A stretch of 64,000 nt of DNA from Flavobacterium sp. UGB4466 (GTDB lineage Bacteria > Bacteroidota > Bacteroidia > Flavobacteriales > Flavobacteriaceae): positions 1 to 64,000 of the forward strand of contig NZ_CAGKLC010000002.1 in assembly GCF_903469665.1 (NCBI RefSeq), in the 5' to 3' direction. Below, in pieces: positions 1 through 64,000 of the stretch (position 1 is the stretch's first letter; each line of letters begins with the position of its first letter). A program made the translations under genes and the position numbers. Under the pieces are notes generated by a model. It was not told the origin of the DNA. It did not search any database and saw only the letters and a program-made list of their open reading frames with translations.

Positions 1-141
1 TATTGGAACAAAAAATACATTATGTTTTATTTTAATATAGTGTCTTTCTCAGGTAGTTTGGAACCACAAGTTGTAATCATGAAAAAAGAAAAGAAGAAAT
101 GGATCGTAGTTAAAGTGATTGGCGATTATGTTTATTACTAG
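1..141 (+). CDS. 3' end of an immunity-like protein gene (partial, copy 0)
   Basis: The window opens inside this gene; only the last 46 codons and a TAG stop are present. The visible part reads YWNKKYIMFYFN through to a GDYVYY ending. It is almost identical at DNA level to the end of the copy at 1929-2516 (2371-2516), and its last part also matches the end of the copy at 322-906. It is therefore the first of four tandem paralogues. Function is not recognised; by its position next to a toxin-tail-like fragment I infer an immunity role. The 5' end lies outside the window. Confidence 0.75.
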   Translation, partial: YWNKKYIMFYFNIVSFSGSLEPQVVIMKKEKKKWIVVKVIGDYVYY

Positions 142-190
142 TTTATGGGTTAAATATTGAGTATAAAGCAGTTTTTTTCGTTTTGATTAG

Positions 191-316
191 GTATATCTCG
201 ACATGGCTTGGGTAGGCTTCAAAGAACGAGAAAGCTTTTTTACGAGAATAACTGCAGAAGGAAAAGGAGAACTATATGGTAGTACTTCTCCTGTAGGAAC
301 ACCATGTAAAAAATAA
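191..316 (+). pseudogene. Decayed toxin-tail-like fragment 1
   Basis: An open frame begins directly after an in-frame TAG (188-190) and encodes about 41 residues. It starts VYLDMAWVGFKERES and ends GTPCKK. It shares its ends with the fragment at 922-1146 but lacks about 20 internal residues, so it is an internally deleted copy. There is no good start codon other than the ATG at 203. It ends 5 nt before the immunity-like gene at 322, the same spacing as the other fragments. The pattern (aromatic-rich LDMxWxGL, then RExxxxRIxxE, then GTPC at the very end) resembles C-termini of Bacteroidetes polymorphic toxins as I remember them. That assignment is inference. Confidence 0.5.
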
Positions 317-321
317 AAATA

Positions 322-906
322 ATGGAACAGTTTAAAAAAATACTTGTAACAATTTATTTTTTCTTTTTCTTATATGCTAACGCGCAATATGTTAAAAGCT
401 CTGAGCCTATTAATGCATTTTTAGCAACTCAAAAGATAGATAAGGAAAAGAAATATATTTTACAAGCTGATAAGGTTTCAAATAAACAAGCTTTAAGAAT
501 TTTTAATGGTGGTGAAGGACCTGATCATGTTGGGGAGCCAAATGTTCCTATAGATTATAAAGACGGTTTGTTTGTAGAAAAACATTGGAAAAAAATGTAT
601 GAAAAATACGTGTCTGATACAATAAAAAGATATTGGAGAAAGGAAGATTTTCCTGAGTATGATTTTGTATTAGAAAGTAAAGATGGTTTATTTGGATCGG
701 CATTTCACGATAAATATATGAATAGTAAGATAGAAGATGTTGTAATGGTTTCCGAACCTATGTATTATATGGATAGAAAATATGTAATGTTTTATTACAA
801 TGTGGCATCTTTTTTTGGCAGTAATCAGCCAGAAGTTGTCATTATGAAAAAAGAAAAAGAAAAGTGGATTGTAGTTAAAGTGATTGGCGATTATGTTTAT
901 TACTAG
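322..906 (+). CDS. Exported immunity-like protein, copy 1
   Basis: This 194-residue protein is not a family I can name. It starts with a hydrophobic export signal (MEQFKKILVTIYFFFFLYANA), which looks like signal peptidase I type because there is no lipobox cysteine. The mature part is Tyr/Lys-rich. Blocks shared with the copies at 1151 and 1929 are LFVEKHWKKMY, a DTIKxYW(K/R)KEDFP segment, SEPMYY, and a C-terminal KW(I)VVKVIGDYVYY. The gene begins 5 nt after a toxin-tail-like fragment and is followed by another. This alternating order suggests an immunity protein acting outside the cytoplasm; that role is inferred from context only. A general secreted lipoprotein family is the alternative. 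Confidence 0.7.
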   Translation: MEQFKKILVTIYFFFFLYANAQYVKSSEPINAFLATQKIDKEKKYILQADKVSNKQALRIFNGGEGPDHVGEPNVPIDYKDGLFVEKHWKKMYEKYVSDTIKRYWRKEDFPEYDFVLESKDGLFGSAFHDKYMNSKIEDVVMVSEPMYYMDRKYVMFYYNVASFFGSNQPEVVIMKKEKEKWIVVKVIGDYVYY

Positions 907-921
907 TTTATAGTTTAAATA

Positions 922-1146
922 TTGAATTTAAAACTAGTCGTTTCTTCAGTTCTTATTAAACAGGTCTATCTCGACATGACTTGGGGAGGACTTCAAGGAA
1001 CTCAAGTATTTAATAAAAATTATCCTCATGATCCTAACGATAAAAAAATTAAAGATCGAGAAAGGATTTTAGCTAGAATTAATACCGAAAAATTGGGATC
1101 TCAATATGGTGTAGTTTCTTCTGTAGGTACATCTTGTAAAAAGTAA
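922..1146 (+). pseudogene. Toxin-tail-like fragment 2 (most complete)
   Basis: This 74-codon open frame gives the fullest view of the tail motif: VYLDMTWGGLQGTQ, then a NYPHDPNDKKI stretch, RERILARINTE, and a Cys-Lys-Lys end. The first 14 or so codons come from sequence also found downstream of copy 0 (142-190) and are probably not original coding sequence; homology with the other fragments starts at the Val-Tyr-Leu-Asp residues near 963. It ends 4 nt before the next immunity-like gene. It may be the remnant of a polymorphic toxin C-terminus displaced by recombination. It could still be a small expressed protein, but a full toxin catalytic domain would be longer than the roughly 60 homologous residues left here. 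Confidence 0.5.
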
Positions 1147-1150
1147 AACT

Positions 1151-1723
1151 ATGAAACAATTAAAAAAAATATTTGCAGTAATTCCCTTTTTTATTTTATC
1201 CTGTACCGGTACACAATATGTAAAAAGTTATGAACCGATTAATGTGTTCCTGGAAAAAGAAATAATAGAAAAAGGAGGAAAATATATTTTGCAAACAGAC
1301 AAAGCATCTAATGCGATAGTACTACGTATTTTTAATGGGAGTGAAGGATCTGAGCATATAGAAGACCCTCATTATTATATTAACGATGGTTTGTTTGTAG
1401 AAAAACATTGGAAAAGAATGTATAAAAGGTATGTCAATGATACGATTAAGAAATACTGGAAGAAAGAAGATTTCCCGAAATATGATTTTATCTTAGAGAA
1501 TAGTAGAGACTGGCCCAAGCTTCCTTATAAGAGTGCTAAATATTTAGACTATGAAGTTATGATAATTTCTGAACCTATGTATTATAGAAATAAAAGATAT
1601 ATTATGTTTTATTTAAGCACATCATATTTCAGTAGTGGCTCTAGCCCGCAAGTCGTAGTTATGAAAAAAGAAAAAGGAAAATGGATTGTTGATAGAACAA
1701 TGTGGGAAGAGGTTTTTTATTGA
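1151..1723 (+). CDS. Immunity-like lipoprotein, copy 2
   Basis: This is a 190-residue paralogue of the proteins at 322 and 1929. The N-terminus is a lipoprotein signal with lipobox LSC (FFILSCTGTQYV), so it should be acylated at the Cys near residue 18. The middle keeps LFVEKHWKRMY, NDTIKKYWKKEDFP and SEPMYY. The C-terminus diverges from the other copies (KWIVDRTMWEEVFY instead of VVKVIGDYVYY). That makes it the most distant member and suggests it escaped the sequence homogenisation seen at the other 3' ends. Function unknown; an envelope immunity role is inferred from its place between toxin-tail-like fragments. Confidence 0.7.
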   Translation: MKQLKKIFAVIPFFILSCTGTQYVKSYEPINVFLEKEIIEKGGKYILQTDKASNAIVLRIFNGSEGSEHIEDPHYYINDGLFVEKHWKRMYKRYVNDTIKKYWKKEDFPKYDFILENSRDWPKLPYKSAKYLDYEVMIISEPMYYRNKRYIMFYLSTSYFSSGSSPQVVVMKKEKGKWIVDRTMWEEVFY

Positions 1724-1730
1724 TAAATAG

Positions 1731-1923
1731 ATTGGAACTAGAAGATTTCCAAAGCATTTCCCGGCTGACTCTCAGGTGTATCTGGATTTGGCTTTGGAAG
1801 GACTTCAAAAAACGAATATATTCCTATAAAGAACGGGAAAGAATTTTCGCGAGAATAACTGCAGAAAGAAGAGGAGAACTATATGGCAGCACTTCTCCTG
1901 CAGGAACACCATGTAAAAAATAA
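1731..1923 (+). pseudogene. Frameshifted toxin-tail-like fragment 3
   Basis: Two frames must be joined to recover the motif. Frame one (from 1731, after a TAG at 1728) reads FPADSQVYLDLALEGLQKT and stops near 1800. The second half (KERERIFARITAE to GTPCKK) lies in another frame and ends at 1923. The region equivalent to the NYPHDPND stretch of fragment 2 is missing at the switch, so a deletion has shifted the frame. The gene cannot make the tail as one piece. The last 50 bases or so, and the start of the following gene, are nearly identical to 268-345, showing recent duplication or conversion. Confidence 0.55.
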
Positions 1924-1928
1924 AAATA

Positions 1929-2516
1929 ATGGAACAGTTTAAAAAAATACTCATATTATCTATTTCTTTTTTTATTTTATCGTGTGTCAGTACAAAGTAT
2001 GTAGATAGTTATGAGTCGGTAAATGTATTTTTGAAAACACAGAAGTTAGGCAAAAAAAAATATATTTTGCAAAGTGATAAAGGGAGGAATAAACAAGCAT
2101 TAAGGATTTTTAACCGTGGAGAAGGGGCAGCTCATATTATAGATTCTTCAGATCCGGTTGACTATACTGATGATTTATTTGTCGAAAAACACTGGAGAAA
2201 AATGTATAGAAAATATGCAAATGATACAATAAAGAAATATTGGAAAAAGGAAGATTTCCCTGGGCATAATTTTTTTTTAGAAAAGGGCACTGGTTTAACG
2301 TTAAAATATGATATAGGGATTAAATATATGAACAGTGGAATTGAAGATGTTATAGTAATCTCAGAACCCATGTATTATTGGAACAAAAAATACATTATGT
2401 TTTATTTTAATATAGTGTCTTTCTCAGGTAGTTTGGAACCACAAGTTGTAATTATGAAAAAGGAAAAAGGGAAATGGATTGTAGTTAAAGTGATTGGGGA
2501 TTATGTTTATTACTAG
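1929..2516 (+). CDS. Immunity-like lipoprotein, copy 3
   Basis: This 195-residue paralogue has a lipoprotein signal (FFILSCVSTKYV, lipobox Cys near residue 19). It keeps LFVEKHWRKMY, NDTIKKYWKKEDFP, SEPMYYWNKKYIMFY and the GDYVYY ending. Its first codons are identical at DNA level to those of the copy at 322, and its last 146 bases are almost identical to the partial gene at 1-141, so the gene is a mosaic. It lies 5 nt after fragment 3 and is the last member of the array, followed by a strong terminator at 2642-2680. Function is inferred only from context. Confidence 0.7.
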   Translation: MEQFKKILILSISFFILSCVSTKYVDSYESVNVFLKTQKLGKKKYILQSDKGRNKQALRIFNRGEGAAHIIDSSDPVDYTDDLFVEKHWRKMYRKYANDTIKKYWKKEDFPGHNFFLEKGTGLTLKYDIGIKYMNSGIEDVIVISEPMYYWNKKYIMFYFNIVSFSGSLEPQVVIMKKEKGKWIVVKVIGDYVYY

Positions 2517-2641
2517 TTTATATTGAGATTCTGTGTAAGCACTTTTTTTTGTTTAAATAAGATATATGATAACAGAAGTTTTAAAAAGAATGCCTATTTG
2601 TATTATCCTAGCAATATATATCTGGACTTCAATAGCAATAT
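2517..2641 (+). other. Downstream spacer of the array
   Basis: This AT-rich spacer sits between the last immunity-like gene and the terminator. An open frame of 60 codons spans it but reads through the terminator and has no recognisable content, so I do not call a gene. A short stretch near 2617-2632 (YLDF in one frame) faintly recalls the start of the toxin-tail motif and might be a further remnant; this is weak. Confidence 0.3.
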
Positions 2642-2680
2642 AAACCGAAATGTTCTAACAGAATGTTTCGGTTTTTTTTT
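2642..2680 (+). terminator. Rho-independent terminator closing the array
   Basis: The stem AAACCGAAA...TTTCGGTTT has inner pairs TTCT/AGAA and a short loop, and is followed by a run of nine T. It lies downstream of the last immunity-like gene, so the array probably ends here as one transcriptional unit. Confidence 0.8.
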
Positions 2681-2871
2681 ATTGTTATATATTGAGTGTG
2701 AGTAGAGGGCTTTGTTATTTGGATTTTTGGTTTTTTTGTGAGGAATTTTGGTTAAAAGTTTGTAGTATTAAGAATATTACAGTTAATTTGTTGAAATTAT
2801 ATTCCAAAATTCAAACAAAACCCACTTAGGACTGATGAATAAATACTTTAGTAATCTAGCATTCCATCTTT

Positions 2872-3303
2872 ATGTTTAAGCTGTTGAAAAGAAAGCCCAG
2901 AGCTTATTCTAAGATTGAAAATCATATTTTCGGAATAATAACAGAGCTTTTAAAATTGAGCAGTACCGAAATCAATGGGGATGAATTAGGGGGGAAGTAT
3001 TATTTAAGTAACGAAGAGCAGCATTTTAAAGTGACGGTCTTAGGTAATGATTATGTAATCAGGTTAACCAATACAAGAGATTCTGTTGCTGAAAAGTATG
3101 ATAAAGCTTTTGTGGATGACGTTTTGAAGGCAATAAAAGAAGAGAAGCATCGCAGAATGGAAGAGGTTTATGATTCTATAACCAATAACATAGAAAAAAT
3201 GGCTGAGCGACTGCACAACACACTTAGAGAATCTAATGAGCAGGAAAATCAAAAAGTCCGAAAACTGGAAACCAAAGATCGCGAAAGTAAAAAGGTAAAT
3301 TAG
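2872..3303 (+). CDS. Hypothetical cytoplasmic protein
   Basis: This 143-residue protein is not recognised. It has no signal peptide or membrane segment. The first 75 residues look like a small alpha/beta fold (IFGIITELLKL, then YYLSNEEQHFKVTVLGNDYVIRL). The remainder is strongly charged and helical (AIKEEKHRRMEEVYDSI... to a Lys/Glu-rich tail) and may form a coiled coil. It is convergent with the GHMP kinase gene downstream and separated from the immunity-like array by a terminator and about 190 bases without a gene. Nothing in the context points to a function. Confidence 0.65.
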   Translation: MFKLLKRKPRAYSKIENHIFGIITELLKLSSTEINGDELGGKYYLSNEEQHFKVTVLGNDYVIRLTNTRDSVAEKYDKAFVDDVLKAIKEEKHRRMEEVYDSITNNIEKMAERLHNTLRESNEQENQKVRKLETKDRESKKVN

Positions 3304-3346
3304 AACCTTCTTTTTTCTGGTTTTAGATCATTTAAATGTGAAGACT

Positions 3347-4261
3347 TTATTTTTGCAGAATCATTTCTTCGTAAGTCAGGATGGTTTCGTATCCTTTTGA
3401 AGTAAAATAAGATCTGGGATCTTCTTTGGAGATTGTCATCACAAAATCTCCACCCCAGGCACCAAGGCTTTTTACAACTCCATTGAAATCCGGAAAAGCG
3501 GCTTCTTTGACGGTTTGCATTTCTAGAATATCACTCAAATGAACCTCGTGTTTTTCAGCGGCAAGAGCAAATTCTTTTGCTGTTTTAGCGTTGATAAGAG
3601 CGGAGGTAATTTTGTTGTTTTCGGCTATATTTTGCGCTAAATTCTGATTTTTATTGTTGTAATAGGCTTTTATGGCTGCTTTACTATTCTGTTTTTTATT
3701 GAGATACACAAAATGAATTTTATCTGTAAAATCCGGGTTAAAAGAGATCGGTTTTACAGCATTATTGTCAATTTGATAGAGTATTGGCGTGTCATTTTGT
3801 GCACAGGCAATGTCATAACCACTGCCACCAAAGCTGTTTTTTAATAAAGTAAAGGCATTGACTCTGGTCCATTGTGCAACATTGTTCAATAAAGTTGACG
3901 AAGTACCTAATCCCCAGTTTTTAGGAAATGTAAGATGTGTGCTGATCTTGTAACCGTCAGTATCTTTTAGGAAATCCGGGTTCAGAAGATAAGCTTCATG
4001 AAGAATTTGAATCAAAGTCGTTTTTACAGTCTCGATTTCTGACTTTGGATTGTCGATGATCTCTGAAAAAGGAATCGAATTCTCAAACCATAGCTGTCCG
4101 TCAAAATCATAACTTTTCCAGGTGATTTCCTGGTTTGTGCCATTTTCAACTACCAGATTCTGGCCAAATTTGGTAGGTAAGGCAAAAGCGTCAGCTCCGT
4201 CTAAAACAAGGTATTCTCCGGAAATAAGCAATTTTCCGTTACTGTAAAAAGTTGTTTTCAT
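3347..4261 (-). CDS. GYDIA-family GHMP kinase (probable mevalonate pathway kinase)
   Basis: This 304-residue protein belongs to the GHMP kinase superfamily. It starts SNGKLLISGEYLVLDGADA, the usual N-terminal strand of mevalonate-type kinases. The ATP-binding loop is GLGTSS near residues 117-122, and the family signature GYDIA is at 148-152. The GHMP motif 3 region near the C-terminus contains SLGAWGGDFV. It lies directly downstream of HMG-CoA reductase on the same strand, 101 nt apart, which supports a role in phosphorylating mevalonate or phosphomevalonate on the way to isopentenyl diphosphate. The exact substrate cannot be read from sequence. Confidence 0.85.
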   Translation of the reverse strand: MKTTFYSNGKLLISGEYLVLDGADAFALPTKFGQNLVVENGTNQEITWKSYDFDGQLWFENSIPFSEIIDNPKSEIETVKTTLIQILHEAYLLNPDFLKDTDGYKISTHLTFPKNWGLGTSSTLLNNVAQWTRVNAFTLLKNSFGGSGYDIACAQNDTPILYQIDNNAVKPISFNPDFTDKIHFVYLNKKQNSKAAIKAYYNNKNQNLAQNIAENNKITSALINAKTAKEFALAAEKHEVHLSDILEMQTVKEAAFPDFNGVVKSLGAWGGDFVMTISKEDPRSYFTSKGYETILTYEEMILQK

Positions 4262-4362
4262 TCTTCAATTATAAATTAAATTCCAATCCCCAAACGTCGT
4301 TATAAATTCCAAATACCAATTAACCTTGGAACTTGGAATTTGAAGTTTGGAATTTAAAATTT
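4262..4362. repeat. Intergenic ATTCCAA word repeats with inverted partners
   Basis: The spacer holds AAATTCCAA-type words on the left and TTGGAATTT-type words on the right. The left and right halves can pair into a long imperfect hairpin between the two mevalonate genes. The same word recurs in a perfect hairpin at 26561-26598. It may reduce read-through or be a passive repeat family. Confidence 0.5.
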
Positions 4363-5679
4363 TTACTTTTTTCTTAGATTTTCAATAAACTCCACCACAG
4401 CGCTATGTGATACGGCACTTTTCTTGAAATGAGTTTTAATCAAATGACGTTCTTCTTCAGTTGCTTCAAATTGATTGATAATATTGTTCAGGTGCATCTT
4501 CATGTGTCCCTCCTGAATTCCGGTGGTAGTTAAGGAACGTAAGGCAGCAAAGTTTTGTGCGAGACCGGCAACTGCAACGATTTCCATTAATTCTTTTGCA
4601 GAAGGTTTTTCAAGAATATCAAAACATAGTTTTACCAGTGGATGCAAAGAAGTCAATCCGCCTACAGTTCCCAGTGCTAAGGGAATTTCAAGCCAGAAGG
4701 TGAAAATTCCGTCTTCAATTTTAGCATGAGATAAACTTGAATATTGACCGTTTTTAGAAGCATAAGCGTGAACTCCGGCTTCGACTGCTCTAAAATCATT
4801 TCCGGTGGCCAGAATTACAGCGTCAATACCGTTCATAATTCCTTTATTGTGAGTAACAGCTCTGAAGGGTTCTACTTCGGCGATTTGAACCGCCTGTACA
4901 AAACGCTCGGCAAACTCCTGCGGATTCGGAATGTGTTTTTCTGTTAAATCTTCGATAGGGCAGGAAACTTCTGCTCTAACAATACAATTTGGTACATAAT
5001 TAGACAAAATACTCATAATTACTTTTAGAGTCTCATCTTCCGAAAACAGATCAGAATGTTGAAATTCATCTTTTAAGGTAGTAGCAAATTGCTCCAGACA
5101 GGAGTTGATGAAATTAGCTCCCATGCTGTCTTTGGTTTCAAAAGTAGCGTGAAGCTGAAAATAATTTTCCAGAAGACTTCTTTTGTCTTTTAGTTTTATG
5201 TCTAAAATTCCGCCACCGCGTTGTTGCATATTTTTAGTTATGCTTTGTGTGTCAGTAAATAATGTAGGTTTAATCTGATTGAAAAAAGATTGCAGTTTTT
5301 CAGCATCTCCGTTGAAGGTAAAATGGACCTGACCTATTTTTTCGGTAGCCATAACCGTTGCTTTAAAACCGCCTCTGGTCGACCAATATTTTGCTGCTTT
5401 TGATGCTGCGGCTACTACCGAACTTTCCTCAATTGCCATCGGAATTGTGGTATATTTTCCGTTGATTAGGAAATTTGGCGCTACTCCTAACGGGATGTAA
5501 AGGTTTGTAATGGTGTTTTCGATGAATTCATCGTGCAATTGCTGTAGCTTTTCGTCTGTATTCCAGTAATTTCTTATAATAGAAAGGGCTTCTTCAGGGC
5601 TTGAAAAATAGGTATTGGCAATCCAGTTTATTTTTTCTTTTTTGGATAATTTCGAAAATCCGGCAACGGCGTTGTTCAT
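4363..5679 (-). CDS. mvaA: Hydroxymethylglutaryl-CoA reductase, class II
   Basis: This 438-residue enzyme reduces HMG-CoA to mevalonate with NAD(P)H, the committed step of the mevalonate isoprenoid pathway (class II enzymes can also run in the oxidative direction). Visible features are the substrate loop NLYIPLGVAPNF (residues 59-70), the catalytic Glu region IEESSVVAAASKAAKYWS (about 83-100), KGIMNGIDAV with the catalytic Lys, TGNDFRAVEAG with the catalytic Asp, and the C-terminal His in EGHMKMHL. The length fits class II. A promoter with TTG, 21 nt and TATCTTTG lies just upstream (5709-5740). The GHMP kinase gene follows, so the pair probably forms a mevalonate unit rather than a degradation operon. 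Confidence 0.93.
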   Translation of the reverse strand: MNNAVAGFSKLSKKEKINWIANTYFSSPEEALSIIRNYWNTDEKLQQLHDEFIENTITNLYIPLGVAPNFLINGKYTTIPMAIEESSVVAAASKAAKYWSTRGGFKATVMATEKIGQVHFTFNGDAEKLQSFFNQIKPTLFTDTQSITKNMQQRGGGILDIKLKDKRSLLENYFQLHATFETKDSMGANFINSCLEQFATTLKDEFQHSDLFSEDETLKVIMSILSNYVPNCIVRAEVSCPIEDLTEKHIPNPQEFAERFVQAVQIAEVEPFRAVTHNKGIMNGIDAVILATGNDFRAVEAGVHAYASKNGQYSSLSHAKIEDGIFTFWLEIPLALGTVGGLTSLHPLVKLCFDILEKPSAKELMEIVAVAGLAQNFAALRSLTTTGIQEGHMKMHLNNIINQFEATEEERHLIKTHFKKSAVSHSAVVEFIENLRKK

Positions 5680-5708
5680 TCTCAGTATTTTAAATAATAA
5701 AGTTGCGG

Positions 5709-5740
5709 CAAAGATACTATTTTAAGACTTTTGTTTGCAA
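5709..5740 (-). promoter_or_regulatory. Bacteroidetes-type promoter of mvaA
   Basis: Read on the minus strand, TTG (5740-5738) is followed after 21 nt by TATCTTTG (5716-5709). This matches the Bacteroidetes -33/-7 pattern TTG-N17-23-TAnnTTTG. The expected transcription start is about 25 nt upstream of the mvaA ATG. Confidence 0.6.
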
Positions 5741-5862
5741 TGTATTTGAAAATTGAAAACTACGCAATCGTTATTTTTTTTTACATTTAACAATTAAAAA
5801 GGGTATTATGTTCATTTTTTTTATTAAAATTGGGCTCTTTTTTTATATTTAAAATAATTCTA

Positions 5863-8034
5863 ATGAATACAGGTAAAATTACTGTTATATTTTTATTTTT
5901 AGTGGCCACTATTTTTGGTCAGCAAAAAATTACTGTCGAGAATATTTATAGCGGAGCATTTCGGGCAAAAGGAATGGATGAACTGCAATCGTTAAAAAAT
6001 ACAGACCAATATACGGTACTAAATGTAGATCAGGCCAGCCGAAGCATGCAGATTGATTTGTACGATTTTGCAACACTAAAAAAAGTAGCCAATTTAATCG
6101 ATACAAAGAATCATGCAGCTCTTACTGAAGGAATTGACAGTTATACTTTTGATGCCTCAGAGAAAAAGATTTTAATTGCCTGTAATAGCAAACAAATTTT
6201 CCGTCACTCGTTTACAGCAGATTACTTCTTATACGATATCACCACAAGAACGTTGAGTAAATTATTTGATTTTCAGATTCAGGAGCCAACTTTCTCTCCC
6301 GACGGAACTAAAATCGCATATGCAAAAGAGAATAACTTATATGTGTATGATTTGGCTTCGAAAAAATCAACGGCTGTTACTACTGATGGAAAGAAAAATG
6401 CTGTCATCAATGGTATCACGGACTGGGTTTATGAAGAAGAGTTCTCCTTTGTTCGTGCTTTTGACTGGAGTAAAGACAGTAAAAAATTAGCTTACATCCG
6501 TTTTGATGAAAGCGCTGTTCCGGAATTCTCGATGTCAATCTTTCAAAAAGATTTGTATCCAACGATTGAAACGTTTAAGTATCCTAAGGCAGGAGAAAAA
6601 AACTCAATAGTATCTTTACACATTTATGATGCGGTGAGTAATGCGGGTAAAAAAGTTGATTTAGGAAACTATAATGACTTTTATATTGCAAGATTACAAT
6701 GGACAAATGATAACAATGTATTATCTGCTCAGGTTTTAAACCGTCATCAGGACAATCTGGATTTACTGTTTGTGGACGGAACTACCGCTGCAACAAAAGT
6801 GGTTTTGAATGAAAAAGACAAAGCTTATGTGGATGTTACCGACAATTTGACCTTCTTAAAAGACAATAGCTTTATCTGGACAAGCGAAAAAGACGGGTTT
6901 AATCATATTTACTTATATGATAAAAACGGAAAACTTAAGAATCAGGTTACAAAAGGAAACTGGGAAGTAGTGTCTTACTACGGTTTCGATGAAAAAAATA
7001 AAACAATTTTCTATCAGTCTACAGAAAATGGTTCAATCAACAGAGATATTTATCGTATTGCTTTAGACGGAAAGAATAAAATTCGTTTGTCTAAAAATAC
7101 TGGAACAAGTGCGGCAACTTTTAGTCCAAACTTTCAGTTTTTTATCAATACTTTCTCAAGCAGTACTCAGCCTACCACTTATACTTTGAATGAGGCGAAA
7201 ACAGGAAAAGAAATCCAGGTTATCGAAAACAATCAGGCGCTTTCTGCTAAATTAACAGCTTACAATTTACCGACAAAAGAATTTTTTGTTTTAAAAACAG
7301 CTAAAGGCAATGAGCTTAATGCGTGGATTTTAAAACCGAAAGACTTTGATCCTTCAAAAAAATATCCGGTTTTCATGTACCAGTATTCTGGGCCTGGTTC
7401 TCAGCAGGTAAACAACGATTGGAACAATTCAGACGACTATTGGTTTGCATCCCTAACACAGCAAGGTTATATTGTGGCTTGTGTTGACGGTAGAGGAACC
7501 GGTTTTAAAGGGGCAGATTTCAAAAAAGTTACTCAAAAAGAATTAGGAAAATACGAAGTAGAAGATCAGATTGACGCCGCAAAAGTAATTGGAGCATATC
7601 CGTATGTGGATGCTTCAAGAATTGGAATCTTCGGTTGGAGTTATGGCGGATTTATGGCTTCAAACTGTATCTTCCAGGGTAATGATGTTTTTAAAATGGC
7701 AATTGCAGTTGCTCCGGTAACCAACTGGCGTTTTTATGACAGCGTTTACACGGAAAGATACATGCAGACTCCGCAGGAAAATGCAAGCGGGTACGATCAG
7801 AACTCTCCAATAAATCACGTTGACAAACTAAAAGGGAAGTTTTTACTGATTCACGGATCAGCAGATGATAATGTACACGTACAAAATTCAATGCAAATGA
7901 TGGAAGCATTGATTCAGGCCAATAAACAATTTGATTCTCAAATTTATCCGGACAAAAATCATGGTATTTACGGAGGAAAAACCAGAATTCAGCTTTACAA
8001 CAAAATGACTAACTTCATCAAAGAAAATTTATAA
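5863..8034 (+). CDS. DPP-IV-like S9 family peptidase (secreted)
   Basis: This serine exopeptidase of family S9B releases dipeptides or tripeptides after proline, probably in the periplasm. I place the start at ATG 5863, giving 723 residues and a clean signal peptide (MNTGKITVIFLFLVATIFG then QQ). A TTG 33 nt upstream is in frame but would add a less signal-like N-terminus. The N-terminal half is the beta-propeller. The glutamate pair of the substrate pocket is in DWVYEEEF. The C-terminal hydrolase has the nucleophile in GWSYGG (Ser593), Asp in HGSADDNVH (Asp668) and His in KNHGIYGG (His700). A peptide transporter gene follows 42 nt downstream, suggesting joint use of peptide substrates. Confidence 0.93.
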   Translation: MNTGKITVIFLFLVATIFGQQKITVENIYSGAFRAKGMDELQSLKNTDQYTVLNVDQASRSMQIDLYDFATLKKVANLIDTKNHAALTEGIDSYTFDASEKKILIACNSKQIFRHSFTADYFLYDITTRTLSKLFDFQIQEPTFSPDGTKIAYAKENNLYVYDLASKKSTAVTTDGKKNAVINGITDWVYEEEFSFVRAFDWSKDSKKLAYIRFDESAVPEFSMSIFQKDLYPTIETFKYPKAGEKNSIVSLHIYDAVSNAGKKVDLGNYNDFYIARLQWTNDNNVLSAQVLNRHQDNLDLLFVDGTTAATKVVLNEKDKAYVDVTDNLTFLKDNSFIWTSEKDGFNHIYLYDKNGKLKNQVTKGNWEVVSYYGFDEKNKTIFYQSTENGSINRDIYRIALDGKNKIRLSKNTGTSAATFSPNFQFFINTFSSSTQPTTYTLNEAKTGKEIQVIENNQALSAKLTAYNLPTKEFFVLKTAKGNELNAWILKPKDFDPSKKYPVFMYQYSGPGSQQVNNDWNNSDDYWFASLTQQGYIVACVDGRGTGFKGADFKKVTQKELGKYEVEDQIDAAKVIGAYPYVDASRIGIFGWSYGGFMASNCIFQGNDVFKMAIAVAPVTNWRFYDSVYTERYMQTPQENASGYDQNSPINHVDKLKGKFLLIHGSADDNVHVQNSMQMMEALIQANKQFDSQIYPDKNHGIYGGKTRIQLYNKMTNFIKENL

Positions 8035-8076
8035 TTATAAAACAAAACTAAAAACCTTAAATAAATAATAAAGAAT

Positions 8077-9753
8077 ATGGGAGAAACTCAGGTAAAAACA
8101 GCGCATCCAAAAGGACTTTGGGTATTATTCGGAACGGAGATGTGGGAGCGGTTCAACTTTTATGGAATGCGAGCTTTATTAACTTTATTTCTGGTAAATT
8201 CATTGTTGATGAAGGAAGAAGAGGCTTCTTTGATTTACGGAGGTTTTCTTGGACTTTGTTATTTAACACCAATGTTGGGAGGTTTTGTTGCCGATCGTTT
8301 CTTAGGAAATAGAAATTGTATCATCTTGGGAGGGTTGCTTATGGCAATCGGACAATTGTTGTTGTTTACCAGTGGAAGTGTTTTTGAAGGTAACAGAGCG
8401 TTTGCTACTATTATTATGTACACTGCATTAGGAGTTATCGTATTCGGTAACGGATTCTTCAAGCCAAACATTTCAAGTATGGTAGGAAGTTTGTATCCTA
8501 AACAGGAAAAGACAAAATTGGATAGTGCTTTTACTATTTTTTATATGGGTATCAATATTGGTGCTTTTTTAGGACAGTCTATTTGCCCTTTGTTAGGAGA
8601 TGTTAAAGATGCCGGTGGAGTTAGAGATATTCACGCTTTTAGATGGGGGTTCCTTGCTGCTTCTGCTGCAATGTTTATCGGAACAATTCTTTTTTACTTC
8701 CTGAAAAATAAATACGTGGTTTCTCCTGAAGGAAAACCATTAGGAGGTTTACCTTCTAAAAATGACGCCTCTGATTTTGAAGAAGGAGAAGCTCAGAAAG
8801 CTGATTTCTCAAATAAAGCTTTACTAGCTGCCGGAATCGCTTTTGTCACTTTAGGGTTCTTTTTCCATTATGTGGTTGGTCAGAACTTGATTTATACTTT
8901 GATTTATTCTAGTGGTTTGTCATTGGCGGGATTAATTATTTCGGATACTTCTTTGACTAAAGTAGAGAGAGACAGGATTATTGTAATTTACATCGTTTCT
9001 TTCTTTATTATTTTCTTCTGGGCAGCTTTTGAGCAGGCAGGTTCGTCATTGACTTTTATTGCAGACAACCAAACGGATAGAAATTTCTTCGGATGGCAAA
9101 TGCCTCCGTCAATGGTTCAGATTTTTAACGGACTATTCGTAGTATTATTAGCAGTGCCGTTTAGCGTACTTTGGGATACTTTAAGAGCTAAAGGTAAAGA
9201 GCCAATTTCACCGGTAAAATTAGCCGTTGGTTTAGTGGTGATTTCGGTTAGTTTCTTCATGATCGCTACTCAGGTTTCTTATATCGGAACATCAGGGTTG
9301 TTATTGGTAAAATGGCTTATTTTATTATATTTCTTAAATACATGTGCTGAATTATGTTTGTCTCCAATTGGTTTGTCATTGGTAGGTAAACTTTCTCCAA
9401 AACGTTTTGCTTCGTTATTGTACGGAGTATTCTTCTTGTCAAATGCTTCAGGTTATGCTTTAGGAGGAACTTTAGGTTCAATCTTACCGGCAACCGGAGA
9501 TAAATTTGCAAAAGCAAAAGAATTAGGAATTGACCTTCAGGCAGTTTTAGACAACAAGATTACACCAACAGCTGAACAATTGGCTCTGTTGGAAAAACAT
9601 CAGATTAGTGCACATAACCACTTCTTTGCCGGATTCGAAATTCATAACTTATACGAATTCTTCATGGTATTTGTGGTCTTAACTGGTATTGCTGCAATTA
9701 TTTTATTTGCTTTGACTCCATTTCTGAAAAGAATGATGCATGGTGTTAGATAA
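8077..9753 (+). CDS. POT/PTR2 family peptide transporter 1
   Basis: This 558-residue inner-membrane proton-coupled di- or tripeptide importer has the POT signature ExxERF in helix 1 (EMWERFNFYGMRALL). GNGFFKPNISSMVG and FYMGINIGAFLG in helices 4-5 are the PTR2 signature regions. About 14 hydrophobic helices are visible. The cytoplasmic loop after helix 6 is hydrophilic and long. It follows the DPP-IV-like peptidase gene and heads a run of three paralogues, so the group should take up the dipeptides made by the peptidase. A hairpin terminator follows at 9777-9813. Confidence 0.92.
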   Translation: MGETQVKTAHPKGLWVLFGTEMWERFNFYGMRALLTLFLVNSLLMKEEEASLIYGGFLGLCYLTPMLGGFVADRFLGNRNCIILGGLLMAIGQLLLFTSGSVFEGNRAFATIIMYTALGVIVFGNGFFKPNISSMVGSLYPKQEKTKLDSAFTIFYMGINIGAFLGQSICPLLGDVKDAGGVRDIHAFRWGFLAASAAMFIGTILFYFLKNKYVVSPEGKPLGGLPSKNDASDFEEGEAQKADFSNKALLAAGIAFVTLGFFFHYVVGQNLIYTLIYSSGLSLAGLIISDTSLTKVERDRIIVIYIVSFFIIFFWAAFEQAGSSLTFIADNQTDRNFFGWQMPPSMVQIFNGLFVVLLAVPFSVLWDTLRAKGKEPISPVKLAVGLVVISVSFFMIATQVSYIGTSGLLLVKWLILLYFLNTCAELCLSPIGLSLVGKLSPKRFASLLYGVFFLSNASGYALGGTLGSILPATGDKFAKAKELGIDLQAVLDNKITPTAEQLALLEKHQISAHNHFFAGFEIHNLYEFFMVFVVLTGIAAIILFALTPFLKRMMHGVR

Positions 9754-9776
9754 CATAAATCGTAATCATATATAAA

Positions 9777-9813
9777 AAATTACCTACAGGTTTAGGCTTG
9801 TAGGTAATTTTAA
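9777..9813 (+). terminator. Hairpin terminator after peptide transporter 1
   Basis: A perfect 12-bp stem (AAATTACCTACA with TGTAGGTAATTT, 10-nt loop) ends in a T-rich tract. It separates the first transporter gene from the next two, which may need their own promoter or depend on read-through. Confidence 0.75.
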
Positions 9814-9832
9814 TTTTAAAGACTTTATAGTT

Positions 9833-11491
9833 ATGTGGAAAAAACACCCAAAAGCATTGCCATTCCTGTTTCTGTCTGAAATGTGGGAACGTTTTGGTTA
9901 TTATTTAATGATCGGAATTTTTACTTTATATCTGAAAGATGTAAAGAGCGGTTTTGCCATGACCGAGAAAGAGGCTTCTGATTTATACGGGACCTTTATT
10001 GCTTTGGTTTTTCTGACTCCGTTTATTGGCGGACTAATTGCCGATCGATATTTAGGATATAGAAAATCAGTCATTCTTGGCGGAATTTTAATGGGAATCG
10101 GTTACTTCTTAATTGGAGTGCATGATTTGACCATGCTTTATATCGCCATGACTTTGATAATTGTTGGGAATGGTTTTTTTAAACCCAATATTTCTACATT
10201 ATTGGGCAGTTTTTATTCTAAAGAAGAGTATAAAGATAAAAAAGATGAAGGCTACAATATTTTCTATATGGGAATTAATGTTGGAGGTTTTATCTGTAAT
10301 TTCTTTGGAGCTGCTTTGCAAATCCTTTTGGGATGGCATTGGGCTTTTATGGCTGCCGGTGTCGGAATGTTTATAGGTGTTATTGTGTTTTTGTTAGGTA
10401 CGAAGCATTATGTGGGGCACGACCAGAAAAAAGGAGTACAGGAAGGTGATATGCCTTTTTATAAAATTATACTGTTTATTTTATTGCCCTCTTTTGTTTT
10501 TGGAGCAATTGGCTGGTTGATAAAAGGAGTAGCTTCAGATGCTAATGTGAATAGTTCTATATTTGGTTCAGACAGTACAGACGCTTTTATTTTTGCATGT
10601 ATTCCAATAGTACTCTTTTATGGATCACTTTATTTTAAAGCAAAAACAGAAGATAAGCGATCAATAGGAGCCTTATTGGCTATTTTTGGAGTAGTGATTT
10701 TATTTTGGGCAGTCTTTAAACTTAATGGCTCGGCACTTACTACCTGGGCAGACCGATATACTGACAGAGAAGTAACCGGAACATCCGGTAAGGTGATTGC
10801 TAAGCTTAAACTGGCAAAAGAAGTTGAGTATAAAAGGGACTCTACTGAACTATACGATGATCAGTTTCGTTTGCAAAAGGTAAATGGAGTGGTTAAGAAA
10901 GAAGTCAATTATCCTTTATATTTTAGAAATGTTGCTCCGGATAAATTACCGGCAGAAGGTGCTAAGGTTCATCTTTGGGCGACAAATTTAAGTCAGTCTA
11001 TCAACCCGGCCTGGGTGGTTATATTAACTCCTTTGATCGTTGCATTCTTCTCTTTTTTACGAATGCGTAAAAAGGAACCTTCAACACCTACTAAGATTGC
11101 TTTCGGTTTGCTGATTTCGGCGCTGTCTGTTTTGGTTATGATAGCTGCTGTAAAAATTGGGAATAACGGAGCAGAGAAAGTCAGTGCCTGGTGGTTAGTC
11201 GCGAATTATGGTATCATAACAATTGGTGAATTGTTTTTGAGTCCCATGGGATTATCAGTAGTTTCCAAGTTAAGTCCCGTTAATATCACTTCCTTAATGA
11301 TGGGAGGCTGGTTCCTGTCGACTTCTATAGGAAATAAATTAAGTGGAGTTTTAGCCAGTATGTGGGATACTTACGATAATAAAGTCAACTTTTTTTGGGT
11401 AAATTTTGCGCTGTTAATGTTTGCGACAATATTGATGTTTGCTTTAGTAAAGCAACTTAACAAAGTGATGAAAGAGAGAGGAATTAATTAA
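9833..11491 (+). CDS. POT/PTR2 family peptide transporter 2
   Basis: This 552-residue paralogue of the gene upstream has ExxERF as EMWERFGYYLM, GNGFFKPNISTLLG, and FYMGINVGGF. It carries a hydrophilic insertion of roughly 80 residues (from about DRYTDREVTG to LPAEGAKVHLW) between two helices in the second half. The first paralogue has only a short stretch there (IADNQTDRNFFGWQMP). The insertion may face the periplasm and alter substrate access; this is inference. It is followed 14 nt later by the third transporter, so the two are co-transcribed. Confidence 0.92.
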   Translation: MWKKHPKALPFLFLSEMWERFGYYLMIGIFTLYLKDVKSGFAMTEKEASDLYGTFIALVFLTPFIGGLIADRYLGYRKSVILGGILMGIGYFLIGVHDLTMLYIAMTLIIVGNGFFKPNISTLLGSFYSKEEYKDKKDEGYNIFYMGINVGGFICNFFGAALQILLGWHWAFMAAGVGMFIGVIVFLLGTKHYVGHDQKKGVQEGDMPFYKIILFILLPSFVFGAIGWLIKGVASDANVNSSIFGSDSTDAFIFACIPIVLFYGSLYFKAKTEDKRSIGALLAIFGVVILFWAVFKLNGSALTTWADRYTDREVTGTSGKVIAKLKLAKEVEYKRDSTELYDDQFRLQKVNGVVKKEVNYPLYFRNVAPDKLPAEGAKVHLWATNLSQSINPAWVVILTPLIVAFFSFLRMRKKEPSTPTKIAFGLLISALSVLVMIAAVKIGNNGAEKVSAWWLVANYGIITIGELFLSPMGLSVVSKLSPVNITSLMMGGWFLSTSIGNKLSGVLASMWDTYDNKVNFFWVNFALLMFATILMFALVKQLNKVMKERGIN

Positions 11492-11505
11492 TTATTTATA
11501 AATAA

Positions 11506-12990
11506 ATGGAGCAAAAAATCACTTTAGAAGAAATTCAAAATTTTAAAGGCAATTATCCGAAACAATTATGGTATTTGTTTTTTGTCGAAATGTGGGAGCG
11601 TTTTTGCTTTTACGGAATGCGTGGGGTTTTGGTTATTTTTATGGTCGATCAGCTTTTCTTGAAAGAAGATCATGCCAGCGAGCAATATGGTGCTATTCAG
11701 GCTTTTGTATATGCCTTTACTTTTATTGGAGGTATTTTTGCCGATAAAGTATTAGGATTTAAAAAATCGTTGTTTTTTGGAGGAATCGTCATGATTCTGG
11801 GGAACCTTTTGATTGCTATTGCGCCTCATGATTTCTTTTATTACGGAATTGCTTTTTCTATTATTGGGACAGGTTTTTTTAAGCCCAATGTTTCTTCAAT
11901 GGTCGGAGAATTGTATCGTGAAGATGATGGTCGAAGAGATGCAGGTTATGGGATGTTTTATGCCGGTATAAATGTTGGCGGACTTTTTGGTGGTGCTTTG
12001 TGTGTGTATTTAGGGAAGTTTTATTCTTGGCAATTGTGCTTTTTATCCGCTGCAATTGTAATGTTTTTAGGGTTGATCACCTTTTTATTTACTAAAAAAT
12101 ATTTAGGACCAATTGGTGATTCTCCGTTATTGAATTTAACACCGCAAAAGAGACGAATTCGTGAGATAGCCGTATATGTTGTGTCTATTTTGAGTTTGCC
12201 TTTTATTTTTATAATGGTTAAGAATACGAAGTATACGGATTATTTTATGTATACTATTGGTACAGTTGCTGTTTTGTACTTTGCTTATGAATTGTTTAAA
12301 CTGGGAGATTCTAAATTGCAAAAGAAGCTTTTTGCTGCTTTTCTGTTTGTATTTTTCTATTTCCTGTTCAATTCTATTTACGAACAAAGTGGTGGATCGT
12401 TATCGCTTTTTGCAAAAGATAATTTGAATAATAAATTGTTGTTTTTTACAATTGATCCCAACGTTGTGAACAACAGTTCGAATACTTTTTTTGTAGTAGT
12501 TTTAAGCCCGCTTATTGGTTTGTTGTGGATATGGTTAGGGAAACGGAAAATTGAACCGAATACTTTAATTAAATTCGGAATTGGGTTTTTATTCCTGGCA
12601 GCTTCTTTTTACATCTTCTATCTGACCAAATTCTTTGCCGATGCTAACGGAATTGCTTCATTGAATGTCTTTACGTTTGCTTATCTGATAACCACTATCG
12701 GAGAGCTTTGTTTAGGACCAATCGGAATGTCAATCATTACCAAATTATCTCCAAAAAGATTATTCGGAATGATGATGGGGTTGTGGTTCCTGGCAAGTGC
12801 TTTTGGACAGTTGGCTGCGGGTAAACTGGGAGCCGAGATTTCCAGATCAAATACCGGCGACACCTTGATTTCTAAATTGCAATCGTATACAGAAGGTTAC
12901 TATCAACTGGCTATTTATTCGCTAGTTGCGGGCTTGATATTATTAGCAATTTCGCCAATTATTAGAAAATTAATGCAAGAAGTAAAATAG
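11506..12990 (+). CDS. POT/PTR2 family peptide transporter 3
   Basis: This 494-residue third paralogue has ExxERF as EMWERFCFYGMRGVL, GTGFFKPNVSSMVGEL and FYAGINVGGLFGG. It is the shortest of the three. Its position 14 nt after transporter 2 indicates one mRNA. The three proteins are clearly different from each other, so this is an old expansion rather than a recent duplication, and they probably differ in peptide preference. Confidence 0.92.
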   Translation: MEQKITLEEIQNFKGNYPKQLWYLFFVEMWERFCFYGMRGVLVIFMVDQLFLKEDHASEQYGAIQAFVYAFTFIGGIFADKVLGFKKSLFFGGIVMILGNLLIAIAPHDFFYYGIAFSIIGTGFFKPNVSSMVGELYREDDGRRDAGYGMFYAGINVGGLFGGALCVYLGKFYSWQLCFLSAAIVMFLGLITFLFTKKYLGPIGDSPLLNLTPQKRRIREIAVYVVSILSLPFIFIMVKNTKYTDYFMYTIGTVAVLYFAYELFKLGDSKLQKKLFAAFLFVFFYFLFNSIYEQSGGSLSLFAKDNLNNKLLFFTIDPNVVNNSSNTFFVVVLSPLIGLLWIWLGKRKIEPNTLIKFGIGFLFLAASFYIFYLTKFFADANGIASLNVFTFAYLITTIGELCLGPIGMSIITKLSPKRLFGMMMGLWFLASAFGQLAAGKLGAEISRSNTGDTLISKLQSYTEGYYQLAIYSLVAGLILLAISPIIRKLMQEVK

Positions 12991-13043
12991 ACGACATTTT
13001 ACGATTCTTTTTTTGTTTAAATTTGTGTGTAAAATAAAAGGAT

Positions 13044-13511
13044 ATGAAAAAAATATTTTTAATAACGCTTTTTTTAGCGGGAGCATTTGTAACGCAGGCA
13101 CAAGAGTTAAAATGGTATACGGATGTTAAAGAAGCGATCACTGTTAGTAATAAAGAGAAAAAACCTCTGTTAATGTTTTTTACCGGAAGTGACTGGTGTG
13201 GGTGGTGTATTCGTTTGCAGAATGAGGTTTTAAAAACGGCTGAATTCAAAAAATGGGCTACCGAAAATGTGGTGTTGGTTGAGCTTGATTATCCAAGAAG
13301 AACACCTCAGACACCGGAGCTTAAAAATCAGAATAATGAATTACAGCAGGCATTTGGAATTCAGGGATTCCCGACTATTTATTTCACAAGCGCTGAGTCA
13401 AAAGACGGGAAAGTGAATTTTAAAGGATTGGGGCAGACAGGATATGTTGCCGGTGGTCCGACCGCCTGGTTAACAGTTGCTGAGGGAATTGTACATCCTA
13501 AAAAATCGTAA
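13044..13511 (+). CDS. Secreted thioredoxin-family protein with CxxC
   Basis: This 155-residue protein has a signal peptide (MKKIFLITLFLAGAFVTQAQ). The thioredoxin fold carries the redox motif WCGWC (within TGSDWCGWCIRLQNEV) and the cis-proline loop GFPTIY. It should act as a periplasmic disulfide reductase or oxidase; the partner is not apparent. A conserved GGPTAW segment near the end is shared with the two CxxC-less paralogues that follow. A terminator at 13541 separates it from them, so it is a separate transcript. Confidence 0.88.
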   Translation: MKKIFLITLFLAGAFVTQAQELKWYTDVKEAITVSNKEKKPLLMFFTGSDWCGWCIRLQNEVLKTAEFKKWATENVVLVELDYPRRTPQTPELKNQNNELQQAFGIQGFPTIYFTSAESKDGKVNFKGLGQTGYVAGGPTAWLTVAEGIVHPKKS

Positions 13512-13540
13512 AGAAAACATTAAATTACAATTATAGTTCA

Positions 13541-13576
13541 AAAAAACTCCTTGCCTTTTGGTAAGGAGTTTTTTTG
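13541..13576 (+). terminator. Terminator after thioredoxin-family gene
   Basis: The stem AACTCCTTGCC pairs with GGTAAGGAGTT (one G-T pair) around a TTTT loop and is followed by a T run. Confidence 0.85.
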
Positions 13577-13737
13577 TTTCGTAAGAAAAAGTAATAAGTA
13601 AACCCGTGCTTATTGTGTATTTTGTAATTTATTTTGGTTAAAAAAACACATAATATATTTTTTGTATTAATAAAAATTGGAAAATTAAAATATTATGTTA
13701 ATTTCGTCTTAATATTCTAACCAAAAACCAATTTAAT

Positions 13738-14190
13738 ATGACCAAAAAAATACTTATCCTACTGTTTTTTTTAGGTTCAATTTTTATGCAGGCGCAGAAT
13801 TTAGTTTGGAAAACAAATATGACGGATGCTATTGCGCTTAGTAATGAACAGAAAAAACCAATGTTAATTTTATTCACTGCCTCAGGTGTACCGGAAAATC
13901 TTCAGAATGAAATTTTTAAAACTCCAGACTTTGCGGTTTGGTCCCGTGACAACGTTATTCTTGTAAAACTTGATTTGTCTGACAGTACAGCTGATGAAAG
14001 TGATAGAGAACAAAAGCTCAAATTGAAAAGTGCTTTTGGAGTGGAGGACTTGCCTGAAGTTTGTTTTGCAAGTGCTTCGATTAGAAAAAATAAAACCACA
14101 TTTAGCGCTTTAGGAAAAATTGCGTATAAACCGGGTGGTGCAAAAGCCTGGATTGCGGAGTCAAATGCAATTTTGCATTCAAGTGAGTAG
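13738..14190 (+). CDS. CxxC-less thioredoxin-like secreted protein A
   Basis: This 150-residue protein has a signal peptide ending in MQAQ. It aligns through its length with the thioredoxin at 13044: KKPMLILFTASG, the QNEIFKTPDF segment, DNVILVKLD, a retained cis-proline (DLPEV) and GGAKAW. The WCGWC stretch is missing: TGSDWCGWCIRLQNE in the neighbour corresponds here to TASGVPENLQNE, three residues shorter. Only one Cys remains, after the cis-Pro. It cannot do dithiol chemistry, so a binding or chaperone-like role is possible. It lies between two terminators with its own promoter region. Confidence 0.8.
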   Translation: MTKKILILLFFLGSIFMQAQNLVWKTNMTDAIALSNEQKKPMLILFTASGVPENLQNEIFKTPDFAVWSRDNVILVKLDLSDSTADESDREQKLKLKSAFGVEDLPEVCFASASIRKNKTTFSALGKIAYKPGGAKAWIAESNAILHSSE

Positions 14191-14228
14191 TAAGATTTAA
14201 ATTAAGTTTCTTAGTTTAATTTGTAGAT

Positions 14229-14264
14229 TCCCTTTTTGCTCTTGGGCGAGAAGGGATTTTTTTT
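14229..14264 (+). terminator. Terminator after CxxC-less thioredoxin A
   Basis: The stem TCCCTTTTTGCT pairs with GGCGAGAAGGGA, partly through G-T pairs, and is followed by T8. Confidence 0.75.
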
Positions 14265-14459
14265 GAAAGGTTGATCCGGATAATCAATAGTTTTGTCATT
14301 TAAAAGGGTATTTTTTTTTATTTTCTTAAAAATCCAATACTTTATTAGTGAATTTAAATTTATGTTACTTTTTTAACTTATTTTATTTGGTTTTTACTTG
14401 TTTGGTGAAGATATTGTGTTAATTTAGTCGCATTAACCTGCTTAAAAAACCAATTTAGT

Positions 14460-14906
14460 ATGAACCGAAAACTACTTATTTTATTACTTTTTTTAGGTTC
14501 GTTTGGCCTGCATTCGCAAAATTTGATTTGGAAGACAGATATGAATGATGCTATAATGGCGAGTGATTCACAAAAACGGCCCTTATTAATTTTTTTCACT
14601 GCTGCCGGAGTTTCGCAGAGATTCCAGAGTGAAATTTTTGTTACACCTGATTTTGCAGTATGGTCACGTGATAATGTCATTTTGGTAAAACTGGATATGT
14701 CAGATACAGAAGCATCTGACATGGTAAAAGAGCAAAATGTCAAGTTAAAAAACGCTTTAGGTATTCAGGAACTTCCGCAAGTATGTCTTTTAATGGCTTC
14801 TGTTCGAAAAGGCAAAACTACTTTTAATAACTTAGGATTGGTTCCGTACAAACAAGGCGGGGCGAAAGCCTGGATTGCAGATGCAAATTTAATTTTGAAT
14901 CCGTAA
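14460..14906 (+). CDS. CxxC-less thioredoxin-like secreted protein B
   Basis: This 148-residue paralogue of the gene at 13738 has a signal peptide (MNRKLLILLLFLGSFGLHSQ). The active-site loop has the same shortening (TAAGVSQRFQSEIF), so the loss of CxxC came before this duplication. The cis-proline (ELPQV), DNVILVKLDMSD and GGAKAW are kept. Its upstream region also resembles that of paralogue A (GTTAATTT near the promoter, AAACCAATTTA just before the ATG), so the regulatory region was duplicated with the gene. Retention of the fold without the cysteines argues for a functional non-redox protein. Confidence 0.8.
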   Translation: MNRKLLILLLFLGSFGLHSQNLIWKTDMNDAIMASDSQKRPLLIFFTAAGVSQRFQSEIFVTPDFAVWSRDNVILVKLDMSDTEASDMVKEQNVKLKNALGIQELPQVCLLMASVRKGKTTFNNLGLVPYKQGGAKAWIADANLILNP

Positions 14907-14954
14907 GTCTTGTAGAACAGGACGAACTATTCTGTCTTTTCGGACTAAGTTTGA

Positions 14955-16991
14955 TTAGTTTAAAGAATAAAATCCCTTTTCGGCTGTGGCATGAAAAGGG
15001 ATGTTTTTTTTACGGCAACTGCTTTTCCAGATTTTTTGAATAGAGTAGGAATTCGATGCATCTGCAATTATAATTTTAGGATGCAGCTCTTGCAGAACAC
15101 GGTCTAAATTGATTTTCGGGGATTGAATTAACAATAATAGGTCAGGTTGAGAGCTGATTTTATAAACTCCGGAACTGTCAATTACTAAGATCTTTTTTCC
15201 ATTAAAATAGAGCAGGTTTTTGATGCTGACAGTAGCGCTTAATTGACTAAAATCACTCGACAAATAAGAACTTAGAAGAGTTGCTTTTGAGGATTGAAGT
15301 AAAAGAGTATCATTTGAAAACACTTTGATACAACCTCCATTTTTCTGAGAAATTATAGAGTTGTTTTTAGTATGATAAACGATCATTTCACGTTGGGTTC
15401 CGGTTTCTCTTTTGGTGTAAATCATAGAAAGCTGAAACGCTATAACTGAAATCAATACAGCGAACGTTGTAGGGTAATTTTTTTTCTTGCCCCAGATTAT
15501 GGCAGAAATAATTAGAAAGTAAGAGGAGATAAGAAGACAGAAGTTAAAGCTAATGTTTTGGATAACAAACCACTTGAGCGATGCAATGTAATGGATGGTA
15601 TAATTTAAAAGGAAAATACTTTTTTCAAATAGCTCAGTGAGGACCATTGGAGGAGGACAAAAAACAGCAATAAGCAATACTAGGATCCCGGCAATCATGA
15701 TGAAAGATAATATAGGGATCATAACAATATTGGTAACGAAAAATAATCCCGGAAACTGGTGAAAATAATACAAGCATAAAGGTAATGTGCCTATTTGGGC
15801 AGCAAAAGAAACAGTTAGTGCGTTCCAAAGGAATTTTGAGATTTTAAGCTTTGGAGACCAGATACTGTTTAAGAGAGGTTGTAGCCAAAGAATGAAAAAC
15901 AAAGCAAAATAACTTAACTGAAAACCAACATCAAACAAAAAGTAAGGCTCGAAGAGCAGAATTAAAAACAAAGAGACAAGTAAAGTATGATACGTACTTC
16001 CTGTTCTTCTTAGATGGCTGCCAATAGCAAGAAAAGAAAACATGACAACAGAACGAAGTACCGACGGAGATAATCCTGAGATTACGGCAAAAAGTGCGAG
16101 AGACAGCAGTATTGAAATCAATTTTAATAAAGAGCCCTTTCGTGTGTTGGGAACAGGTTTTAAAATAAAACTAATGAACAGCATGATAAAACCAACATGA
16201 AGACCGGAAACCGACAGAATATGTGTAGCTCCTGAGAACTGATAATCCTGAATCAAATCATTTGAAATTTCTTGTCGCTGTCCCAATATAAGAGCAAGTG
16301 CAACGTTCATTTCCGTTTGACGAAAACCTGTTTTTTTCAGATTATTATAAATTCTGGAGTGTAAACGTCCGCAGTAATACCAGATGTCTTTTTGAAGTTT
16401 TTTATTAACCGCGATTTCTTTTTTATTGAGATACAACTGACCATAAATCTGTTTATCTGAAAGGTATTTTTGGTAGTCAAACTGATTTGGGTTTTTATTC
16501 GGACTAGTACGTTGTAAAATGGTTTTGACTTTTATTATGTTTCCAATAATAATTGGATTTTCAGCACTGTCCTTTTCTATATTTACAAGAATTTTTCCGG
16601 AGTAATTCCTATTGTTAATTTTCTTTACCTGCACATAGTAGCGGTCGCTGTATGCGTTGCTTTTTAGTTTTTCGCATACCACAAAAGTTATCGTTTGCGG
16701 AGAGCCAAAAACTTCTTTACAATGACTGTAGTTGGATTCTTGCAGCGATTCTGTATGAAGTAAAAGCGTTGCAATGCCAATAAGGAAAGAAATGAAAGAG
16801 ATGCTTATTCCAAAATAGATACTTCGCTTATTGTTTTTTTGAAGAGAAGAGTAAACAAGTAAAAAAGTAAGAAAACCAAGAACAAAAACAGAAGTTGTTA
16901 CCGTGAATTTTGATGGATAATAATAAGCAGCCAAAATGCCACAGCTAAACCAAATGGTAATTTTAGTTAAAGGAAAATCTAATACTTTCAT
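14955..16991 (-). CDS. ComEC/Rec2-type competence membrane protein
   Basis: This 678-residue inner-membrane protein is of the ComEC family, the channel for DNA uptake in transformable bacteria. The N-terminal part has hydrophobic helices and a DUF4131-like soluble domain. The core competence domain is marked by SGATHILSVSGLHVGF and many helices. The last 140 residues (after about residue 535) resemble the spacing of a metallo-beta-lactamase domain, but no HxHxDH metal motif is visible. So the nuclease-like domain found in some ComEC proteins is degenerate or absent. Whether the organism is naturally competent cannot be told from this gene alone. Confidence 0.9.
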   Translation of the reverse strand: MKVLDFPLTKITIWFSCGILAAYYYPSKFTVTTSVFVLGFLTFLLVYSSLQKNNKRSIYFGISISFISFLIGIATLLLHTESLQESNYSHCKEVFGSPQTITFVVCEKLKSNAYSDRYYVQVKKINNRNYSGKILVNIEKDSAENPIIIGNIIKVKTILQRTSPNKNPNQFDYQKYLSDKQIYGQLYLNKKEIAVNKKLQKDIWYYCGRLHSRIYNNLKKTGFRQTEMNVALALILGQRQEISNDLIQDYQFSGATHILSVSGLHVGFIMLFISFILKPVPNTRKGSLLKLISILLSLALFAVISGLSPSVLRSVVMFSFLAIGSHLRRTGSTYHTLLVSLFLILLFEPYFLFDVGFQLSYFALFFILWLQPLLNSIWSPKLKISKFLWNALTVSFAAQIGTLPLCLYYFHQFPGLFFVTNIVMIPILSFIMIAGILVLLIAVFCPPPMVLTELFEKSIFLLNYTIHYIASLKWFVIQNISFNFCLLISSYFLIISAIIWGKKKNYPTTFAVLISVIAFQLSMIYTKRETGTQREMIVYHTKNNSIISQKNGGCIKVFSNDTLLLQSSKATLLSSYLSSDFSQLSATVSIKNLLYFNGKKILVIDSSGVYKISSQPDLLLLIQSPKINLDRVLQELHPKIIIADASNSYSIQKIWKSSCRKKNIPFHATAEKGFYSLN

Positions 16992-17040
16992 AAGTCAAAA
17001 GTATTAAATTTGTAAGAAAAAGAACATGTATGTTGTTTGA

Positions 17041-17526
17041 TTATTCTACTACCCTGTTGATTTGAGCAAATGAATTTTGATAATAGGGTTCTTTAGTGGA
17101 TGAAATAATAACTCCTTTTGAGGTAGAAGAATGGACAAATTTGATCTCATCTGATTTTACTTCTACAATCAGTCCAACATGATTAATCTGTTTGCTCCTG
17201 TTTGTTCTGAAGAAAATTAGATCTCCTTTTTGGGCGTCATTAAATTTAATAATTCTTCCCACCTTAGCCTGCTCAAAAGAGTTTCGGGGTAGTTTTATAT
17301 TTTCCGACTGAAAAGTGGTAAACACTAATCCGGAGCAGTCATAGCCACTTTTTGTGGTGCCTCCGGCTTTGTATCGCACCCCAATATTGTCTGTAGCGTG
17401 TTTGATTAAATGTGTAACCGTATAGCTGTTTTCCCGCTTTGATTCTTTGTTGCCCACCGCAGTTGAAGCCGATTTACAGGAAGCAAAAAGGACAGTGATG
17501 AGTATTAAATAATATATTCTTTTCAA
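17041..17526 (-). CDS. NlpC/P60 (C40) family lipoprotein peptidase
   Basis: This 161-residue protein has a lipoprotein signal (MKRIYYLILITVLFASC). The C40 peptidase domain has the catalytic Cys in YDCSGLV, His in NHVGLIVEV and a third polar residue in KFVHSSTS. It probably cuts cell-wall stem peptides, like Spr/MepS of E. coli. It lies between ComEC and LpxB on the same strand, 11 nt after LpxB ends, so it is likely co-transcribed with lpxB. Confidence 0.9.
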   Translation of the reverse strand: MKRIYYLILITVLFASCKSASTAVGNKESKRENSYTVTHLIKHATDNIGVRYKAGGTTKSGYDCSGLVFTTFQSENIKLPRNSFEQAKVGRIIKFNDAQKGDLIFFRTNRSKQINHVGLIVEVKSDEIKFVHSSTSKGVIISSTKEPYYQNSFAQINRVVE

Positions 17527-17537
17527 AGCAAGAAGTT

Positions 17538-18656
17538 TTAAACGTTTTTTAAATCAGCTACAATAAGCTTTGCTGTTTTTTTACTGGCTCCGACACCTCC
17601 CAGTTTTTGCTCTAAGATGTCATAATTCTTTAACAATTTTTCGCGATAATCAGAAGTCAGTAATTTTTGTAATTCTTCTTTAATTCGTTTCGTGTTGCAT
17701 TCGCTCTGAATTAATTCTGTAACCACTTCTTCATCCATGATTAAATTGACAAGTGAAATATATTTTAGCGTGATAATGCGCTTGGCAATTTGATAGGAAA
17801 TGGCACTTCCTTTGTAGCAGACTACTTCAGGGATTTTAAAAAGAGCCGTTTCCAATGTCGCAGTTCCGGATGTTACCAAAGCAGCGGTTGAAGAGCGTAA
17901 CAAATCATACGTTTTGTTCGATACAAATTTGATGTTTTTATTGCTGATGAATTGCTGATAAAACTCAAAATCCTGACTTGGAGCACCGGCAATTACAAAT
18001 TCATAATCCTGAAAATCATCCACAACGCTTAGCATCACACTCAGCATTTTTGTGATTTCCTGTTGACGACTCCCGGGTAGCACCGCAATAATAGGTTTCT
18101 CTCCCAGTTGGTTTTCTTTTCTGAAGGTTGTTTCGTCAAAAGAGGGCTGATTCTGAATAGCATCAATCAGAGGATGCCCTACAAAATCTACAGGAAAATG
18201 ATGTTTGTCTTCGTAAAAGCTTTTTTCGAAAGGTAAAATCACAAACATTTTGTCAATATCATTTTTGATTGCCTTGATGCGATTCTCTTTCCAGGCCCAG
18301 ATTTGCGGCGAAATATAATAGTGCGTTTTGTAATGTAACGCTTTGGCCCATTTTGCAATACGCATATTAAAACCGGGATAATCTATAAAAATCAAAACAT
18401 CAGGTTGAAATGCTGTGATATCTTTTTTGCAAATTTTAATATTGTTTAATATGGTTTTTAAATTGAAAAGAACTTCAACAAACCCCATGAAAGCCAGTTC
18501 GCGGTAATGTTTTACCAGAGTTCCGCCGGCTTTTTGCATTAAATCACCGCCCCAAAATCTAATTTCAGCCTGAGGATCTTCTTCATATAATGCTTTCATT
18601 AAATTAGAACCATGTAAATCTCCTGACGCTTCACCAGCTATTATGTAATACTTCAT
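17538..18656 (-). CDS. lpxB: Lipid-A-disaccharide synthase
   Basis: This 372-residue glycosyltransferase (family GT19) joins UDP-2,3-diacylglucosamine and lipid X in lipid A synthesis at the inner membrane. Family motifs visible are the N-terminal IIAGEASGDLHGSNL, QIWAWKENR, VGHPL, LPGSRQQEI and TSGTATLE. The length is normal. A TATCTTTG box lies upstream (18713-18720), giving a short leader of about 50 nt. It is the only lipid A gene in the window. Confidence 0.95.
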   Translation of the reverse strand: MKYYIIAGEASGDLHGSNLMKALYEEDPQAEIRFWGGDLMQKAGGTLVKHYRELAFMGFVEVLFNLKTILNNIKICKKDITAFQPDVLIFIDYPGFNMRIAKWAKALHYKTHYYISPQIWAWKENRIKAIKNDIDKMFVILPFEKSFYEDKHHFPVDFVGHPLIDAIQNQPSFDETTFRKENQLGEKPIIAVLPGSRQQEITKMLSVMLSVVDDFQDYEFVIAGAPSQDFEFYQQFISNKNIKFVSNKTYDLLRSSTAALVTSGTATLETALFKIPEVVCYKGSAISYQIAKRIITLKYISLVNLIMDEEVVTELIQSECNTKRIKEELQKLLTSDYREKLLKNYDILEQKLGGVGASKKTAKLIVADLKNV

Positions 18657-18712
18657 ATTGATTTTTTTGAAAGTGTGTTTCCAACTTTAAACGCAAAATA
18701 ATTTTTGCGGTA

Positions 18713-18720
18713 CAAAGATA
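18713..18720 (-). promoter_or_regulatory. Probable -7 box of lpxB
   Basis: On the minus strand this reads TATCTTTG, an exact TAnnTTTG match. No TTG sits at the ideal upstream distance, so the call rests on the -7 element alone. Confidence 0.4.
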
Positions 18721-18724
18721 AGAT

Positions 18725-18997
18725 TTAAATAAATAAAGTTGAAATCGCAAGAACAATGACTGCTAAAACAACGCCTCTGGCCATCAATTCCTGGTTCGTT
18801 TTTAGAAGAATACCAAAAACGGCCAAATCTAAAACGGTACCGATTGTGATTACTTTTCCGAGATATCCTTGTTGTTTGATGGTTTGAATTCCCGTAAAGA
18901 AATCAAATTTGGTAAAAAACGAAACAAACACAAAACTTCCAAGCAAAGCCGTGAAAATTCCAATAACAAAGCCTATAATAATGTCTTTTTTAGTCAT
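18725..18997 (-). CDS. Small integral membrane protein
   Basis: This 90-residue protein is almost entirely hydrophobic, with about three membrane segments (IIIGFVIGIFTALLGSFVFV, VITIGTVLDLAVFGILL and VVLAVIVLAISTLFI). Family not recognised. Its start overlaps the end of surE by 8 nt, so the two are translationally coupled and very likely one operon. No function is implied by the sequence itself. Confidence 0.75.
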   Translation of the reverse strand: MTKKDIIIGFVIGIFTALLGSFVFVSFFTKFDFFTGIQTIKQQGYLGKVITIGTVLDLAVFGILLKTNQELMARGVVLAVIVLAISTLFI

Positions 18998-19769
18998 TTA
19001 ATTTCCAGGTATTCAGCTGCTGCATGGTATGATGAGCGGTCAGATCAAACTGTACCGGAACAATTGAAATGTATCCGTTTTCTAAAGCCCATTCATCGGT
19101 ATCCTCGCCCTGATCTTCGTTTGTGAATTTTCCGGTAAGCCAGTAATAATCTTTCCCGAATGGAGTTTGTCTTTTGTCAAACTTCTGTGCATAGTAGGCT
19201 TTTGCCTGACGACAAATTTTTATTCCTTTAATTTCTTCTTCTTTTAATTTCGGAAAATTTACATTTAAAACTACACCAGACGGCAACTTGTTTTCCAAAG
19301 TTTCTAAGGTAATTTTTTTAACGTACGACTTGATTTGCTCAAAATCGGCATTCCAGTCAAAATCCAGTAAAGAAAATCCAATTGCCTGAATCCCTTCTAT
19401 ACCGGCCTCTACGGCAGCACTCATCGTACCGGAATAAATCACATTTATAGAAGAATTTGACCCGTGATTAATCCCAGAAACGCACAAGTCTGGTTTTCTT
19501 TTTAAAATTTCATTCACGGCCAGTTTAACACAATCTACAGGAGTTCCTGAGCAGCTATATTCCGTTACCACATCTTCTTCTTTAGAAATTTTGTCAAGAA
19601 ACAAAGTATTATTTATGGTAATGGCATGACCCATGGCACTCTGAGGTTTATCCGGTGCTACTACTACGACTTCACCAATAGTTTCCATCACACTGATTAA
19701 AGCTCTGATTCCGGGAGCTAAAATGCCATCATCGTTGGTAACTAATATTAGGGGTTTCTCATTTTTCAT
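18990..19769 (-). CDS. surE: 5'/3'-nucleotidase SurE
   Basis: This 259-residue metal-dependent nucleoside monophosphate phosphatase has the metal-binding pair in ILVTNDDGILAPG. GINHGSNSSINVIYSGTM is the second metal/substrate motif, and SAMGHAIT is also present. The length is typical. A TACATTTG box lies upstream at 19803-19810. The gene overlaps a small membrane protein gene downstream. Its role is in nucleotide turnover or stress survival by family knowledge. Confidence 0.95.
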   Translation of the reverse strand: MKNEKPLILVTNDDGILAPGIRALISVMETIGEVVVVAPDKPQSAMGHAITINNTLFLDKISKEEDVVTEYSCSGTPVDCVKLAVNEILKRKPDLCVSGINHGSNSSINVIYSGTMSAAVEAGIEGIQAIGFSLLDFDWNADFEQIKSYVKKITLETLENKLPSGVVLNVNFPKLKEEEIKGIKICRQAKAYYAQKFDKRQTPFGKDYYWLTGKFTNEDQGEDTDEWALENGYISIVPVQFDLTAHHTMQQLNTWKLND

Positions 19770-19802
19770 GCTAAAATCGTAAGGTTATATATGGGAATTA
19801 AG

Positions 19803-19810
19803 CAAATGTA
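19803..19810 (-). promoter_or_regulatory. Probable -7 box of surE
   Basis: On the minus strand this reads TACATTTG, an exact TAnnTTTG match, with a TTG 25 nt further upstream (19838-19836), slightly more than the usual spacing. Confidence 0.4.
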
Positions 19811-19970
19811 GTGACAGATTTCGGTAGAATACGAACAAAAAGAACAAAATTTGTCAACTAATTTCAAGAAGATTTTTGCGCGTCAAACATTTTTATACCT
19901 TTAACAAAAAATTATAGCGGGCTTGGCTTTGTTGGCACAGTTTTTACCGTAACTTAGATTAAAAAATTTG

Positions 19971-22154
19971 ATGAATGCTATTATTAAGTTTATGAAAAGA
20001 AATTATAAAATACTTATAGCCGTATTATGCTTGTCATTGACGTTGTTTGCCTTTAAAATAAATGCAGACAAATCAGTAGATCCGGATCCGAATAGAGATA
20101 AAACACTTTTAGAATTATTAGCATTTGTTATTGAAAAAGGACACTACAGCCCGGCAGAAATAAATGATGAATTCTCTAAAGGAATTTTTAAAGATTATAT
20201 CGAAGCATTAGATCCTTCGAAGAGATTCTTCCTGCAATCGGATATTGACGAATTCAAACAATATGAATTGCAATTGGACGATCAGTTTTTGAATAAAGAC
20301 TTAACGTTCTTCAATCTTACCTATACAAGATTGATGAAACGAATGGAAGAAAGCAAAAAACGTTATAAGACCATTTTAGCACAGCCTTTCAACTACGATA
20401 TTGATGAGACTTTTAATGCGGATTATGACAAATTGCCGTATGCTAAAAATACAGCAGAGATTAACGAAAGATGGAGAAAACAGATCAAGTTATCGACACT
20501 TTCTTCACTTGTTACCAAACAAAAATTAGAAGAGGATAAAAAGAAAACAGACCCTAATTATAAGGAGAAAACTTTTGAAACTTTGGAAAAAGAAACGCGT
20601 GAAAGCTCATTGAAATCTTTAGATGACAATTTTAGTCTGATTAAAGATTTGAATAAAGAAGATTGGTTCTCCGTATATGTAAATTCAATCATGACTCGTT
20701 TTGATCCCCATACCAGCTATTTTGCACCTGAAGATAAAGATCGTTTCGATGTTAATATCAGTGGAAAACTGGAAGGTATTGGTGCAAGACTGACTAAGAA
20801 AAATGATTTTACTCAAATTGATGAGTTAATTTCAGGAGGTCCGGCATGGAAAGGAAAACAACTTGAAGCAGGAGATTTAATTCTAAAAGTTGCCCAAGGA
20901 AACGAAGAGCCTGTAGATGTTGTGGGAATGCGTTTGGACGATGTTGTGAAAAAAATCAAAGGGCACAAAGGAACAGAAGTTAAACTTACCGTTAAAAAAG
21001 TAGACGGTACAATTAAAATCATTTCAATCATCAGAGATGTAGTTGAAATCGAAGAAACATACGCAAAATCCAGTATTGTAGAAAGAAACGGATTGAAGTA
21101 CGGAGTAATTTACCTGCCTAAATTTTATATCGATTTTGAGAACAAAGACGGTCGTGATGCTGGAAAAGATATTGCTCTTGAAGTAGAAAGACTTAAAAAA
21201 GAAGATATAAACGGTATCGTACTTGATGTGCGTGACGATGGAGGAGGATCTTTGTCGACTGTTGTTGATATTGCCGGTTTATTTATCGAAGAAGGACCAA
21301 TTGTTCAGGTGAAATCTGCAGGGAAAAAGAAAGAAGTACTGTACGATAAAGATAAAAAAGTGGAGTGGGACGGACCATTAGTAATTATGGTAAACAGTTT
21401 CTCTGCTTCGGCTTCAGAGATTTTGGCAGCAGCAATTCAGGATTACAAACGAGGGGTTATCATTGGTAGTAAACAAACCTACGGAAAAGGAACAGTTCAG
21501 AATGTTCTGGATTTGAATCAATTTGTTCGTAATGCAAATTATGGCGATTTAGGTGCTTTGAAGATTACAGGACAAAAGTTCTATAGAATTAACGGAGGTT
21601 CTACTCAGTTAGAAGGAGTTCATAGTGATGTGGTAATGCCGGATCGTTATGCCTACTTAAAAATGGGAGAGCGTGATATTGATAATGCTATGCCTTGGGA
21701 CAAAATTGATCCGGCGGATTATAGCACATGGCATTCGAATACAAATTTTACTAAAGCAATTGAAAGCAGTAAAAACAGAATTGCTCAAAATGCACAGTTT
21801 AAATTGATCGAAGACAATGCGAAATGGATTGATGTTAAGAATAAGGAGAATACTTATAGTTTAAATATCAAAAGCTTTAAAGCTACTCAGGAACAGGTAG
21901 AAACTGAAGGTAAAAAATACAAACCAATTTCAGATTACAAAAACAATTTGGTTTTTAAATCATTGCCTTACGAAGAGCTTGAAATGAAAAGTGATGCTAC
22001 GTTAAAAGAAAAAAGAGAGGCTTGGCATCAGGCATTGTCTAAAGATGTTTATGTAGAAGAAGCATTGAATGTTTTAGATGATTTGCAAGTAAAAGGTGTG
22101 GTAAGAAACAGCGCCACAACTAAGATCAAAAGAGATAAATTAGTAAAGTCTTAA
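19971..22154 (+). CDS. Carboxy-terminal processing (tail-specific) protease
   Basis: This is a 727-residue S41 protease like E. coli Prc/Tsp. I take ATG 19971 as the start; a TTG directly before it is in frame and unlikely. An N-terminal membrane or signal segment (ILIAVLCLSLTLFAF) points to the periplasm. Residues 40-250 form the helical N-terminal domain. A PDZ domain follows (around KLEGIGARLTKK to IKIISIIRD). The S41 core has SFSASASE with the nucleophile Ser, and YGKGTV with the general-base Lys about 26 residues on. The C-terminal extension matches the Prc-type DUF3340 domain. A terminator follows at 22181. Confidence 0.93.
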   Translation: MNAIIKFMKRNYKILIAVLCLSLTLFAFKINADKSVDPDPNRDKTLLELLAFVIEKGHYSPAEINDEFSKGIFKDYIEALDPSKRFFLQSDIDEFKQYELQLDDQFLNKDLTFFNLTYTRLMKRMEESKKRYKTILAQPFNYDIDETFNADYDKLPYAKNTAEINERWRKQIKLSTLSSLVTKQKLEEDKKKTDPNYKEKTFETLEKETRESSLKSLDDNFSLIKDLNKEDWFSVYVNSIMTRFDPHTSYFAPEDKDRFDVNISGKLEGIGARLTKKNDFTQIDELISGGPAWKGKQLEAGDLILKVAQGNEEPVDVVGMRLDDVVKKIKGHKGTEVKLTVKKVDGTIKIISIIRDVVEIEETYAKSSIVERNGLKYGVIYLPKFYIDFENKDGRDAGKDIALEVERLKKEDINGIVLDVRDDGGGSLSTVVDIAGLFIEEGPIVQVKSAGKKKEVLYDKDKKVEWDGPLVIMVNSFSASASEILAAAIQDYKRGVIIGSKQTYGKGTVQNVLDLNQFVRNANYGDLGALKITGQKFYRINGGSTQLEGVHSDVVMPDRYAYLKMGERDIDNAMPWDKIDPADYSTWHSNTNFTKAIESSKNRIAQNAQFKLIEDNAKWIDVKNKENTYSLNIKSFKATQEQVETEGKKYKPISDYKNNLVFKSLPYEELEMKSDATLKEKREAWHQALSKDVYVEEALNVLDDLQVKGVVRNSATTKIKRDKLVKS

Positions 22155-22180
22155 TACTGTAAAAGGATTAATTTGTTAGG

Positions 22181-22216
22181 AAAACGCTCCAAAATGTATT
22201 TTTTGGAGCGTTTTTT
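22181..22216 (+). terminator. Terminator after the tail-specific protease
   Basis: The stem AAAACGCTCCAAAA pairs with TTTTGGAGCGTTTT and is followed by T residues. Confidence 0.85.
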
Positions 22217-22277
22217 GTAGATTTAACGGTACTCTACAGATGTTGGAAACCAGATAAAAATATATTTGACTGAAAAA

Positions 22278-23063
22278 ATGAAAAATTATATCCTTTTGAG
22301 TTTATTGGGATTTGCGCTGTTATCCTGTAAAAAAGAAATTAATGAAAGTGTAAAACTGCCCGAACAGGAGAAGCAGACTCCATTTGTTTCGAATCAAAGC
22401 AGTTCCGATTCCGTATTTACAGTGGCATATTTGCCGACTTCTACGACCCGACAAATTGTAAAACATAACTATTACACATTGTCCTACAATGAAAAATTTG
22501 AACAGGCAGAATGGGTTGCTTATGAATTAAAGAAAGAATATCTTAAAAATGCCGACTATAAGCGCCCTTATTTTATTGAAGATCCAAAAGTAACGACCGG
22601 TTCGGCAGATTGGAGGAATTATAAAAAGTCGGGTTATGATAAGGGGCATCTTTGTCCTGCGGGAGATATGGAGTTTAATGAGAGTGCTTACAATGATACT
22701 TTTTACACTTCAAATATTTCACCACAAGATCACGATTTCAACAGCGGAATTTGGAACAGACTGGAGCAGAAAACACGTTATTGGGCTGAAAAGTATCATG
22801 ACATTTATGTAGTGACAGGAGGAATTCTGAAAGATTCGGATAAAAAAATAGGAACAGAAAAAGTATCTGTTCCTAGGTATTTTTATAAAATTATCCTGGT
22901 CAAAACCGGAAAGGAACATAAGGCTATTGCTTTTTTAGTTCCGAACAAGGATAGTGATAAGTCGCTTTATGATTTTGTGGTTCCAATTGAGACTCTTGAG
23001 AAAATGACCGGAATTGATTTCTTTCCCAATTTAAAGAATCTAAAAAGTAGTAAAGATTTCTAG
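22278..23063 (+). CDS. DNA/RNA non-specific endonuclease (lipoprotein)
   Basis: I place the start at ATG 22278, which gives a lipoprotein signal MKNYILLSLLGFALLSC; an in-frame TTG 12 nt upstream is less likely. The protein has 261 residues. The beta-beta-alpha-metal nuclease motif is DKGHLCPAGDM, where the His is the general base, and the metal-ligand Asn lies in IWNRLEQ. It would degrade DNA and RNA in the periplasm or at the surface, for nutrition or defence. It is convergent with the MFS exporter gene. Confidence 0.92.
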   Translation: MKNYILLSLLGFALLSCKKEINESVKLPEQEKQTPFVSNQSSSDSVFTVAYLPTSTTRQIVKHNYYTLSYNEKFEQAEWVAYELKKEYLKNADYKRPYFIEDPKVTTGSADWRNYKKSGYDKGHLCPAGDMEFNESAYNDTFYTSNISPQDHDFNSGIWNRLEQKTRYWAEKYHDIYVVTGGILKDSDKKIGTEKVSVPRYFYKIILVKTGKEHKAIAFLVPNKDSDKSLYDFVVPIETLEKMTGIDFFPNLKNLKSSKDF

Positions 23064-23074
23064 AGTGACAAACA

Positions 23075-24610
23075 TTAGAGACGGCTTTTAGGTTTTCCGG
23101 GATTAAAAAGGATAAAACTCAAAAAAGCTAAAATCCAGACGCCGAATCCTCCATAAAGTAAGACCATTTCGAAACCATGGGCAAGAGCCAGGTGCAGAAT
23201 CGATGAAGCTGAGTCTGTTATTTTTAATTGTGGATATTGTTGATTAAGAGAAGAAAAGTTTCCTATTGCTGCTTTTTCGGCTATAGCATACAGCGTTTTT
23301 CTGTCTATGGTTCCTGATAAAGAAGTATTTAGATAATAGAAAATTCCGTTCACCAGAATAAAAGCCATTAAGGCAATATTAATAGCTAAAGTGATCAATC
23401 GGGCACTCATGTCTATTCCTGATGCCATACCGGAGCGGTTTGCAGAAACGGAGCCTGTGGTGGTATTCGTGACAGGCGTATTGGTCAGTCCTAATCCAAT
23501 ACCGGCCAGTAAAGAACCTGGAAGCATCGTTAGCCAGCTGGCATTTTCTATACTACAGCCATACTTCATAAGTATAAAACCTAATCCGATTACAAACAAA
23601 CCTAACGGAATTACAATGCCTGAACGGTAGCGCGCTGATAGGTATTCTGCAAAAGGAGGAATGACCAAAGTGGGCAGTGTATAGGCAAGTAAGGAAAGCC
23701 CAACGGCTACAACATCATAGTGGAGATAACTTTGAAAATAGATGGGCAAATAAATGATGAAGGGCCAAAAGCTGAAATTCATACCGATAGACCCCAAGAT
23801 AGCACCGGAAAAGTCACGTATCTTGAATACTGAGAGGTCAAACATCGGATAGGGATTTGTTTTTTCGACACCAATAAATAGCATAAAACTAAGTGCCGTC
23901 ACTCCTAAAAGACAAAGAGCCGTAGGGCTTGTAAACCCAAGATCCGGTCCCTGCGTAATATAATACGTTAGCCCAAACACGGCTATGGACAATGTAATCA
24001 TGCCCCAAATATCTATTTTTTTTGAGTTGGTATCTTTAGATTCATTAACGTAGCCGTAAATAAGAATCGCAGTAAGAATTGCTATTGGAAAATGTACCAG
24101 GAACACCCATTTCCATGATAGTAGCGCCAGGATTGCTCCGCCTATTATGGGGCCAAAACCTAATCCGATACCGAGAATAATTCCCCAGGCACCGAAAGCT
24201 CTGCTTCGTTCTTTTCCTTCCTGAAATTGGTAGGATAAAGCGGCTACCTGACAAATCAACATGGCACCCCCGCTTATTCCCTGAAAAAATCGGCTTATAA
24301 CTAGTAAAACTACATTTTGTGCCAAACCGCAGATTAAAGACGAAACTCCAAATAAAATGGTTGTAATGATAAGAACCTGTTTTCTTCCGTATCGGTCTGC
24401 CAGTGTTCCGGCAGCCATTAAAACGGTAGTGCAGCCTATGGTGTAAATGTTCATAATCCATTGCATGTCTTTAAGGCTTGCATTCAGTACTTTTTCAAGT
24501 GTTGGAAGGATGACTGGTACACTTGAAATTTCAAGTGAAAACATTAAATTGGCAAGACAGATGGCAATTAGAGCGATATTGTTTTTGCCGGAGTTAAATT
24601 TTTGGTTCAT
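23075..24610 (-). CDS. MFS drug exporter, DHA2 (14-helix) family
   Basis: This 511-residue inner-membrane proton antiporter resembles EmrB/QacA. Motif A is GTLADRYGRKQVL; the motif C region (GIGLGFGPIIGGAIL) is in helix 5. About 14 hydrophobic helices are visible. It is transcribed divergently from an AraC-family regulator with only 85 nt between the two starts, so the regulator probably controls it. The substrate cannot be told from the sequence. Confidence 0.9.
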   Translation of the reverse strand: MNQKFNSGKNNIALIAICLANLMFSLEISSVPVILPTLEKVLNASLKDMQWIMNIYTIGCTTVLMAAGTLADRYGRKQVLIITTILFGVSSLICGLAQNVVLLVISRFFQGISGGAMLICQVAALSYQFQEGKERSRAFGAWGIILGIGLGFGPIIGGAILALLSWKWVFLVHFPIAILTAILIYGYVNESKDTNSKKIDIWGMITLSIAVFGLTYYITQGPDLGFTSPTALCLLGVTALSFMLFIGVEKTNPYPMFDLSVFKIRDFSGAILGSIGMNFSFWPFIIYLPIYFQSYLHYDVVAVGLSLLAYTLPTLVIPPFAEYLSARYRSGIVIPLGLFVIGLGFILMKYGCSIENASWLTMLPGSLLAGIGLGLTNTPVTNTTTGSVSANRSGMASGIDMSARLITLAINIALMAFILVNGIFYYLNTSLSGTIDRKTLYAIAEKAAIGNFSSLNQQYPQLKITDSASSILHLALAHGFEMVLLYGGFGVWILAFLSFILFNPGKPKSRL

Positions 24611-24683
24611 TTTTTTTATTTAATTTTTAGTAAAAATAAACTGATTAGGGTTATTTTTTCAGTACAATTAAAGGTTAAAGAAG

Positions 24684-24691
24684 TATTTTTG
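24684..24691 (+). promoter_or_regulatory. -7 box directly before the AraC-type gene
   Basis: TATTTTTG matches TAnnTTTG exactly and ends 4 nt before the ATG. If it is used, transcription starts at or next to the start codon, giving a leaderless mRNA. Confidence 0.45.
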
Positions 24692-24695
24692 CAAC

Positions 24696-25535
24696 ATGAG
24701 AAAAGAAAACTTGCATCAATTAGTTGAAGTGATTTATAAAAGAGCTGATCAATGCCCATTGGTAAATTCACAACTTAGTTTTTTTCAAATGGTATATGTT
24801 ATTTCGGGTTCAGGACTTCTTCATATTAATGGAAATGCAATTTCTTATCAAACCGGAAATCTTATGCTATTGACACCAAATGATTGCTATTCATTTGATA
24901 TTGTTAACACAACAGAGTTTTTGTTAGTGAAGTTGAATAGTGAATATGCTAAAGAATATAAATCAAAAAGTATCGATCACGTCGAATGTTTATTTCATTA
25001 TGCATCACATTTGTCAGGTTGTATTTTGAGCCGAAAAGCAGATGAATACCTTGTTAAATCAATAGCGGAATCATTATTACATACGATGGACAATAAAGAT
25101 ATTTACGATGAAGATTTAATTATTCACTACGTAAACGCACTTATTGTTATTGCTGCCCGGAACATTGCGAAAATAAAACCCTCAGGTGTAAAGGAGAGTG
25201 CTGATAAAAGGGTTTTGGAAATTATCAATTACATTCAGACGAATATTTTTTATCCACAAAAACTAAAAGTGTTGGTAATGGCCAAGAAGTTTGATATATC
25301 AGATACTTATTTGGGGAGCTATTTTAAAAATCATAGTGGAGAAACGATTCAGTCTTTTGTTTCAAATTATAAGATCCGATTGATTGAGCATCGGCTAAGT
25401 TTTAGTGATATGAGAATTAATGAAATTGTGGATGAGTTTGGTTTTTCCGATGAAAGTCATCTTAATAAGTTTTTTAAGAAACATAGAAATGTTAGTCTGA
25501 CTGCATACAGAAAGGCTAAGGTTTCAGTGAATTAA
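24696..25535 (+). CDS. AraC-family transcriptional regulator
   Basis: This 279-residue protein has an N-terminal cupin-like sensor domain (about 15-130; FQMVYVISGSGLLHINGN, then GNLMLLTPNDCYSFD). The C-terminal AraC double helix-turn-helix spans about 180-279. Recognisable elements are AKKFDISDTYLGSYFKNHSG, and the second helix EIVDEFGFSDESHLNKFFKK. It is divergent from a DHA2 exporter gene and likely activates or represses it in response to a small molecule. A shared hairpin terminator at the 3' side separates it from rpe. Confidence 0.92.
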   Translation: MRKENLHQLVEVIYKRADQCPLVNSQLSFFQMVYVISGSGLLHINGNAISYQTGNLMLLTPNDCYSFDIVNTTEFLLVKLNSEYAKEYKSKSIDHVECLFHYASHLSGCILSRKADEYLVKSIAESLLHTMDNKDIYDEDLIIHYVNALIVIAARNIAKIKPSGVKESADKRVLEIINYIQTNIFYPQKLKVLVMAKKFDISDTYLGSYFKNHSGETIQSFVSNYKIRLIEHRLSFSDMRINEIVDEFGFSDESHLNKFFKKHRNVSLTAYRKAKVSVN

Positions 25536-25576
25536 TTTTTCTAACGAAAAAAATATCTTTAAAAAGGGGTATTAAA

Positions 25577-25610
25577 AAAGCCGAAGAAAATCTCCGGCTT
25601 GTATTTTTTT
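25577..25610. terminator. Bidirectional terminator between araC-type gene and rpe
   Basis: AAGCCGAAGA pairs with TCTCCGGCTT (one bulge or mismatch), with T-rich tracts on both strands. It lies between two convergent genes. Confidence 0.7.
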
Positions 25611-25624
25611 ATTTCTTGCAGACC

Positions 25625-26287
25625 TTAAAAAGTAGTCAAAGTTTTTAATTCAGCAATAGTCTGAGTTGGGTTTTCGGCTTTAAAAACAAAGCTTCCGGCA
25701 ACCAGAACATCAGCACCGGCTTCTACTAATTGTTTGGCATTTTTACTGGTCACACCACCATCAATTTCAATAATGGTCGAAGCATTTTTACGAGTAATTA
25801 AGGCTTTTAGCTTCTCTACTTTAGTATAAGTGTTTTCGATGAACGACTGACCTCCAAAACCAGGATTTACGCTCATAATGCATACTAAATCAATATCGTT
25901 GATTACATCTTCTAATAAATCAATATTAGTGTGAGGGTTAATTGCAACTCCTGCTTTCATTCCTTCAGCTTTGATGGCTTGCAATGTTCTGTGTAAGTGT
26001 GTGCAGGCTTCATAATGTACGCTTAGGATATTGGCCCCTAAATCGGCAAAAGTTTTAATGTAACGATCCGGATCAACAATCATCAGGTGTACGTCTATCG
26101 TTTTTTTAGCATGTCTCGAAATAGCTTCTAAAACCGGCATTCCGAAAGAAATATTCGGAACAAAAACTCCGTCCATAATATCAATATGAAACCAGTCGGC
26201 CTGACTGTTGTTGATCATTTCGATATCACGTTGCAAATTAGCAAAATCAGCTGCCAGAACAGAAGGAGCAATAAGTGTATTCTTCAT
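25625..26287 (-). CDS. rpe: Ribulose-phosphate 3-epimerase
   Basis: This 220-residue TIM-barrel enzyme interconverts ribulose-5-phosphate and xylulose-5-phosphate in the pentose phosphate pathway. Metal and catalytic residues are visible in FHIDIMDG, IDVHLMI, SVNPGFGGQSF and EIDGGV. The length is normal. A promoter with TTG, 21 nt and TAACTTTG lies at 26320-26351, and the leader is CA-rich and apparently unstructured. Confidence 0.96.
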   Translation of the reverse strand: MKNTLIAPSVLAADFANLQRDIEMINNSQADWFHIDIMDGVFVPNISFGMPVLEAISRHAKKTIDVHLMIVDPDRYIKTFADLGANILSVHYEACTHLHRTLQAIKAEGMKAGVAINPHTNIDLLEDVINDIDLVCIMSVNPGFGGQSFIENTYTKVEKLKALITRKNASTIIEIDGGVTSKNAKQLVEAGADVLVAGSFVFKAENPTQTIAELKTLTTF

Positions 26288-26319
26288 TGTGTAGTTGTGT
26301 GTTGTGTTGTTTTTTTTGC

Positions 26320-26351
26320 AAAGTTAATTTTTTTAATCGCAAAGCTCGCAA
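26320..26351 (-). promoter_or_regulatory. Promoter of rpe
   Basis: On the minus strand, TTG (26351-26349), 21 nt, then TAACTTTG (26327-26320) match the Bacteroidetes pattern. A CA-rich leader of about 25-30 nt follows (AACACACAACTACACA just before ATG). Confidence 0.55.
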
Positions 26352-26449
26352 AGATTTATGCAAAGTTTTTATGTTTTGAGTTGAGTAATAAATTCAGAAA
26401 GCGGTGTGCTTTTAAAAGTCTGATCTTTAAAAAGTGTTGCAGAAAAAAA

Positions 26450-26484
26450 ATAAAATAAAAAACTCCGGTAATCAGCCGGAGTTT
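26450..26484 (-). terminator. Terminator downstream of rpoD
   Basis: Read on the minus strand, AACTCCGG and CCGGAGTT pair around a 7-nt loop and are followed by a T-rich tract. Confidence 0.75.
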
Positions 26485-26560
26485 CAATCATCAATCAAAA
26501 AACGAACAGTCAATCAAACTGTTGTTTGCTTTGTCGTCCAATATAGGTAGTTTTGAAATA

Positions 26561-26598
26561 AATTCCAAATTCCGACAAAATAATCGGAATTTGGAATT
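26561..26598. repeat. Perfect inverted repeat of the ATTCCAA word family
   Basis: AATTCCAAATTCCGA (26561-26575) and its exact complement (26584-26598) are separated by 8 nt. It lies 23 nt past the rpoD stop and could stabilise the mRNA 3' end. The same word is found at 4262-4362. Confidence 0.7.
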
Positions 26599-26620
26599 GC
26601 TATAATTGGAACTTTGGAAT

Positions 26621-27484
26621 TTATCCAAGATAAGTTTTAAGAATTTTACTTCTTGAAGTATGTTTTAATCTACGGATTGCTTTTTCTTTAATCTGACGAA
26701 CACGCTCACGAGTTAAGTCGAAAGTTTCTCCAATTTCTTCTAAAGTCATTGGATGTTGATCGCCAAGACCAAAATACAAACGAACAACATCAGCCTCTCT
26801 TGGAGTTAATGTCTCTAGTGAACGCTCAATTTCAGTACGTAATGATTCGTGAATTAATTCTCTGTCCGGGTTTGGAGATTCTCCTGAACGTAAAACGTCA
26901 TAAAGGTTAGAATCTTCACCTTCAACAAGAGGTGCATCCATTGATAGGTGACGACCAGAGTTTTTCATAGACTCTTTTACGTCATTTACAGTCATGTCAA
27001 GTTCTTTTGCAATTTCTTCAGCAGAAGGCGGACGCTCGTTAGATTGCTCTAATAAAGCATACATTTTGTTGATTTTATTGATAGAACCGATTTTGTTTAA
27101 TGGTAAACGAACAATACGAGATTGTTCTGCCAAAGCCTGCAGGATCGATTGACGAATCCACCATACAGCATAAGAGATGAATTTGAAACCACGAGTCTCA
27201 TCAAAACGCTGAGCGGCTTTAATTAAACCTAAGTTTCCTTCATTAATTAAGTCAGGAAGAGTTAATCCTTGATTTTGATATTGTTTAGCAACCGATACAA
27301 CGAAACGTAGGTTAGCTTTTGTTAATTTTTCTAATGCTCTTTGATCACCGGCTTTTATTCTTTGTGCTAATTCTACCTCTTCATCGGCGGTAATTAGGTC
27401 AACTTTTCCAATTTCTTGTAGGTATTTGTCTAATGATGCAGTTTCACGATTGGTTACCTGCTTGGTGATTTTAAGTTGTCTCAT
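26621..27484 (-). CDS. rpoD: Primary RNA polymerase sigma factor RpoD/SigA
   Basis: This 287-residue sigma-70 group 1 factor is the short form typical of Bacteroidetes, without the long region 1.1 of E. coli. Region 1.2 is [13 protein letters not shown]; regions 2.1-2.4 are [20 protein letters not shown] through [13 protein letters not shown]. Region 3 lies around [13 protein letters not shown], and region 4 ends with [20 protein letters not shown], the -35/-33 recognition helix. It recognises the TTG/TAnnTTTG promoters seen through this window. A GAGGAG sequence lies about 13 nt before the ATG, one of the few SD-like sites here. Confidence 0.96.
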
Positions 27485-27609
27485 GTTTTTTGTCTCCTCA
27501 ATTTTTAAGTGTACAAATGGTTATACGTAATGAGTTCAAAAAAGGTTACAATTAATTTAAATTATTTTTACAAATTAATTGTTTGGCTGTTTTTTTTATC
27601 TTTTCCGAT

Positions 27610-29391
27610 CTAATTTGAAAGCACTTCTTTAACCTCGATAGTCTCTTTTATAAAAACGGGTTTTCCTGAAGCAGAAAATCCTTCCAGTGTGATTTCAAAT
27701 TTACCGGATACGTCTGAGGTATAAAATTGTATTTTCGAATTTGCATCACTTAAATCTACTTTAGGAACCCAAAGAAGCTGATGTCTGTAATCAGGAATTC
27801 TTTCATTTTTAGTGCTGGTATAATCAGGTTTAAAATAGTCTTTTTTAGACTGTGGTCTTAGAAGTTCAGGTCTTAAAATAAAACTGCCTTTAAGTTTGGT
27901 TTCGTAATCGCCATTTTTAGTTGTAAACGACACTAAACCGTTAAAAGATTTTGCGCCGTAATTGTAAATTCCTTTTACAACATTGATTTTATAGATGTTT
28001 TTCGGGTTGTATTGGAACAGTTCGTTTAGGTCTTCTATGATCAGTCCGTCTACGATTATTAAGGTAGGTAGGGCAGATTCGTAATTAGGATCGTAGTCGT
28101 AAACATGAATGGCATAGTTGTTTTTATCTTTTGAAAAATAGACGCCTTTCACAACTTCAGTTATCGTTTCTTCCATAGTTGCGAATCGTGTAAAAGCGTC
28201 CAGTTTAAACTCTTTTGATAAATTTTTGTAAAAAGGAATGGTATCCTTTGAGGCTAATATGCTGTCTTTTTTAAGATTGTAATAAGCGTTTTCTATTTGA
28301 GTAGAAATCAGTCTTTCTGAAATATTCTGTTTAAAGTCTGAATTGAACTGAAATTCCGGAAAGCTTAAATTTGAAAAATTGATATTTTTCGGTTTGTCCA
28401 TTTCAATAGTATAATCCTGTTTGTTGTCTTCCAGAATTTGAACAATTACATTGGAGTTTGAGTTCGGCTTTTCCAGATTAAAAATAAAATTTCCTTCATT
28501 ATCTGTTTTGGCAAGCTTCAATGTATAATTTTTGCCCACTATTGAAAGAGCTACTTTTTTATTTTTTATGTCAGCATTGCTGGATTGTATTTTTCCGGAA
28601 ATTAGCTCACCACGTAATTCCGGCAATAGAAAATTAGGGTTTTTTATTTCTGTTTGAAGGATTTTAGAAGTATTGCCTCCACCAAGTTCTCCGAAATTGA
28701 TTTTCGTTTGAGCTACAAAACCATCTGCTTTTCTTACTGAAAGCACATAATTTCCCTTTGTAAATTCATCAGAATTACTGATGATTTGCAACTCTGCCTG
28801 ATCTCTGTTTTTGTAAGTTTTGCGTCTTAAATTAAAAGAGATGTCTTTGTTTGTTATCGTTTCGGGTAAAGTTACTTCTTTTTGAGAAACGGTATTTACA
28901 GGTTTATCCTTGTAAGGATTTAGGATATAAATGTCAATATTGCAATAATCTGAGACCTCTTTGTTCAACATCCAGTTGGTGTATCCTATAATTTTATAGT
29001 TTCCGGTTTCCAGAGTTGTTGGAATGAAAAAGTCGCTGCTGGCGGTTCCGTTTTCGAGAAACAATTTATGGGTAAGAACTGTTGTTTTGTTTTTGTCGAC
29101 CAGCTGCAAGTAAGCAATTTTGCTATATTTCGACATTTCATTTGTTGATTTATTGACACAGAAAATCTTGTAGAACAAAGATTCTCCGGTGATATAGGAA
29201 TTAGCGTTTGTACTGATGTAAATGGATTCCTTAAGGTTTTGATCTATTGTATTCAGTTCCGTTACGGCATTGTTCTTCTGAGCAAACAAAATTTGCTGAA
29301 AGCTCATTGCTATAGCTATGATGGTTATGTATTTTAGTCTATCCAAAATGATGGTTTTATGTTTGATGAAAATGAAGTGCAATCTCCGCAT
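27610..29391 (-). CDS. Secreted MG2-like protein with TonB-plug-like C-terminus
   Basis: This protein of up to 593 residues has an export signal (IIAIAMSFQQILFAQ). An Ig/MG2-like region is visible at about 55-150 (ISTNANSYITGESLFYKIF, then GNYKIIGYTNWM), then a regulatory-like beta domain. A C-terminal segment resembles a TonB plug (LIIVDGLIIEDLNELFQ, then INVVKGIYNYGAKSFNGLVSF). The ATG at 29391 overlaps the upstream gene by 58 nt; a TTG at 29346 would give a tighter signal peptide and a 13-nt overlap. It is last in the operon with a DUF4249 lipoprotein and a TonB-dependent receptor. It probably assists surface import or assembly, by inference. Confidence 0.7.
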   Translation of the reverse strand: MRRLHFIFIKHKTIILDRLKYITIIAIAMSFQQILFAQKNNAVTELNTIDQNLKESIYISTNANSYITGESLFYKIFCVNKSTNEMSKYSKIAYLQLVDKNKTTVLTHKLFLENGTASSDFFIPTTLETGNYKIIGYTNWMLNKEVSDYCNIDIYILNPYKDKPVNTVSQKEVTLPETITNKDISFNLRRKTYKNRDQAELQIISNSDEFTKGNYVLSVRKADGFVAQTKINFGELGGGNTSKILQTEIKNPNFLLPELRGELISGKIQSSNADIKNKKVALSIVGKNYTLKLAKTDNEGNFIFNLEKPNSNSNVIVQILEDNKQDYTIEMDKPKNINFSNLSFPEFQFNSDFKQNISERLISTQIENAYYNLKKDSILASKDTIPFYKNLSKEFKLDAFTRFATMEETITEVVKGVYFSKDKNNYAIHVYDYDPNYESALPTLIIVDGLIIEDLNELFQYNPKNIYKINVVKGIYNYGAKSFNGLVSFTTKNGDYETKLKGSFILRPELLRPQSKKDYFKPDYTSTKNERIPDYRHQLLWVPKVDLSDANSKIQFYTSDVSGKFEITLEGFSASGKPVFIKETIEVKEVLSN

Positions 29392-30560
29392 TCTACGGGA
29401 TACAATAGATACTGAGGCGTTTCGTTAGGAAAATAAACTTTAATTCCTGATTTGATTAGGTCTAGGATATCATTCCCCTGACATTCGGCTGAAGAACTGA
29501 AACAATAATTAAAGTAAAATTGGTCTATTTCATTTTCAGGAACTGGAGAGGGACAATCATATTGATATTTAGGTATTGGTTCTTTTGGGAAAAGATCGGT
29601 AAAATTAAAAAAGAGTCTTTTTTCGGAATAGGAGGACACATTAAAGAATCCAATCACTTTTTCGCCTGGATTGTCAACAGGATTTATGTTTCCATAAAAA
29701 AAGCCGGGTTGGGTTTGTGATAGAATGCTCCCAATGTCAGAAATCTCTTTTAGGGTTTCGTAAAAAGTATGGGCAGCAAGATTCTGAACATATTGTTTGA
29801 CTAATATGCTGTATCTGCTTCTGATGATCGGGTCTTTGCTGCTAATGAATTTAATTGGAAAATCAGTAACTCTGTCTTCACTTAACTGGTTCGTATTGGT
29901 TAGAATTAATTCATTAGATTTTTTATCGGAATAACAAATTCTAACTTCTGTTGTCCTGTCTTCAAATACAATTTGTCCTTTTGGATTGGAGCCTGGAGGA
30001 AAAAAGACAGCAACGGCTTTTTTAGAATAAACTTTAGGTGCAATTATTTTATACGTTTCGTCGTATTCGTATCTGTAGTATCGGGATTTGTTTGTGGGAT
30101 CGTTGCTGTTTACAGTAATTTCAACTCCTAATACACCTTTTTTTGTTACTGCTTTTGCTTCTACTTTATCGATCTGAGTCTGTTGTGGCAATTTCTCTTC
30201 ATTCGAGACGTAGCTTCTTCCGTTTTTTGTAAGGATATGCAATTGATAGGCTCTACCGGGACTGGCCTGAAATTGGTTTACGGAAATATAGGCCTCATTT
30301 TTTTCCTGAAAATCGTATTTATTACCCAGATCATCGGTAACATATACCACCGCTTTACTTTCAAAGGTTGGTTTCTTTCCGTCAAGTTTATACGTTCTGG
30401 ACAATTTAATTTGATGGTTTTTATATTGATCAGTGATAGTGGCTTCTATTACCAGAGCATCTTCGAAGCCATTGGTTTGGTACGAATAGGGTGTAGTGCA
30501 TCCCAATACAATTGAAAGAAGTATCGTTATAAGAAATCCGTAGTGTAAGATCTTTTTCAT
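29334..30560 (-). CDS. DUF4249-family lipoprotein
   Basis: This 408-residue protein has a lipoprotein signal (MKKILHYGFLITILLSIVLGC). The start of the mature part (FEDALVIEATITDQYKNHQIKLSRTY) is the DUF4249 hallmark. The C-terminus is Cys-rich (several Cys between about 345 and 400, including YPVECGDCTSF), suggesting disulfides. DUF4249 proteins are usually encoded beside TonB-dependent receptors, as here, 5 nt after the receptor stop. The substrate is unknown. Confidence 0.88.
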   Translation of the reverse strand: MKKILHYGFLITILLSIVLGCTTPYSYQTNGFEDALVIEATITDQYKNHQIKLSRTYKLDGKKPTFESKAVVYVTDDLGNKYDFQEKNEAYISVNQFQASPGRAYQLHILTKNGRSYVSNEEKLPQQTQIDKVEAKAVTKKGVLGVEITVNSNDPTNKSRYYRYEYDETYKIIAPKVYSKKAVAVFFPPGSNPKGQIVFEDRTTEVRICYSDKKSNELILTNTNQLSEDRVTDFPIKFISSKDPIIRSRYSILVKQYVQNLAAHTFYETLKEISDIGSILSQTQPGFFYGNINPVDNPGEKVIGFFNVSSYSEKRLFFNFTDLFPKEPIPKYQYDCPSPVPENEIDQFYFNYCFSSSAECQGNDILDLIKSGIKVYFPNETPQYLLYPVECGDCTSFSSNIKPSFWID

Positions 30561-30565
30561 AATTT

Positions 30566-33301
30566 CTAAAATTTAAAATTATAGGTAATTGTTGGTATCG
30601 GAACAGAGAAAATAGAGGTTTGGTAGGCTTTTACCTGGCCTTCTTTTGTTACGAAAAAGATAGAATAAGGGTTATTACGTCCCAATACATTGTAAATGGA
30701 GATGTTCCAGAAACTGTGGGCTAATTTTTTTATTTTGTGATTGCCTTCAATATTCAATCCGATGTCTAATCTATAATAGTCCGGTATTCTGTATTTGTTA
30801 CGATCGCTATACAGTGTGTATTCTGCACCATTATAATTGTACTTTCCGATTGGATAAGTTATAGGTCTTCCCGTTTGGTATACGAAATTGGAAGAAAAAC
30901 TATAGCGGTGTGTAAATTTGTAATTCATGACAATACTTACATCATGCGGCTTATCGAAATTAGTTGGAAAGTAAGTGCTATTATTCACCTTTTCATCGTT
31001 AAACTTGCTGTCCAGTTTTATAAAGGTTCTGGAATAAGTGTACCCAAGCCAGCCATTAAGTCTTCCGGTTGATTTTTTTAGTAAAAACTCTACACCGTAA
31101 GCCTTTCCATTACCTTGAAGTAATTCCGTTTCAAGATCCTTGTTTAAAAGTAAGTTGGCTCCAACTTTGTAATCGAGTATATTTTTAGAAGTTTTGTAGT
31201 ATCCTTCCAGGCTTAACTCAATATCTTTATAATCCAGTTTTTTGAAAATCCCAAGAGAATACTGTAATCCGCTTTGCGGTTTTACATTTAAGTCAGATAG
31301 CTTCCAGGTGTCTGTAGGCGATTGGGTTGTGTTGTTGGTTAACAAATGGATGTATTGGTAGTTTTTATCGAAACCGGCTTTTACAAATAGACTTTCATCA
31401 ATTATATAGCGCAAAGCAAGCCTTGGTTCAAAACCTCCATAAGTCGTAATTACTTTATTATTGCCATACGTTTTTTCTTCTACAACTGTTGAAGGAGTCT
31501 TTGGGGCATCTTCTTTGTAAATTTTCTGCGTAGCTGCTCCTAAAGCCGCGTAGAAGGAATATCGTGCTCCGATATCTAATAATAGTTTCTCCGTAATTTT
31601 AAATTTATCAGAGAAAAACAATGCCGATTCCAGTCCCTTTTCGTCATCCACTTTTATAGGTGTCACTATCGAAGTTTCCCCATTTGGATTAAGTTCCCCG
31701 GGATTAACGCCGTATAATTTACTTGATATTCCGTAAGTAAATTTATGTTTACTGTTCAATTCGCTATTGAATTTAAGACTCGCCTGAGTTTCAGTTATTT
31801 TATATTTGAAAATAAAGGATTCAGGATTGACAGATTGATAATCAATACTGAATTTGTACTCGCTATTGGAGACATTAAATTCACTGTTGTTTTTCTCATT
31901 AAAAGCATGTTTCCATTTTAAAGAAATCAAACGGTTGCTGTATTGGTACAACGAGTCGGGAGTAATAGTGTATTTGTCTTTACTGTAATATGCGGTACCT
32001 TCAATAGTATTGTTTTGGTTTATTTTATGACTGTATTTTGCAAACAAATCATAAAAAGAGGCCTGACTGTTTTTGAGGTTTTCATCGTCTAAGCTTTTTA
32101 AAATCCAATCAGAATAAGTGGCTCTTCCTCCCAATAGTAAGCTTGCTTTTCCTTTTACAACGGGAATTGAAGCGGTCAGGTTACTCGTAACCGGACCAAT
32201 TCCTCCTTCGCCCGAAAATTTCTCTGTGTTTCCGTTTTTAGAAGTAATGTCAAAAACCGATGACAATCTGCCGCCGAATTCTGACGGGATACCTCCTTTG
32301 TAAATATCAACTTTATTGATGGTGTAAGGGTTTAAGGAAGAGAAAAAACCAAAAAGATGAGCAGGGTTGTATATCGTTCCGTTGTCCAGTAACATTAGGT
32401 TTTGATCTTCTTTTCCTCCTCTTACATTAAATCCTGAAGAGCCTTCTCCTGCAGTTTTTATTCCGGGAATGGTGAGGGCAATTTTTAAGACGTCTCTTTC
32501 TCCCAGAACCAGAGGAACGGTTTTTACACCCTCAGCTTCAATTGTCGTAACTCCTGTTATGGCAGTTCTTATATTTTGACTGTTTTTTCCTTTTACCAAA
32601 ACTTCTTTTAATTGATTTATTTTTTCAATTATCGGAAAATCCAAAGTACCATCACTGTAAATCATTATTTTACGGGCGGTATTATTGTACAATAACGATT
32701 CGATTTCGATTGTTGCCAATCCAACAGGTAGTTTTAGACTGTAAAATCCCTGAGCATTTGTAACGGTTGTTGCGGTGGTATTTTTTGCTTTTACCGTTAT
32801 GTCAGCAAGAGGTTTACCGTCTTTTTGGTCCGTTATATAACCTGAAATGGTGTAAAAGTCAGTTTCAGAATCGATGGTTTCCTTTCCAATTAGTGCAATA
32901 GGAGCGGTCTGATCTGTTTTGCTCTTCTTTACAGAATCGTACTGTTGAAAAAAGATGGGAATATTGCCGGCCTTAATTTTATCATTTTGAAATTTGTCAT
33001 AAATGATGCTGTTCTTGGTCAGAATGACTTTGTTTTTGGTTATAAAGAAATTCAGATCAGTGTCTTCAAAGATTTTGCTTAGTATATCCTGTATGGTTTT
33101 ATTAGAGTAATCTCCGGATATTAATACGTTGTTATCTATCCATTCCTTTTGAAAGTAGAATTTGTAATTTGTCGAAGCCTCTATTTTTTTTAAAACTTCA
33201 ACCCGATTGATGTTGCTGTAATTTATGGTGATCTTTTGATCTTGTGAATAAATGCATTGATTAAAACCGAAAAATAATAAAAGAAGGGTAAATATTCTCA
33301 T
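30566..33301 (-). CDS. TonB-dependent receptor with N-terminal STN domain
   Basis: This 911-residue outer-membrane receptor has a signal peptide, then a secretin/TonB N-terminal (STN) signalling domain (about 22-95; INRVEVLKKIEASTNYKFYF). A carboxypeptidase-D-like beta domain follows (about 145-230; GYITDQKDGKPLADITVKAK), then the plug (GERDVLKIALTIPGIKTAGEG, FNVRGGKEDQNLMLLDNG) and the beta-barrel. STN domains normally talk to an anti-sigma/sigma pair, but no FecI/FecR genes are adjacent. It is part of an operon with the periplasmic protein at 33322, DUF4249 and the MG2-like gene. The ligand is unknown. Confidence 0.92.
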   Translation of the reverse strand: MRIFTLLLLFFGFNQCIYSQDQKITINYSNINRVEVLKKIEASTNYKFYFQKEWIDNNVLISGDYSNKTIQDILSKIFEDTDLNFFITKNKVILTKNSIIYDKFQNDKIKAGNIPIFFQQYDSVKKSKTDQTAPIALIGKETIDSETDFYTISGYITDQKDGKPLADITVKAKNTTATTVTNAQGFYSLKLPVGLATIEIESLLYNNTARKIMIYSDGTLDFPIIEKINQLKEVLVKGKNSQNIRTAITGVTTIEAEGVKTVPLVLGERDVLKIALTIPGIKTAGEGSSGFNVRGGKEDQNLMLLDNGTIYNPAHLFGFFSSLNPYTINKVDIYKGGIPSEFGGRLSSVFDITSKNGNTEKFSGEGGIGPVTSNLTASIPVVKGKASLLLGGRATYSDWILKSLDDENLKNSQASFYDLFAKYSHKINQNNTIEGTAYYSKDKYTITPDSLYQYSNRLISLKWKHAFNEKNNSEFNVSNSEYKFSIDYQSVNPESFIFKYKITETQASLKFNSELNSKHKFTYGISSKLYGVNPGELNPNGETSIVTPIKVDDEKGLESALFFSDKFKITEKLLLDIGARYSFYAALGAATQKIYKEDAPKTPSTVVEEKTYGNNKVITTYGGFEPRLALRYIIDESLFVKAGFDKNYQYIHLLTNNTTQSPTDTWKLSDLNVKPQSGLQYSLGIFKKLDYKDIELSLEGYYKTSKNILDYKVGANLLLNKDLETELLQGNGKAYGVEFLLKKSTGRLNGWLGYTYSRTFIKLDSKFNDEKVNNSTYFPTNFDKPHDVSIVMNYKFTHRYSFSSNFVYQTGRPITYPIGKYNYNGAEYTLYSDRNKYRIPDYYRLDIGLNIEGNHKIKKLAHSFWNISIYNVLGRNNPYSIFFVTKEGQVKAYQTSIFSVPIPTITYNFKF

Positions 33302-33321
33302 TTGGATAATTGCTACAGATT

Positions 33322-34041
33322 TTAGTTATTTATGTACTTGAGGAGGTTTTTCATAAATAATGCAGCATCTTCTTTTCTGAGATTTCTATACATCAGATAA
33401 AAATCATTTATTTTTCTTTTATTCTCCTGGAATAAGGATATGATCTCTTTTTTATCATTTACAGGATAAAAATTGTTCTGCTTTAAAAGGATAAATTCTT
33501 TTCTGTCTGTATATCCTATTAAATCAACTTCGGCTTTATTGCTTTTTTTCTTCTCTTTAGAGTGTTTTATGTAAAGAATAAGATTGTTTCCTACCGGGAT
33601 TTCTTCATAGTATCCTTTCCTGAAAGTGGTTGAATTCGGAATGTCTAAATGAACAAATTTATCATTGCCTATTTTAAAGGAACTGATGTTTTCGGTAAAG
33701 AGATTAATTTTAGTGGAGTTAAGTTCGCCATATGGTTTGATAATCAATTCATCGGTATAAGTATCGTAGTTGAGTAGCAGATCAGAATAATTTTGATTGT
33801 GATATTGCATACTTCCTTTTCTGAAATCTTCGGAAATGTAATACCGGTTCTCGTTGTTGACTGTTTTGTCGAAGTTTAAATGGGCGGGGCCATTTTCAAA
33901 TTCTAACGATTCTACACCCAGATTTTTGTCAAACCAGTTGTATACTAGGATTTCGTTGTTGGTTTGCCCGTAAATTATGTATGCATTTAAGAATAAGGCC
34001 AATAAAATTATATATTGACCTTTTATTTGGTTTTTCTTCAA
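33322..34041 (-). CDS. Hypothetical exported protein of the receptor operon
   Basis: This 239-residue protein is not recognised. It has a signal peptide (IILLALFLNAYIIYGQ). The mature part is beta-rich with ENGPAHLNFDK and IKPYGELNSTKINLF segments. The last third is Lys-rich and helical, with a FLMYRNLRKEDAALFMKNLL type C-terminus. It is the first gene of the operon (20 nt before the TonB-dependent receptor), so its product probably acts with the receptor. An imprecise resemblance to YARHG-like exported proteins is possible but not claimed. Confidence 0.7.
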   Translation of the reverse strand: MKKNQIKGQYIILLALFLNAYIIYGQTNNEILVYNWFDKNLGVESLEFENGPAHLNFDKTVNNENRYYISEDFRKGSMQYHNQNYSDLLLNYDTYTDELIIKPYGELNSTKINLFTENISSFKIGNDKFVHLDIPNSTTFRKGYYEEIPVGNNLILYIKHSKEKKKSNKAEVDLIGYTDRKEFILLKQNNFYPVNDKKEIISLFQENKRKINDFYLMYRNLRKEDAALFMKNLLKYINN

Positions 34042-34205
34042 AGGATTGGTGGTTTTGATTTTTTGGTTTATAGCTCTTCAAAAATATCAAAAAAATATCA
34101 ACAACAGTGGTGTTTTTGTTAAATTTTAATAAGGTTGTTATTTTTTGACTTAAAAAACGAGTGATTTATGCGGTATTATTGAGTTTGGAAACCTGTTTTG
34201 TCTTA
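34042..34205. other. Upstream region of the receptor operon
   Basis: This AT-rich non-coding stretch of about 160 nt lies between the receptor operon and the terminator of the next gene. It must hold the operon promoter, but no clean TTG/TAnnTTTG pair could be picked by eye. Confidence 0.4.
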
Positions 34206-34250
34206 AAATAAAAAAAAACACTCCAGCTTAAAAAGATTAAGCCAAAGTGT
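34206..34250 (-). terminator. Terminator of the small membrane protein gene
   Basis: On the minus strand, ACACTTTGGCTTAA pairs with TTAAGCTGGAGTGT (inner mismatches) and is followed by a run of ten T. Confidence 0.75.
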
Positions 34251-34279
34251 CTCGATAAAATTGGGGCAAAATTTATTTT

Positions 34280-34531
34280 TTAATCTGAAAAATCATCTGA
34301 GGTATCTAAAATGTCATCAAATATTTTTTTAAGCGATTTGATGTAGATCGGAAATGCGAAGGCTAACAAAAGATATTCGATTCTGAAAACCGTGATGTCG
34401 TCCAGAATTTTATATAAACAAGGAATGATAAAGAGAAGAGAGACAGTTACGCCAACCCAGGGGTTGTTTTTTATTTTTTTTAATATAGATAAAAGCTTCA
34501 TGTCCGATGGTCTGTTTAATTCAATTCTCAT
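34280..34531 (-). CDS. Hypothetical small membrane protein
   Basis: This 83-residue protein has two hydrophobic segments (WVGVTVSLLFIIPCLYKIL and a YLLLAFAFPIYIKSL segment) and an acidic C-terminus (DDILDTSDDFSD). It is not recognised. An internal ATG 10 codons later (MKLLSILKK) could be the true start. It has its own terminator and sits between the two-component system and the receptor operon, with no visible link to either. Confidence 0.6.
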   Translation of the reverse strand: MRIELNRPSDMKLLSILKKIKNNPWVGVTVSLLFIIPCLYKILDDITVFRIEYLLLAFAFPIYIKSLKKIFDDILDTSDDFSD

Positions 34532-34670
34532 TTAGATTTTATAATTTGGATTTCTTGGTGTAAAAGTAATTTCGATTTGCGGGAAGGAAATTAAAAATGT
34601 CATGAAAGCAGAATTTTTTGTCATGAAATTTTCTATAAACCCTGTAGTCGGGTATTCTTCTTTTAAAACA

Positions 34671-34698
34671 AAAAAATCCTCCCGGATAGAGAGGATTT
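34671..34698 (-). terminator. Terminator of the two-component operon
   Basis: On the minus strand, AAATCCTC and GAGGATTT pair around a 9-nt loop and are followed by T7. Confidence 0.8.
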
Positions 34699-34729
34699 GC
34701 TGAGCTTTTATTCTTTCGTCTTACTGTTG

Positions 34730-35476
34730 TTATGACAAAATATTCATCTTTTTTATAAAATCTTTGTAGGTATCGCTTAGATTTATTTTGTGATCACCTT
34801 TTAAAATAATGAGATTATCGGCCAGAATAATTTCTTCAATTTTATTCGTGTTTACGATTGTATTTCGATGTGTTTTTATAAATCTGTTTTTATCCAACAG
34901 ATTGCTGATTTTGGTTAAAGAAATCAGAATGACAAATTTTTCTTTCTCGGTTATGATATTGCAATAACGTTCTTCAACATCAATATAAAGAATATCATTT
35001 AAGGCTACTTTTTTTAAGGAGTTCTTCTTTTTTATAAACAAGTAGTCGTTGCTAATCACAGTATCTTGCTCTTCAGTCTGAAAAACTTCGGTTTGAGCAT
35101 AAAACTTTTCTACAGCCATTTCTATGGCATAAAGAATTTCCAGTTCATTAAAAGGTTTTAGTAAAAAGCTGAACGGTTTTGTAAGCTTGGCTTTTTCAAA
35201 AATCTGACGGTCTTGTGAGCTGGTTAAAAACACAAACGGTTTTGCTGCATTTGGAATAATGTTAATCGATTCAGCAAATGTGATTCCTTCCGGTTTCCCG
35301 TCTAAGAAAATATCAATAATTATAATGTCGATGGTATTTTCGTAAAAAAGTTTTAACGCATCAGCAAAATTAGTTGCTATGCCTACAACCTTATAATTGT
35401 TTTGGAGCAGTACTTTACGCAGAGCATCACTTTGTTCAGGGGTGTCTTCTATAATTAATACATGAATATTATCCAT
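34730..35476 (-). CDS. LytTR-family response regulator
   Basis: This 248-residue response regulator has an N-terminal receiver domain (about 4-120) with the acidic pair in IIEDTPEQ, phosphoacceptor Asp55 in IIIIDIFLDG and the conserved Lys in FLLKPF. The C-terminal LytTR DNA-binding domain spans about 145-245 (LNDILYIDVEERYCNI, FIKTHRNTIVN). It overlaps the histidine kinase gene by 8 nt and will be phosphorylated by it. Targets are not visible here. Confidence 0.95.
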   Translation of the reverse strand: MDNIHVLIIEDTPEQSDALRKVLLQNNYKVVGIATNFADALKLFYENTIDIIIIDIFLDGKPEGITFAESINIIPNAAKPFVFLTSSQDRQIFEKAKLTKPFSFLLKPFNELEILYAIEMAVEKFYAQTEVFQTEEQDTVISNDYLFIKKKNSLKKVALNDILYIDVEERYCNIITEKEKFVILISLTKISNLLDKNRFIKTHRNTIVNTNKIEEIILADNLIILKGDHKINLSDTYKDFIKKMNILS

Positions 35477-37211
35477 TGTTTTTTGTTTTTGGGAAAGTCA
35501 AAATCATTTTAGTTCCTATATTGAGTTCACTTTCTATGGCTAGTGTTCCGCCATTTTTTTTGATCATTTGTTTGCACAGCTGCAAACCTAAACCAGTACC
35601 GATAATTTCAGAGTTGTTTTTTTTGGCGAGTAAAGCATTGTCAGCGAGTAATTCCTGAATGGTACTTTCGCTCATTCCGATACCATTGTCCTGAATAATG
35701 AGTTCGCAAAAATCAGGGTTGGTTTCCTGAGTATAAAAGCTGATTTTGCTATTTTCATTCGAGAATTTAATAGCATTGTCCAATAAATTTCGAAGTACAA
35801 TTTTTAACGAATCGAGGTCTACAAAGATAAAACTATTTTTTGAGACCGAATTTTCAAAAGTAATGGCTTTGTCCAGTAATAAAGGTTTGTAGTTGTGTTC
35901 AATTTGCTGAACGACAGAGTACAAGTGAATGGATTCTTTTTGAAAGTACAATTGTTTGGTTTGTAACATGGCCCAATGCAATAAATTGTCTAACAAAGTG
36001 TAAGCGCCATTTGCAATAGTACTGTTTTGAATGATGAGCTGGTTTAATTCATCGTAGTTTTTGGTTTCCAGTGTAGAAGATAATTTAGTGTTGCTGGTCT
36101 TCAAAGCATTTACAGACGAACGTAAATCATGACTCACAATTGAAAACAACTGATCTTTGGTAGCGTTTAATTCGTCAAGTTTATTTTTTTGACGTAAAAT
36201 AGTCTTACCGTTTTTTACTTTTTGGGCGTAGAGATAAACCCCTGCCGTTAAAATCAATAATAAACCAACAGCAGCAAAAAACAAACCGTTACGCTGTGTG
36301 TTTTTTAGTTTGTTTTCGATTTCAAGTACTTTTATTTGTTTTTGCTTTTGGGCTACAGCAAACTTTTTCTCAAAGTCGGCAACGGCCCAGATTTTGTTTT
36401 GATTGTTGAGGGAGTCTTTCCATTGGGCAGACTCTTTTCTATATTCTAAAGCTTTTTTGTAATTTCCTCTGTTTTCTTCAACCATTGACATATTGAATGC
36501 GGTACTTTCTTTTTTATCGAAATCTTTTATTTTCTTAGAAAAGATATAGGCTTTCTTGAAATATAGTATAGCTTTTTCATCTTTATATTGTAAATAATAT
36601 AGATTTGCAATATTTTGGTACAATAGCGTAAGTGAAAGAGGGTCGTTTTCTTTCTCGTTTATTTCTTTACTTTTAAATAGGTATTCTTCACTTTTGTTAA
36701 ATTGATTAAGATGTAGATAACAAACTCCCAGATTTTCATAAATAGAACTTATTCGATAATCTAAACTTTTATTTGTTATTAGAAATTTTTCTACTTTCGA
36801 AAAATAGTAGATTGCTTTTTCGAATTCTTTCAATTCGAGCGAAACCTGACCTAAAACCTTATTTACTAGTGGGTAAAATGCAAAACTTTCAGAAATTAAA
36901 TTCATTTCAGCTTTAGCTTCTTTAAAAAGTTTTAAGTTTTTAAATGAATATCCTCTTAAATAGTGGCAATAATCGGTTAATTCCTTATTCCTACTTGAGC
37001 TTAATTGTTTCATTGAATACACTAAAGTAGAGTCCCATTTTTTGTTTATAAAGAAATATTGAGCTTTGTTGAAATTGGTTTCTTTTTTAAATTGGGACGC
37101 CTTTATTTTAAGCACTTCGTTAAAATTACTAGTACTTGATTGTATTCTGGCGTGAGATGATATAGAGAATAAACACAGAACCGAAATGATGATAATTTTA
37201 AGTTTGTGCAT
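35469..37211 (-). CDS. TPR sensor histidine kinase
   Basis: This 580-residue protein has a signal segment (IIIISVLCLFSISSHA), so the following TPR-rich sensor region (about 50-300) is periplasmic. One transmembrane helix follows (GLFFAAVGLLLILTAGVYLY). HisKA has the phosphoacceptor His361 in IVSHDLRSSV. The HATPase domain has the N box NLLDNAIKFS, G1 DNGIGMS and G2 GTGLGLQLCK. It is the cognate kinase of the overlapping LytTR regulator. The TPR input suggests sensing through a protein or peptide partner. Confidence 0.94.
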   Translation of the reverse strand: MHKLKIIIISVLCLFSISSHARIQSSTSNFNEVLKIKASQFKKETNFNKAQYFFINKKWDSTLVYSMKQLSSSRNKELTDYCHYLRGYSFKNLKLFKEAKAEMNLISESFAFYPLVNKVLGQVSLELKEFEKAIYYFSKVEKFLITNKSLDYRISSIYENLGVCYLHLNQFNKSEEYLFKSKEINEKENDPLSLTLLYQNIANLYYLQYKDEKAILYFKKAYIFSKKIKDFDKKESTAFNMSMVEENRGNYKKALEYRKESAQWKDSLNNQNKIWAVADFEKKFAVAQKQKQIKVLEIENKLKNTQRNGLFFAAVGLLLILTAGVYLYAQKVKNGKTILRQKNKLDELNATKDQLFSIVSHDLRSSVNALKTSNTKLSSTLETKNYDELNQLIIQNSTIANGAYTLLDNLLHWAMLQTKQLYFQKESIHLYSVVQQIEHNYKPLLLDKAITFENSVSKNSFIFVDLDSLKIVLRNLLDNAIKFSNENSKISFYTQETNPDFCELIIQDNGIGMSESTIQELLADNALLAKKNNSEIIGTGLGLQLCKQMIKKNGGTLAIESELNIGTKMILTFPKTKNNG

Positions 37212-37246
37212 TTTTCGATAATATTGGTTTTGTATAATAAAAAGAG

Positions 37247-37290
37247 AAAGGTATGGTGTGTTAAATTTATTTATTACACCATACCTTTTT
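37247..37290 (-). terminator. Terminator of the gene at 37296
   Basis: A perfect 13-bp stem (AAAGGTATGGTGT and complement) with a 16-nt loop is followed on the minus strand by a T-rich tract. Confidence 0.8.
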
Positions 37291-37295
37291 ATGTT

Positions 37296-37688
37296 CTAAT
37301 CTGCAACTCCAGTTTTAGTTCCTCTAGAAGTTTCAGGGTCCAGATTTCGTAAATAAGATGTAACAGATGTAATTTGGCTAATTCTGTCAGAAATATAATC
37401 GATTTCAATATACCAAACATCATAGGTATCTGGTGTGCTTTCATCCCATGTATAGTCAAAATAGACTTCGATATTAGTATCGTTTTCTATTAGTGTACCA
37501 ACTGATGGGGCAGCTGAATCCTTAGAGTTGATGTAAACGGTAGCACAGATTTTTAAAGTAAGGATTCCTTGATTTCTGTAAAGCTGTGCTGAAGCTAAAG
37601 GTGGAATTGGGAAAGTAAGGTTGCTTTTGTCTGAAAATACAAAATCTTGCTGATTAATTCTTGTGATTTGGGTAACGTTGAAGTTCAT
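37296..37688 (-). CDS. Hypothetical beta-rich protein
   Basis: This 130-residue protein is not recognised. It has no export signal or membrane segment. The sequence is rich in beta-branched residues, with alternating patterns (YNRQG-like turn, ILTLKICATVYIN, IEVYFDYTWDES, YDVWYIEIDYI) and a mildly acidic, Ser/Thr-rich character, suggesting a single beta-sandwich. It has its own terminator 6 nt downstream and stands alone between the kinase gene and pnp. Such compact cytoplasmic-looking beta proteins could be structural or effector-like, but nothing here decides. Confidence 0.65.
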   Translation of the reverse strand: MNFNVTQITRINQQDFVFSDKSNLTFPIPPLASAQLYRNQGILTLKICATVYINSKDSAAPSVGTLIENDTNIEVYFDYTWDESTPDTYDVWYIEIDYISDRISQITSVTSYLRNLDPETSRGTKTGVAD

Positions 37689-37833
37689 AGTGGTGTTTTA
37701 AGGATTATTAATCTGTTTTTTTGGTGTGTTAAAGATATTTTATTTTCACATATAAATGTAAGGTTTGTCGTGTTTTTTTGTGATTTTTCTAGTAACCAAG
37801 GCAAATTTTAGTTAGAAAATGCCATAAAAACGA

Positions 37834-37867
37834 AAAACCCCAATTCAAATGCATGAATTGGGGTTTT
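37834..37867 (-). terminator. Terminator of pnp
   Basis: A perfect 14-bp stem (AAAACCCCAATTCA and complement) with a 6-nt loop is followed on the minus strand by a T-rich tract. Confidence 0.88.
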
Positions 37868-37900
37868 CTATGAATAAACCTTTAGTAAACTAAGATCTGA

Positions 37901-40036
37901 TTACTCTTTTTTCTCCTCACGTGGAGGTCTTTGTAAAAGTGCTTTTCTTGACACTTTTTCTTTTTTAGTTTTTGGATCAACACCTAAGTATTTTACTTGG
38001 AATACGTCACCCATGTTTACAACATCAGTTACGTTTTCAGTGCGTTCCCATGCTAATTCAGAAACGTGTAATAAAACTTCATTTCCTGGTGCAGCAGTAT
38101 ATTCAACTACAGCTCCAAAATCTAACATTTTAATTACTTTTACTTCGTAAGCTTCTCCCATTTGTGGTTTGAAGGTAATTGACTTAATTTTTGCCAATAC
38201 CGCTTCAATTCCGGCAGGATCTGTACCTAAGATTTCGATTACACCTTGTTCGTCAACTTCGTTGATTACAATAGTAGTTCCCGTAGCTTTTTGTAATTCC
38301 TGAATTACTTTTCCACCAGGTCCGATCAATGCTCCAATAAAGTTTCCAGGAATAGTTCTGGTAATGATTTTTGGTGCATGTGCTTTAACGTCAGCTCTTG
38401 GTGTAGCGATAGTTTCGGTTAATTTACCTAAGATATGTAAACGTCCATCACGAGCCTGGCTTAAAGCCTGCTCCATAATGTCGTAACGTAAACCGTCAAT
38501 TTTGATATCCATTTGACAAGCAGTGATACCATCAGCAGTTCCGGTTACTTTAAAGTCCATATCTCCTAAGTGATCTTCATCTCCTAAAATATCTGATAAT
38601 ACAGCAAATTTCTCACCATCAGTAATTAATCCCATAGCAATTCCGGAAACCGGTTTTACCATTTGAACTCCTGCATCCATCAAAGCCATTGTTCCGGCAC
38701 AAACGGTTGCCATAGAAGAAGAACCGTTAGATTCTAATACTTCAGAAACCACACGAATAGTGTAAGGACAATCTGCTGGAATCATGTTTTTCAAAGCTCT
38801 CTGAGCTAAGTTACCGTGACCTACTTCTCTTCTTGAAGTTCCTCTTAGAGGTTTTGCTTCACCAGTTGAGAAAGGAGGGAAGTTATAGTGTAAATAGAAT
38901 TTCTCTTCACCTTGTTCAGATGGAGAATCAATTTGATTTGCTTCTCTTGAAGTTCCTAAAGTTACTGTAGCCAACGCCTGAGTTTCTCCACGTGTAAACA
39001 ATGAAGATCCGTGAACTCTTGGTAAATAATCCGTTTCACACCAGATTGGTCTGATATCTGTTGTTTTTCTTCCGTCTAAACGAACGCCTAATTCTAAAAC
39101 TACATTACGAACAGCTTCTTTGTTTGTTTTGTAAAAGTATTTAGAAACTAAATCACCATCAGCAGCCAATTCTTCTTCAGTAAACAAAGCTTTTACTTCT
39201 TCTTTTACTTCAGCAAATGCAGCACCTCTTTCGTGTTTAGCGGAACCAACTTTTGCAATAGCATAAATTTTATCGTATGCTGCAGCTTTTACTTTTTTGT
39301 AAATTTCTTCGTTTTCTTTCTCACCTTCGTAAGTACGAATTTCTTTTTTCCCAAAAGCAGCCTGCAAACGCAATTGCGCCTGAATTTGAACTTTAATAGC
39401 TTCGTGAGCAAATTTAATAGCTTCGATCATTTCGGCTTCCGAAATTTCTTTCATTTCACCTTCAACCATTGCCACAGAATCCATAGAAGCTCCAATCATC
39501 ATATCGATATCGGATTTCTCTAATTCTTCTCTGCTTGGGTTGATGACCAGTTTTCCGTCGATACGTGCAACACGTACTTCAGAAATTAAGTTATAAAAAG
39601 GGATATCTGAAACAGCTAACGCTGCAGATGCCGCTAAACCAGCTAAAGCGTCCGGCATAACCTCTTCGTCATGAGACATTAATTGAATCATAACCTGAGT
39701 TTCAGCATGGTAATTGTCTGGGAAAAGCGGACGTAGAACACGGTCAACTAATCTCATTGTCAATACTTCGCTATCACTTGGACGAGCTTCTCTTTTAAAG
39801 AAACCACCTGGAAAACGACCTGCTGCTGCAAATTTTTCGCGATAATCTACCGTTAAAGGTAAAAAATCAACGCCCGGGTTTGAAGTGCGAGCTGAAACTG
39901 CTGTTGCAAGAATCATCGTATCGCCCATTCTTACTACTACAGAACCGTCTGCTTGTTTGGCTAAACGTCCTGTCTCGATTGTGATGCTTCTGCCATCACC
40001 TAAATCGATTTTTTCTACAAATAATTGTGGAATCAT
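37901..40036 (-). CDS. pnp: Polynucleotide phosphorylase
   Basis: This 3'-5' phosphorolytic exoribonuclease of the degradosome has 711 residues from ATG 40036. A longer frame exists to 40060, but MIPQLFVEK is the family N-terminus. There are two RNase PH domains ([20 protein letters not shown] in the first; [18 protein letters not shown] and the catalytic Asp region [13 protein letters not shown] in the second). The C-terminus has a KH domain ([20 protein letters not shown]) and an S1 domain ([17 protein letters not shown]). The leader holds an unusual stem-loop at 40061-40115. The gene follows rpsO on the same strand, the common bacterial order. Confidence 0.96.
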
Positions 40037-40060
40037 AATTTTTCCTTTTTGATTATACAA

Positions 40061-40115
40061 TGGGTTTTAGTTGTGTTGTAGTTGTTGTTGTGTGTAGTTA
40101 TTGTTCTAAAACCCA
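40061..40115 (-). promoter_or_regulatory. Leader stem-loop upstream of pnp
   Basis: TGGGTTTTAG and its exact complement (40106-40115) form a 10-bp stem that closes a CA-rich, apparently unstructured loop of 35 nt. It ends 24 nt before the pnp ATG. It could be a site for autoregulation by processing, as for E. coli pnp; this is inference. Confidence 0.5.
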
Positions 40116-40163
40116 ATGAAAAACCAAACTTTTTTTCTTATAAAATGCTTGTAATGTAAAAAC

Positions 40164-40190
40164 AAAAAGAGGCACTCTCGCACCTCTTTT
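40164..40190 (-). terminator. Terminator or attenuator after rpsO
   Basis: On the minus strand AAAAGAGG pairs with CCTCTTTTT around a 10-nt loop and is followed by T residues. It sits between rpsO and pnp and may let some transcription through to pnp. Confidence 0.75.
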
Positions 40191-40199
40191 CTATATTGA

Positions 40200-40466
40200 T
40201 TATTTTCTGATATTCAATACTTTGATAATCTCACGATATCTGTTGATCTCTTTCTTTTTCAAGTAGTCCAACAAAGCTCTTCTCTTACCTACTAATAGTA
40301 CAAGTGAACGCTCAGTGTTGTAATCGTGACGATTTTTTTTCAAGTGTTCAGTTAAGTGTGAAATTCTGTAAGTGAACAATGCAATCTGACCTTCTGCGCT
40401 TCCAGTGTTTGTTGCACCACCGTGTTGTGCGAAAATCTCTTCTTTCTTTTCTTTAGTTAAATACAT
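40200..40466 (-). CDS. rpsO: 30S ribosomal protein S15
   Basis: This 88-residue protein of the small subunit binds the central domain of 16S rRNA. Family features are TGSAEGQIALFTYRISHLTEHLK, the HDYNTERSL loop and LLDYLKKKEINRY. The length is normal. A TAATTTTG box at 40522-40529 implies a leader of about 50 nt. It is upstream of pnp, the usual gene order. Confidence 0.97.
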   Translation of the reverse strand: MYLTKEKKEEIFAQHGGATNTGSAEGQIALFTYRISHLTEHLKKNRHDYNTERSLVLLVGKRRALLDYLKKKEINRYREIIKVLNIRK

Positions 40467-40521
40467 TCCAATATTGTTTAATGATTTTTATGTATGTCAT
40501 ACAACTTTTGTAAGACGGGTG

Positions 40522-40529
40522 CAAAATTA
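40522..40529 (-). promoter_or_regulatory. Probable -7 box of rpsO
   Basis: On the minus strand this reads TAATTTTG, an exact TAnnTTTG match. It gives a leader of around 50 nt, long enough for S15-type control. Confidence 0.4.
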
Positions 40530-40621
40530 GATTAAAAAAACAAAAAAATCAAACAAAAATAAAAGAATCTCAAAAAGAACAGTAATTTTTGTTTTCGAAC
40601 AATTTGCGGCCTTAATTTGTT

Positions 40622-41566
40622 TTACTTGTATGTTACTGTTAAAGGTATAGAGTAATTGACTCTAACAGGGATGCCTCTTTGTTGGCCAGGAATCCAATTT
40701 TCATAACTGGTAATGACTCTCATGGCTTCTTCATCCAGGCCATACCCTAGTGGTTTTAGTATTTTGGGTTCAGTTATTTTACCATCTTTTTCAATTACAA
40801 ATTGAATTATTAATCGTCCGCTTATTTTATTGGCAACTGCTTCTTTTGTTTTTGAAAAATTTGCCCCTATGAAATTGTAAAAATCTTGTATTCCCTTTTT
40901 AGGTAATGGTCTTGATTCAAGAATGTTATATTGTGTTTCTATACCGTTATTATCTGTGCTTTTGCCAGAAATAAATGTTCCTTCTTTGTAAATGTCATCA
41001 TACTGATGGCCGGTATTTTTATTTATTATTTTCCATTCGCCATCCTTGAATCCATTTTTTAAGCTTCCTTTTGATGAAAAAGGCTCACCATTTTCTTCAT
41101 ATGTTCCATTTCCATTTATGACTTTATGCTTATTGTTAACATCCCAAAAGTCATAAATCTTCATTTCAGAACTAATTCCTTTTTTAGATTCAATATATTC
41201 GCCTTTTAATAGAGGGTTTCCATTTTCATACCATTCTGAAATATTTCCGTTTAATCTTGATTTAATATAGTTCTCTGTCCTTCTTTTCTTTCCATTTTCG
41301 TAGTAGTGAATGTATTCTCCTTCTCTTGAGCTTCCATCTTTTGTTTTAGAATTCCCTTCCATTTGCAATACTCCGGATTTATAGTAGTTTTTAATTTGAT
41401 ACAAATCTTTGTCGGTGTAATAATCTTTGATTATTGTATAAAAAGCATGGTCTTCTTTTGACGCGTCTTTTCCAATCGAATCACGATAAATGATTTTGTC
41501 TGAAGAATTCTGTGAAAAGAGGAATATGGGAAATAATGCTAAAGCAATGAAAATTTTTTTTCTCAT
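40622..41566 (-). CDS. MORN/YwqK-repeat protein with TonB C-terminal domain
   Basis: This 314-residue exported protein (signal MRKKIFIALALFPIFLFSQ) has YwqK/MORN-like repeats from about 60 to 200 (HYYENGKKRRTENYIKSRL, EWYENGNPLLKGEY). A TonB C-terminal domain spans about 235-314 (IIQFVIEKDGKITEPKIL, DEEAMRVI, PVRVNYSIPLTV). It lacks the N-terminal transmembrane anchor and Pro-rich stretch of classic TonB. It may be a periplasmic TonB-like domain protein rather than an energy transducer. It is not grouped with a receptor gene; its neighbours are rpsO and a GAF protein. Confidence 0.85.
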   Translation of the reverse strand: MRKKIFIALALFPIFLFSQNSSDKIIYRDSIGKDASKEDHAFYTIIKDYYTDKDLYQIKNYYKSGVLQMEGNSKTKDGSSREGEYIHYYENGKKRRTENYIKSRLNGNISEWYENGNPLLKGEYIESKKGISSEMKIYDFWDVNNKHKVINGNGTYEENGEPFSSKGSLKNGFKDGEWKIINKNTGHQYDDIYKEGTFISGKSTDNNGIETQYNILESRPLPKKGIQDFYNFIGANFSKTKEAVANKISGRLIIQFVIEKDGKITEPKILKPLGYGLDEEAMRVITSYENWIPGQQRGIPVRVNYSIPLTVTYK

Positions 41567-41598
41567 AAATTGATTTGGCTAATTGTATTTTGAGTTTC

Positions 41599-42054
41599 TT
41601 AGTACAGTTTGGCAACTTCCTGATTTACGAATTCTAAAAATCGTTCGTCAGCTTCTGTAAACGGATCTATAACATGACTGTCGATATCAATCTGACCAAT
41701 ATTTACTCCATCAACAAATAACGGAACAACAATTTCAGATTTAACAGTAAAGCTGCAGGCAATATAATTGTCCTGCGCTGCAACATCCGGCACTACAAAA
41801 TTGGTGTTACTTTCGGCTACCTGACCGCAGATTCCTTTACCGAAAGGAATAACGGTATGATCTGTTTCAGCTCCAACATACGGGCCTAAGTGTAAGGTTT
41901 TGTTCTCGTGATTAGCAAAATAAAAACCAACCCAATTATAGTATTCGATATTCTCGTTTAATAACTGGCAGATTGCTAATAATTTTTCGTCTCTAACTAA
42001 TACAGTGTCAGATACAATAGCGCTTATTTTTGGTTGTAATTCTTGGAATGTCAT
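41599..42054 (-). CDS. GAF-domain protein, probable free methionine-R-sulfoxide reductase
   Basis: This 151-residue single GAF domain protein has NENIEYYNWVGFYFA near the N-terminus. The two cysteines in GICGQV and YIACSFTVKSEIVVPL match positions of catalytic and resolving Cys in fRMsr enzymes (E. coli YebR/MsrC-like). VNIGQIDIDSH is also typical. It would reduce free Met-R-sulfoxide in the cytoplasm. A TACTTTTG promoter box lies upstream at 42072-42079. A signalling GAF protein is the alternative, but the cysteines argue for the enzyme. Confidence 0.82.
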   Translation of the reverse strand: MTFQELQPKISAIVSDTVLVRDEKLLAICQLLNENIEYYNWVGFYFANHENKTLHLGPYVGAETDHTVIPFGKGICGQVAESNTNFVVPDVAAQDNYIACSFTVKSEIVVPLFVDGVNIGQIDIDSHVIDPFTEADERFLEFVNQEVAKLY

Positions 42055-42071
42055 AATGTTAAGATTTTATA

Positions 42072-42079
42072 CAAAAGTA
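42072..42079 (-). promoter_or_regulatory. Probable -7 box of the GAF protein gene
   Basis: On the minus strand this reads TACTTTTG, an exact TAnnTTTG match about 18 nt from the start codon. A TTG lies 14 nt upstream of it, closer than usual. Confidence 0.4.
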
Positions 42080-42126
42080 TTTAAAGCTAAACTCAAAAAA
42101 TACATAAATTTGAAAAAAAATTTTCG

Positions 42127-42663
42127 TTGAAAAAATATCTCGTACAGTTTAAACCCTTTCTCATTTTTATAGGCACTTTTTTTGCAGCCTATATTGTACT
42201 CACCTTGCTATATAAGTTTTATCTAAACGGTTTTGGATCAAATGAAGTCGATGGAATAACCAACACTGTAGGACAAAATGTCGAACAATTGATGCAGGGT
42301 TTTAATTGTGATATTAAGATTCATAAAAGCCTTACTGATTCCTGGATGGAGGTTTGGTACAATAAGCACTATTCCGTTCGGATTGTTGAAGGCTGTAATG
42401 CGGTAAGCGTTATGATTTTGTTTGTTGCTTTTATACTTGCTTTTTCCGGAAAGTTCAAAGCCACTTTGTTGTTTATAGTATTTGGAATTTTCTCTATTTA
42501 TGTTTTAAATGTAGCGAGAATTGCAATATTGGTTGTTTTATTGTTCCGTTTCCCGGAAAATAATCATTTCTTGCACGGAACTTTGTTTCCTTTGATTATT
42601 TATGGTTTCGTTTTTCTTTTGTGGATTATTTGGGTAAACAAATTTTCGAAGTATGCTAAATAG
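42127..42663 (+). CDS. xrtF: Exosortase family protein XrtF
   Basis: This 178-residue membrane protein is the exosortase F type found in Flavobacteria. The catalytic triad positions are visible: Cys90 in VEGCNAVSV, Arg131 in LNVARIAI and His150 in HFLHGTLFP. There are about five membrane segments. The start codon is a TTG. It should cut and transfer proteins bearing a C-terminal sorting signal at the inner membrane. No target protein is seen in this window. It overlaps the associated protein gene by 11 nt, so the two form an operon. Confidence 0.92.
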   Translation: MKKYLVQFKPFLIFIGTFFAAYIVLTLLYKFYLNGFGSNEVDGITNTVGQNVEQLMQGFNCDIKIHKSLTDSWMEVWYNKHYSVRIVEGCNAVSVMILFVAFILAFSGKFKATLLFIVFGIFSIYVLNVARIAILVVLLFRFPENNHFLHGTLFPLIIYGFVFLLWIIWVNKFSKYAK

Positions 42664-43099
42664 AATCCTCGAACATAAGTCCAAATTAATAATTGCGGTT
42701 GCGATTGTATTGTGTTTTGCAGTTATCAGAGCTTTTGAGAATCAGCTGTTCTATGACCCGTTTTTGGATTATTTTGACGGTGATTTTAAAAATTTACCAT
42801 TTCCCGAGGTGAAAAATTTTACTCTTTTTCTGAATTTATTACTCCGGTATGTACTGAATACTATTTTGTCTTTGTCATTGATCTATGTTTTGTTTCAGGA
42901 TCGGGATATGCTTCGATTTAGTTTGTTTCTGTATGTGTTTTTTGCGGTGATACTTTTGGGGATGTTTTTTGTCGTTCTTGAATGTTTTGCAGAAGGAAAC
43001 TGGCTTCTTTTTTATGTGCGAAGGTTCATTATTCAGCCCATATTTGTATTGTTGTTTATTCCGGCATTTTATTATCAGCAGCAAAATTTAAAAAAATAA
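42653..43099 (+). CDS. Exosortase F system-associated membrane protein
   Basis: This 148-residue protein with about four hydrophobic segments starts with LNRILEHKSKLIIAVAIVLC. It contains a conserved-looking ENQLFYDPFLDYFDGDFK periplasmic loop, characteristic of the family found next to XrtF. It overlaps the xrtF gene, so translation is coupled. It probably forms a complex with XrtF or helps present its substrates; its biochemical role is unknown. Confidence 0.88.
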   Translation: MLNRILEHKSKLIIAVAIVLCFAVIRAFENQLFYDPFLDYFDGDFKNLPFPEVKNFTLFLNLLLRYVLNTILSLSLIYVLFQDRDMLRFSLFLYVFFAVILLGMFFVVLECFAEGNWLLFYVRRFIIQPIFVLLFIPAFYYQQQNLKK

Positions 43100-43133
43100 C
43101 AATTTATTTCGCCTTTTTTTGGAGTCTTTTAAA

Positions 43134-43141
43134 TAATTTTG
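43134..43141 (+). promoter_or_regulatory. Probable -7 box of the HYC_CC_PP gene
   Basis: TAATTTTG lies 4 nt before the ATG at 43146. As for the AraC-type gene, this would give a nearly leaderless mRNA. It also lies just past the stop codon of the upstream gene. Confidence 0.4.
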
Positions 43142-43145
43142 CAGT

Positions 43146-43541
43146 ATGAAACTAAAGAAGTGTACCGGATTATTTTTGGCCTTCCTATTATTGGTCTCCA
43201 ATATTGGGTTTGCTTTTGATGTGCACTATTGTGGCGGAGAGATTGCTTCGGTTTCATTGAATACAACAGCAGCAGCTCCTGAAAAGAATTGTTGCGGAAC
43301 CTCTGAAAAAAAATCATCTTGTTGTAAAGACAAAGTAGTTCATTTTGAAAAGAAATCAGATGATGCTACCTTAAAGTTTTTCTTCTTCCAGTTTGCTTTT
43401 CCTATGGCAGTTCAGGAATATCAACCGATTGCTTTTCTTGGAATTGTAAATTTCAAAAGCAATCAGGTTATTTCGTATTATTCTGATGCCAATGCACCGC
43501 CTTTATTTAAGTTGTATCACCAGTATATTTTTTATTCCTGA
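43146..43541 (+). CDS. HYC_CC_PP family exported protein
   Basis: This 131-residue protein has a signal peptide (LFLAFLLLVSNIGFA). The family name describes its motifs: HYC (VHYCGGEI), two CC pairs (KNCCG and SSCCKD) and a Pro-Pro near the end (NAPPLF). The cysteine-rich layout suggests metal binding in the periplasm. It precedes a TonB-dependent receptor gene (112 nt) and an HMA-domain protein, so the three probably handle copper or a related metal; this is inference. A TAATTTTG box lies just before its start. Confidence 0.9.
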   Translation: MKLKKCTGLFLAFLLLVSNIGFAFDVHYCGGEIASVSLNTTAAAPEKNCCGTSEKKSSCCKDKVVHFEKKSDDATLKFFFFQFAFPMAVQEYQPIAFLGIVNFKSNQVISYYSDANAPPLFKLYHQYIFYS

Positions 43542-43653
43542 TTTTAATGTTTAGATCCAGGCCGTTTTGGCTTGTGCTATGCTGTTTGTTTATTTCTCCT
43601 TTTGAAGAAATTCTATAGAAACAGCCTTCTATTTAACATTAAATCATTTTTTT

Positions 43654-45660
43654 ATGCAAAAAAGTATACTGCTTTTTGTCGCATTTTTGCTATCCGTATC
43701 CGCGTTTTCGCAAGAAGATTTGCAGGAAGTAAAAATCACAAAAAAGCAAAAAGGAATAAAAAAATCCTATACGCTTACCTCTAATACTACTGTTATCACC
43801 AGCAAGGAGTTATTAAAAGCAGCCTGCTGTAACCTGGCCGAGAGTTTCGAAACAAATCCTTCGATTGATGTGAATTTTTCAGATGCTTTAACCGGGACCA
43901 AGCAAATTAAAATGCTTGGTTTAACAAGTCCTTATTTGTTAATCACCGAAGAGAATCTTCCTTCTGTACGCGGAGCTTCGCAAGCTTACGGATTATCGTT
44001 TACCCCGGGAACATGGATCGAAAGTGTTCAGATTACAAAAGGAGCGGGGAGTGTTATCAATGGGTATGAGAGCATTTCCGGACAAATTAATACCGAACTT
44101 TTAAAACCATTAAACGACATTCCGTTTTTCTTAAATGCTTATGGCTCTACAGATGCCCGTTTTGAGTTAAATACTCATTTTAATAGAAAACTGTCGGATA
44201 AATGGGCGACAAGTTTGTTTGTTCATGGTAATGCGCGTGTAGCAAAGAACGATATGAACGACGATGGGTTTTTAGATAATCCGCTTGGGAAACAAATTAA
44301 TGTTTTGAACCGTTACCAATATTACAATCCTGATAGTGGTTTAGTAAGTTTTATCAATTTCAGGTATATGAATGATAAAAAACAGACCGGAGAATTGGAT
44401 TTTGACAAGAATACAGATCGCGGAACAAAAAATCACTGGGGTTCAGAAATCAATACAGAACGTTTTGATGTTTCTACAAAAATTGGATATGTTTTTAAAG
44501 ATATGCCGTATCAAAGTATCGGTTTTCAGAATGCTTTTAATACCCATAATCAAAACTCTTACTTTGGACTGAGTCTTTATGATATCAGACAAAATAGTTT
44601 TTATTCGAACTTAATTTTTAATTCGATTATCAACAATACGAAGCACAAGTTTTCTACCGGATTAAATTTTGCCTACGACCAGTATCAGGAGTTTGTAAAC
44701 GCAAACGATTACAGCCGAATCGATAATTCTGTGGGAGCATTTTTCGAATACACTTATGATAATACGGATAATTTTAGTTTGATTTTAGGAGGTAGGGTAG
44801 ACAATCACAATCGATTGGGAGTTTTTGTTACGCCGCGTCTGCACCTGCGATACAATCCATGGAAAAATGGAGTGCTTCGTGTTTCGGCAGGAAGAGGAAA
44901 ACGTTCCGCTAATATTTTTGCCGAGAATCAGCAGCTATTTGCAAGTTCGAGAACTTTTTCAATTTTGGATCAAGGTGGGAAAATTTACGGATTGAATCCT
45001 GAGATTGCATGGAATTATGGGGTAAGTTTTTCTCAGAAATTCCGTCTTTTTAATAAAAATTCCGAAATTGGATTTGATTTCTATCGTACCGATTTTCAGA
45101 ATCAGGCCGTTGTAGATCTGATGCAGAGTCCGCAGGATGTCTTGTTTTATAATTTAAAAGGAAGTTCTTTTGCCAATAGCTTTCAGGCAGAGTTTAATTT
45201 CGAATTGATTCATAATCTGAATTTAAGAACAGCTTATAAATATTACGACATTCAAACGGATTATCTGCGAGGAACTTTTCAGCGACCGTTACAGGCGAAG
45301 CATCGTTTTCTGGGGAATCTGGAATATGAAACCCAAGTAAATGATGGTAAGCAATGGAAATTTGATTATACATTTAACTGGTCCGGAAAACAACAATTGC
45401 CTTATACAGCGTCAAACCCGACTGCAGATCAGTTTCCTGATTTTTCGCCTTCGTATGCGGTGATGAATGTTCAGGTAACGCGAATTCTTTCTCCTGTTTT
45501 TGAAGTATATGTAGGAGGGGAGAACATTGGGAATTACAAACAGCAAAAAGCTATTTTAGGAGCTTCAGATCCATTTGGCCCTAATTTTGATGCTTCTGTT
45601 GCGTACGCTCCTATTTTTGGACAGATGTATTACGCGGGATTGCGTTTTAAGATAAAATAG
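43654..45660 (+). CDS. TonB-dependent receptor (metal cluster)
   Basis: This 668-residue outer-membrane receptor has a signal peptide (MQKSILLFVAFLLSVSAFSQ), a short N-terminal extension (QEDLQEVKITKKQKG) and no carboxypeptidase-like domain. The plug starts SNTTVITSKELLKAACCNLAESF and contains a Cys-Cys pair that fits the metal-themed context. The barrel ends with the usual aromatic C-terminal residue region (YYAGLRFKIK). It lies between the HYC_CC_PP protein and the HMA-like protein on one strand. The likely substrate is a metal complex, perhaps copper, by context only. Confidence 0.9.
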   Translation: MQKSILLFVAFLLSVSAFSQEDLQEVKITKKQKGIKKSYTLTSNTTVITSKELLKAACCNLAESFETNPSIDVNFSDALTGTKQIKMLGLTSPYLLITEENLPSVRGASQAYGLSFTPGTWIESVQITKGAGSVINGYESISGQINTELLKPLNDIPFFLNAYGSTDARFELNTHFNRKLSDKWATSLFVHGNARVAKNDMNDDGFLDNPLGKQINVLNRYQYYNPDSGLVSFINFRYMNDKKQTGELDFDKNTDRGTKNHWGSEINTERFDVSTKIGYVFKDMPYQSIGFQNAFNTHNQNSYFGLSLYDIRQNSFYSNLIFNSIINNTKHKFSTGLNFAYDQYQEFVNANDYSRIDNSVGAFFEYTYDNTDNFSLILGGRVDNHNRLGVFVTPRLHLRYNPWKNGVLRVSAGRGKRSANIFAENQQLFASSRTFSILDQGGKIYGLNPEIAWNYGVSFSQKFRLFNKNSEIGFDFYRTDFQNQAVVDLMQSPQDVLFYNLKGSSFANSFQAEFNFELIHNLNLRTAYKYYDIQTDYLRGTFQRPLQAKHRFLGNLEYETQVNDGKQWKFDYTFNWSGKQQLPYTASNPTADQFPDFSPSYAVMNVQVTRILSPVFEVYVGGENIGNYKQQKAILGASDPFGPNFDASVAYAPIFGQMYYAGLRFKIK

Positions 45661-45775
45661 AGGTAAAATGTAAAATGTGAATTACGGAGACACGAAAATT
45701 TTATTCAATCATCTTACATCTCACATAAAACATTTCACACATAACAAAAAAAAATAACATTAAATAATAAACAAG
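45661..45775. repeat. Intergenic word repeats between receptor and HMA gene
   Basis: Words of the type AAAATGTGAA on the left and TTTCACACA or CATCTCACAT on the right can form an imperfect hairpin between two same-strand genes. A similar run occurs at 46998-47040. Confidence 0.4.
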
Positions 45776-46117
45776 ATGAACAGAATAATTTTAATTGCAC
45801 TAGTAGCTTTTTTAGGATTTTCAGCTCAGGTTCAAACTAAAAAGAATAAATATTTAAAGTATACAACTGAGGTAAACGGTACTTGTGAGCAATGCAAAAA
45901 GCGTATTGAAAAAGCCGCTTTTAGTGTTCCGGGTGTAAAATCGGCGGTTTGGGATATTAACACGCATCAGCTTGCAGTGATTTTGAACGAAGAAAAATCA
46001 TCTACAGCAGATTTGAATGCCGTTATCGCTAAGGTAGGACATGATACTAAAGAGGTTAAAGCCACGGATGCTGATTATGATAATCTACATTCCTGCTGCA
46101 AATATGTAAGAGAATAA
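45776..46117 (+). CDS. Secreted heavy-metal-associated (HMA) domain protein
   Basis: This 113-residue protein has a signal peptide (MNRIILIALVAFLGFSAQ) and one HMA fold. The metal-binding motif is GTCEQCKKRIEKAAF (CxxC), followed by PGVKSAVWDINTHQLAVIL. Additional Cys and His residues at the C-terminus (LHSCCKYV) may add ligands. It is exported, so it would bind metal in the periplasm rather than act as a cytoplasmic copper chaperone. It follows the TonB-dependent receptor of the same cluster. Confidence 0.9.
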   Translation: MNRIILIALVAFLGFSAQVQTKKNKYLKYTTEVNGTCEQCKKRIEKAAFSVPGVKSAVWDINTHQLAVILNEEKSSTADLNAVIAKVGHDTKEVKATDADYDNLHSCCKYVRE

Positions 46118-46125
46118 AAAACAAA

Positions 46126-46152
46126 AGAGCCCGGGTTTGTATCCGGGCTTTT
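46126..46152 (+). terminator. Terminator after the HMA gene
   Basis: AGCCCGG and CCGGGCT pair around an 8-nt loop, and the hairpin ends in TTTTA. Confidence 0.7.
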
Positions 46153-46246
46153 AATAGTTAATTTATCTTTAAAATATGGCTTTTAATTGTGGTTGAAGCA
46201 AATTATTGTTAATTTCACCACCTTATAAATATAACCAAGCGCATTT

Positions 46247-46927
46247 ATGAATAATTTTGATTGGACTCAATTAATCAACCCTGAATTTTATATAACATTA
46301 AGCATTGGAGGGGTTCAAATTGGTTTATTTATTGTTCTCTTTATAGTTTTTGCTGAAACGGGACTTTTTGCAGGATTTTTTCTTCCGGGAGACAGTTTAC
46401 TTTTCTTAGCAGGTATTTACAGTCGTGACTTAATGCAGAATGTTGTTGATATACCAACAGATTTTCTTAATGTATTTATACTTTCGACTCTGGTTGCTAT
46501 AATGGGAGTTTTAGGAAATATGACCGGATATTGGTTTGGTGCCAAAAGCGGTTATTATTTGTTTAAAAAAGAAGACTCTTTTTGGTTCAAGAAAAAATAT
46601 TTATTGCAATCAAAAGACTTCTTTGAGAAGTACGGTGGAAAAGCAATTATCTATGCACGTTTTCTTCCAATTTTCAGAACTTTCGCCCCTATTGTGGCAG
46701 GGATAGTTTCGATGGATAAAAAGAAATTCATGTTCTTTAATGTTCTAAGTTCTTTCTTATGGTCGTTTATACTGATCTTCGCCGGACACTACCTGTATGG
46801 AGTGTTTTTGAAAGAAGGAATAGATTTAAAACATCACATCGAATACATCATTATTATAATTGTTATCATATCTACATTTCCGGTATTGATAAAACTCTTT
46901 AAAAAGAGACCAAGCGAAAAGATATAA
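46247..46927 (+). CDS. DedA family membrane protein
   Basis: This 226-residue inner-membrane protein belongs to the DedA/SNARE-associated family (undecaprenyl phosphate or phospholipid flippases). Visible are the re-entrant loop FAETGLFAGFFLPGDSLLF and the second GGKAIIYARFLPIFRTFAPIVAG, which contains the conserved Arg and Pro. A C-terminal membrane segment follows. The length is typical. A bidirectional terminator follows and separates it from rodA. Confidence 0.93.
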   Translation: MNNFDWTQLINPEFYITLSIGGVQIGLFIVLFIVFAETGLFAGFFLPGDSLLFLAGIYSRDLMQNVVDIPTDFLNVFILSTLVAIMGVLGNMTGYWFGAKSGYYLFKKEDSFWFKKKYLLQSKDFFEKYGGKAIIYARFLPIFRTFAPIVAGIVSMDKKKFMFFNVLSSFLWSFILIFAGHYLYGVFLKEGIDLKHHIEYIIIIIVIISTFPVLIKLFKKRPSEKI

Positions 46928-46944
46928 TTCAAATAAAATCTATA

Positions 46945-46980
46945 AAAAAGTCCGAAGCAATTAAGTTTCGGACTTTTTTT
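46945..46980. terminator. Bidirectional terminator between DedA gene and rodA
   Basis: AAAAAGTCCGAA pairs with TTCGGACTTTTT around a 10-nt loop; both strands end in T runs, suiting two convergent transcripts. Confidence 0.8.
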
Positions 46981-46997
46981 ATGTAATAGGTTTTTCT

Positions 46998-47129
46998 TTT
47001 GTGAAATGTGAGTTGTAAGATGTGAAATGTGAAATGTGGGATCTAAAAGAATCTGCAAACTGTCAATCCTTATGAACCTAAAAAAACTTAGCCCCTTAGT
47101 ATCTCAGAAGCTTAGCATCTTTAAGAAAA
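46998..47129. repeat. GTGAAAT/CTTAG word-repeat spacer
   Basis: This non-coding spacer holds GTGAAATGTGA-type words in its first part and CTTAGCxxxTTAGTATCT-type words in the second. The words resemble those at 45661-45775, so they form a small family in this genome. Confidence 0.4.
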
Positions 47130-48365
47130 CTACCATTCATTCACCTTATTAGCATCCATTTTTAAGAAGATAAACAGTAGAATTGTGAATCCCCAGAGTC
47201 CGGAACCTCCATACGAAAAGAAAGGCAGAGGAACCCCAATTGTTGGGAAAATTCCAATAACCATGGCAATGTTAACAAAGAAGTGTATAAACAAAATTCC
47301 GGCAACGCAATATCCATATACCCTGCTGAATTTTGTTTTTTGCCTTTCAGCCAGATAGATTACTCTCAGAAATAAACCGGCAAAAAGCAAGATTACGACT
47401 AAAGACCCTGCAAAACCCCATTCTTCACCAACCGTTGTGAAAATGTAATCGGTGTGTTGTTCAGGAACGAATCCTCCTTTGGTTTGAGTTCCTTCAAGGA
47501 AACCTTTTCCAATCCATCCCCCGGATCCAATAGCAATTTCAGATTGATTAGTATTGTATCCAATACCTTTCATGTCAACACTTTTTCCTAATAAGATATT
47601 AAAACGGTCACGGTGGTGCTGTTTAAAAACATTATCGAAAACATAATCTACAGAGAAAACAAAAGCTGAAATGACGGCTAAAAGGATACCGCTTAAGATG
47701 ATATTTCGGTCAACTACTCTTCCTTTGAAATGTATGATTGTTAGTATTCCCAAGGCAATTAAAATCACTACATAAGGTTCCAGTACGAGTGTCAATACAA
47801 ACAATAGGATTGTAATAAATCCAGTCCATACGTACCAGGATGGCAGCCCTTCTCTATACAATACAATGATGAAAATACTATAAATTAAGGCACTTCCCGG
47901 ATCGGGTTGAGGTAAAATTAATAATACAGGTGAAAATACAATCGCCAAAGCCTGAAGCTGCCTGTTAGTGTCTTTCAGGTTGATTTGTGTATCACTTAAA
48001 TATTTGGCTAATGCCAATGAAGTGGCTGCTTTGGCAAACTCAGACGGCTGCAAAGTAAAGCTGCCAATAGCGTACCAACATCTTTGCCCGGCAATAGTTT
48101 TTCCGAATAAGAACAAACCGGCTAAGGACAATAGTGAAACGCCAAAAATAATAGTCGCATATTTCTCGTAAAACTTTCCATCTACAAAAAGCACCACAAA
48201 AATCAAAGGAATGGTACATCCGATAAAGATTAATTGCTTTTGGTAAGTTCCTTCGGTTGACAATAATGAGGAAGAATAGATATTGAGCCACCCTAATATC
48301 ACCAACGAAATGTAGATAAAAACGCTTATCCAGTCAATGTTATTTTTTACACTTTGATTTTTCAT
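47130..48365 (-). CDS. rodA: Rod-shape peptidoglycan glycosyltransferase RodA
   Basis: This 411-residue SEDS-family enzyme polymerises lipid II for cylinder growth, working with PBP2. About ten membrane helices are visible. Family motifs are LQPSEFAKAATSLALAKYL, GWIGKGFLEGTQTKGGFVPEQHTDYIF (central extracellular loop with the catalytic Asp region) and IPTIGVPLPFFSYGGSG near the C-terminus. It follows mrdA with a gap of 15 nt and is the last gene of the rod operon. Confidence 0.96.
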   Translation of the reverse strand: MKNQSVKNNIDWISVFIYISLVILGWLNIYSSSLLSTEGTYQKQLIFIGCTIPLIFVVLFVDGKFYEKYATIIFGVSLLSLAGLFLFGKTIAGQRCWYAIGSFTLQPSEFAKAATSLALAKYLSDTQINLKDTNRQLQALAIVFSPVLLILPQPDPGSALIYSIFIIVLYREGLPSWYVWTGFITILLFVLTLVLEPYVVILIALGILTIIHFKGRVVDRNIILSGILLAVISAFVFSVDYVFDNVFKQHHRDRFNILLGKSVDMKGIGYNTNQSEIAIGSGGWIGKGFLEGTQTKGGFVPEQHTDYIFTTVGEEWGFAGSLVVILLFAGLFLRVIYLAERQKTKFSRVYGYCVAGILFIHFFVNIAMVIGIFPTIGVPLPFFSYGGSGLWGFTILLFIFLKMDANKVNEW

Positions 48366-48380
48366 TTGAAATAATCTTTG

Positions 48381-50345
48381 TTAGTTCTTTTTAGTGGTGT
48401 CTGATACTGTTTTTTTAACTTCTGCTTTAGGTGTCACCGGTTTAACGGGGACAATTTTAGCTTTTAAAGTAGAATCTTTTGGTGTAGATTCAATGGCACT
48501 GGCTTCATTCATACCGCCCAGTTTTGCATACTCGCTGGCTAAGCTTTTGTTTAAAACCCTTGTTTCTAAATCGGTCCTGGTGATTTTATGTCTCAGATAT
48601 TTTTCAATCATTAAACTGGCAATCGGACCTGCCACTGTAGCTCCAAATCCTCCATTTTCAATCATAATGGCAATGGCAATTTTTGGATTATCCTTTGGTG
48701 CAAAAGCCACAAATATAGAGTGATCTTTAAGCTGTGTTCTTTTGCCGTTAATTTTTGCAAAATTTTCCGCAGTACCCGTTTTTCCACAAATATCAATGCC
48801 TTCTACCCTAAGGGCATAAGCTGTTCCTTTGTTATACACATCAAATAAACCACTTATAACTGGTGGGAAATATTTTTGGTCAATTGTGGTGACATGTTTA
48901 GTGGTGAATTTGGCATCAATTTTCTTTCCTTCGATCTTTTTAATGATGTGAGGGGTATAATAGTATCCCTGATTGGCGACCGTTGCCATCATGTTAGCTA
49001 GTTGGATAGGAGTCATTAGAACTTCTCCCTGGCCAATAGCATTCGATACGATAGTTGTACTTCTCCAGCCTCCGTTCGGGTAAATTCTTTTATATGTTTT
49101 TGATGTTGGAATGTTTCCTCTCTTACCTGTTGGCAGGTCATAGCCCATAAATTGTCCCAAGCCGAAACTTTTAATGTGATCACTCCAAACATCTACCGCC
49201 TTAGCAGGATTGTTATATTTGTTAATGGTTAACATGTAAGATTGTGCAAAATAGGTATTACAAGAGTTGTAAATCCCATTGTGTAATTGATGAGGGCCAA
49301 AACCGTGACATTTCATAAAACGGCCTCTACCATAGCTAAACCCATGGTGGCACATAAAAGTCGTTTGTTCGTTGATAACGCCTTCCTGTAAAGCAACCAG
49401 ACCGGTAAGGATTTTAAACGGAGAACCGGGAGGGTACTCTGCTAAAAGTCCTCTGTCGTATAATGGTTTTGCAATAGAGTCGTGATATAAAAGGGTGTAA
49501 TTTTTAGATCGTTGTCTTCCAACTAAAATTCCGGGATCATAAGAAGGAGCAGTTACCAATGCCAAAATCTCTCCACTTTTAGGTTCGATAGCGACAATTC
49601 CTCCTCTTTTGTTGATCATTAATTCTTCTCCGTATTTTTGAAGTTCGGCATCGATTGTTAAATTGATGTCTTCTCCCGCTACGGCGATAGTATCGTATTT
49701 ACCCTCTTTGTAAGAGCCAATTTCTCTGTTATATTTGTCTTTCTGAATGTATTTTACACCTTTAATACCTCTAAGGATGTCTTCGTAGCTTTCTTCAACA
49801 CCTTGCTTTCCAATCAAATCTCCACTATTGTAATATGGGTTTTTGGCAATTAATCGCTCGTTTACCTGTGTGATGAAGCCAAAGATATTGGCGCCATAAT
49901 CTACTTCATAGTCACGAAGGGAACGCTTTTGAAAATAAAAGCCTTCATATTTTCTAATTTTTTCCTGAAAAGCGGCGAACTCATTTTTGTTCAGCTGTGC
50001 TAAAAATACCGAAGGCAGTCTTGGGCTGTATACTTTGGCTTTGGCAATTCTTTTGTCGTACTCTTCTCTGGTAATGTTTAATAAAGTACAGAATTCAGGA
50101 ATATTAAGGTTTTCTTTGATTTCTCTCGGAATCACCATGATGTCATAAGAAGCCTGGTTGGCAACCAATAATTTTCCATGTCGATCATAAATATAACCTC
50201 TTTCCGGATAGTCATATTTTTTCTTTATGGCATTATTTTCGGATTTTAACTTAAACGAATCATCGATGATCTGTAAATAAAAGATCCTGATCACTAGCAA
50301 GGATGCTGCAATAATAATTAAAGAGGGCAGCAAAACTTTTCTCAT
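48381..50345 (-). CDS. mrdA: Penicillin-binding protein 2
   Basis: This is a 654-residue peptidoglycan transpeptidase of the elongasome. An N-terminal membrane anchor is followed by the pedestal and the transpeptidase domain. The active-site Ser308 lies in PGSPFKILTGL (SxxK), SxN in YNSCNTYFA, and KTG in CGKTGTAEN. The C-terminal tail of about 45 residues is Lys/Pro/Thr-rich and probably disordered. Its start overlaps the mreD stop by 4 nt, and rodA follows. Confidence 0.96.
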   Translation of the reverse strand: MRKVLLPSLIIIAASLLVIRIFYLQIIDDSFKLKSENNAIKKKYDYPERGYIYDRHGKLLVANQASYDIMVIPREIKENLNIPEFCTLLNITREEYDKRIAKAKVYSPRLPSVFLAQLNKNEFAAFQEKIRKYEGFYFQKRSLRDYEVDYGANIFGFITQVNERLIAKNPYYNSGDLIGKQGVEESYEDILRGIKGVKYIQKDKYNREIGSYKEGKYDTIAVAGEDINLTIDAELQKYGEELMINKRGGIVAIEPKSGEILALVTAPSYDPGILVGRQRSKNYTLLYHDSIAKPLYDRGLLAEYPPGSPFKILTGLVALQEGVINEQTTFMCHHGFSYGRGRFMKCHGFGPHQLHNGIYNSCNTYFAQSYMLTINKYNNPAKAVDVWSDHIKSFGLGQFMGYDLPTGKRGNIPTSKTYKRIYPNGGWRSTTIVSNAIGQGEVLMTPIQLANMMATVANQGYYYTPHIIKKIEGKKIDAKFTTKHVTTIDQKYFPPVISGLFDVYNKGTAYALRVEGIDICGKTGTAENFAKINGKRTQLKDHSIFVAFAPKDNPKIAIAIMIENGGFGATVAGPIASLMIEKYLRHKITRTDLETRVLNKSLASEYAKLGGMNEASAIESTPKDSTLKAKIVPVKPVTPKAEVKKTVSDTTKKN

Positions 50346-50848
50346 CGTTTATTAGGCTTAATAAGGTAAATTATGATAATTGAGGTGATTATGGTAAAAA
50401 TCGAACTAAATAACGTTCGAAGTAAAACGTCCAGAATAAATTTAAATTGAAAAGCTTCGAGAATAAATAACACGATGTGGTGTAATACAACAGAAACTAA
50501 AATAAATGAAAATCGTTCGGGAGTTAAGGAGTCATTCAGTTTAATAGTTTGATATTCGTAACTGAGTCCAAACGAGAATTTAAAAATGTAAGGCCTGTAA
50601 TAAGCTAGTACAAGACATGCTGCTGCATGAATTCCTCCTGAATTACAAAACATATCCATAATAATTCCAAGTAAGAAGCTGGATACAATCAAACCTGTTC
50701 GGTTGCTGTTTACCGGATACAAAATAATGTACAAGATATATGGGAAGGGACTTATGTACCCTAAAAAATTCATATTATTGAAAATAACAACCTGAATTGC
50801 TAGTAACATAATAAATCGAAAAATATTGAGTAACAAAGCGCTATTCAT
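50342..50848 (-). CDS. mreD: Rod shape-determining protein MreD
   Basis: This 168-residue inner-membrane protein has about five to six helices. It starts NIFRFIMLLAIQVVIFNNMNFLGY and has LGIIMDMFCNSGGIHAAACLVLAY. Identity rests on size, topology and place between mreC (8-nt overlap) and mrdA (4-nt overlap). It links the cytoplasmic MreB filament with the cell-wall enzymes. Confidence 0.92.
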   Translation of the reverse strand: MNSALLLNIFRFIMLLAIQVVIFNNMNFLGYISPFPYILYIILYPVNSNRTGLIVSSFLLGIIMDMFCNSGGIHAAACLVLAYYRPYIFKFSFGLSYEYQTIKLNDSLTPERFSFILVSVVLHHIVLFILEAFQFKFILDVLLRTLFSSIFTIITSIIIIYLIKPNKR

Positions 50849-51665
50849 TTTTCTCCTTGTTTTCTAAATTAATAAGTTCTTCTCTGTCCTTGCTCTTGAT
50901 GATGTATACGTGTCCCAAGTTGGTCATATCGTTAAACAGTTTAACATTTATAACGTAGTAACTTGTGTTTTTCTCAATATAGATCTTGTCAACCGTTCCA
51001 ATGTTGATTCCTTCAGGGAAAATTACAGATTGTCCTCCGGTTACGATGGTGTCACCTTTTCTGATCGAAGCTAATCTTGGAACATCTTTTAACTGTGCAA
51101 ATCCGGTGCTTTTACCGTCCCAGGTCAATGATCCAAAATGATTTGACTTTTTAATCTTGGCATTGATTTGAGATTTTGTGTTCAAAATACTTACAACAGT
51201 TGCGTATCTTGGTGATGTGTCATCAATAATACCAATAATTCCTAAGCTATTGATTACCCCCATATCCGGTTTAACGCCATCGTTTGCCCCTGAGTTAAGC
51301 GTGATGAAGTTTTCGTGTGTGTTATAGGAGTTGTGAATTACTTTTGAAACAATAATATCCGCAGGTTTAACTCCTTTTACACTGTCTGCCAAAGGTAGTT
51401 TTGTGGTGTCTTGTTTGTTGAATAATAGACTTTTTAATCTTGCGTTTTCAAGTACAAGTTCGTCATTTTCAGTTCTTAGATTCAAATATTCATTTACGCG
51501 ATTGATTCTTTCATAAACACCTCCGCTTAGAAAATTAGCCGAACTGATTATTTTGCTTCTGTGGTAAGAATGAGACTGAACTGTGAGTGCCAACGAAATA
51601 CCTAAAAGCAGCAAAAACAGCAATCGATTACTGTTTCTTATAATGAAATTAAAAATTTGCTGCAT
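50841..51665 (-). CDS. mreC: Rod shape-determining protein MreC
   Basis: This 274-residue protein has an N-terminal membrane helix (RLLFLLLLGISLALTVQ), a coiled coil (about 45-80), and the beta-rich MreC domain (IIVSKVIHNSYNTHENFITL, GANDGVKPDMGVINSLGIIG, GDTIVTGGQSVIFPEGI). It scaffolds PBP2 and RodA in the periplasm. It lies between mreB (108 nt, with a stem-loop) and mreD (8-nt overlap). Confidence 0.95.
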   Translation of the reverse strand: MQQIFNFIIRNSNRLLFLLLLGISLALTVQSHSYHRSKIISSANFLSGGVYERINRVNEYLNLRTENDELVLENARLKSLLFNKQDTTKLPLADSVKGVKPADIIVSKVIHNSYNTHENFITLNSGANDGVKPDMGVINSLGIIGIIDDTSPRYATVVSILNTKSQINAKIKKSNHFGSLTWDGKSTGFAQLKDVPRLASIRKGDTIVTGGQSVIFPEGINIGTVDKIYIEKNTSYYVINVKLFNDMTNLGHVYIIKSKDREELINLENKEKNE

Positions 51666-51718
51666 TTCTTGTATGGTTATTTTGTTTCAGGATATGCTTT
51701 TGGTTTCAAATTTAATCA

Positions 51719-51742
51719 GAGCCAAATGTTTAAATTTGGCTC
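51719..51742 (-). promoter_or_regulatory. Stem-loop in the mreB-mreC gap
   Basis: GAGCCAAAT and ATTTGGCTC form a perfect 9-bp stem with a 6-nt loop, without a strong U tract. It could stabilise mreB mRNA or lower mreC expression relative to mreB. Confidence 0.45.
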
Positions 51743-51773
51743 CGAGAAAATATATTGATTGTTATTATGGATC

Positions 51774-52802
51774 TTATTTGATTAAGATACTTTTGAACTT
51801 TGTAATGTTTTTAAGTGCCATTCCGGTTCCACGAACAACAGCTCTTAATGGGTCTTCAGCAATATAAACAGGTAAATCTGTTTTTTGCGAAATACGTTTG
51901 TCAAGACCTCTTAACATCGATCCACCACCAGCTAAATAAATACCTGTGTTGTAGATATCGGCTGCTAATTCTGGCGGAGTCTGAGATAATGTTTCCATTA
52001 CCGCATCTTCAATACGTTGAATCGATTTGTCAAGTGCTTTTGCAATTTCACGGTAGGAAACATCTACTTGTTTTGGTTTCCCTGTAAGTAAGTCTCTACC
52101 TTGAACTGACATGTCTTCTGGTGGTCCATCTAAATCTTCGATTGCGGCACCAATTTGAATTTTTATTTTCTCTGCAGTACTTTCTCCAACAAAAAGGTTG
52201 TGTTGCGTACGCATGTAATAAACAATATCATTTGTGAAAACGTCACCTGCAATTTTCACAGATTTGTCACACACAATTCCACCTAATGCGATAACGGCAA
52301 TTTCTGTAGTACCACCTCCAATATCAACAATCATGTTTCCTTTTGGCTGCATGATATCGATACCAATACCAATTGCTGCTGCCATTGGCTCGTGAATTAA
52401 GTAAACTTCTTTTCCGTTTACTCTCTCACAAGATTCTTTTACCGCTCTCATCTCTACTTCGGTAATACCGGATGGAATACAAACCACCATTCTTAAAGCC
52501 GGAGTAAACATGCGTTTTTTCAATGCCGGAATGCTTTTGATGAACATGTTGATCATCTTTTCCGAAGCATCAAAATCAGCAATTACACCGTCTTTTAAAG
52601 GCCTTATGGTCTTGATGTTTTCATGCGTTTTACCTTGCATCATATTGGCTTCCTTACCAACAGCAATGATTTTGCCTGATATTCTATCACGTGCAACGAT
52701 CGACGGACTATCAATAACAACTTTATCATTATGTATGATTAAAGTGTTTGCGGTACCAAGGTCTATCGCAATATCCTCGGTCATGAAATCAAAAAATCCC
52801 AT
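51774..52802 (-). CDS. mreB: Actin-like rod shape protein MreB
   Basis: This 342-residue actin-fold ATPase directs side-wall growth. Nucleotide motifs are IDLGTANTLI (phosphate 1), MIVDIGGGTTEIAVIALGG (phosphate 2) and YLAGGGSMLRGLD (adenosine). Length and sequence are typical. It is the first gene of the rod operon (mreB-mreC-mreD-mrdA-rodA) and follows purH with 54 nt between. A TAACTTTG box at 52843-52850 may give it its own promoter. Confidence 0.97.
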   Translation of the reverse strand: MGFFDFMTEDIAIDLGTANTLIIHNDKVVIDSPSIVARDRISGKIIAVGKEANMMQGKTHENIKTIRPLKDGVIADFDASEKMINMFIKSIPALKKRMFTPALRMVVCIPSGITEVEMRAVKESCERVNGKEVYLIHEPMAAAIGIGIDIMQPKGNMIVDIGGGTTEIAVIALGGIVCDKSVKIAGDVFTNDIVYYMRTQHNLFVGESTAEKIKIQIGAAIEDLDGPPEDMSVQGRDLLTGKPKQVDVSYREIAKALDKSIQRIEDAVMETLSQTPPELAADIYNTGIYLAGGGSMLRGLDKRISQKTDLPVYIAEDPLRAVVRGTGMALKNITKFKSILIK

Positions 52803-52842
52803 AAGTTTTTTAGGGGTTTAAAATGTTATAAATTATTTTGAA

Positions 52843-52850
52843 CAAAGTTA
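52843..52850 (-). promoter_or_regulatory. Probable -7 box of mreB
   Basis: On the minus strand this reads TAACTTTG, an exact TAnnTTTG match in the purH-mreB gap. No ideally spaced upstream TTG was found. Confidence 0.4.
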
Positions 52851-52856
52851 AACAAA

Positions 52857-54383
52857 TTAATGTTTAAAATGACGTGTTCCCGTAAATACCATTGCAAGAT
52901 TGTTTTCATTGCAATAATTTATGCTTAATTCGTCTTTTATTGAGCCTCCTGGCTGAATAACAGCAGTTATTCCTGCTTTTTTGGCTAATTCTACACAATC
53001 CGGAAATGGAAAAAATGCATCACTTGCCATCGAAGCGCCCGTTAAATCAAATCCAAAAGCTTTTGCTTTGTCAACTGCCTGAACTAAAGCGTCAACTCTT
53101 GAAGTCTGACCTGTTCCTGACGAAATTAATGTTCCGTTTTTAGCAAATACGATTGTATTTGATTTGGTGTTTTTACAAATTTTTGAAGCAAATATCAAAT
53201 CTTCTATTTCTTCAGCTGTAGGCTCAGTAATAGTAACGGTTTTTAAATGCTCTTTAGTATCTGTAATATTATTTCTGTCCTGAATTAACAATCCGTTAAG
53301 ACATGTTCTTACTTGTCTTGTTGGTAATTCAACTTCATTTTGAATTAAAATGATTCTGTTTTTCTTTTCTTGTAGTATTGTAATTGCCTCTTCGTCATAA
53401 CTTGGAGCGATTACTACTTCACAGAATAATTTATTGATTTCTTCTGCTGTTGTCACATCAATTTTAGTATTTGAAATCAAAACTCCGCCAAAAGCAGATG
53501 TTGGATCACATGCCAACGCTGCTAAATAAGCCTCACTAATTGTTTTTCTTGAAGCTAAACCACAAGCGTTATTGTGTTTTAAAATGGCAAATGTTGGGCC
53601 GTCAGTTTTGAACTCATTAATTAAGTTTACTGCTGCATCAACATCTAATAAGTTGTTGTATGATAATTCTTTTCCGTGAACTTTTTTGAACATAGCGTCA
53701 AAATCGCCAAAGAAGAATCCTTTTTGATGAGGGTTTTCACCGTATCTTAAAACCTGACCATCTGCAATACTTTCTTTGTAAATGGTTTCGTCAGTGTTGA
53801 AATAGTTAAAAATAGCTCCGTCGTAGTGAGACGAAACGTGGAATGCTTTGGTAGCCAATAATCTTCTGTTTTCAAGAGTAGTTGCTCCATTTTGTTCTGT
53901 AATCAAATCTAAAAGCAGGCTGTATTCGTTTACCGAAGCAACAATTACAGTGTCTTTGAAATTTTTAGCACCGGCACGGATCAAAGAAATTCCGCCAATG
54001 TCAATTTTTTCAATAATATCCTGCTCACTTGCACCTGAAGCAACAGTTTTTTCGAACGGATACAAATCAACAATTACTAAATCAATCTGAGGAATATCAA
54101 ATTCTTTCATCTGCTGAACGTCACTTTCGTTATCCTGACGGTTTAAAATTCCACCAAAGATTTTCGGGTGAAGTGTTTTTACTCTTCCTCCAAGAATTTC
54201 AGGGAAAGAAGTAATGTCTTCAACAGGAACAACAGGAATGCCAAGGTTTTTTATGAAATCTTCGGTTCCTCCGGTCGAGTAAAGTGTTACGTTTTGTTCG
54301 TGTAATTTTCTAACGATTGGCTCTAAGCCGTCTTTTGAAAAAACAGAGATTAATGCCGATTGTATTGTTTTAGTTGTGCTCAT
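52857..54383 (-). CDS. purH: Bifunctional AICAR transformylase / IMP cyclohydrolase
   Basis: This 508-residue enzyme catalyses the last two steps of purine synthesis. The N-terminal cyclohydrolase part has ALISVFSKDGLEPIVRKL, LYSTGGTEDFI, GGRVKTLHPKIFGGIL and DLVIVDLYPFEKT. The transformylase part has RYGENPHQKGF, the catalytic Lys-His in FAILKHNNACGLA, and DAFFPFPDCVELA near the end. The length is typical. A TACTTTTG box lies upstream. Confidence 0.97.
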   Translation of the reverse strand: MSTTKTIQSALISVFSKDGLEPIVRKLHEQNVTLYSTGGTEDFIKNLGIPVVPVEDITSFPEILGGRVKTLHPKIFGGILNRQDNESDVQQMKEFDIPQIDLVIVDLYPFEKTVASGASEQDIIEKIDIGGISLIRAGAKNFKDTVIVASVNEYSLLLDLITEQNGATTLENRRLLATKAFHVSSHYDGAIFNYFNTDETIYKESIADGQVLRYGENPHQKGFFFGDFDAMFKKVHGKELSYNNLLDVDAAVNLINEFKTDGPTFAILKHNNACGLASRKTISEAYLAALACDPTSAFGGVLISNTKIDVTTAEEINKLFCEVVIAPSYDEEAITILQEKKNRIILIQNEVELPTRQVRTCLNGLLIQDRNNITDTKEHLKTVTITEPTAEEIEDLIFASKICKNTKSNTIVFAKNGTLISSGTGQTSRVDALVQAVDKAKAFGFDLTGASMASDAFFPFPDCVELAKKAGITAVIQPGGSIKDELSINYCNENNLAMVFTGTRHFKH

Positions 54384-54408
54384 CGTGTAGTTATGATTTT
54401 TGAGACTG

Positions 54409-54416
54409 CAAAAGTA
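54409..54416 (-). promoter_or_regulatory. Probable -7 box of purH
   Basis: On the minus strand this reads TACTTTTG, an exact TAnnTTTG match 25 nt upstream of the start codon. The short leader ends AACTACACG just before ATG, like that of rpe. Confidence 0.45.
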
Positions 54417-54549
54417 GTTTTTTTATATATTATTTTAAAGAAAATTAATGTAACATTATGCTAAAAAAATCTACTGATGAGTAAGTTAACTTTTATTAGG
54501 TTTTTGATTTTAAATTATTGAATTTTACTTTATTGAAAAATACGACTAT

Positions 54550-55797
54550 ATGCTTGTCTATCTAAGATTATTAAAAGAAAGTTTAGGTTTTGCCGTAAAT
54601 GCGCTGCGAAATAATAAACTGCGAACGTTGTTGTCGTTATTGGGTGTTACGATCGGAATTTTTTCGATTATTGCTGTTTTGGCAGCGGTCGATTCTTTAG
54701 ATCGTAAAATTTCTAAAGATTTGAGTAGCTTAGATAAAAATACAATTTATTTAATGAAGTTTAGTTTTGGACCTTCTGAAATTCCACAATGGAAAAGAGA
54801 TCAGTTTCCAAATGTGAAATACGATGAGTATGTAGGGCTGAAAAATTCATTGACCAATACGGATCAGGTGGCGTATCAGCTTTTTGTAAAACACGAAAGT
54901 TTAAAATACGATTCAAAAACTGTAAGTGATGTAAATATTATCCCTTCGTCGAATGAAATTGTAGATATTGAAGGATTAAGTTTTGATAAGGGGAGATTTT
55001 ATACCGAATCTGAGTCGAATTCCGGTGCGGCTGTTATTGTTTTGGGTTACGAAATTGCTGAAGGGCTTTTCGGTACAAGTGATCCCATTGGCAAGAGTAT
55101 CCGTTTGTACGGACAACGTTTTAATGTAATTGGTGTAATTGCAAAACAAGGAGCGGGTTTTTTTGGCGACAGTAATGATACATCGGTTTATTTGCCATCC
55201 AATTTTTTACGCCGAATGTATGGTGATAGTGATGCCATGACACCCGTAATTGTTGTGAAGCCTGTAAAAGGGATTGACATGGATGCTTATAAGGCACAGG
55301 TGGCACAAAAAATAAGAGCTATTCGTGGTATGAAAGCCGGAGAAATGGATAATTTCTTTATTAATGTACTTTCCGGATTTACCGATTTTATAGATGGAAT
55401 TTTAGGACAGATGAATGTTGTGGGATGGATTATCAGTGGATTTTCTCTTTTGGTCGGTGGTTTTGGAATTGCCAATATTATGTTTGTATCTGTAAAAGAA
55501 AGAACCAATTTAATCGGAATTCAGAAATCACTGGGAGCTAAAAACCGATTCATTTTATTTCAGTTTTTGTTTGAAGCAGTAATTCTTTCTGTTATTGGTG
55601 GAATAATAGGTTTGGTGATGGTTTGGGGAATTGCACTGGTCTTAACAAAAGTGCTTGATTTTGAATTTGTTCTTAGTTTCGGGAATATAATTTTAGGAAC
55701 TACTCTCGCCGCATTTATTGGTTTGGTTTCAGGAATATTACCTGCGATATCTGCTGCAAATCTGGATCCGGTTGAAGCCATTCGAACCGGGATGTAA
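54550..55797 (+). CDS. MacB-type ABC transporter permease
   Basis: This 415-residue inner-membrane protein has the MacB/FtsX architecture: an N-terminal helix (TLLSLLGVTIGIFSIIAVLAA), a large periplasmic MacB-PCD domain (about 45-270), and three C-terminal helices (GWIISGFSLLVGGFGIANIM, then the VKERTNLIGIQKSLGAK coupling segment). It would work with a separate ATPase and perhaps an outer-membrane protein, but no ATPase gene is adjacent. The substrate is unknown. Confidence 0.92.
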   Translation: MLVYLRLLKESLGFAVNALRNNKLRTLLSLLGVTIGIFSIIAVLAAVDSLDRKISKDLSSLDKNTIYLMKFSFGPSEIPQWKRDQFPNVKYDEYVGLKNSLTNTDQVAYQLFVKHESLKYDSKTVSDVNIIPSSNEIVDIEGLSFDKGRFYTESESNSGAAVIVLGYEIAEGLFGTSDPIGKSIRLYGQRFNVIGVIAKQGAGFFGDSNDTSVYLPSNFLRRMYGDSDAMTPVIVVKPVKGIDMDAYKAQVAQKIRAIRGMKAGEMDNFFINVLSGFTDFIDGILGQMNVVGWIISGFSLLVGGFGIANIMFVSVKERTNLIGIQKSLGAKNRFILFQFLFEAVILSVIGGIIGLVMVWGIALVLTKVLDFEFVLSFGNIILGTTLAAFIGLVSGILPAISAANLDPVEAIRTGM

Positions 55798-55895
55798 GCA
55801 TTCTGTTAAAAAAAATCAATTTTTAACCGTTATTATTTTGGCTCTGCTGTTGAATTTTATCGTAATTTTAATACCCTAATTTAAAAAGCGATACG

Positions 55896-56942
55896 ATGAT
55901 ACCAGTTAAAGCTTATGCAGCCTATGATGCTGTTAATCCGTTAAAACCCTACACGTTTGAAAGAAAAGAAGTAGGTGCCCATCAGGTTCAGATAGAAATT
56001 TTGTATAGTGGGGTATGCCATTCCGATATTCATACCGCAAAAGGGGATTGGGGCCCTGTAAATTACCCTTTAGTTCCCGGTCATGAAATTGTAGGCCGAA
56101 TTGTAGCTGTTGGAAGCGAAGTTTCTAAGTTTAAAATTGGAGAGCTGGCGGGAGTGGGGTGCTTTGTAGATTCCTGCAGAGTGTGTCCAAGCTGTCAGTC
56201 CGGTGAAGAGCAATTTTGTGATGAAGGAATGACCGGAACTTACAATGGTGTAGAGAGAGGAACGGATATTCCGACCAAGGGAGGATATTCAACCAGTATT
56301 ATTGTAGATGAAAGTTATACGCTTCACGTTTCTGAGAAACTCGATATCAAAGGAGTTGCCCCGTTATTATGCGCCGGAATTACGACTTACTCGCCTTTGC
56401 GTTATTTAAAAGTTGGTAAAGGACATAAAGTTGGAGTTTTAGGACTTGGGGGCTTAGGTCATATGGCTGTGAAGTTTGCAGTTTCTTTTGGTGCCGAAGT
56501 TACGATGTTAAGCCACTCTCCTTCCAAAGAAGCCGATGCTAAAAAGTTAGGTGCGCATCATTTTGCTTTAACCTCAAATCCGGAAACAATGGAATCGCTT
56601 GCCAATAGTTTCGATTTTATTCTGAATACAGTTTCTGCCAAACACGATCATAATGCCTATTTGAATTTGTTAACGACAAACGGAACCATGATCGTAGTAG
56701 GTGCTCCGCCTGCACCTGCTGAAATTCCTGTTTTTACTTTAATTATGAAAAGAAGAAGTATCATAGGAAGTTTAATTGGAGGAATCAGAGAAACTCAGGA
56801 AATGCTGGATTACTGCGCCGAGCATAATATTACTTCAGATGTTGAGATTATCGATATGGGGTATATTAATGAAGCTTACGACCGAATGAATAAAAGCGAT
56901 GTGAAGTATCGTTTTGTAATTGATATGGCTTCTTTGAGGTAG
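55896..56942 (+). CDS. Zinc-dependent NAD(P) alcohol dehydrogenase (CAD type)
   Basis: This 348-residue medium-chain dehydrogenase has catalytic zinc ligands in GVCHSDIHTAKGDWG, PGHEIVG and the later LCAGITTYSPL. The structural zinc site is in SCRVCPSCQSGEEQFC. The nucleotide-binding motif is LGLGGLGHMAVKFA. It resembles YahK/CAD-type aldehyde reductases that use NADPH. It stands as a single gene; the natural substrate is unclear. Confidence 0.93.
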   Translation: MIPVKAYAAYDAVNPLKPYTFERKEVGAHQVQIEILYSGVCHSDIHTAKGDWGPVNYPLVPGHEIVGRIVAVGSEVSKFKIGELAGVGCFVDSCRVCPSCQSGEEQFCDEGMTGTYNGVERGTDIPTKGGYSTSIIVDESYTLHVSEKLDIKGVAPLLCAGITTYSPLRYLKVGKGHKVGVLGLGGLGHMAVKFAVSFGAEVTMLSHSPSKEADAKKLGAHHFALTSNPETMESLANSFDFILNTVSAKHDHNAYLNLLTTNGTMIVVGAPPAPAEIPVFTLIMKRRSIIGSLIGGIRETQEMLDYCAEHNITSDVEIIDMGYINEAYDRMNKSDVKYRFVIDMASLR

Positions 56943-56999
56943 TTTTATAAGGTTCAAAGAGGCAAAGGTTTAAAGGTCTTTTTCTTTGTGTAAACTTTG

Positions 57000-57034
57000 C
57001 GAGCCTTGCGATTAAGATTTAAACGCAAGGCTCG
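57000..57034. repeat. Inverted repeat, likely terminator of the alcohol dehydrogenase gene
   Basis: A perfect 11-bp stem with a 13-nt loop lies 58 nt after the stop codon. It is followed on the plus strand by AAGAGTTTTTTATTTT, so a rho-independent terminator is plausible. Confidence 0.6.
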
Positions 57035-57177
57035 AAGAGTTTTTTATTTTGAAGATTTGGTATAAATTTTAGTTCGGGTAGCTGATTGTTTGATATGTCG
57101 CTCCGTTGGAGCTTTTGCTTGGATTGAATATTTTTGGTTATAGAATAATGCTCCTTCGGAGCTTAATCGTATGAAAG

Positions 57178-57217
57178 AAAAGTCTGTAAAGCTTGTTTTA
57201 GAGCTTCACAGACTTTT
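57178..57217. terminator. Terminator-like hairpin downstream of the lipocalin-like gene
   Basis: AAAAGTCTGTAAAGCT and AGCTTCACAGACTTTT pair with one mismatch. It lies between convergent genes and could act on either strand. Confidence 0.65.
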
Positions 57218-57265
57218 GTCTTTATTGAATCTTGTATGTGGTTTAAGTAAGGATTTTTTATCGTG

Positions 57266-57634
57266 TTAGTTGTTTACCTTTTTGTATTCTAAAGTGCCAA
57301 GCTGCTCGTGGGTAATAACACGTTTCTGACTGTCGAAGTAGTCAATTTGAAATTTTACAGGAATAAGATCAACGGTAACAGTTAAGGTGTTGTTGTCTTT
57401 CGAAAGTTTCCATTTGCCGTTGGTGCTTTTGTCTCCTACGATTCCTGTAAATTTTCCATCCTCATTAAAGATCTGAAACACCTGATCACTCTTGAATTTT
57501 TCTTTTATATCTTTTTCTGTTCCGTTTTTGGTAAGTTTTACCAGTTGCCATTTTCCAATAAGTTCTTTTGACGTTTGTGCCTGAATGGAAAGTGAAGCTA
57601 ACATAATTAGTGCTAGAAAAACAATCTTTTTCAT
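57266..57634 (-). CDS. Lipocalin-like exported protein
   Basis: This 122-residue protein has a signal peptide (MKKIVFLALIMLASLSIQAQ). The mature domain opens with the lipocalin-like ELIGKWQLVKLTKNG signature and continues with regular beta-strands (FTGIVGDKSTNGKWKLSKD, TLTVTVDLIPVKFQIDYFD). Small proteins of this type are common in Flavobacteria, and their ligands are unknown. It is read in the same direction as the XRE-type regulator upstream, with a gap of 54 nt, so they may share an mRNA. Confidence 0.8.
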   Translation of the reverse strand: MKKIVFLALIMLASLSIQAQTSKELIGKWQLVKLTKNGTEKDIKEKFKSDQVFQIFNEDGKFTGIVGDKSTNGKWKLSKDNNTLTVTVDLIPVKFQIDYFDSQKRVITHEQLGTLEYKKVNN

Positions 57635-57688
57635 AAGGTTACGATTTTAAAGTTAGATTTTGAGGAACAAATATATTTTTGAAAGGGC

Positions 57689-58087
57689 TTATTTTTCTTT
57701 CAGTACTTTCTCTAAATATTCGACTTTTTCTTTTTCAGCCTGAAGCATACGTTCGTAGAGTTCAATGACTTTATCTAATGGATTGAAATTGCAATAATTT
57801 GCATGAAACATTCCATTTGCTCCATTACAGCTGTTGTCGTAAAAATTATTGAAATAACTAATCATATTTTCTTCGTTAAAGTTTTTTATAGCCTCAACAC
57901 TTACGCCAAGAGCTTTGGCTACTTCTGCGAGTTTTGCATCGTCTATGGTTTCGCTGTTTTCTATTGTGGATACAGTTTGCTGAGAGGTTCCTAAAGCCTG
58001 AGCCAAAGCTTCCTGTTTCATGTCTTTAAGTTCACGAATACGACTAATTTTTCGTCCTATGTGATTTGGTTTTGTTGCTGTACTCAT
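57689..58087 (-). CDS. XRE-family helix-turn-helix regulator
   Basis: This 132-residue protein has an HTH_3 domain at about 11-65 (IGRKISRIRELKDMKQEALA, then LGTSQQTVSTIENSE). It is followed by an Asn/Phe-rich linker (ISYFNNFYDNSCNGANGMF) and a C-terminal coiled coil (about 105-132) for dimerisation. The target is unknown. A tandem repeat array lies upstream. Confidence 0.9.
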   Translation of the reverse strand: MSTATKPNHIGRKISRIRELKDMKQEALAQALGTSQQTVSTIENSETIDDAKLAEVAKALGVSVEAIKNFNEENMISYFNNFYDNSCNGANGMFHANYCNFNPLDKVIELYERMLQAEKEKVEYLEKVLKEK

Positions 58088-58269
58088 AATTCAAAGATAT
58101 TTAAAAAGCTTTAATAAAAATGGAATTTGGTAAAAAACACATCAATTATTGTGAGATACATTTTTAATAGTTCGTTTGGGTTAAAGCTATTATAATAGAT
58201 TGATGTATGTAAAGCAAAAATACAATTTTTCAGACAAGTATTAATTAGTTGTTCTTAAAATTGTTAGTT
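58088..58269. other. Upstream region of the XRE regulator
   Basis: These 182 AT-rich bases hold the promoter of the minus-strand regulator. No clean promoter pair was picked by eye, and no gene is seen. Confidence 0.4.
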
Positions 58270-58716
58270 ATAAAAATTCCGTAGGAATGAAATGTCGGTA
58301 AGAATATGATTTATCATGTTGAAGTTACACATTGATAAAAATTCCGTAGGAATGAAACGTCGGTAGTTTATCGTGTTGAAGTTAGGATTGTGTTTTTGCA
58401 CGCCGATAAAAATTCCGTAGGAATGAAATGTCGGTAGTTTATCGTGTTGAAGTTAGGATTGGGTTTTGCGCATCAATAAAAATTCCGTAGGAATGAAATG
58501 TCGGTAGTTTATCGTGTTGAAGTTAGGATTGGGTTTTGCGCATCAATAAAAATTCCGTAGGAATGAAATGTCGGTAGTTTATCGCGTTGAAGTTAGGATT
58601 GGGTTTTGCGCATCGATAAAAATTCCGTAGGAATGAAACGTCGGTAGTTTATCGCGTCGAAGTTAGGATTGGTTTTTGCACGCCGATAAAAATTCCGCAG
58701 GAATGAAATGTCGGTA
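58270..58716. repeat. Tandem array of seven ~70-bp repeat units
   Basis: A conserved 31-base core occurs seven times, starting at 58270, 58335, 58406, 58476, 58546, 58616 and 58686. Periods are 65, 71, 70, 70, 70 and 70. Each core contains the small palindrome ATTCC-GTA-GGAAT (CAG in the last) followed by TGTCGGTA or CGTCGGTA. The 39 bases between cores are also conserved (GTTTATCGTGTTGAAGTTAG and a TTTTGCGCATC-type end), except in the first unit, which has diverged. It lies between accD's terminator and the XRE regulator gene. Confidence 0.85.
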
Positions 58717-58750
58717 GGAACGGCATATTTTGTTGGTTATAAAAATAAAA

Positions 58751-58790
58751 AAATCCCAAGAAGCAATTTCTTGGGATTTAATCGTTTTAG
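58751..58790 (-). terminator. Terminator of accD
   Basis: AAATCCCAAGAA and TTCTTGGGATTT form a 12-bp stem with a 5-nt loop; the minus strand continues into a T7 run. Confidence 0.85.
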
Positions 58791-58801
58791 AAGTTTAAAA
58801 A

Positions 58802-59656
58802 CTATCTAATTTCGTTATTCTGAATCAAATCGATATACAAGTTGATTTTGTCTTTCAATTCTTTTCTTGGCGTGATAAAGTCAAGGAAACCGTGCTCTAA
58901 TAAGAACTCGGCAGTTTGGAAACCTTCCGGTAAATCCTTACCAGTTGTGTCACGAACTACACGCGGACCGGCGAAACCAATCAACGCGCCTGGCTCAGAA
59001 ATGTTGATATCTCCTAACATGGCATAGGATGCAGTTGTTCCTCCGGTTGTTGGATCTGTACAAAGAGAGATATAAGGTAATTTAGCTTCTGCTAATTGCG
59101 CTAATTTCACAGATGTTTTTGCTAATTGCATTAAAGAATAAGCAGCTTCCATCATACGAGCTCCACCAGATTTAGAAATCATTACAAAAGGTAGTTTGTT
59201 TTTGATAGCGTGATCAATACCTCTGGCAATTTTTTCACCTACAACAGCTCCCATAGATCCACCGATAAAGGCGAAATCCATACAGCAAATTACAAGTTCT
59301 TTTCCTTTAGATTTTCCCACTCCGGTACGCACAGCGTCTTTTAGGTGAGTTTTTTCCATAACGTCTTTCAGTCGTTCTGCATATTTTTTTGTATCCACAA
59401 AATGCAGAGGATCTTTAGAAGTCATGTTTTTATCTAATTCAACAAACTCATTATTGTCAAATAAAATTTCAAAATAGGTTGCGCTTCCAATTCGAACATG
59501 AAAATCATCTTCAGGACTTACAAATAAGTTTCGGGCTAATTCGTCAGCATCAATAATTTTTCCTGTTGGAGATTTGTACCACAATCCTTTCGGAACGTCC
59601 ATCTTATCTTCTGTAGCGGTCGTAATCCCTTTTTCCTGTCTTTTAAACCAAGCCAT
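58802..59656 (-). CDS. accD: Acetyl-CoA carboxylase carboxyltransferase beta subunit
   Basis: This 284-residue subunit moves the carboxyl group from biotin to acetyl-CoA, making malonyl-CoA for fatty acid synthesis. Core motifs are [36 protein letters not shown] and [17 protein letters not shown]. The N-terminal region aligns with the zinc ribbon of E. coli AccD, but all four Cys are replaced: Ser29 and Gly32 for the first pair, Ser47 and Asp50 for the second. So no zinc ribbon can form. The rest of the protein looks fully functional. Confidence 0.94.
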
Positions 59657-59657
59657 T

Positions 59658-59739
59658 ATTTTAGATTTTAGATTTTAGATTTTAGATTTTAGATTTTAGA
59701 CTTTGAAAAATCTAAAATCTAAAATCAGAAATCTAAAAT
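59658..59739. repeat. ATTTTAG heptamer array with inverted copies
   Basis: There are six tandem copies of ATTTTAG (59658-59699), followed after a short gap by three inverted copies CTAAAAT (59712, 59719 and 59733). Together they fold into a long hairpin between fbaA and accD. Confidence 0.8.
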
Positions 59740-60807
59740 TTATAGTGTATTTACGTTATTTAAGTCTGCAAAAGCTTGCTCAAGTCTTGTATTGAACGTT
59801 ACTTCGCTTTCACGTACCCATTTTCTTGGGTCATAATATTTTTTGTTTGGAACATCAGCACCTTCCGGGTTACCAATTTGAGTTTTTAAATAGTCAATGT
59901 TTTTAACCATATAATCACGTATTCCTTCTGTGTATGCAAATTGTAAATCGGTATCGATATTCATTTTGATTACTCCGTATCCAATTGCTTCTCTGATTTC
60001 TTCAAGAGTAGAACCTGAACCTCCGTGGAAAACAAAATCTACCGGATTATGACCCGTGTTGAATTTGTTTTGAACGAAATCCTGAGAGTTTTTTAAGATT
60101 TTCGGAGTTAATTTTACGTTTCCTGGTTTGTAAACACCGTGAACGTTTCCAAAAGCAGCAGCAATTGTAAATTTAGGGCTTATTTTAGATAATTCTTCAT
60201 AAGCATAAGCAACTTCTTCTGGCTGAGTATATAATTTTGAACTGTCAACGTCAGAGTTGTCAACACCATCTTCTTCACCACCTGTAATACCAAGTTCGAT
60301 TTCTAATGTCATTCCCATTTTACTCATTCTTGCCAAATATTCTTTGCAGATTTCGATGTTTTCTTCGATTGGCTCCTCAGATAAGTCAATCATGTGAGAA
60401 CTGTATAATGGTTTTCCTGTTTCTGCAAAATGTTTTTCAGAAGCATCTAATAAACCATCAATCCAAGGTAATAATTTTTTTGCACAGTGGTCAGTATGAA
60501 GAATTACGGTTGCTCCGTAAGCTTCTGCTAAAGTATGAATATGTTTTGCTCCGGCGATTCCACCAGCGATTGCTGCTTTTTCACCTGCATTAGATAGTCC
60601 TTTTCCAGCGTTAAACTGTGCTCCACCGTTTGAAAATTGAATGATAACCGGTGCATTTAATTTTGCTGCAGTTTCAAGAACTCCATTGATTGTACTTGAA
60701 CCAGTAACATTTACTGCAGGTAATGCAAATCCTTTTTCTTTCGCATAATTAAAGATCTCCTGAACCTGATCTCCCGTAGCTACTCCCGGTTTAATATTGT
60801 GTGCCAT
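59740..60807 (-). CDS. fbaA: Class II fructose-bisphosphate aldolase
   Basis: This 355-residue zinc aldolase interconverts fructose-1,6-bisphosphate with two triose phosphates. Metal and phosphate motifs are ILHTDHCAKKLLPW, YSSHMIDLSEEPIEENI, AAAFGNVHGVYKPGNVKL, FVFHGGSGS and KMNIDTDLQFAYTEGIRDY. The length matches the E. coli type enzyme. A TATTTTTG box lies upstream at 60845-60852. Confidence 0.96.
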   Translation of the reverse strand: MAHNIKPGVATGDQVQEIFNYAKEKGFALPAVNVTGSSTINGVLETAAKLNAPVIIQFSNGGAQFNAGKGLSNAGEKAAIAGGIAGAKHIHTLAEAYGATVILHTDHCAKKLLPWIDGLLDASEKHFAETGKPLYSSHMIDLSEEPIEENIEICKEYLARMSKMGMTLEIELGITGGEEDGVDNSDVDSSKLYTQPEEVAYAYEELSKISPKFTIAAAFGNVHGVYKPGNVKLTPKILKNSQDFVQNKFNTGHNPVDFVFHGGSGSTLEEIREAIGYGVIKMNIDTDLQFAYTEGIRDYMVKNIDYLKTQIGNPEGADVPNKKYYDPRKWVRESEVTFNTRLEQAFADLNNVNTL

Positions 60808-60844
60808 TGTAATTTTTTTTTAGTTGTTTTTAGTTTTTAGGTTG

Positions 60845-60852
60845 CAAAAATA
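60845..60852 (-). promoter_or_regulatory. Probable -7 box of fbaA
   Basis: On the minus strand this reads TATTTTTG, an exact TAnnTTTG match 38 nt from the start. The leader is rich in AACTAAAAAC words, without an SD. Confidence 0.4.
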
Positions 60853-60866
60853 AGAATTAATTAGCA

Positions 60867-63428
60867 TTAGAATGGATAATTTATTCCAAAATTTAAAACC
60901 GAGTGCCCAAAATTGTATTCTTTAAACCAGCGATCTCCCTTCTCATGTGCTGGGTTATAGGTCTTAAAGCCCATATCTAAACGGATAACAAAAAAGCTTA
61001 AATCGTATCGTAAACCAAATCCTGTACCTAGTGCAATTTCAGCTAAATCGTTTACGCTAGAGAATTTTGCTTTCTCATCAATCACATTATCGAGCACATT
61101 CCAGATATTTCCGGCATCTGCAAAGATGGCTCCTTTAACGGCGCCAAAAATTTTAAAACGAAGCTCGGCACTCATGGCAATTTTCATATTGGCCTCGTTG
61201 AAATCATTTGCGGCATTTGTGCTTCCGGGACCCAAAGAATAGGGCTGCCATGCGCGGTTGTCGTTTGAACCTCCTGCATAATAACTTCGTGAAAACGGGA
61301 TGTAGTTTGAATTTCCAAATGGAACCGCAATTCCGAAAAAGGTTCTTACGGCCAGTACTTTTTCTTTTCCAAAATCCCAGTGTTTGATATAATCAAATTC
61401 AGTTTTGATGTATTCTGAATATTCCAGATTAAAAATTTCATAATTGCCTTTGTCATTTTTTTGAAAGTTCCCAATGTTTGAAATAGCAGATAACAAAGTA
61501 CCGGCTGATTCTATTTTGGTTTTAAACTGATAGAATGTATTATCGGCAAGATCTTTTTTTGTGGTTTTGGTAAAAGTATAGCTGGTGGCCAGAATAAAGT
61601 CATTCTCGGTCAGACGAATTCTTCTTTCTTCGATGCTTTTTACATCTTTATAGGCCTGATCCGTAAGGATTAAGCTAGAATTGGGGGACAACACATCATT
61701 GGTAAACCCGGTAGTCCCTTTGGGAATGCTTAGGTTTCGATCGTCCGGACTGTTATAATAATCCTCATTTTTATTGTATATCGTACCAATATTGTTTAAT
61801 TCTCTATAAGATGTTCTATAAACGTTAAAGTAGTTATCCGGATTTAAATTTCGTACGAATTGTGCATTAAGGAGTTCAAATTTTGCCGTATTCCCTCGTT
61901 TAGGAGACCAGTTGTAAGCGATTCCTCCTGTGAAATTTTCTTTGTCCAGTCCAATATTTCTTTGTTTAGAGAAACCTGCAGCAACGCTGGTGGAAGGAAT
62001 CATTCTTTTTGGAATAATTTTTTCTGTTCCAAAAGGCAATAAGATCCTTGGGAAATTTAGTTTCAAATCGAGACCATATTCAGAAACGTTGAAGAAATTG
62101 TTGTTGGGGTTCGCCATATCTCTGGATGACCCTAAATTTAATCGCGTAGAAATTTCCAAAGTTTCGGCTCTGTTAAAAACGTTACGAATAGTTTCGGAAA
62201 TACTTGCTCCAATACCAAAATCCTGAATGTTAGAATGTGTAACGTCAAAAGTAGCTCCAAAGCTGTATTTTTTTCTTGGAGTAAGATAGACATTAGCAAT
62301 TAAGGACTGCGCAGTTGAGTCGCGTTTGTCGACTGTATACTGAATAGACGGATAATTGAAAATTTTCAGATTGTTCAGATATCTTGAGGAAAGAGTAGTT
62401 CTGGTGTCTGAAAAAGTACTTCCCTTGGTGATGAAAACCGCATCGGTAATGGCTCGTGGTCTGTATTTTAGTTTTTTATAACTGTATAGATTAAAGTTGT
62501 TGTAGGTGGTGCTGTCTGTGATTTTATTTTTTGCATTTGTTGCAGAATAATCAGTGTAGATGTTGACATCACTAATTTTGTACAGTTTAAAAGGCTCTGT
62601 TCTGCTTGAATCTCTTCCCTGGATGTTATTGTTGTTTACAATCAAAGTTACATTGGCTTTGTCTTTTTTGCCAATAGTATCAATATCAAAAGTCACATAA
62701 GTAGGCTGGAAATAATAGGCTCCGTGGTTTCTAAAGTAAGTGGTAAGACGATTTTTTTCTTCTTCAAAATCTACGGTTTTGTATTGTTTTCCTGATTTTA
62801 AAACCGAAGGGTCAGGATTAACTTTGTATAACGAGTCTAACGCAGGAGTCATTATTTTCGTTTTGATAGTGTCTAAAGTATAAGCAGGTCCGGTTGTAAT
62901 ATTGTAGTTTATCTTCGCTTTTTTTCTTCCAACACTGTCAATATTATAATCTGTTGCAACTTTAAAATAACCACTGTTGAAATAATAATATTTTAGACGA
63001 AGGAGTGTTTTCTTTGTTTTCGCAGTATCAATAATTACCGGAGCTTCACCGGTGCTTTTTAGAAATTCATGAATACCTTTGTACATAAAGGATTGTCCCA
63101 GACGATCTACTTGTTTCGCAGATAAAAGTTTTGACTGGCGTTCGTACAAACCCGGATTGTTTTTGAATTTAGCTTTATAGGTTGAGTCCGGATTTAAATT
63201 GGCAAGGTTGTATAAATTCAAACGAAGACGATATCCTAATAGGGTACCATTTGGTTTTTGGTACATTTGATTGAAGGCAGTTTCGTCGTTAGTTGACTTG
63301 CCATTTACAAGAATAGTATTTTTAACAAGAAGGTTTTTTCCATCAGGAACTCTTTTTACAGCATTACAAGCGCAAATAAATATTGCTATTAGGATAAATG
63401 CTATTATTTTTGTGGAATTCTTTTTCAA
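60867..63428 (-). CDS. tamL: TamL-type outer membrane assembly lipoprotein (BamA family)
   Basis: This 853-residue protein is a BamA/TamA-superfamily member with a lipoprotein signal (MKKNSTKIIAFILIAIFICAC, then NAVKRVPDGKNLLVKN). POTRA-like domains lie in the first half and the C-terminal 16-strand barrel in the second. The barrel ends FGHSVLNFGINYPF, with the C-terminal Phe of outer-membrane proteins. The lipobox plus VPDGKNLL marks TamL, the Bacteroidetes protein thought to assemble outer-membrane and surface proteins. It is divergent from the methyltransferase gene. Confidence 0.9.
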   Translation of the reverse strand: MKKNSTKIIAFILIAIFICACNAVKRVPDGKNLLVKNTILVNGKSTNDETAFNQMYQKPNGTLLGYRLRLNLYNLANLNPDSTYKAKFKNNPGLYERQSKLLSAKQVDRLGQSFMYKGIHEFLKSTGEAPVIIDTAKTKKTLLRLKYYYFNSGYFKVATDYNIDSVGRKKAKINYNITTGPAYTLDTIKTKIMTPALDSLYKVNPDPSVLKSGKQYKTVDFEEEKNRLTTYFRNHGAYYFQPTYVTFDIDTIGKKDKANVTLIVNNNNIQGRDSSRTEPFKLYKISDVNIYTDYSATNAKNKITDSTTYNNFNLYSYKKLKYRPRAITDAVFITKGSTFSDTRTTLSSRYLNNLKIFNYPSIQYTVDKRDSTAQSLIANVYLTPRKKYSFGATFDVTHSNIQDFGIGASISETIRNVFNRAETLEISTRLNLGSSRDMANPNNNFFNVSEYGLDLKLNFPRILLPFGTEKIIPKRMIPSTSVAAGFSKQRNIGLDKENFTGGIAYNWSPKRGNTAKFELLNAQFVRNLNPDNYFNVYRTSYRELNNIGTIYNKNEDYYNSPDDRNLSIPKGTTGFTNDVLSPNSSLILTDQAYKDVKSIEERRIRLTENDFILATSYTFTKTTKKDLADNTFYQFKTKIESAGTLLSAISNIGNFQKNDKGNYEIFNLEYSEYIKTEFDYIKHWDFGKEKVLAVRTFFGIAVPFGNSNYIPFSRSYYAGGSNDNRAWQPYSLGPGSTNAANDFNEANMKIAMSAELRFKIFGAVKGAIFADAGNIWNVLDNVIDEKAKFSSVNDLAEIALGTGFGLRYDLSFFVIRLDMGFKTYNPAHEKGDRWFKEYNFGHSVLNFGINYPF

Positions 63429-63448
63429 GTGTTCTTAAATATTTAATT

Positions 63449-63456
63449 CAAAAGTA
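63449..63456 (-). promoter_or_regulatory. Probable -7 box of tamL
   Basis: On the minus strand this reads TACTTTTG, an exact TAnnTTTG match 20 nt from the start codon, in the 37-nt gap between divergent genes. Confidence 0.45.
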
Positions 63457-63465
63457 CATTATTTT

Positions 63466-64000
63466 ATGGTTAGTAAAAACCAAATAAAGCTTATCTCAGG
63501 GTTACATCAAAAAAAGCAACGTTTTGCAAATCAATTGTTTTTCGCCGAGGGAGTAAAAGTAATTCAAGAATTGTTGCAATCCAATTTTGAACTAGAGCAT
63601 TTATACACGACTCTAAATGATTTTGAAGAGGTTCATTCTTCAAAGCGAACTTTAATTTATGAGCAGGAACTTAAAAAAATAAGTGCTTTATCTACTCCTA
63701 ATTCCTGTTTGGCTGTTTTTAAAATTCCTGCCGAAAATAAAATAATCGATTCGGGCTTAATTTTGGCTTTAGACGATATTCGTGATCCCGGAAATTTAGG
63801 AACCATTTTGCGCCTTTGTGACTGGTTTGGGATCAAGCAAATTGTTTGCTCAAAAGAAACCGTCGATATTTACAATCCAAAGGTGGTGCAGGCAACCATG
63901 GGGTCTATTACCAGAGTAAATGTTAATTATGTTGATCTCGAAACGTTTATAGCTCAAACAAAATTAGCTGTATTTGGAACTTTTATGGATGGCGAAAACA
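63466..64000 (+). CDS. TrmH/SpoU-family RNA methyltransferase (partial)
   Basis: The first 178 codons are present; the gene runs off the window. The N-terminal substrate-binding domain is followed by the SPOUT knot. It contains motif 1 (LALDDIRDPGNLGTILRLCDWFG) with the invariant Arg and Asn, then VVQATMGSITRVNV (motif 2). It methylates the 2'-O of a ribose in rRNA or tRNA; the exact site is unknown. The start is ATG 63466, 37 nt from the divergent tamL start. Confidence 0.9.
   Translation, partial: MVSKNQIKLISGLHQKKQRFANQLFFAEGVKVIQELLQSNFELEHLYTTLNDFEEVHSSKRTLIYEQELKKISALSTPNSCLAVFKIPAENKIIDSGLILALDDIRDPGNLGTILRLCDWFGIKQIVCSKETVDIYNPKVVQATMGSITRVNVNYVDLETFIAQTKLAVFGTFMDGEN

Follow-up and report, generated by a model that had tools for sequence, protein, structure and literature searches.

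Two secreted thioredoxin-fold proteins that lack the CxxC motif are encoded beside an intact DsbH-like enzyme in Flavobacterium sp. UGB4466. Are they decaying copies of that enzyme, or have they acquired a job other than catalysis? We examined these genes within a 64,000-nucleotide stretch of contig NZ_CAGKLC010000002.1 (the window; Table 1). The enzyme, P0001, is both the catalytic neighbour and the closest paralogue of the two proteins, P0002 and P0003. P0001 scores 48.7 bits against PF13899 (Thioredoxin_7; gathering cut-off 27) and 115.7 bits against the DsbH family NF043050, which is under the curated cut-off of 190. The genes in this part of the window run in the order DPP IV-type peptidase, three POT-family transporters, P0001, P0002, P0003 and, on the opposite strand, a comEC-like gene. 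The peptidase and the three tandem transporters occupy positions 5830-12990, and the transporter set beside the DsbH-like gene differs from species to species. The closest named record for P0002 is from F. tructae CCUG 60100 (99%).

Table 1. Features of the DsbH-like locus, in positions of the window.
Feature	Position	Strand	Basis
DsbH-like secreted thioredoxin-fold protein with SDWCGWC (P0001)	13044..13511	+	PDB 2ju5 (DsbH), E 1.6e-25
WCGWC codons of the catalytic neighbour P0001	13194..13208	+	residues 51-55 of P0001
Promoter-like TTG-N19-TAATTTCG, upstream of D1	13677..13706	+	site 15-55 nt upstream in 80/80 named loci, 0.6 expected; loci related
First CxxC-less DsbH-fold paralogue (P0002, copy D1)	13738..14190	+	150 aa, open frame
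FTASGVPENLQ in P0002, replacing FTGSDWCGWCIRLQ, three residues shorter	13873..13905	+	alignment with P0001
Cys109 codon of P0002, gained Cys at cis-Pro+3	14062..14064	+	C in 105/105 distinct D1 sequences
Terminator-like hairpin past D1	14229..14256	+	weak: scan found 2 sites vs 1.5 (sd 1.2) in shuffles
Promoter-like TTG-N19-TAATTTAG, upstream of D2	14398..14427	+	37/75 named loci, 1.0 expected; loci related
Second CxxC-less DsbH-fold paralogue (P0003, copy D2)	14460..14906	+	148 aa, open frame
ComEC-like gene, marks the insertion site	14955..16991	-	PF03772 Competence, 198.5 bits; neighbour order

P0002 and P0003 each align with P0001 from end to end at 39% identity. The first-pass annotation had described this full-length relation correctly, but the GGAKAW segment that it listed as common to all three is not, as P0001 reads GGPTAW. 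SDWCGWC is missing from both proteins, neither catalytic cysteine is present, and the alignment confirms that both are three residues short at WCGWC; where P0001 has FTGSDWCGWCIRLQ, P0003 reads FTAAGVSQRFQ. Both genes start with ATG and, as had been proposed, retain open frames and signal-peptide-like N termini, which we read by eye as segments ending in QAQ and HSQ. Each protein contains exactly one cysteine, located three residues past the proline that aligns to cis-Pro. Thus, the earlier count of one cysteine holds, but the residue is not a leftover of the catalytic pair: it is gained and near-invariant.

We determined how widely the CxxC-less copies occur. P0002 gave matches at E ≤ 0.001 in 270 of the 299 genomes drawn from the genus. 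Among the loci fetched, a CxxC-less copy with an open frame was read in at least 64 of these 299 Flavobacterium genomes; the loss of CxxC is conserved among relatives. Within the fetched stretches, 19 of the 64 genomes carried one copy, 39 carried two and six carried three, and the catalytic gene lay in the same stretch in 63; the remaining stretch (L034) ends at a contig end, as does L147. A second search of 298 genomes with the most divergent copy as query added, among the matches listed, only one genome (G037) with two matches at E ≤ 1e-12. In 80 named loci, the catalytic gene was accompanied by two copies in 67, three in five and one in four when genes were labelled by a plain C..C string. 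Two more loci also count, as the C..C string of their third gene lies only in the N-terminal part. In 78 of the 80 named loci, therefore, between one and three CxxC-less copies come after the catalytic gene. F. johnsoniae strain CI04 (L152) has the three-gene set seen in the window. Of the two exceptions, one locus runs into a contig end and the other, from F. poyangense (L151), has a first CxxC-less copy and no catalytic DsbH-like gene within 8.4 kb. A locus in another genome (L063 in G175) has about 1.7 kb between the catalytic gene and the first copy, unlike other loci. The recurrence of the arrangement in these 78 named records and in another genome of the species refutes, through independent assemblies, the reading that the locus is an assembly or annotation artefact; we found nothing in its favour and regard its probability as negligible.

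Outside the genus, we detected no CxxC-less copy among the loci read. Of the 30 best loci from a search of the family (349 genomes), the 27 from outside the genus all contained CGWC, as did all eight loci fetched from other families in a search of the order with the A3 profile (246 genomes). Elsewhere in the family, 14 loci from other genera have a different relative near the DsbH-like gene, a WCGPC thioredoxin of 180-202 aa.

We next consider selection. One-ratio codon models were fitted for 40 species in which all three genes are present, drawn from the 73 loci that stayed below 98.5% identity out of 74 named three-gene loci, and gave omega values of 0.030 for the catalytic gene, 0.037 for the first copy and 0.088 for the second. 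Nei-Gojobori medians for close pairs, which share species and are not independent, were 0.028 (106 pairs), 0.037 (126 pairs) and 0.068 (25 pairs), respectively. Since the values for both copies lie far below 1, the dN/dS comparison that the first-pass annotation had called for supports its proposal that the copies are retained by selection. A look for pseudogenes in relatives agreed, as no internal stop was present in the CxxC-less rows among the matches listed in the 299- and 298-genome searches. A reading in which P0002 and P0003 are decaying copies or pseudogenes can draw on the lost catalytic motif and on the faster divergence of the second copy, but it is very improbable given the unbroken frames and the low omega in both the codon model and the close pairs. 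In addition, a promoter-like element precedes the first copy in all 80 loci, and P0002 is identical in the second genome of its species. We reject the pseudogene reading at the current sampling. Thus, the CxxC-less copies are under purifying selection and are not decaying. Since they are intact and held by natural selection, it is very likely that they have a new, non-catalytic job.

To place the loss of CxxC, we compared trees with gene order. All CxxC-less proteins formed one clade, with support of 100/100 in a tree of 82 sequences and 0.892 in a FastTree analysis of 334 sequences. In six loci from relatives without extra copies, comEC directly follows the catalytic gene, and in the 31 loci that we compared, the CxxC-less copies, where present, sit between these two genes. 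One clade in tandem between the same two neighbours indicates that CxxC was lost once, before duplication, as the first-pass annotation had concluded. However, the ground it gave, the shared shortening, does not prove a single loss. Of 105 first copies, 102 have a gap of three residues, as do 82 of 87 second copies (five unparsed) and all six third copies, but in the other three first copies, which belong to divergent species, the gap is two residues long. Because gap length varies among these lineages, equal length is less convincing evidence than the tree.

The mean distance from the shared node was 2.2 substitutions per site for CxxC-less tips vs 0.35 for catalytic tips, and the CxxC-less lineage thus went through a long fast stretch followed by strong constraint. 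Its point of attachment is uncertain: IQ-TREE nested the clade, with weak support, among the catalytic sequences from the genus, and FastTree made it sister to the catalytic copies (support for the catalytic clade 0.76). Within the clade, support was often low. We rejected the idea that D1 and D2 are two clean orthologous clades, since the D2 copies are not monophyletic. The tree, the gene order and the omega values together show that a secreted DsbH-like gene was duplicated in tandem and that the duplicate lost WCGWC once, evolved fast, came under strong constraint and was then copied again.

What fold do the copies have? AlphaFold2 models of P0002 and P0001 reached mean pLDDT values of 84.4 and 83.6; the input alignment for P0002 contained catalytic homologues, and its model leans to their fold. 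Helix 2 of the P0002 model begins at residue 54, right after the shortened loop. The best structural match of this model was DsbH (2ju5; Foldseek E 5.4e-9, Z 18.7, rmsd 3.7 over 140), and the next were Bacteroides thioredoxin-like proteins, DsbD C-terminal domains, the UAS domain of UBXD7, and AGR2/AGR3. P0002 is thus predicted to retain the DsbH thioredoxin fold.

Comparison with known systems revealed likenesses and differences. P0002 and P0003 resemble DsbH (NF043050; Chlamydia DsbH 2ju5) in fold, in sequence (4e-13 and 4e-11) and in their signal-peptide-like start. They differ from it in lacking CxxC, in carrying one new cysteine, and in the E-(L/V)-D-(Y/F)-P stretch, which has Lys or Arg for Glu and mostly Ser for Pro; their NF043050 scores are 49.8 and 43.3 bits, against the cut-off of 190. 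They match Thioredoxin_7 (PF13899) weakly across the domain, with 20.8 and 23.7 bits, below the gathering score of 27. UAS domains, which belong near Thioredoxin_7, are described as parts of cytosolic eukaryotic p97 adapters; the UBXD7 domain is like P0002 in structure and unlike it in that setting. AGR2 and AGR3, which are eukaryotic, are thioredoxin folds of the secretory compartment that act by binding, and their single cysteine is at the CxxS site, not at cis-Pro+3. YbbN (CnoX), described as a bacterial thioredoxin-fold holdase, weakly matches the P0002 model. CnoX is cytoplasmic and carries an added TPR part, while P0002 has one domain and a signal-like start, with no TPR family found in these proteins of 148-150 aa by a Pfam scan to E 1. 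CxxC-less thioredoxin folds are already known as a kind, and P0002 and P0003 combine two features of the redox-inactive class, a predicted fold without CxxC and purifying selection. We found no description of these proteins in the titles and abstract beginnings listed by our searches of the open-access literature. The family differs from each of its named relatives by a single near-invariant cysteine, a tandem arrangement and the exchange of Glu for Lys.

The reading that we favour, with about even confidence, is that P0002 and P0003 are periplasmic pseudo-oxidoreductases, that is, DsbH-derived proteins that would bind or hold other proteins in the periplasm. The first-pass annotation had suggested substrate holding, chaperoning or binding to a redox partner as putative roles. 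With the DsbH fold predicted to be retained and cis-Pro nearly always kept, each would most likely act as a stoichiometric binding protein that forms no mixed disulfides through CxxC. The groove by the cis-Pro loop would hold an extended client or dock a partner from the DsbH/DsbD branch. Because the same genome encodes two DsbD-type proteins, we favour a tie to that branch.

The upstream regions of the three genes bear on this reading. A TTG-N19-TAATTTNG site, which resembles the promoter consensus of Flavobacterium, has its end 28-32 nt before the first copy in all 80 named loci and lies at a similar place before the second copy in 37 of 75. A site of this type precedes the catalytic gene in 3 of 78 (1.1 expected); the loci in these counts are related and not independent. 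In the window, the D1 and D2 elements are alike (TTG-N19-TAATTT(C/A)G), and the catalytic gene is instead preceded by TAAATTTG. A generic sigma-70 scan was at chance level (9 sites found vs 7.9). By eye, a terminator-like hairpin lies between P0001 and D1, near positions 13546-13575. From these elements, the P0001, D1 and D2 genes look separately transcribed. The separate promoter-like sites give no sign of co-expression with P0001, which counts against the periplasmic pseudo-oxidoreductase reading. They speak in favour of a structural or non-redox binding module, comparable to UAS or AGR types, that would operate apart from disulfide biology and sit beside DsbH by origin only. Tandem duplication by itself would explain the position of such a module, and both UBXD7 UAS and AGR2/AGR3 are among the structural matches. 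We consider this explanation rather unlikely; the shared compartment and the retained DsbH fold give a connection with the redox branch some plausibility. We also examined whether the promoter-like elements mark a wider regulon and rejected this idea: a stricter pattern occurred at three places in the organism's own genome, two of which are D1 and D2, and a backwards control also gave three. The third place had no ORF of ≥70 aa downstream in the stretch examined.

Comparison of 198 distinct CxxC-less sequences with 136 catalytic sequences revealed which residues changed. The first catalytic cysteine column is absent from all 198 CxxC-less sequences, and the second holds Pro, Ser, Asn, Gly, Ala or Asp, never Cys. 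Glu80 (P0001 numbering) is Glu in 136 of 136 catalytic sequences and in Chlamydia DsbH, and Lys or Arg in 198 of 198 CxxC-less sequences. Pro84 is replaced by Ser in 194 of the 198, and at Gln101 the CxxC-less sequences have Lys (192), Arg (5) or Gln (1). Glu80 probably corresponds to Lys57 of E. coli thioredoxin, beside the buried Asp26. Given this placement, the inversion from Glu to Lys or Arg would fit the end of thiol chemistry and is consistent with release from redox chemistry.

A further contrast is at cis-Pro+3, where 197 of 198 CxxC-less sequences have a cysteine vs 0 of 136 catalytic sequences. This column raises the possibility, which we hold as an unlikely but substantial alternative, that CxxC was traded for a monothiol at cis-Pro+3, making the protein a sensor, a disulfide-tethered dimer or a covalent partner that P0001 reduces. 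Of the 198 CxxC-less sequences, 194 have the cis-Pro, and the other four, with Thr or Ser in its place, all retain the cysteine. Since cis-Pro was lost in 4 of 198 sequences and Cys109 in 1 of 198, a cysteine-centred role fits better than plain groove binding. On the other side, in the thioredoxin topology the strand position of cis-Pro+3 tends to lie inside the sheet, and the thiol may therefore be buried. No second cysteine was present in the 102 mature D1 sequences parsed (of 105), and so there is no internal disulfide in them; the mature start was unparsed for four sequences. The adjoining comEC also prompted us to consider a basic nucleic-acid binder. We rejected this candidate, as mature D1 is near neutral to acidic, with a median pI of 5.9 (102 of 105 parsed).

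In its most specific form, which we regard as doubtful, the monothiol alternative holds that a DsbH-type two-cysteine oxidoreductase was turned, within one genus, into a periplasmic protein dedicated to single-cysteine work for the adjoining enzyme, whether as sensor, tethered dimer or covalent partner. Whichever role applies, the locus captures a change from enzyme to non-enzyme in place, with an intact enzyme, one to three pseudo-copies and copy-free species at the same locus. Because copy-bearing and copy-free species share this locus, deletions and one-residue changes can be used to test which function took the place of catalysis. One practical consequence is that the label 'thioredoxin' on a Flavobacterium gene does not guarantee a redox-active product.

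A separate pseudo-DsbH is encoded in the 2.3-Mb genome G037 (L228:1501-3159), where point changes have turned WCGWC into WNGWS. A single open frame of 553 aa joins this protein to DUF1573 and to an additional C-terminal part, and the genome has a normal WCGWC copy elsewhere (L222). We found no second WNGWS case, as all ten further loci fetched in a search of 398 genomes of the genus have WCGWC. The repeated tandem copying, together with this separate WNGWS-DUF1573 copy, suggests that the genus may recruit the DsbH fold repeatedly for non-catalytic work.

Two other features were observed. Positions 322-2516 of the window contain a tandem array of three paralogous ORFs, each about 190 aa long (e.g. 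QYVKSYEPINVFL), the first of which had no Pfam match at E 0.001; two of the three have N termini that, by eye, are lipoprotein-like. Finally, a VKOR domain is encoded at G000:C20:9082-9447 (L235) within an open frame of 524 aa, and this protein is a possible periplasmic oxidant.
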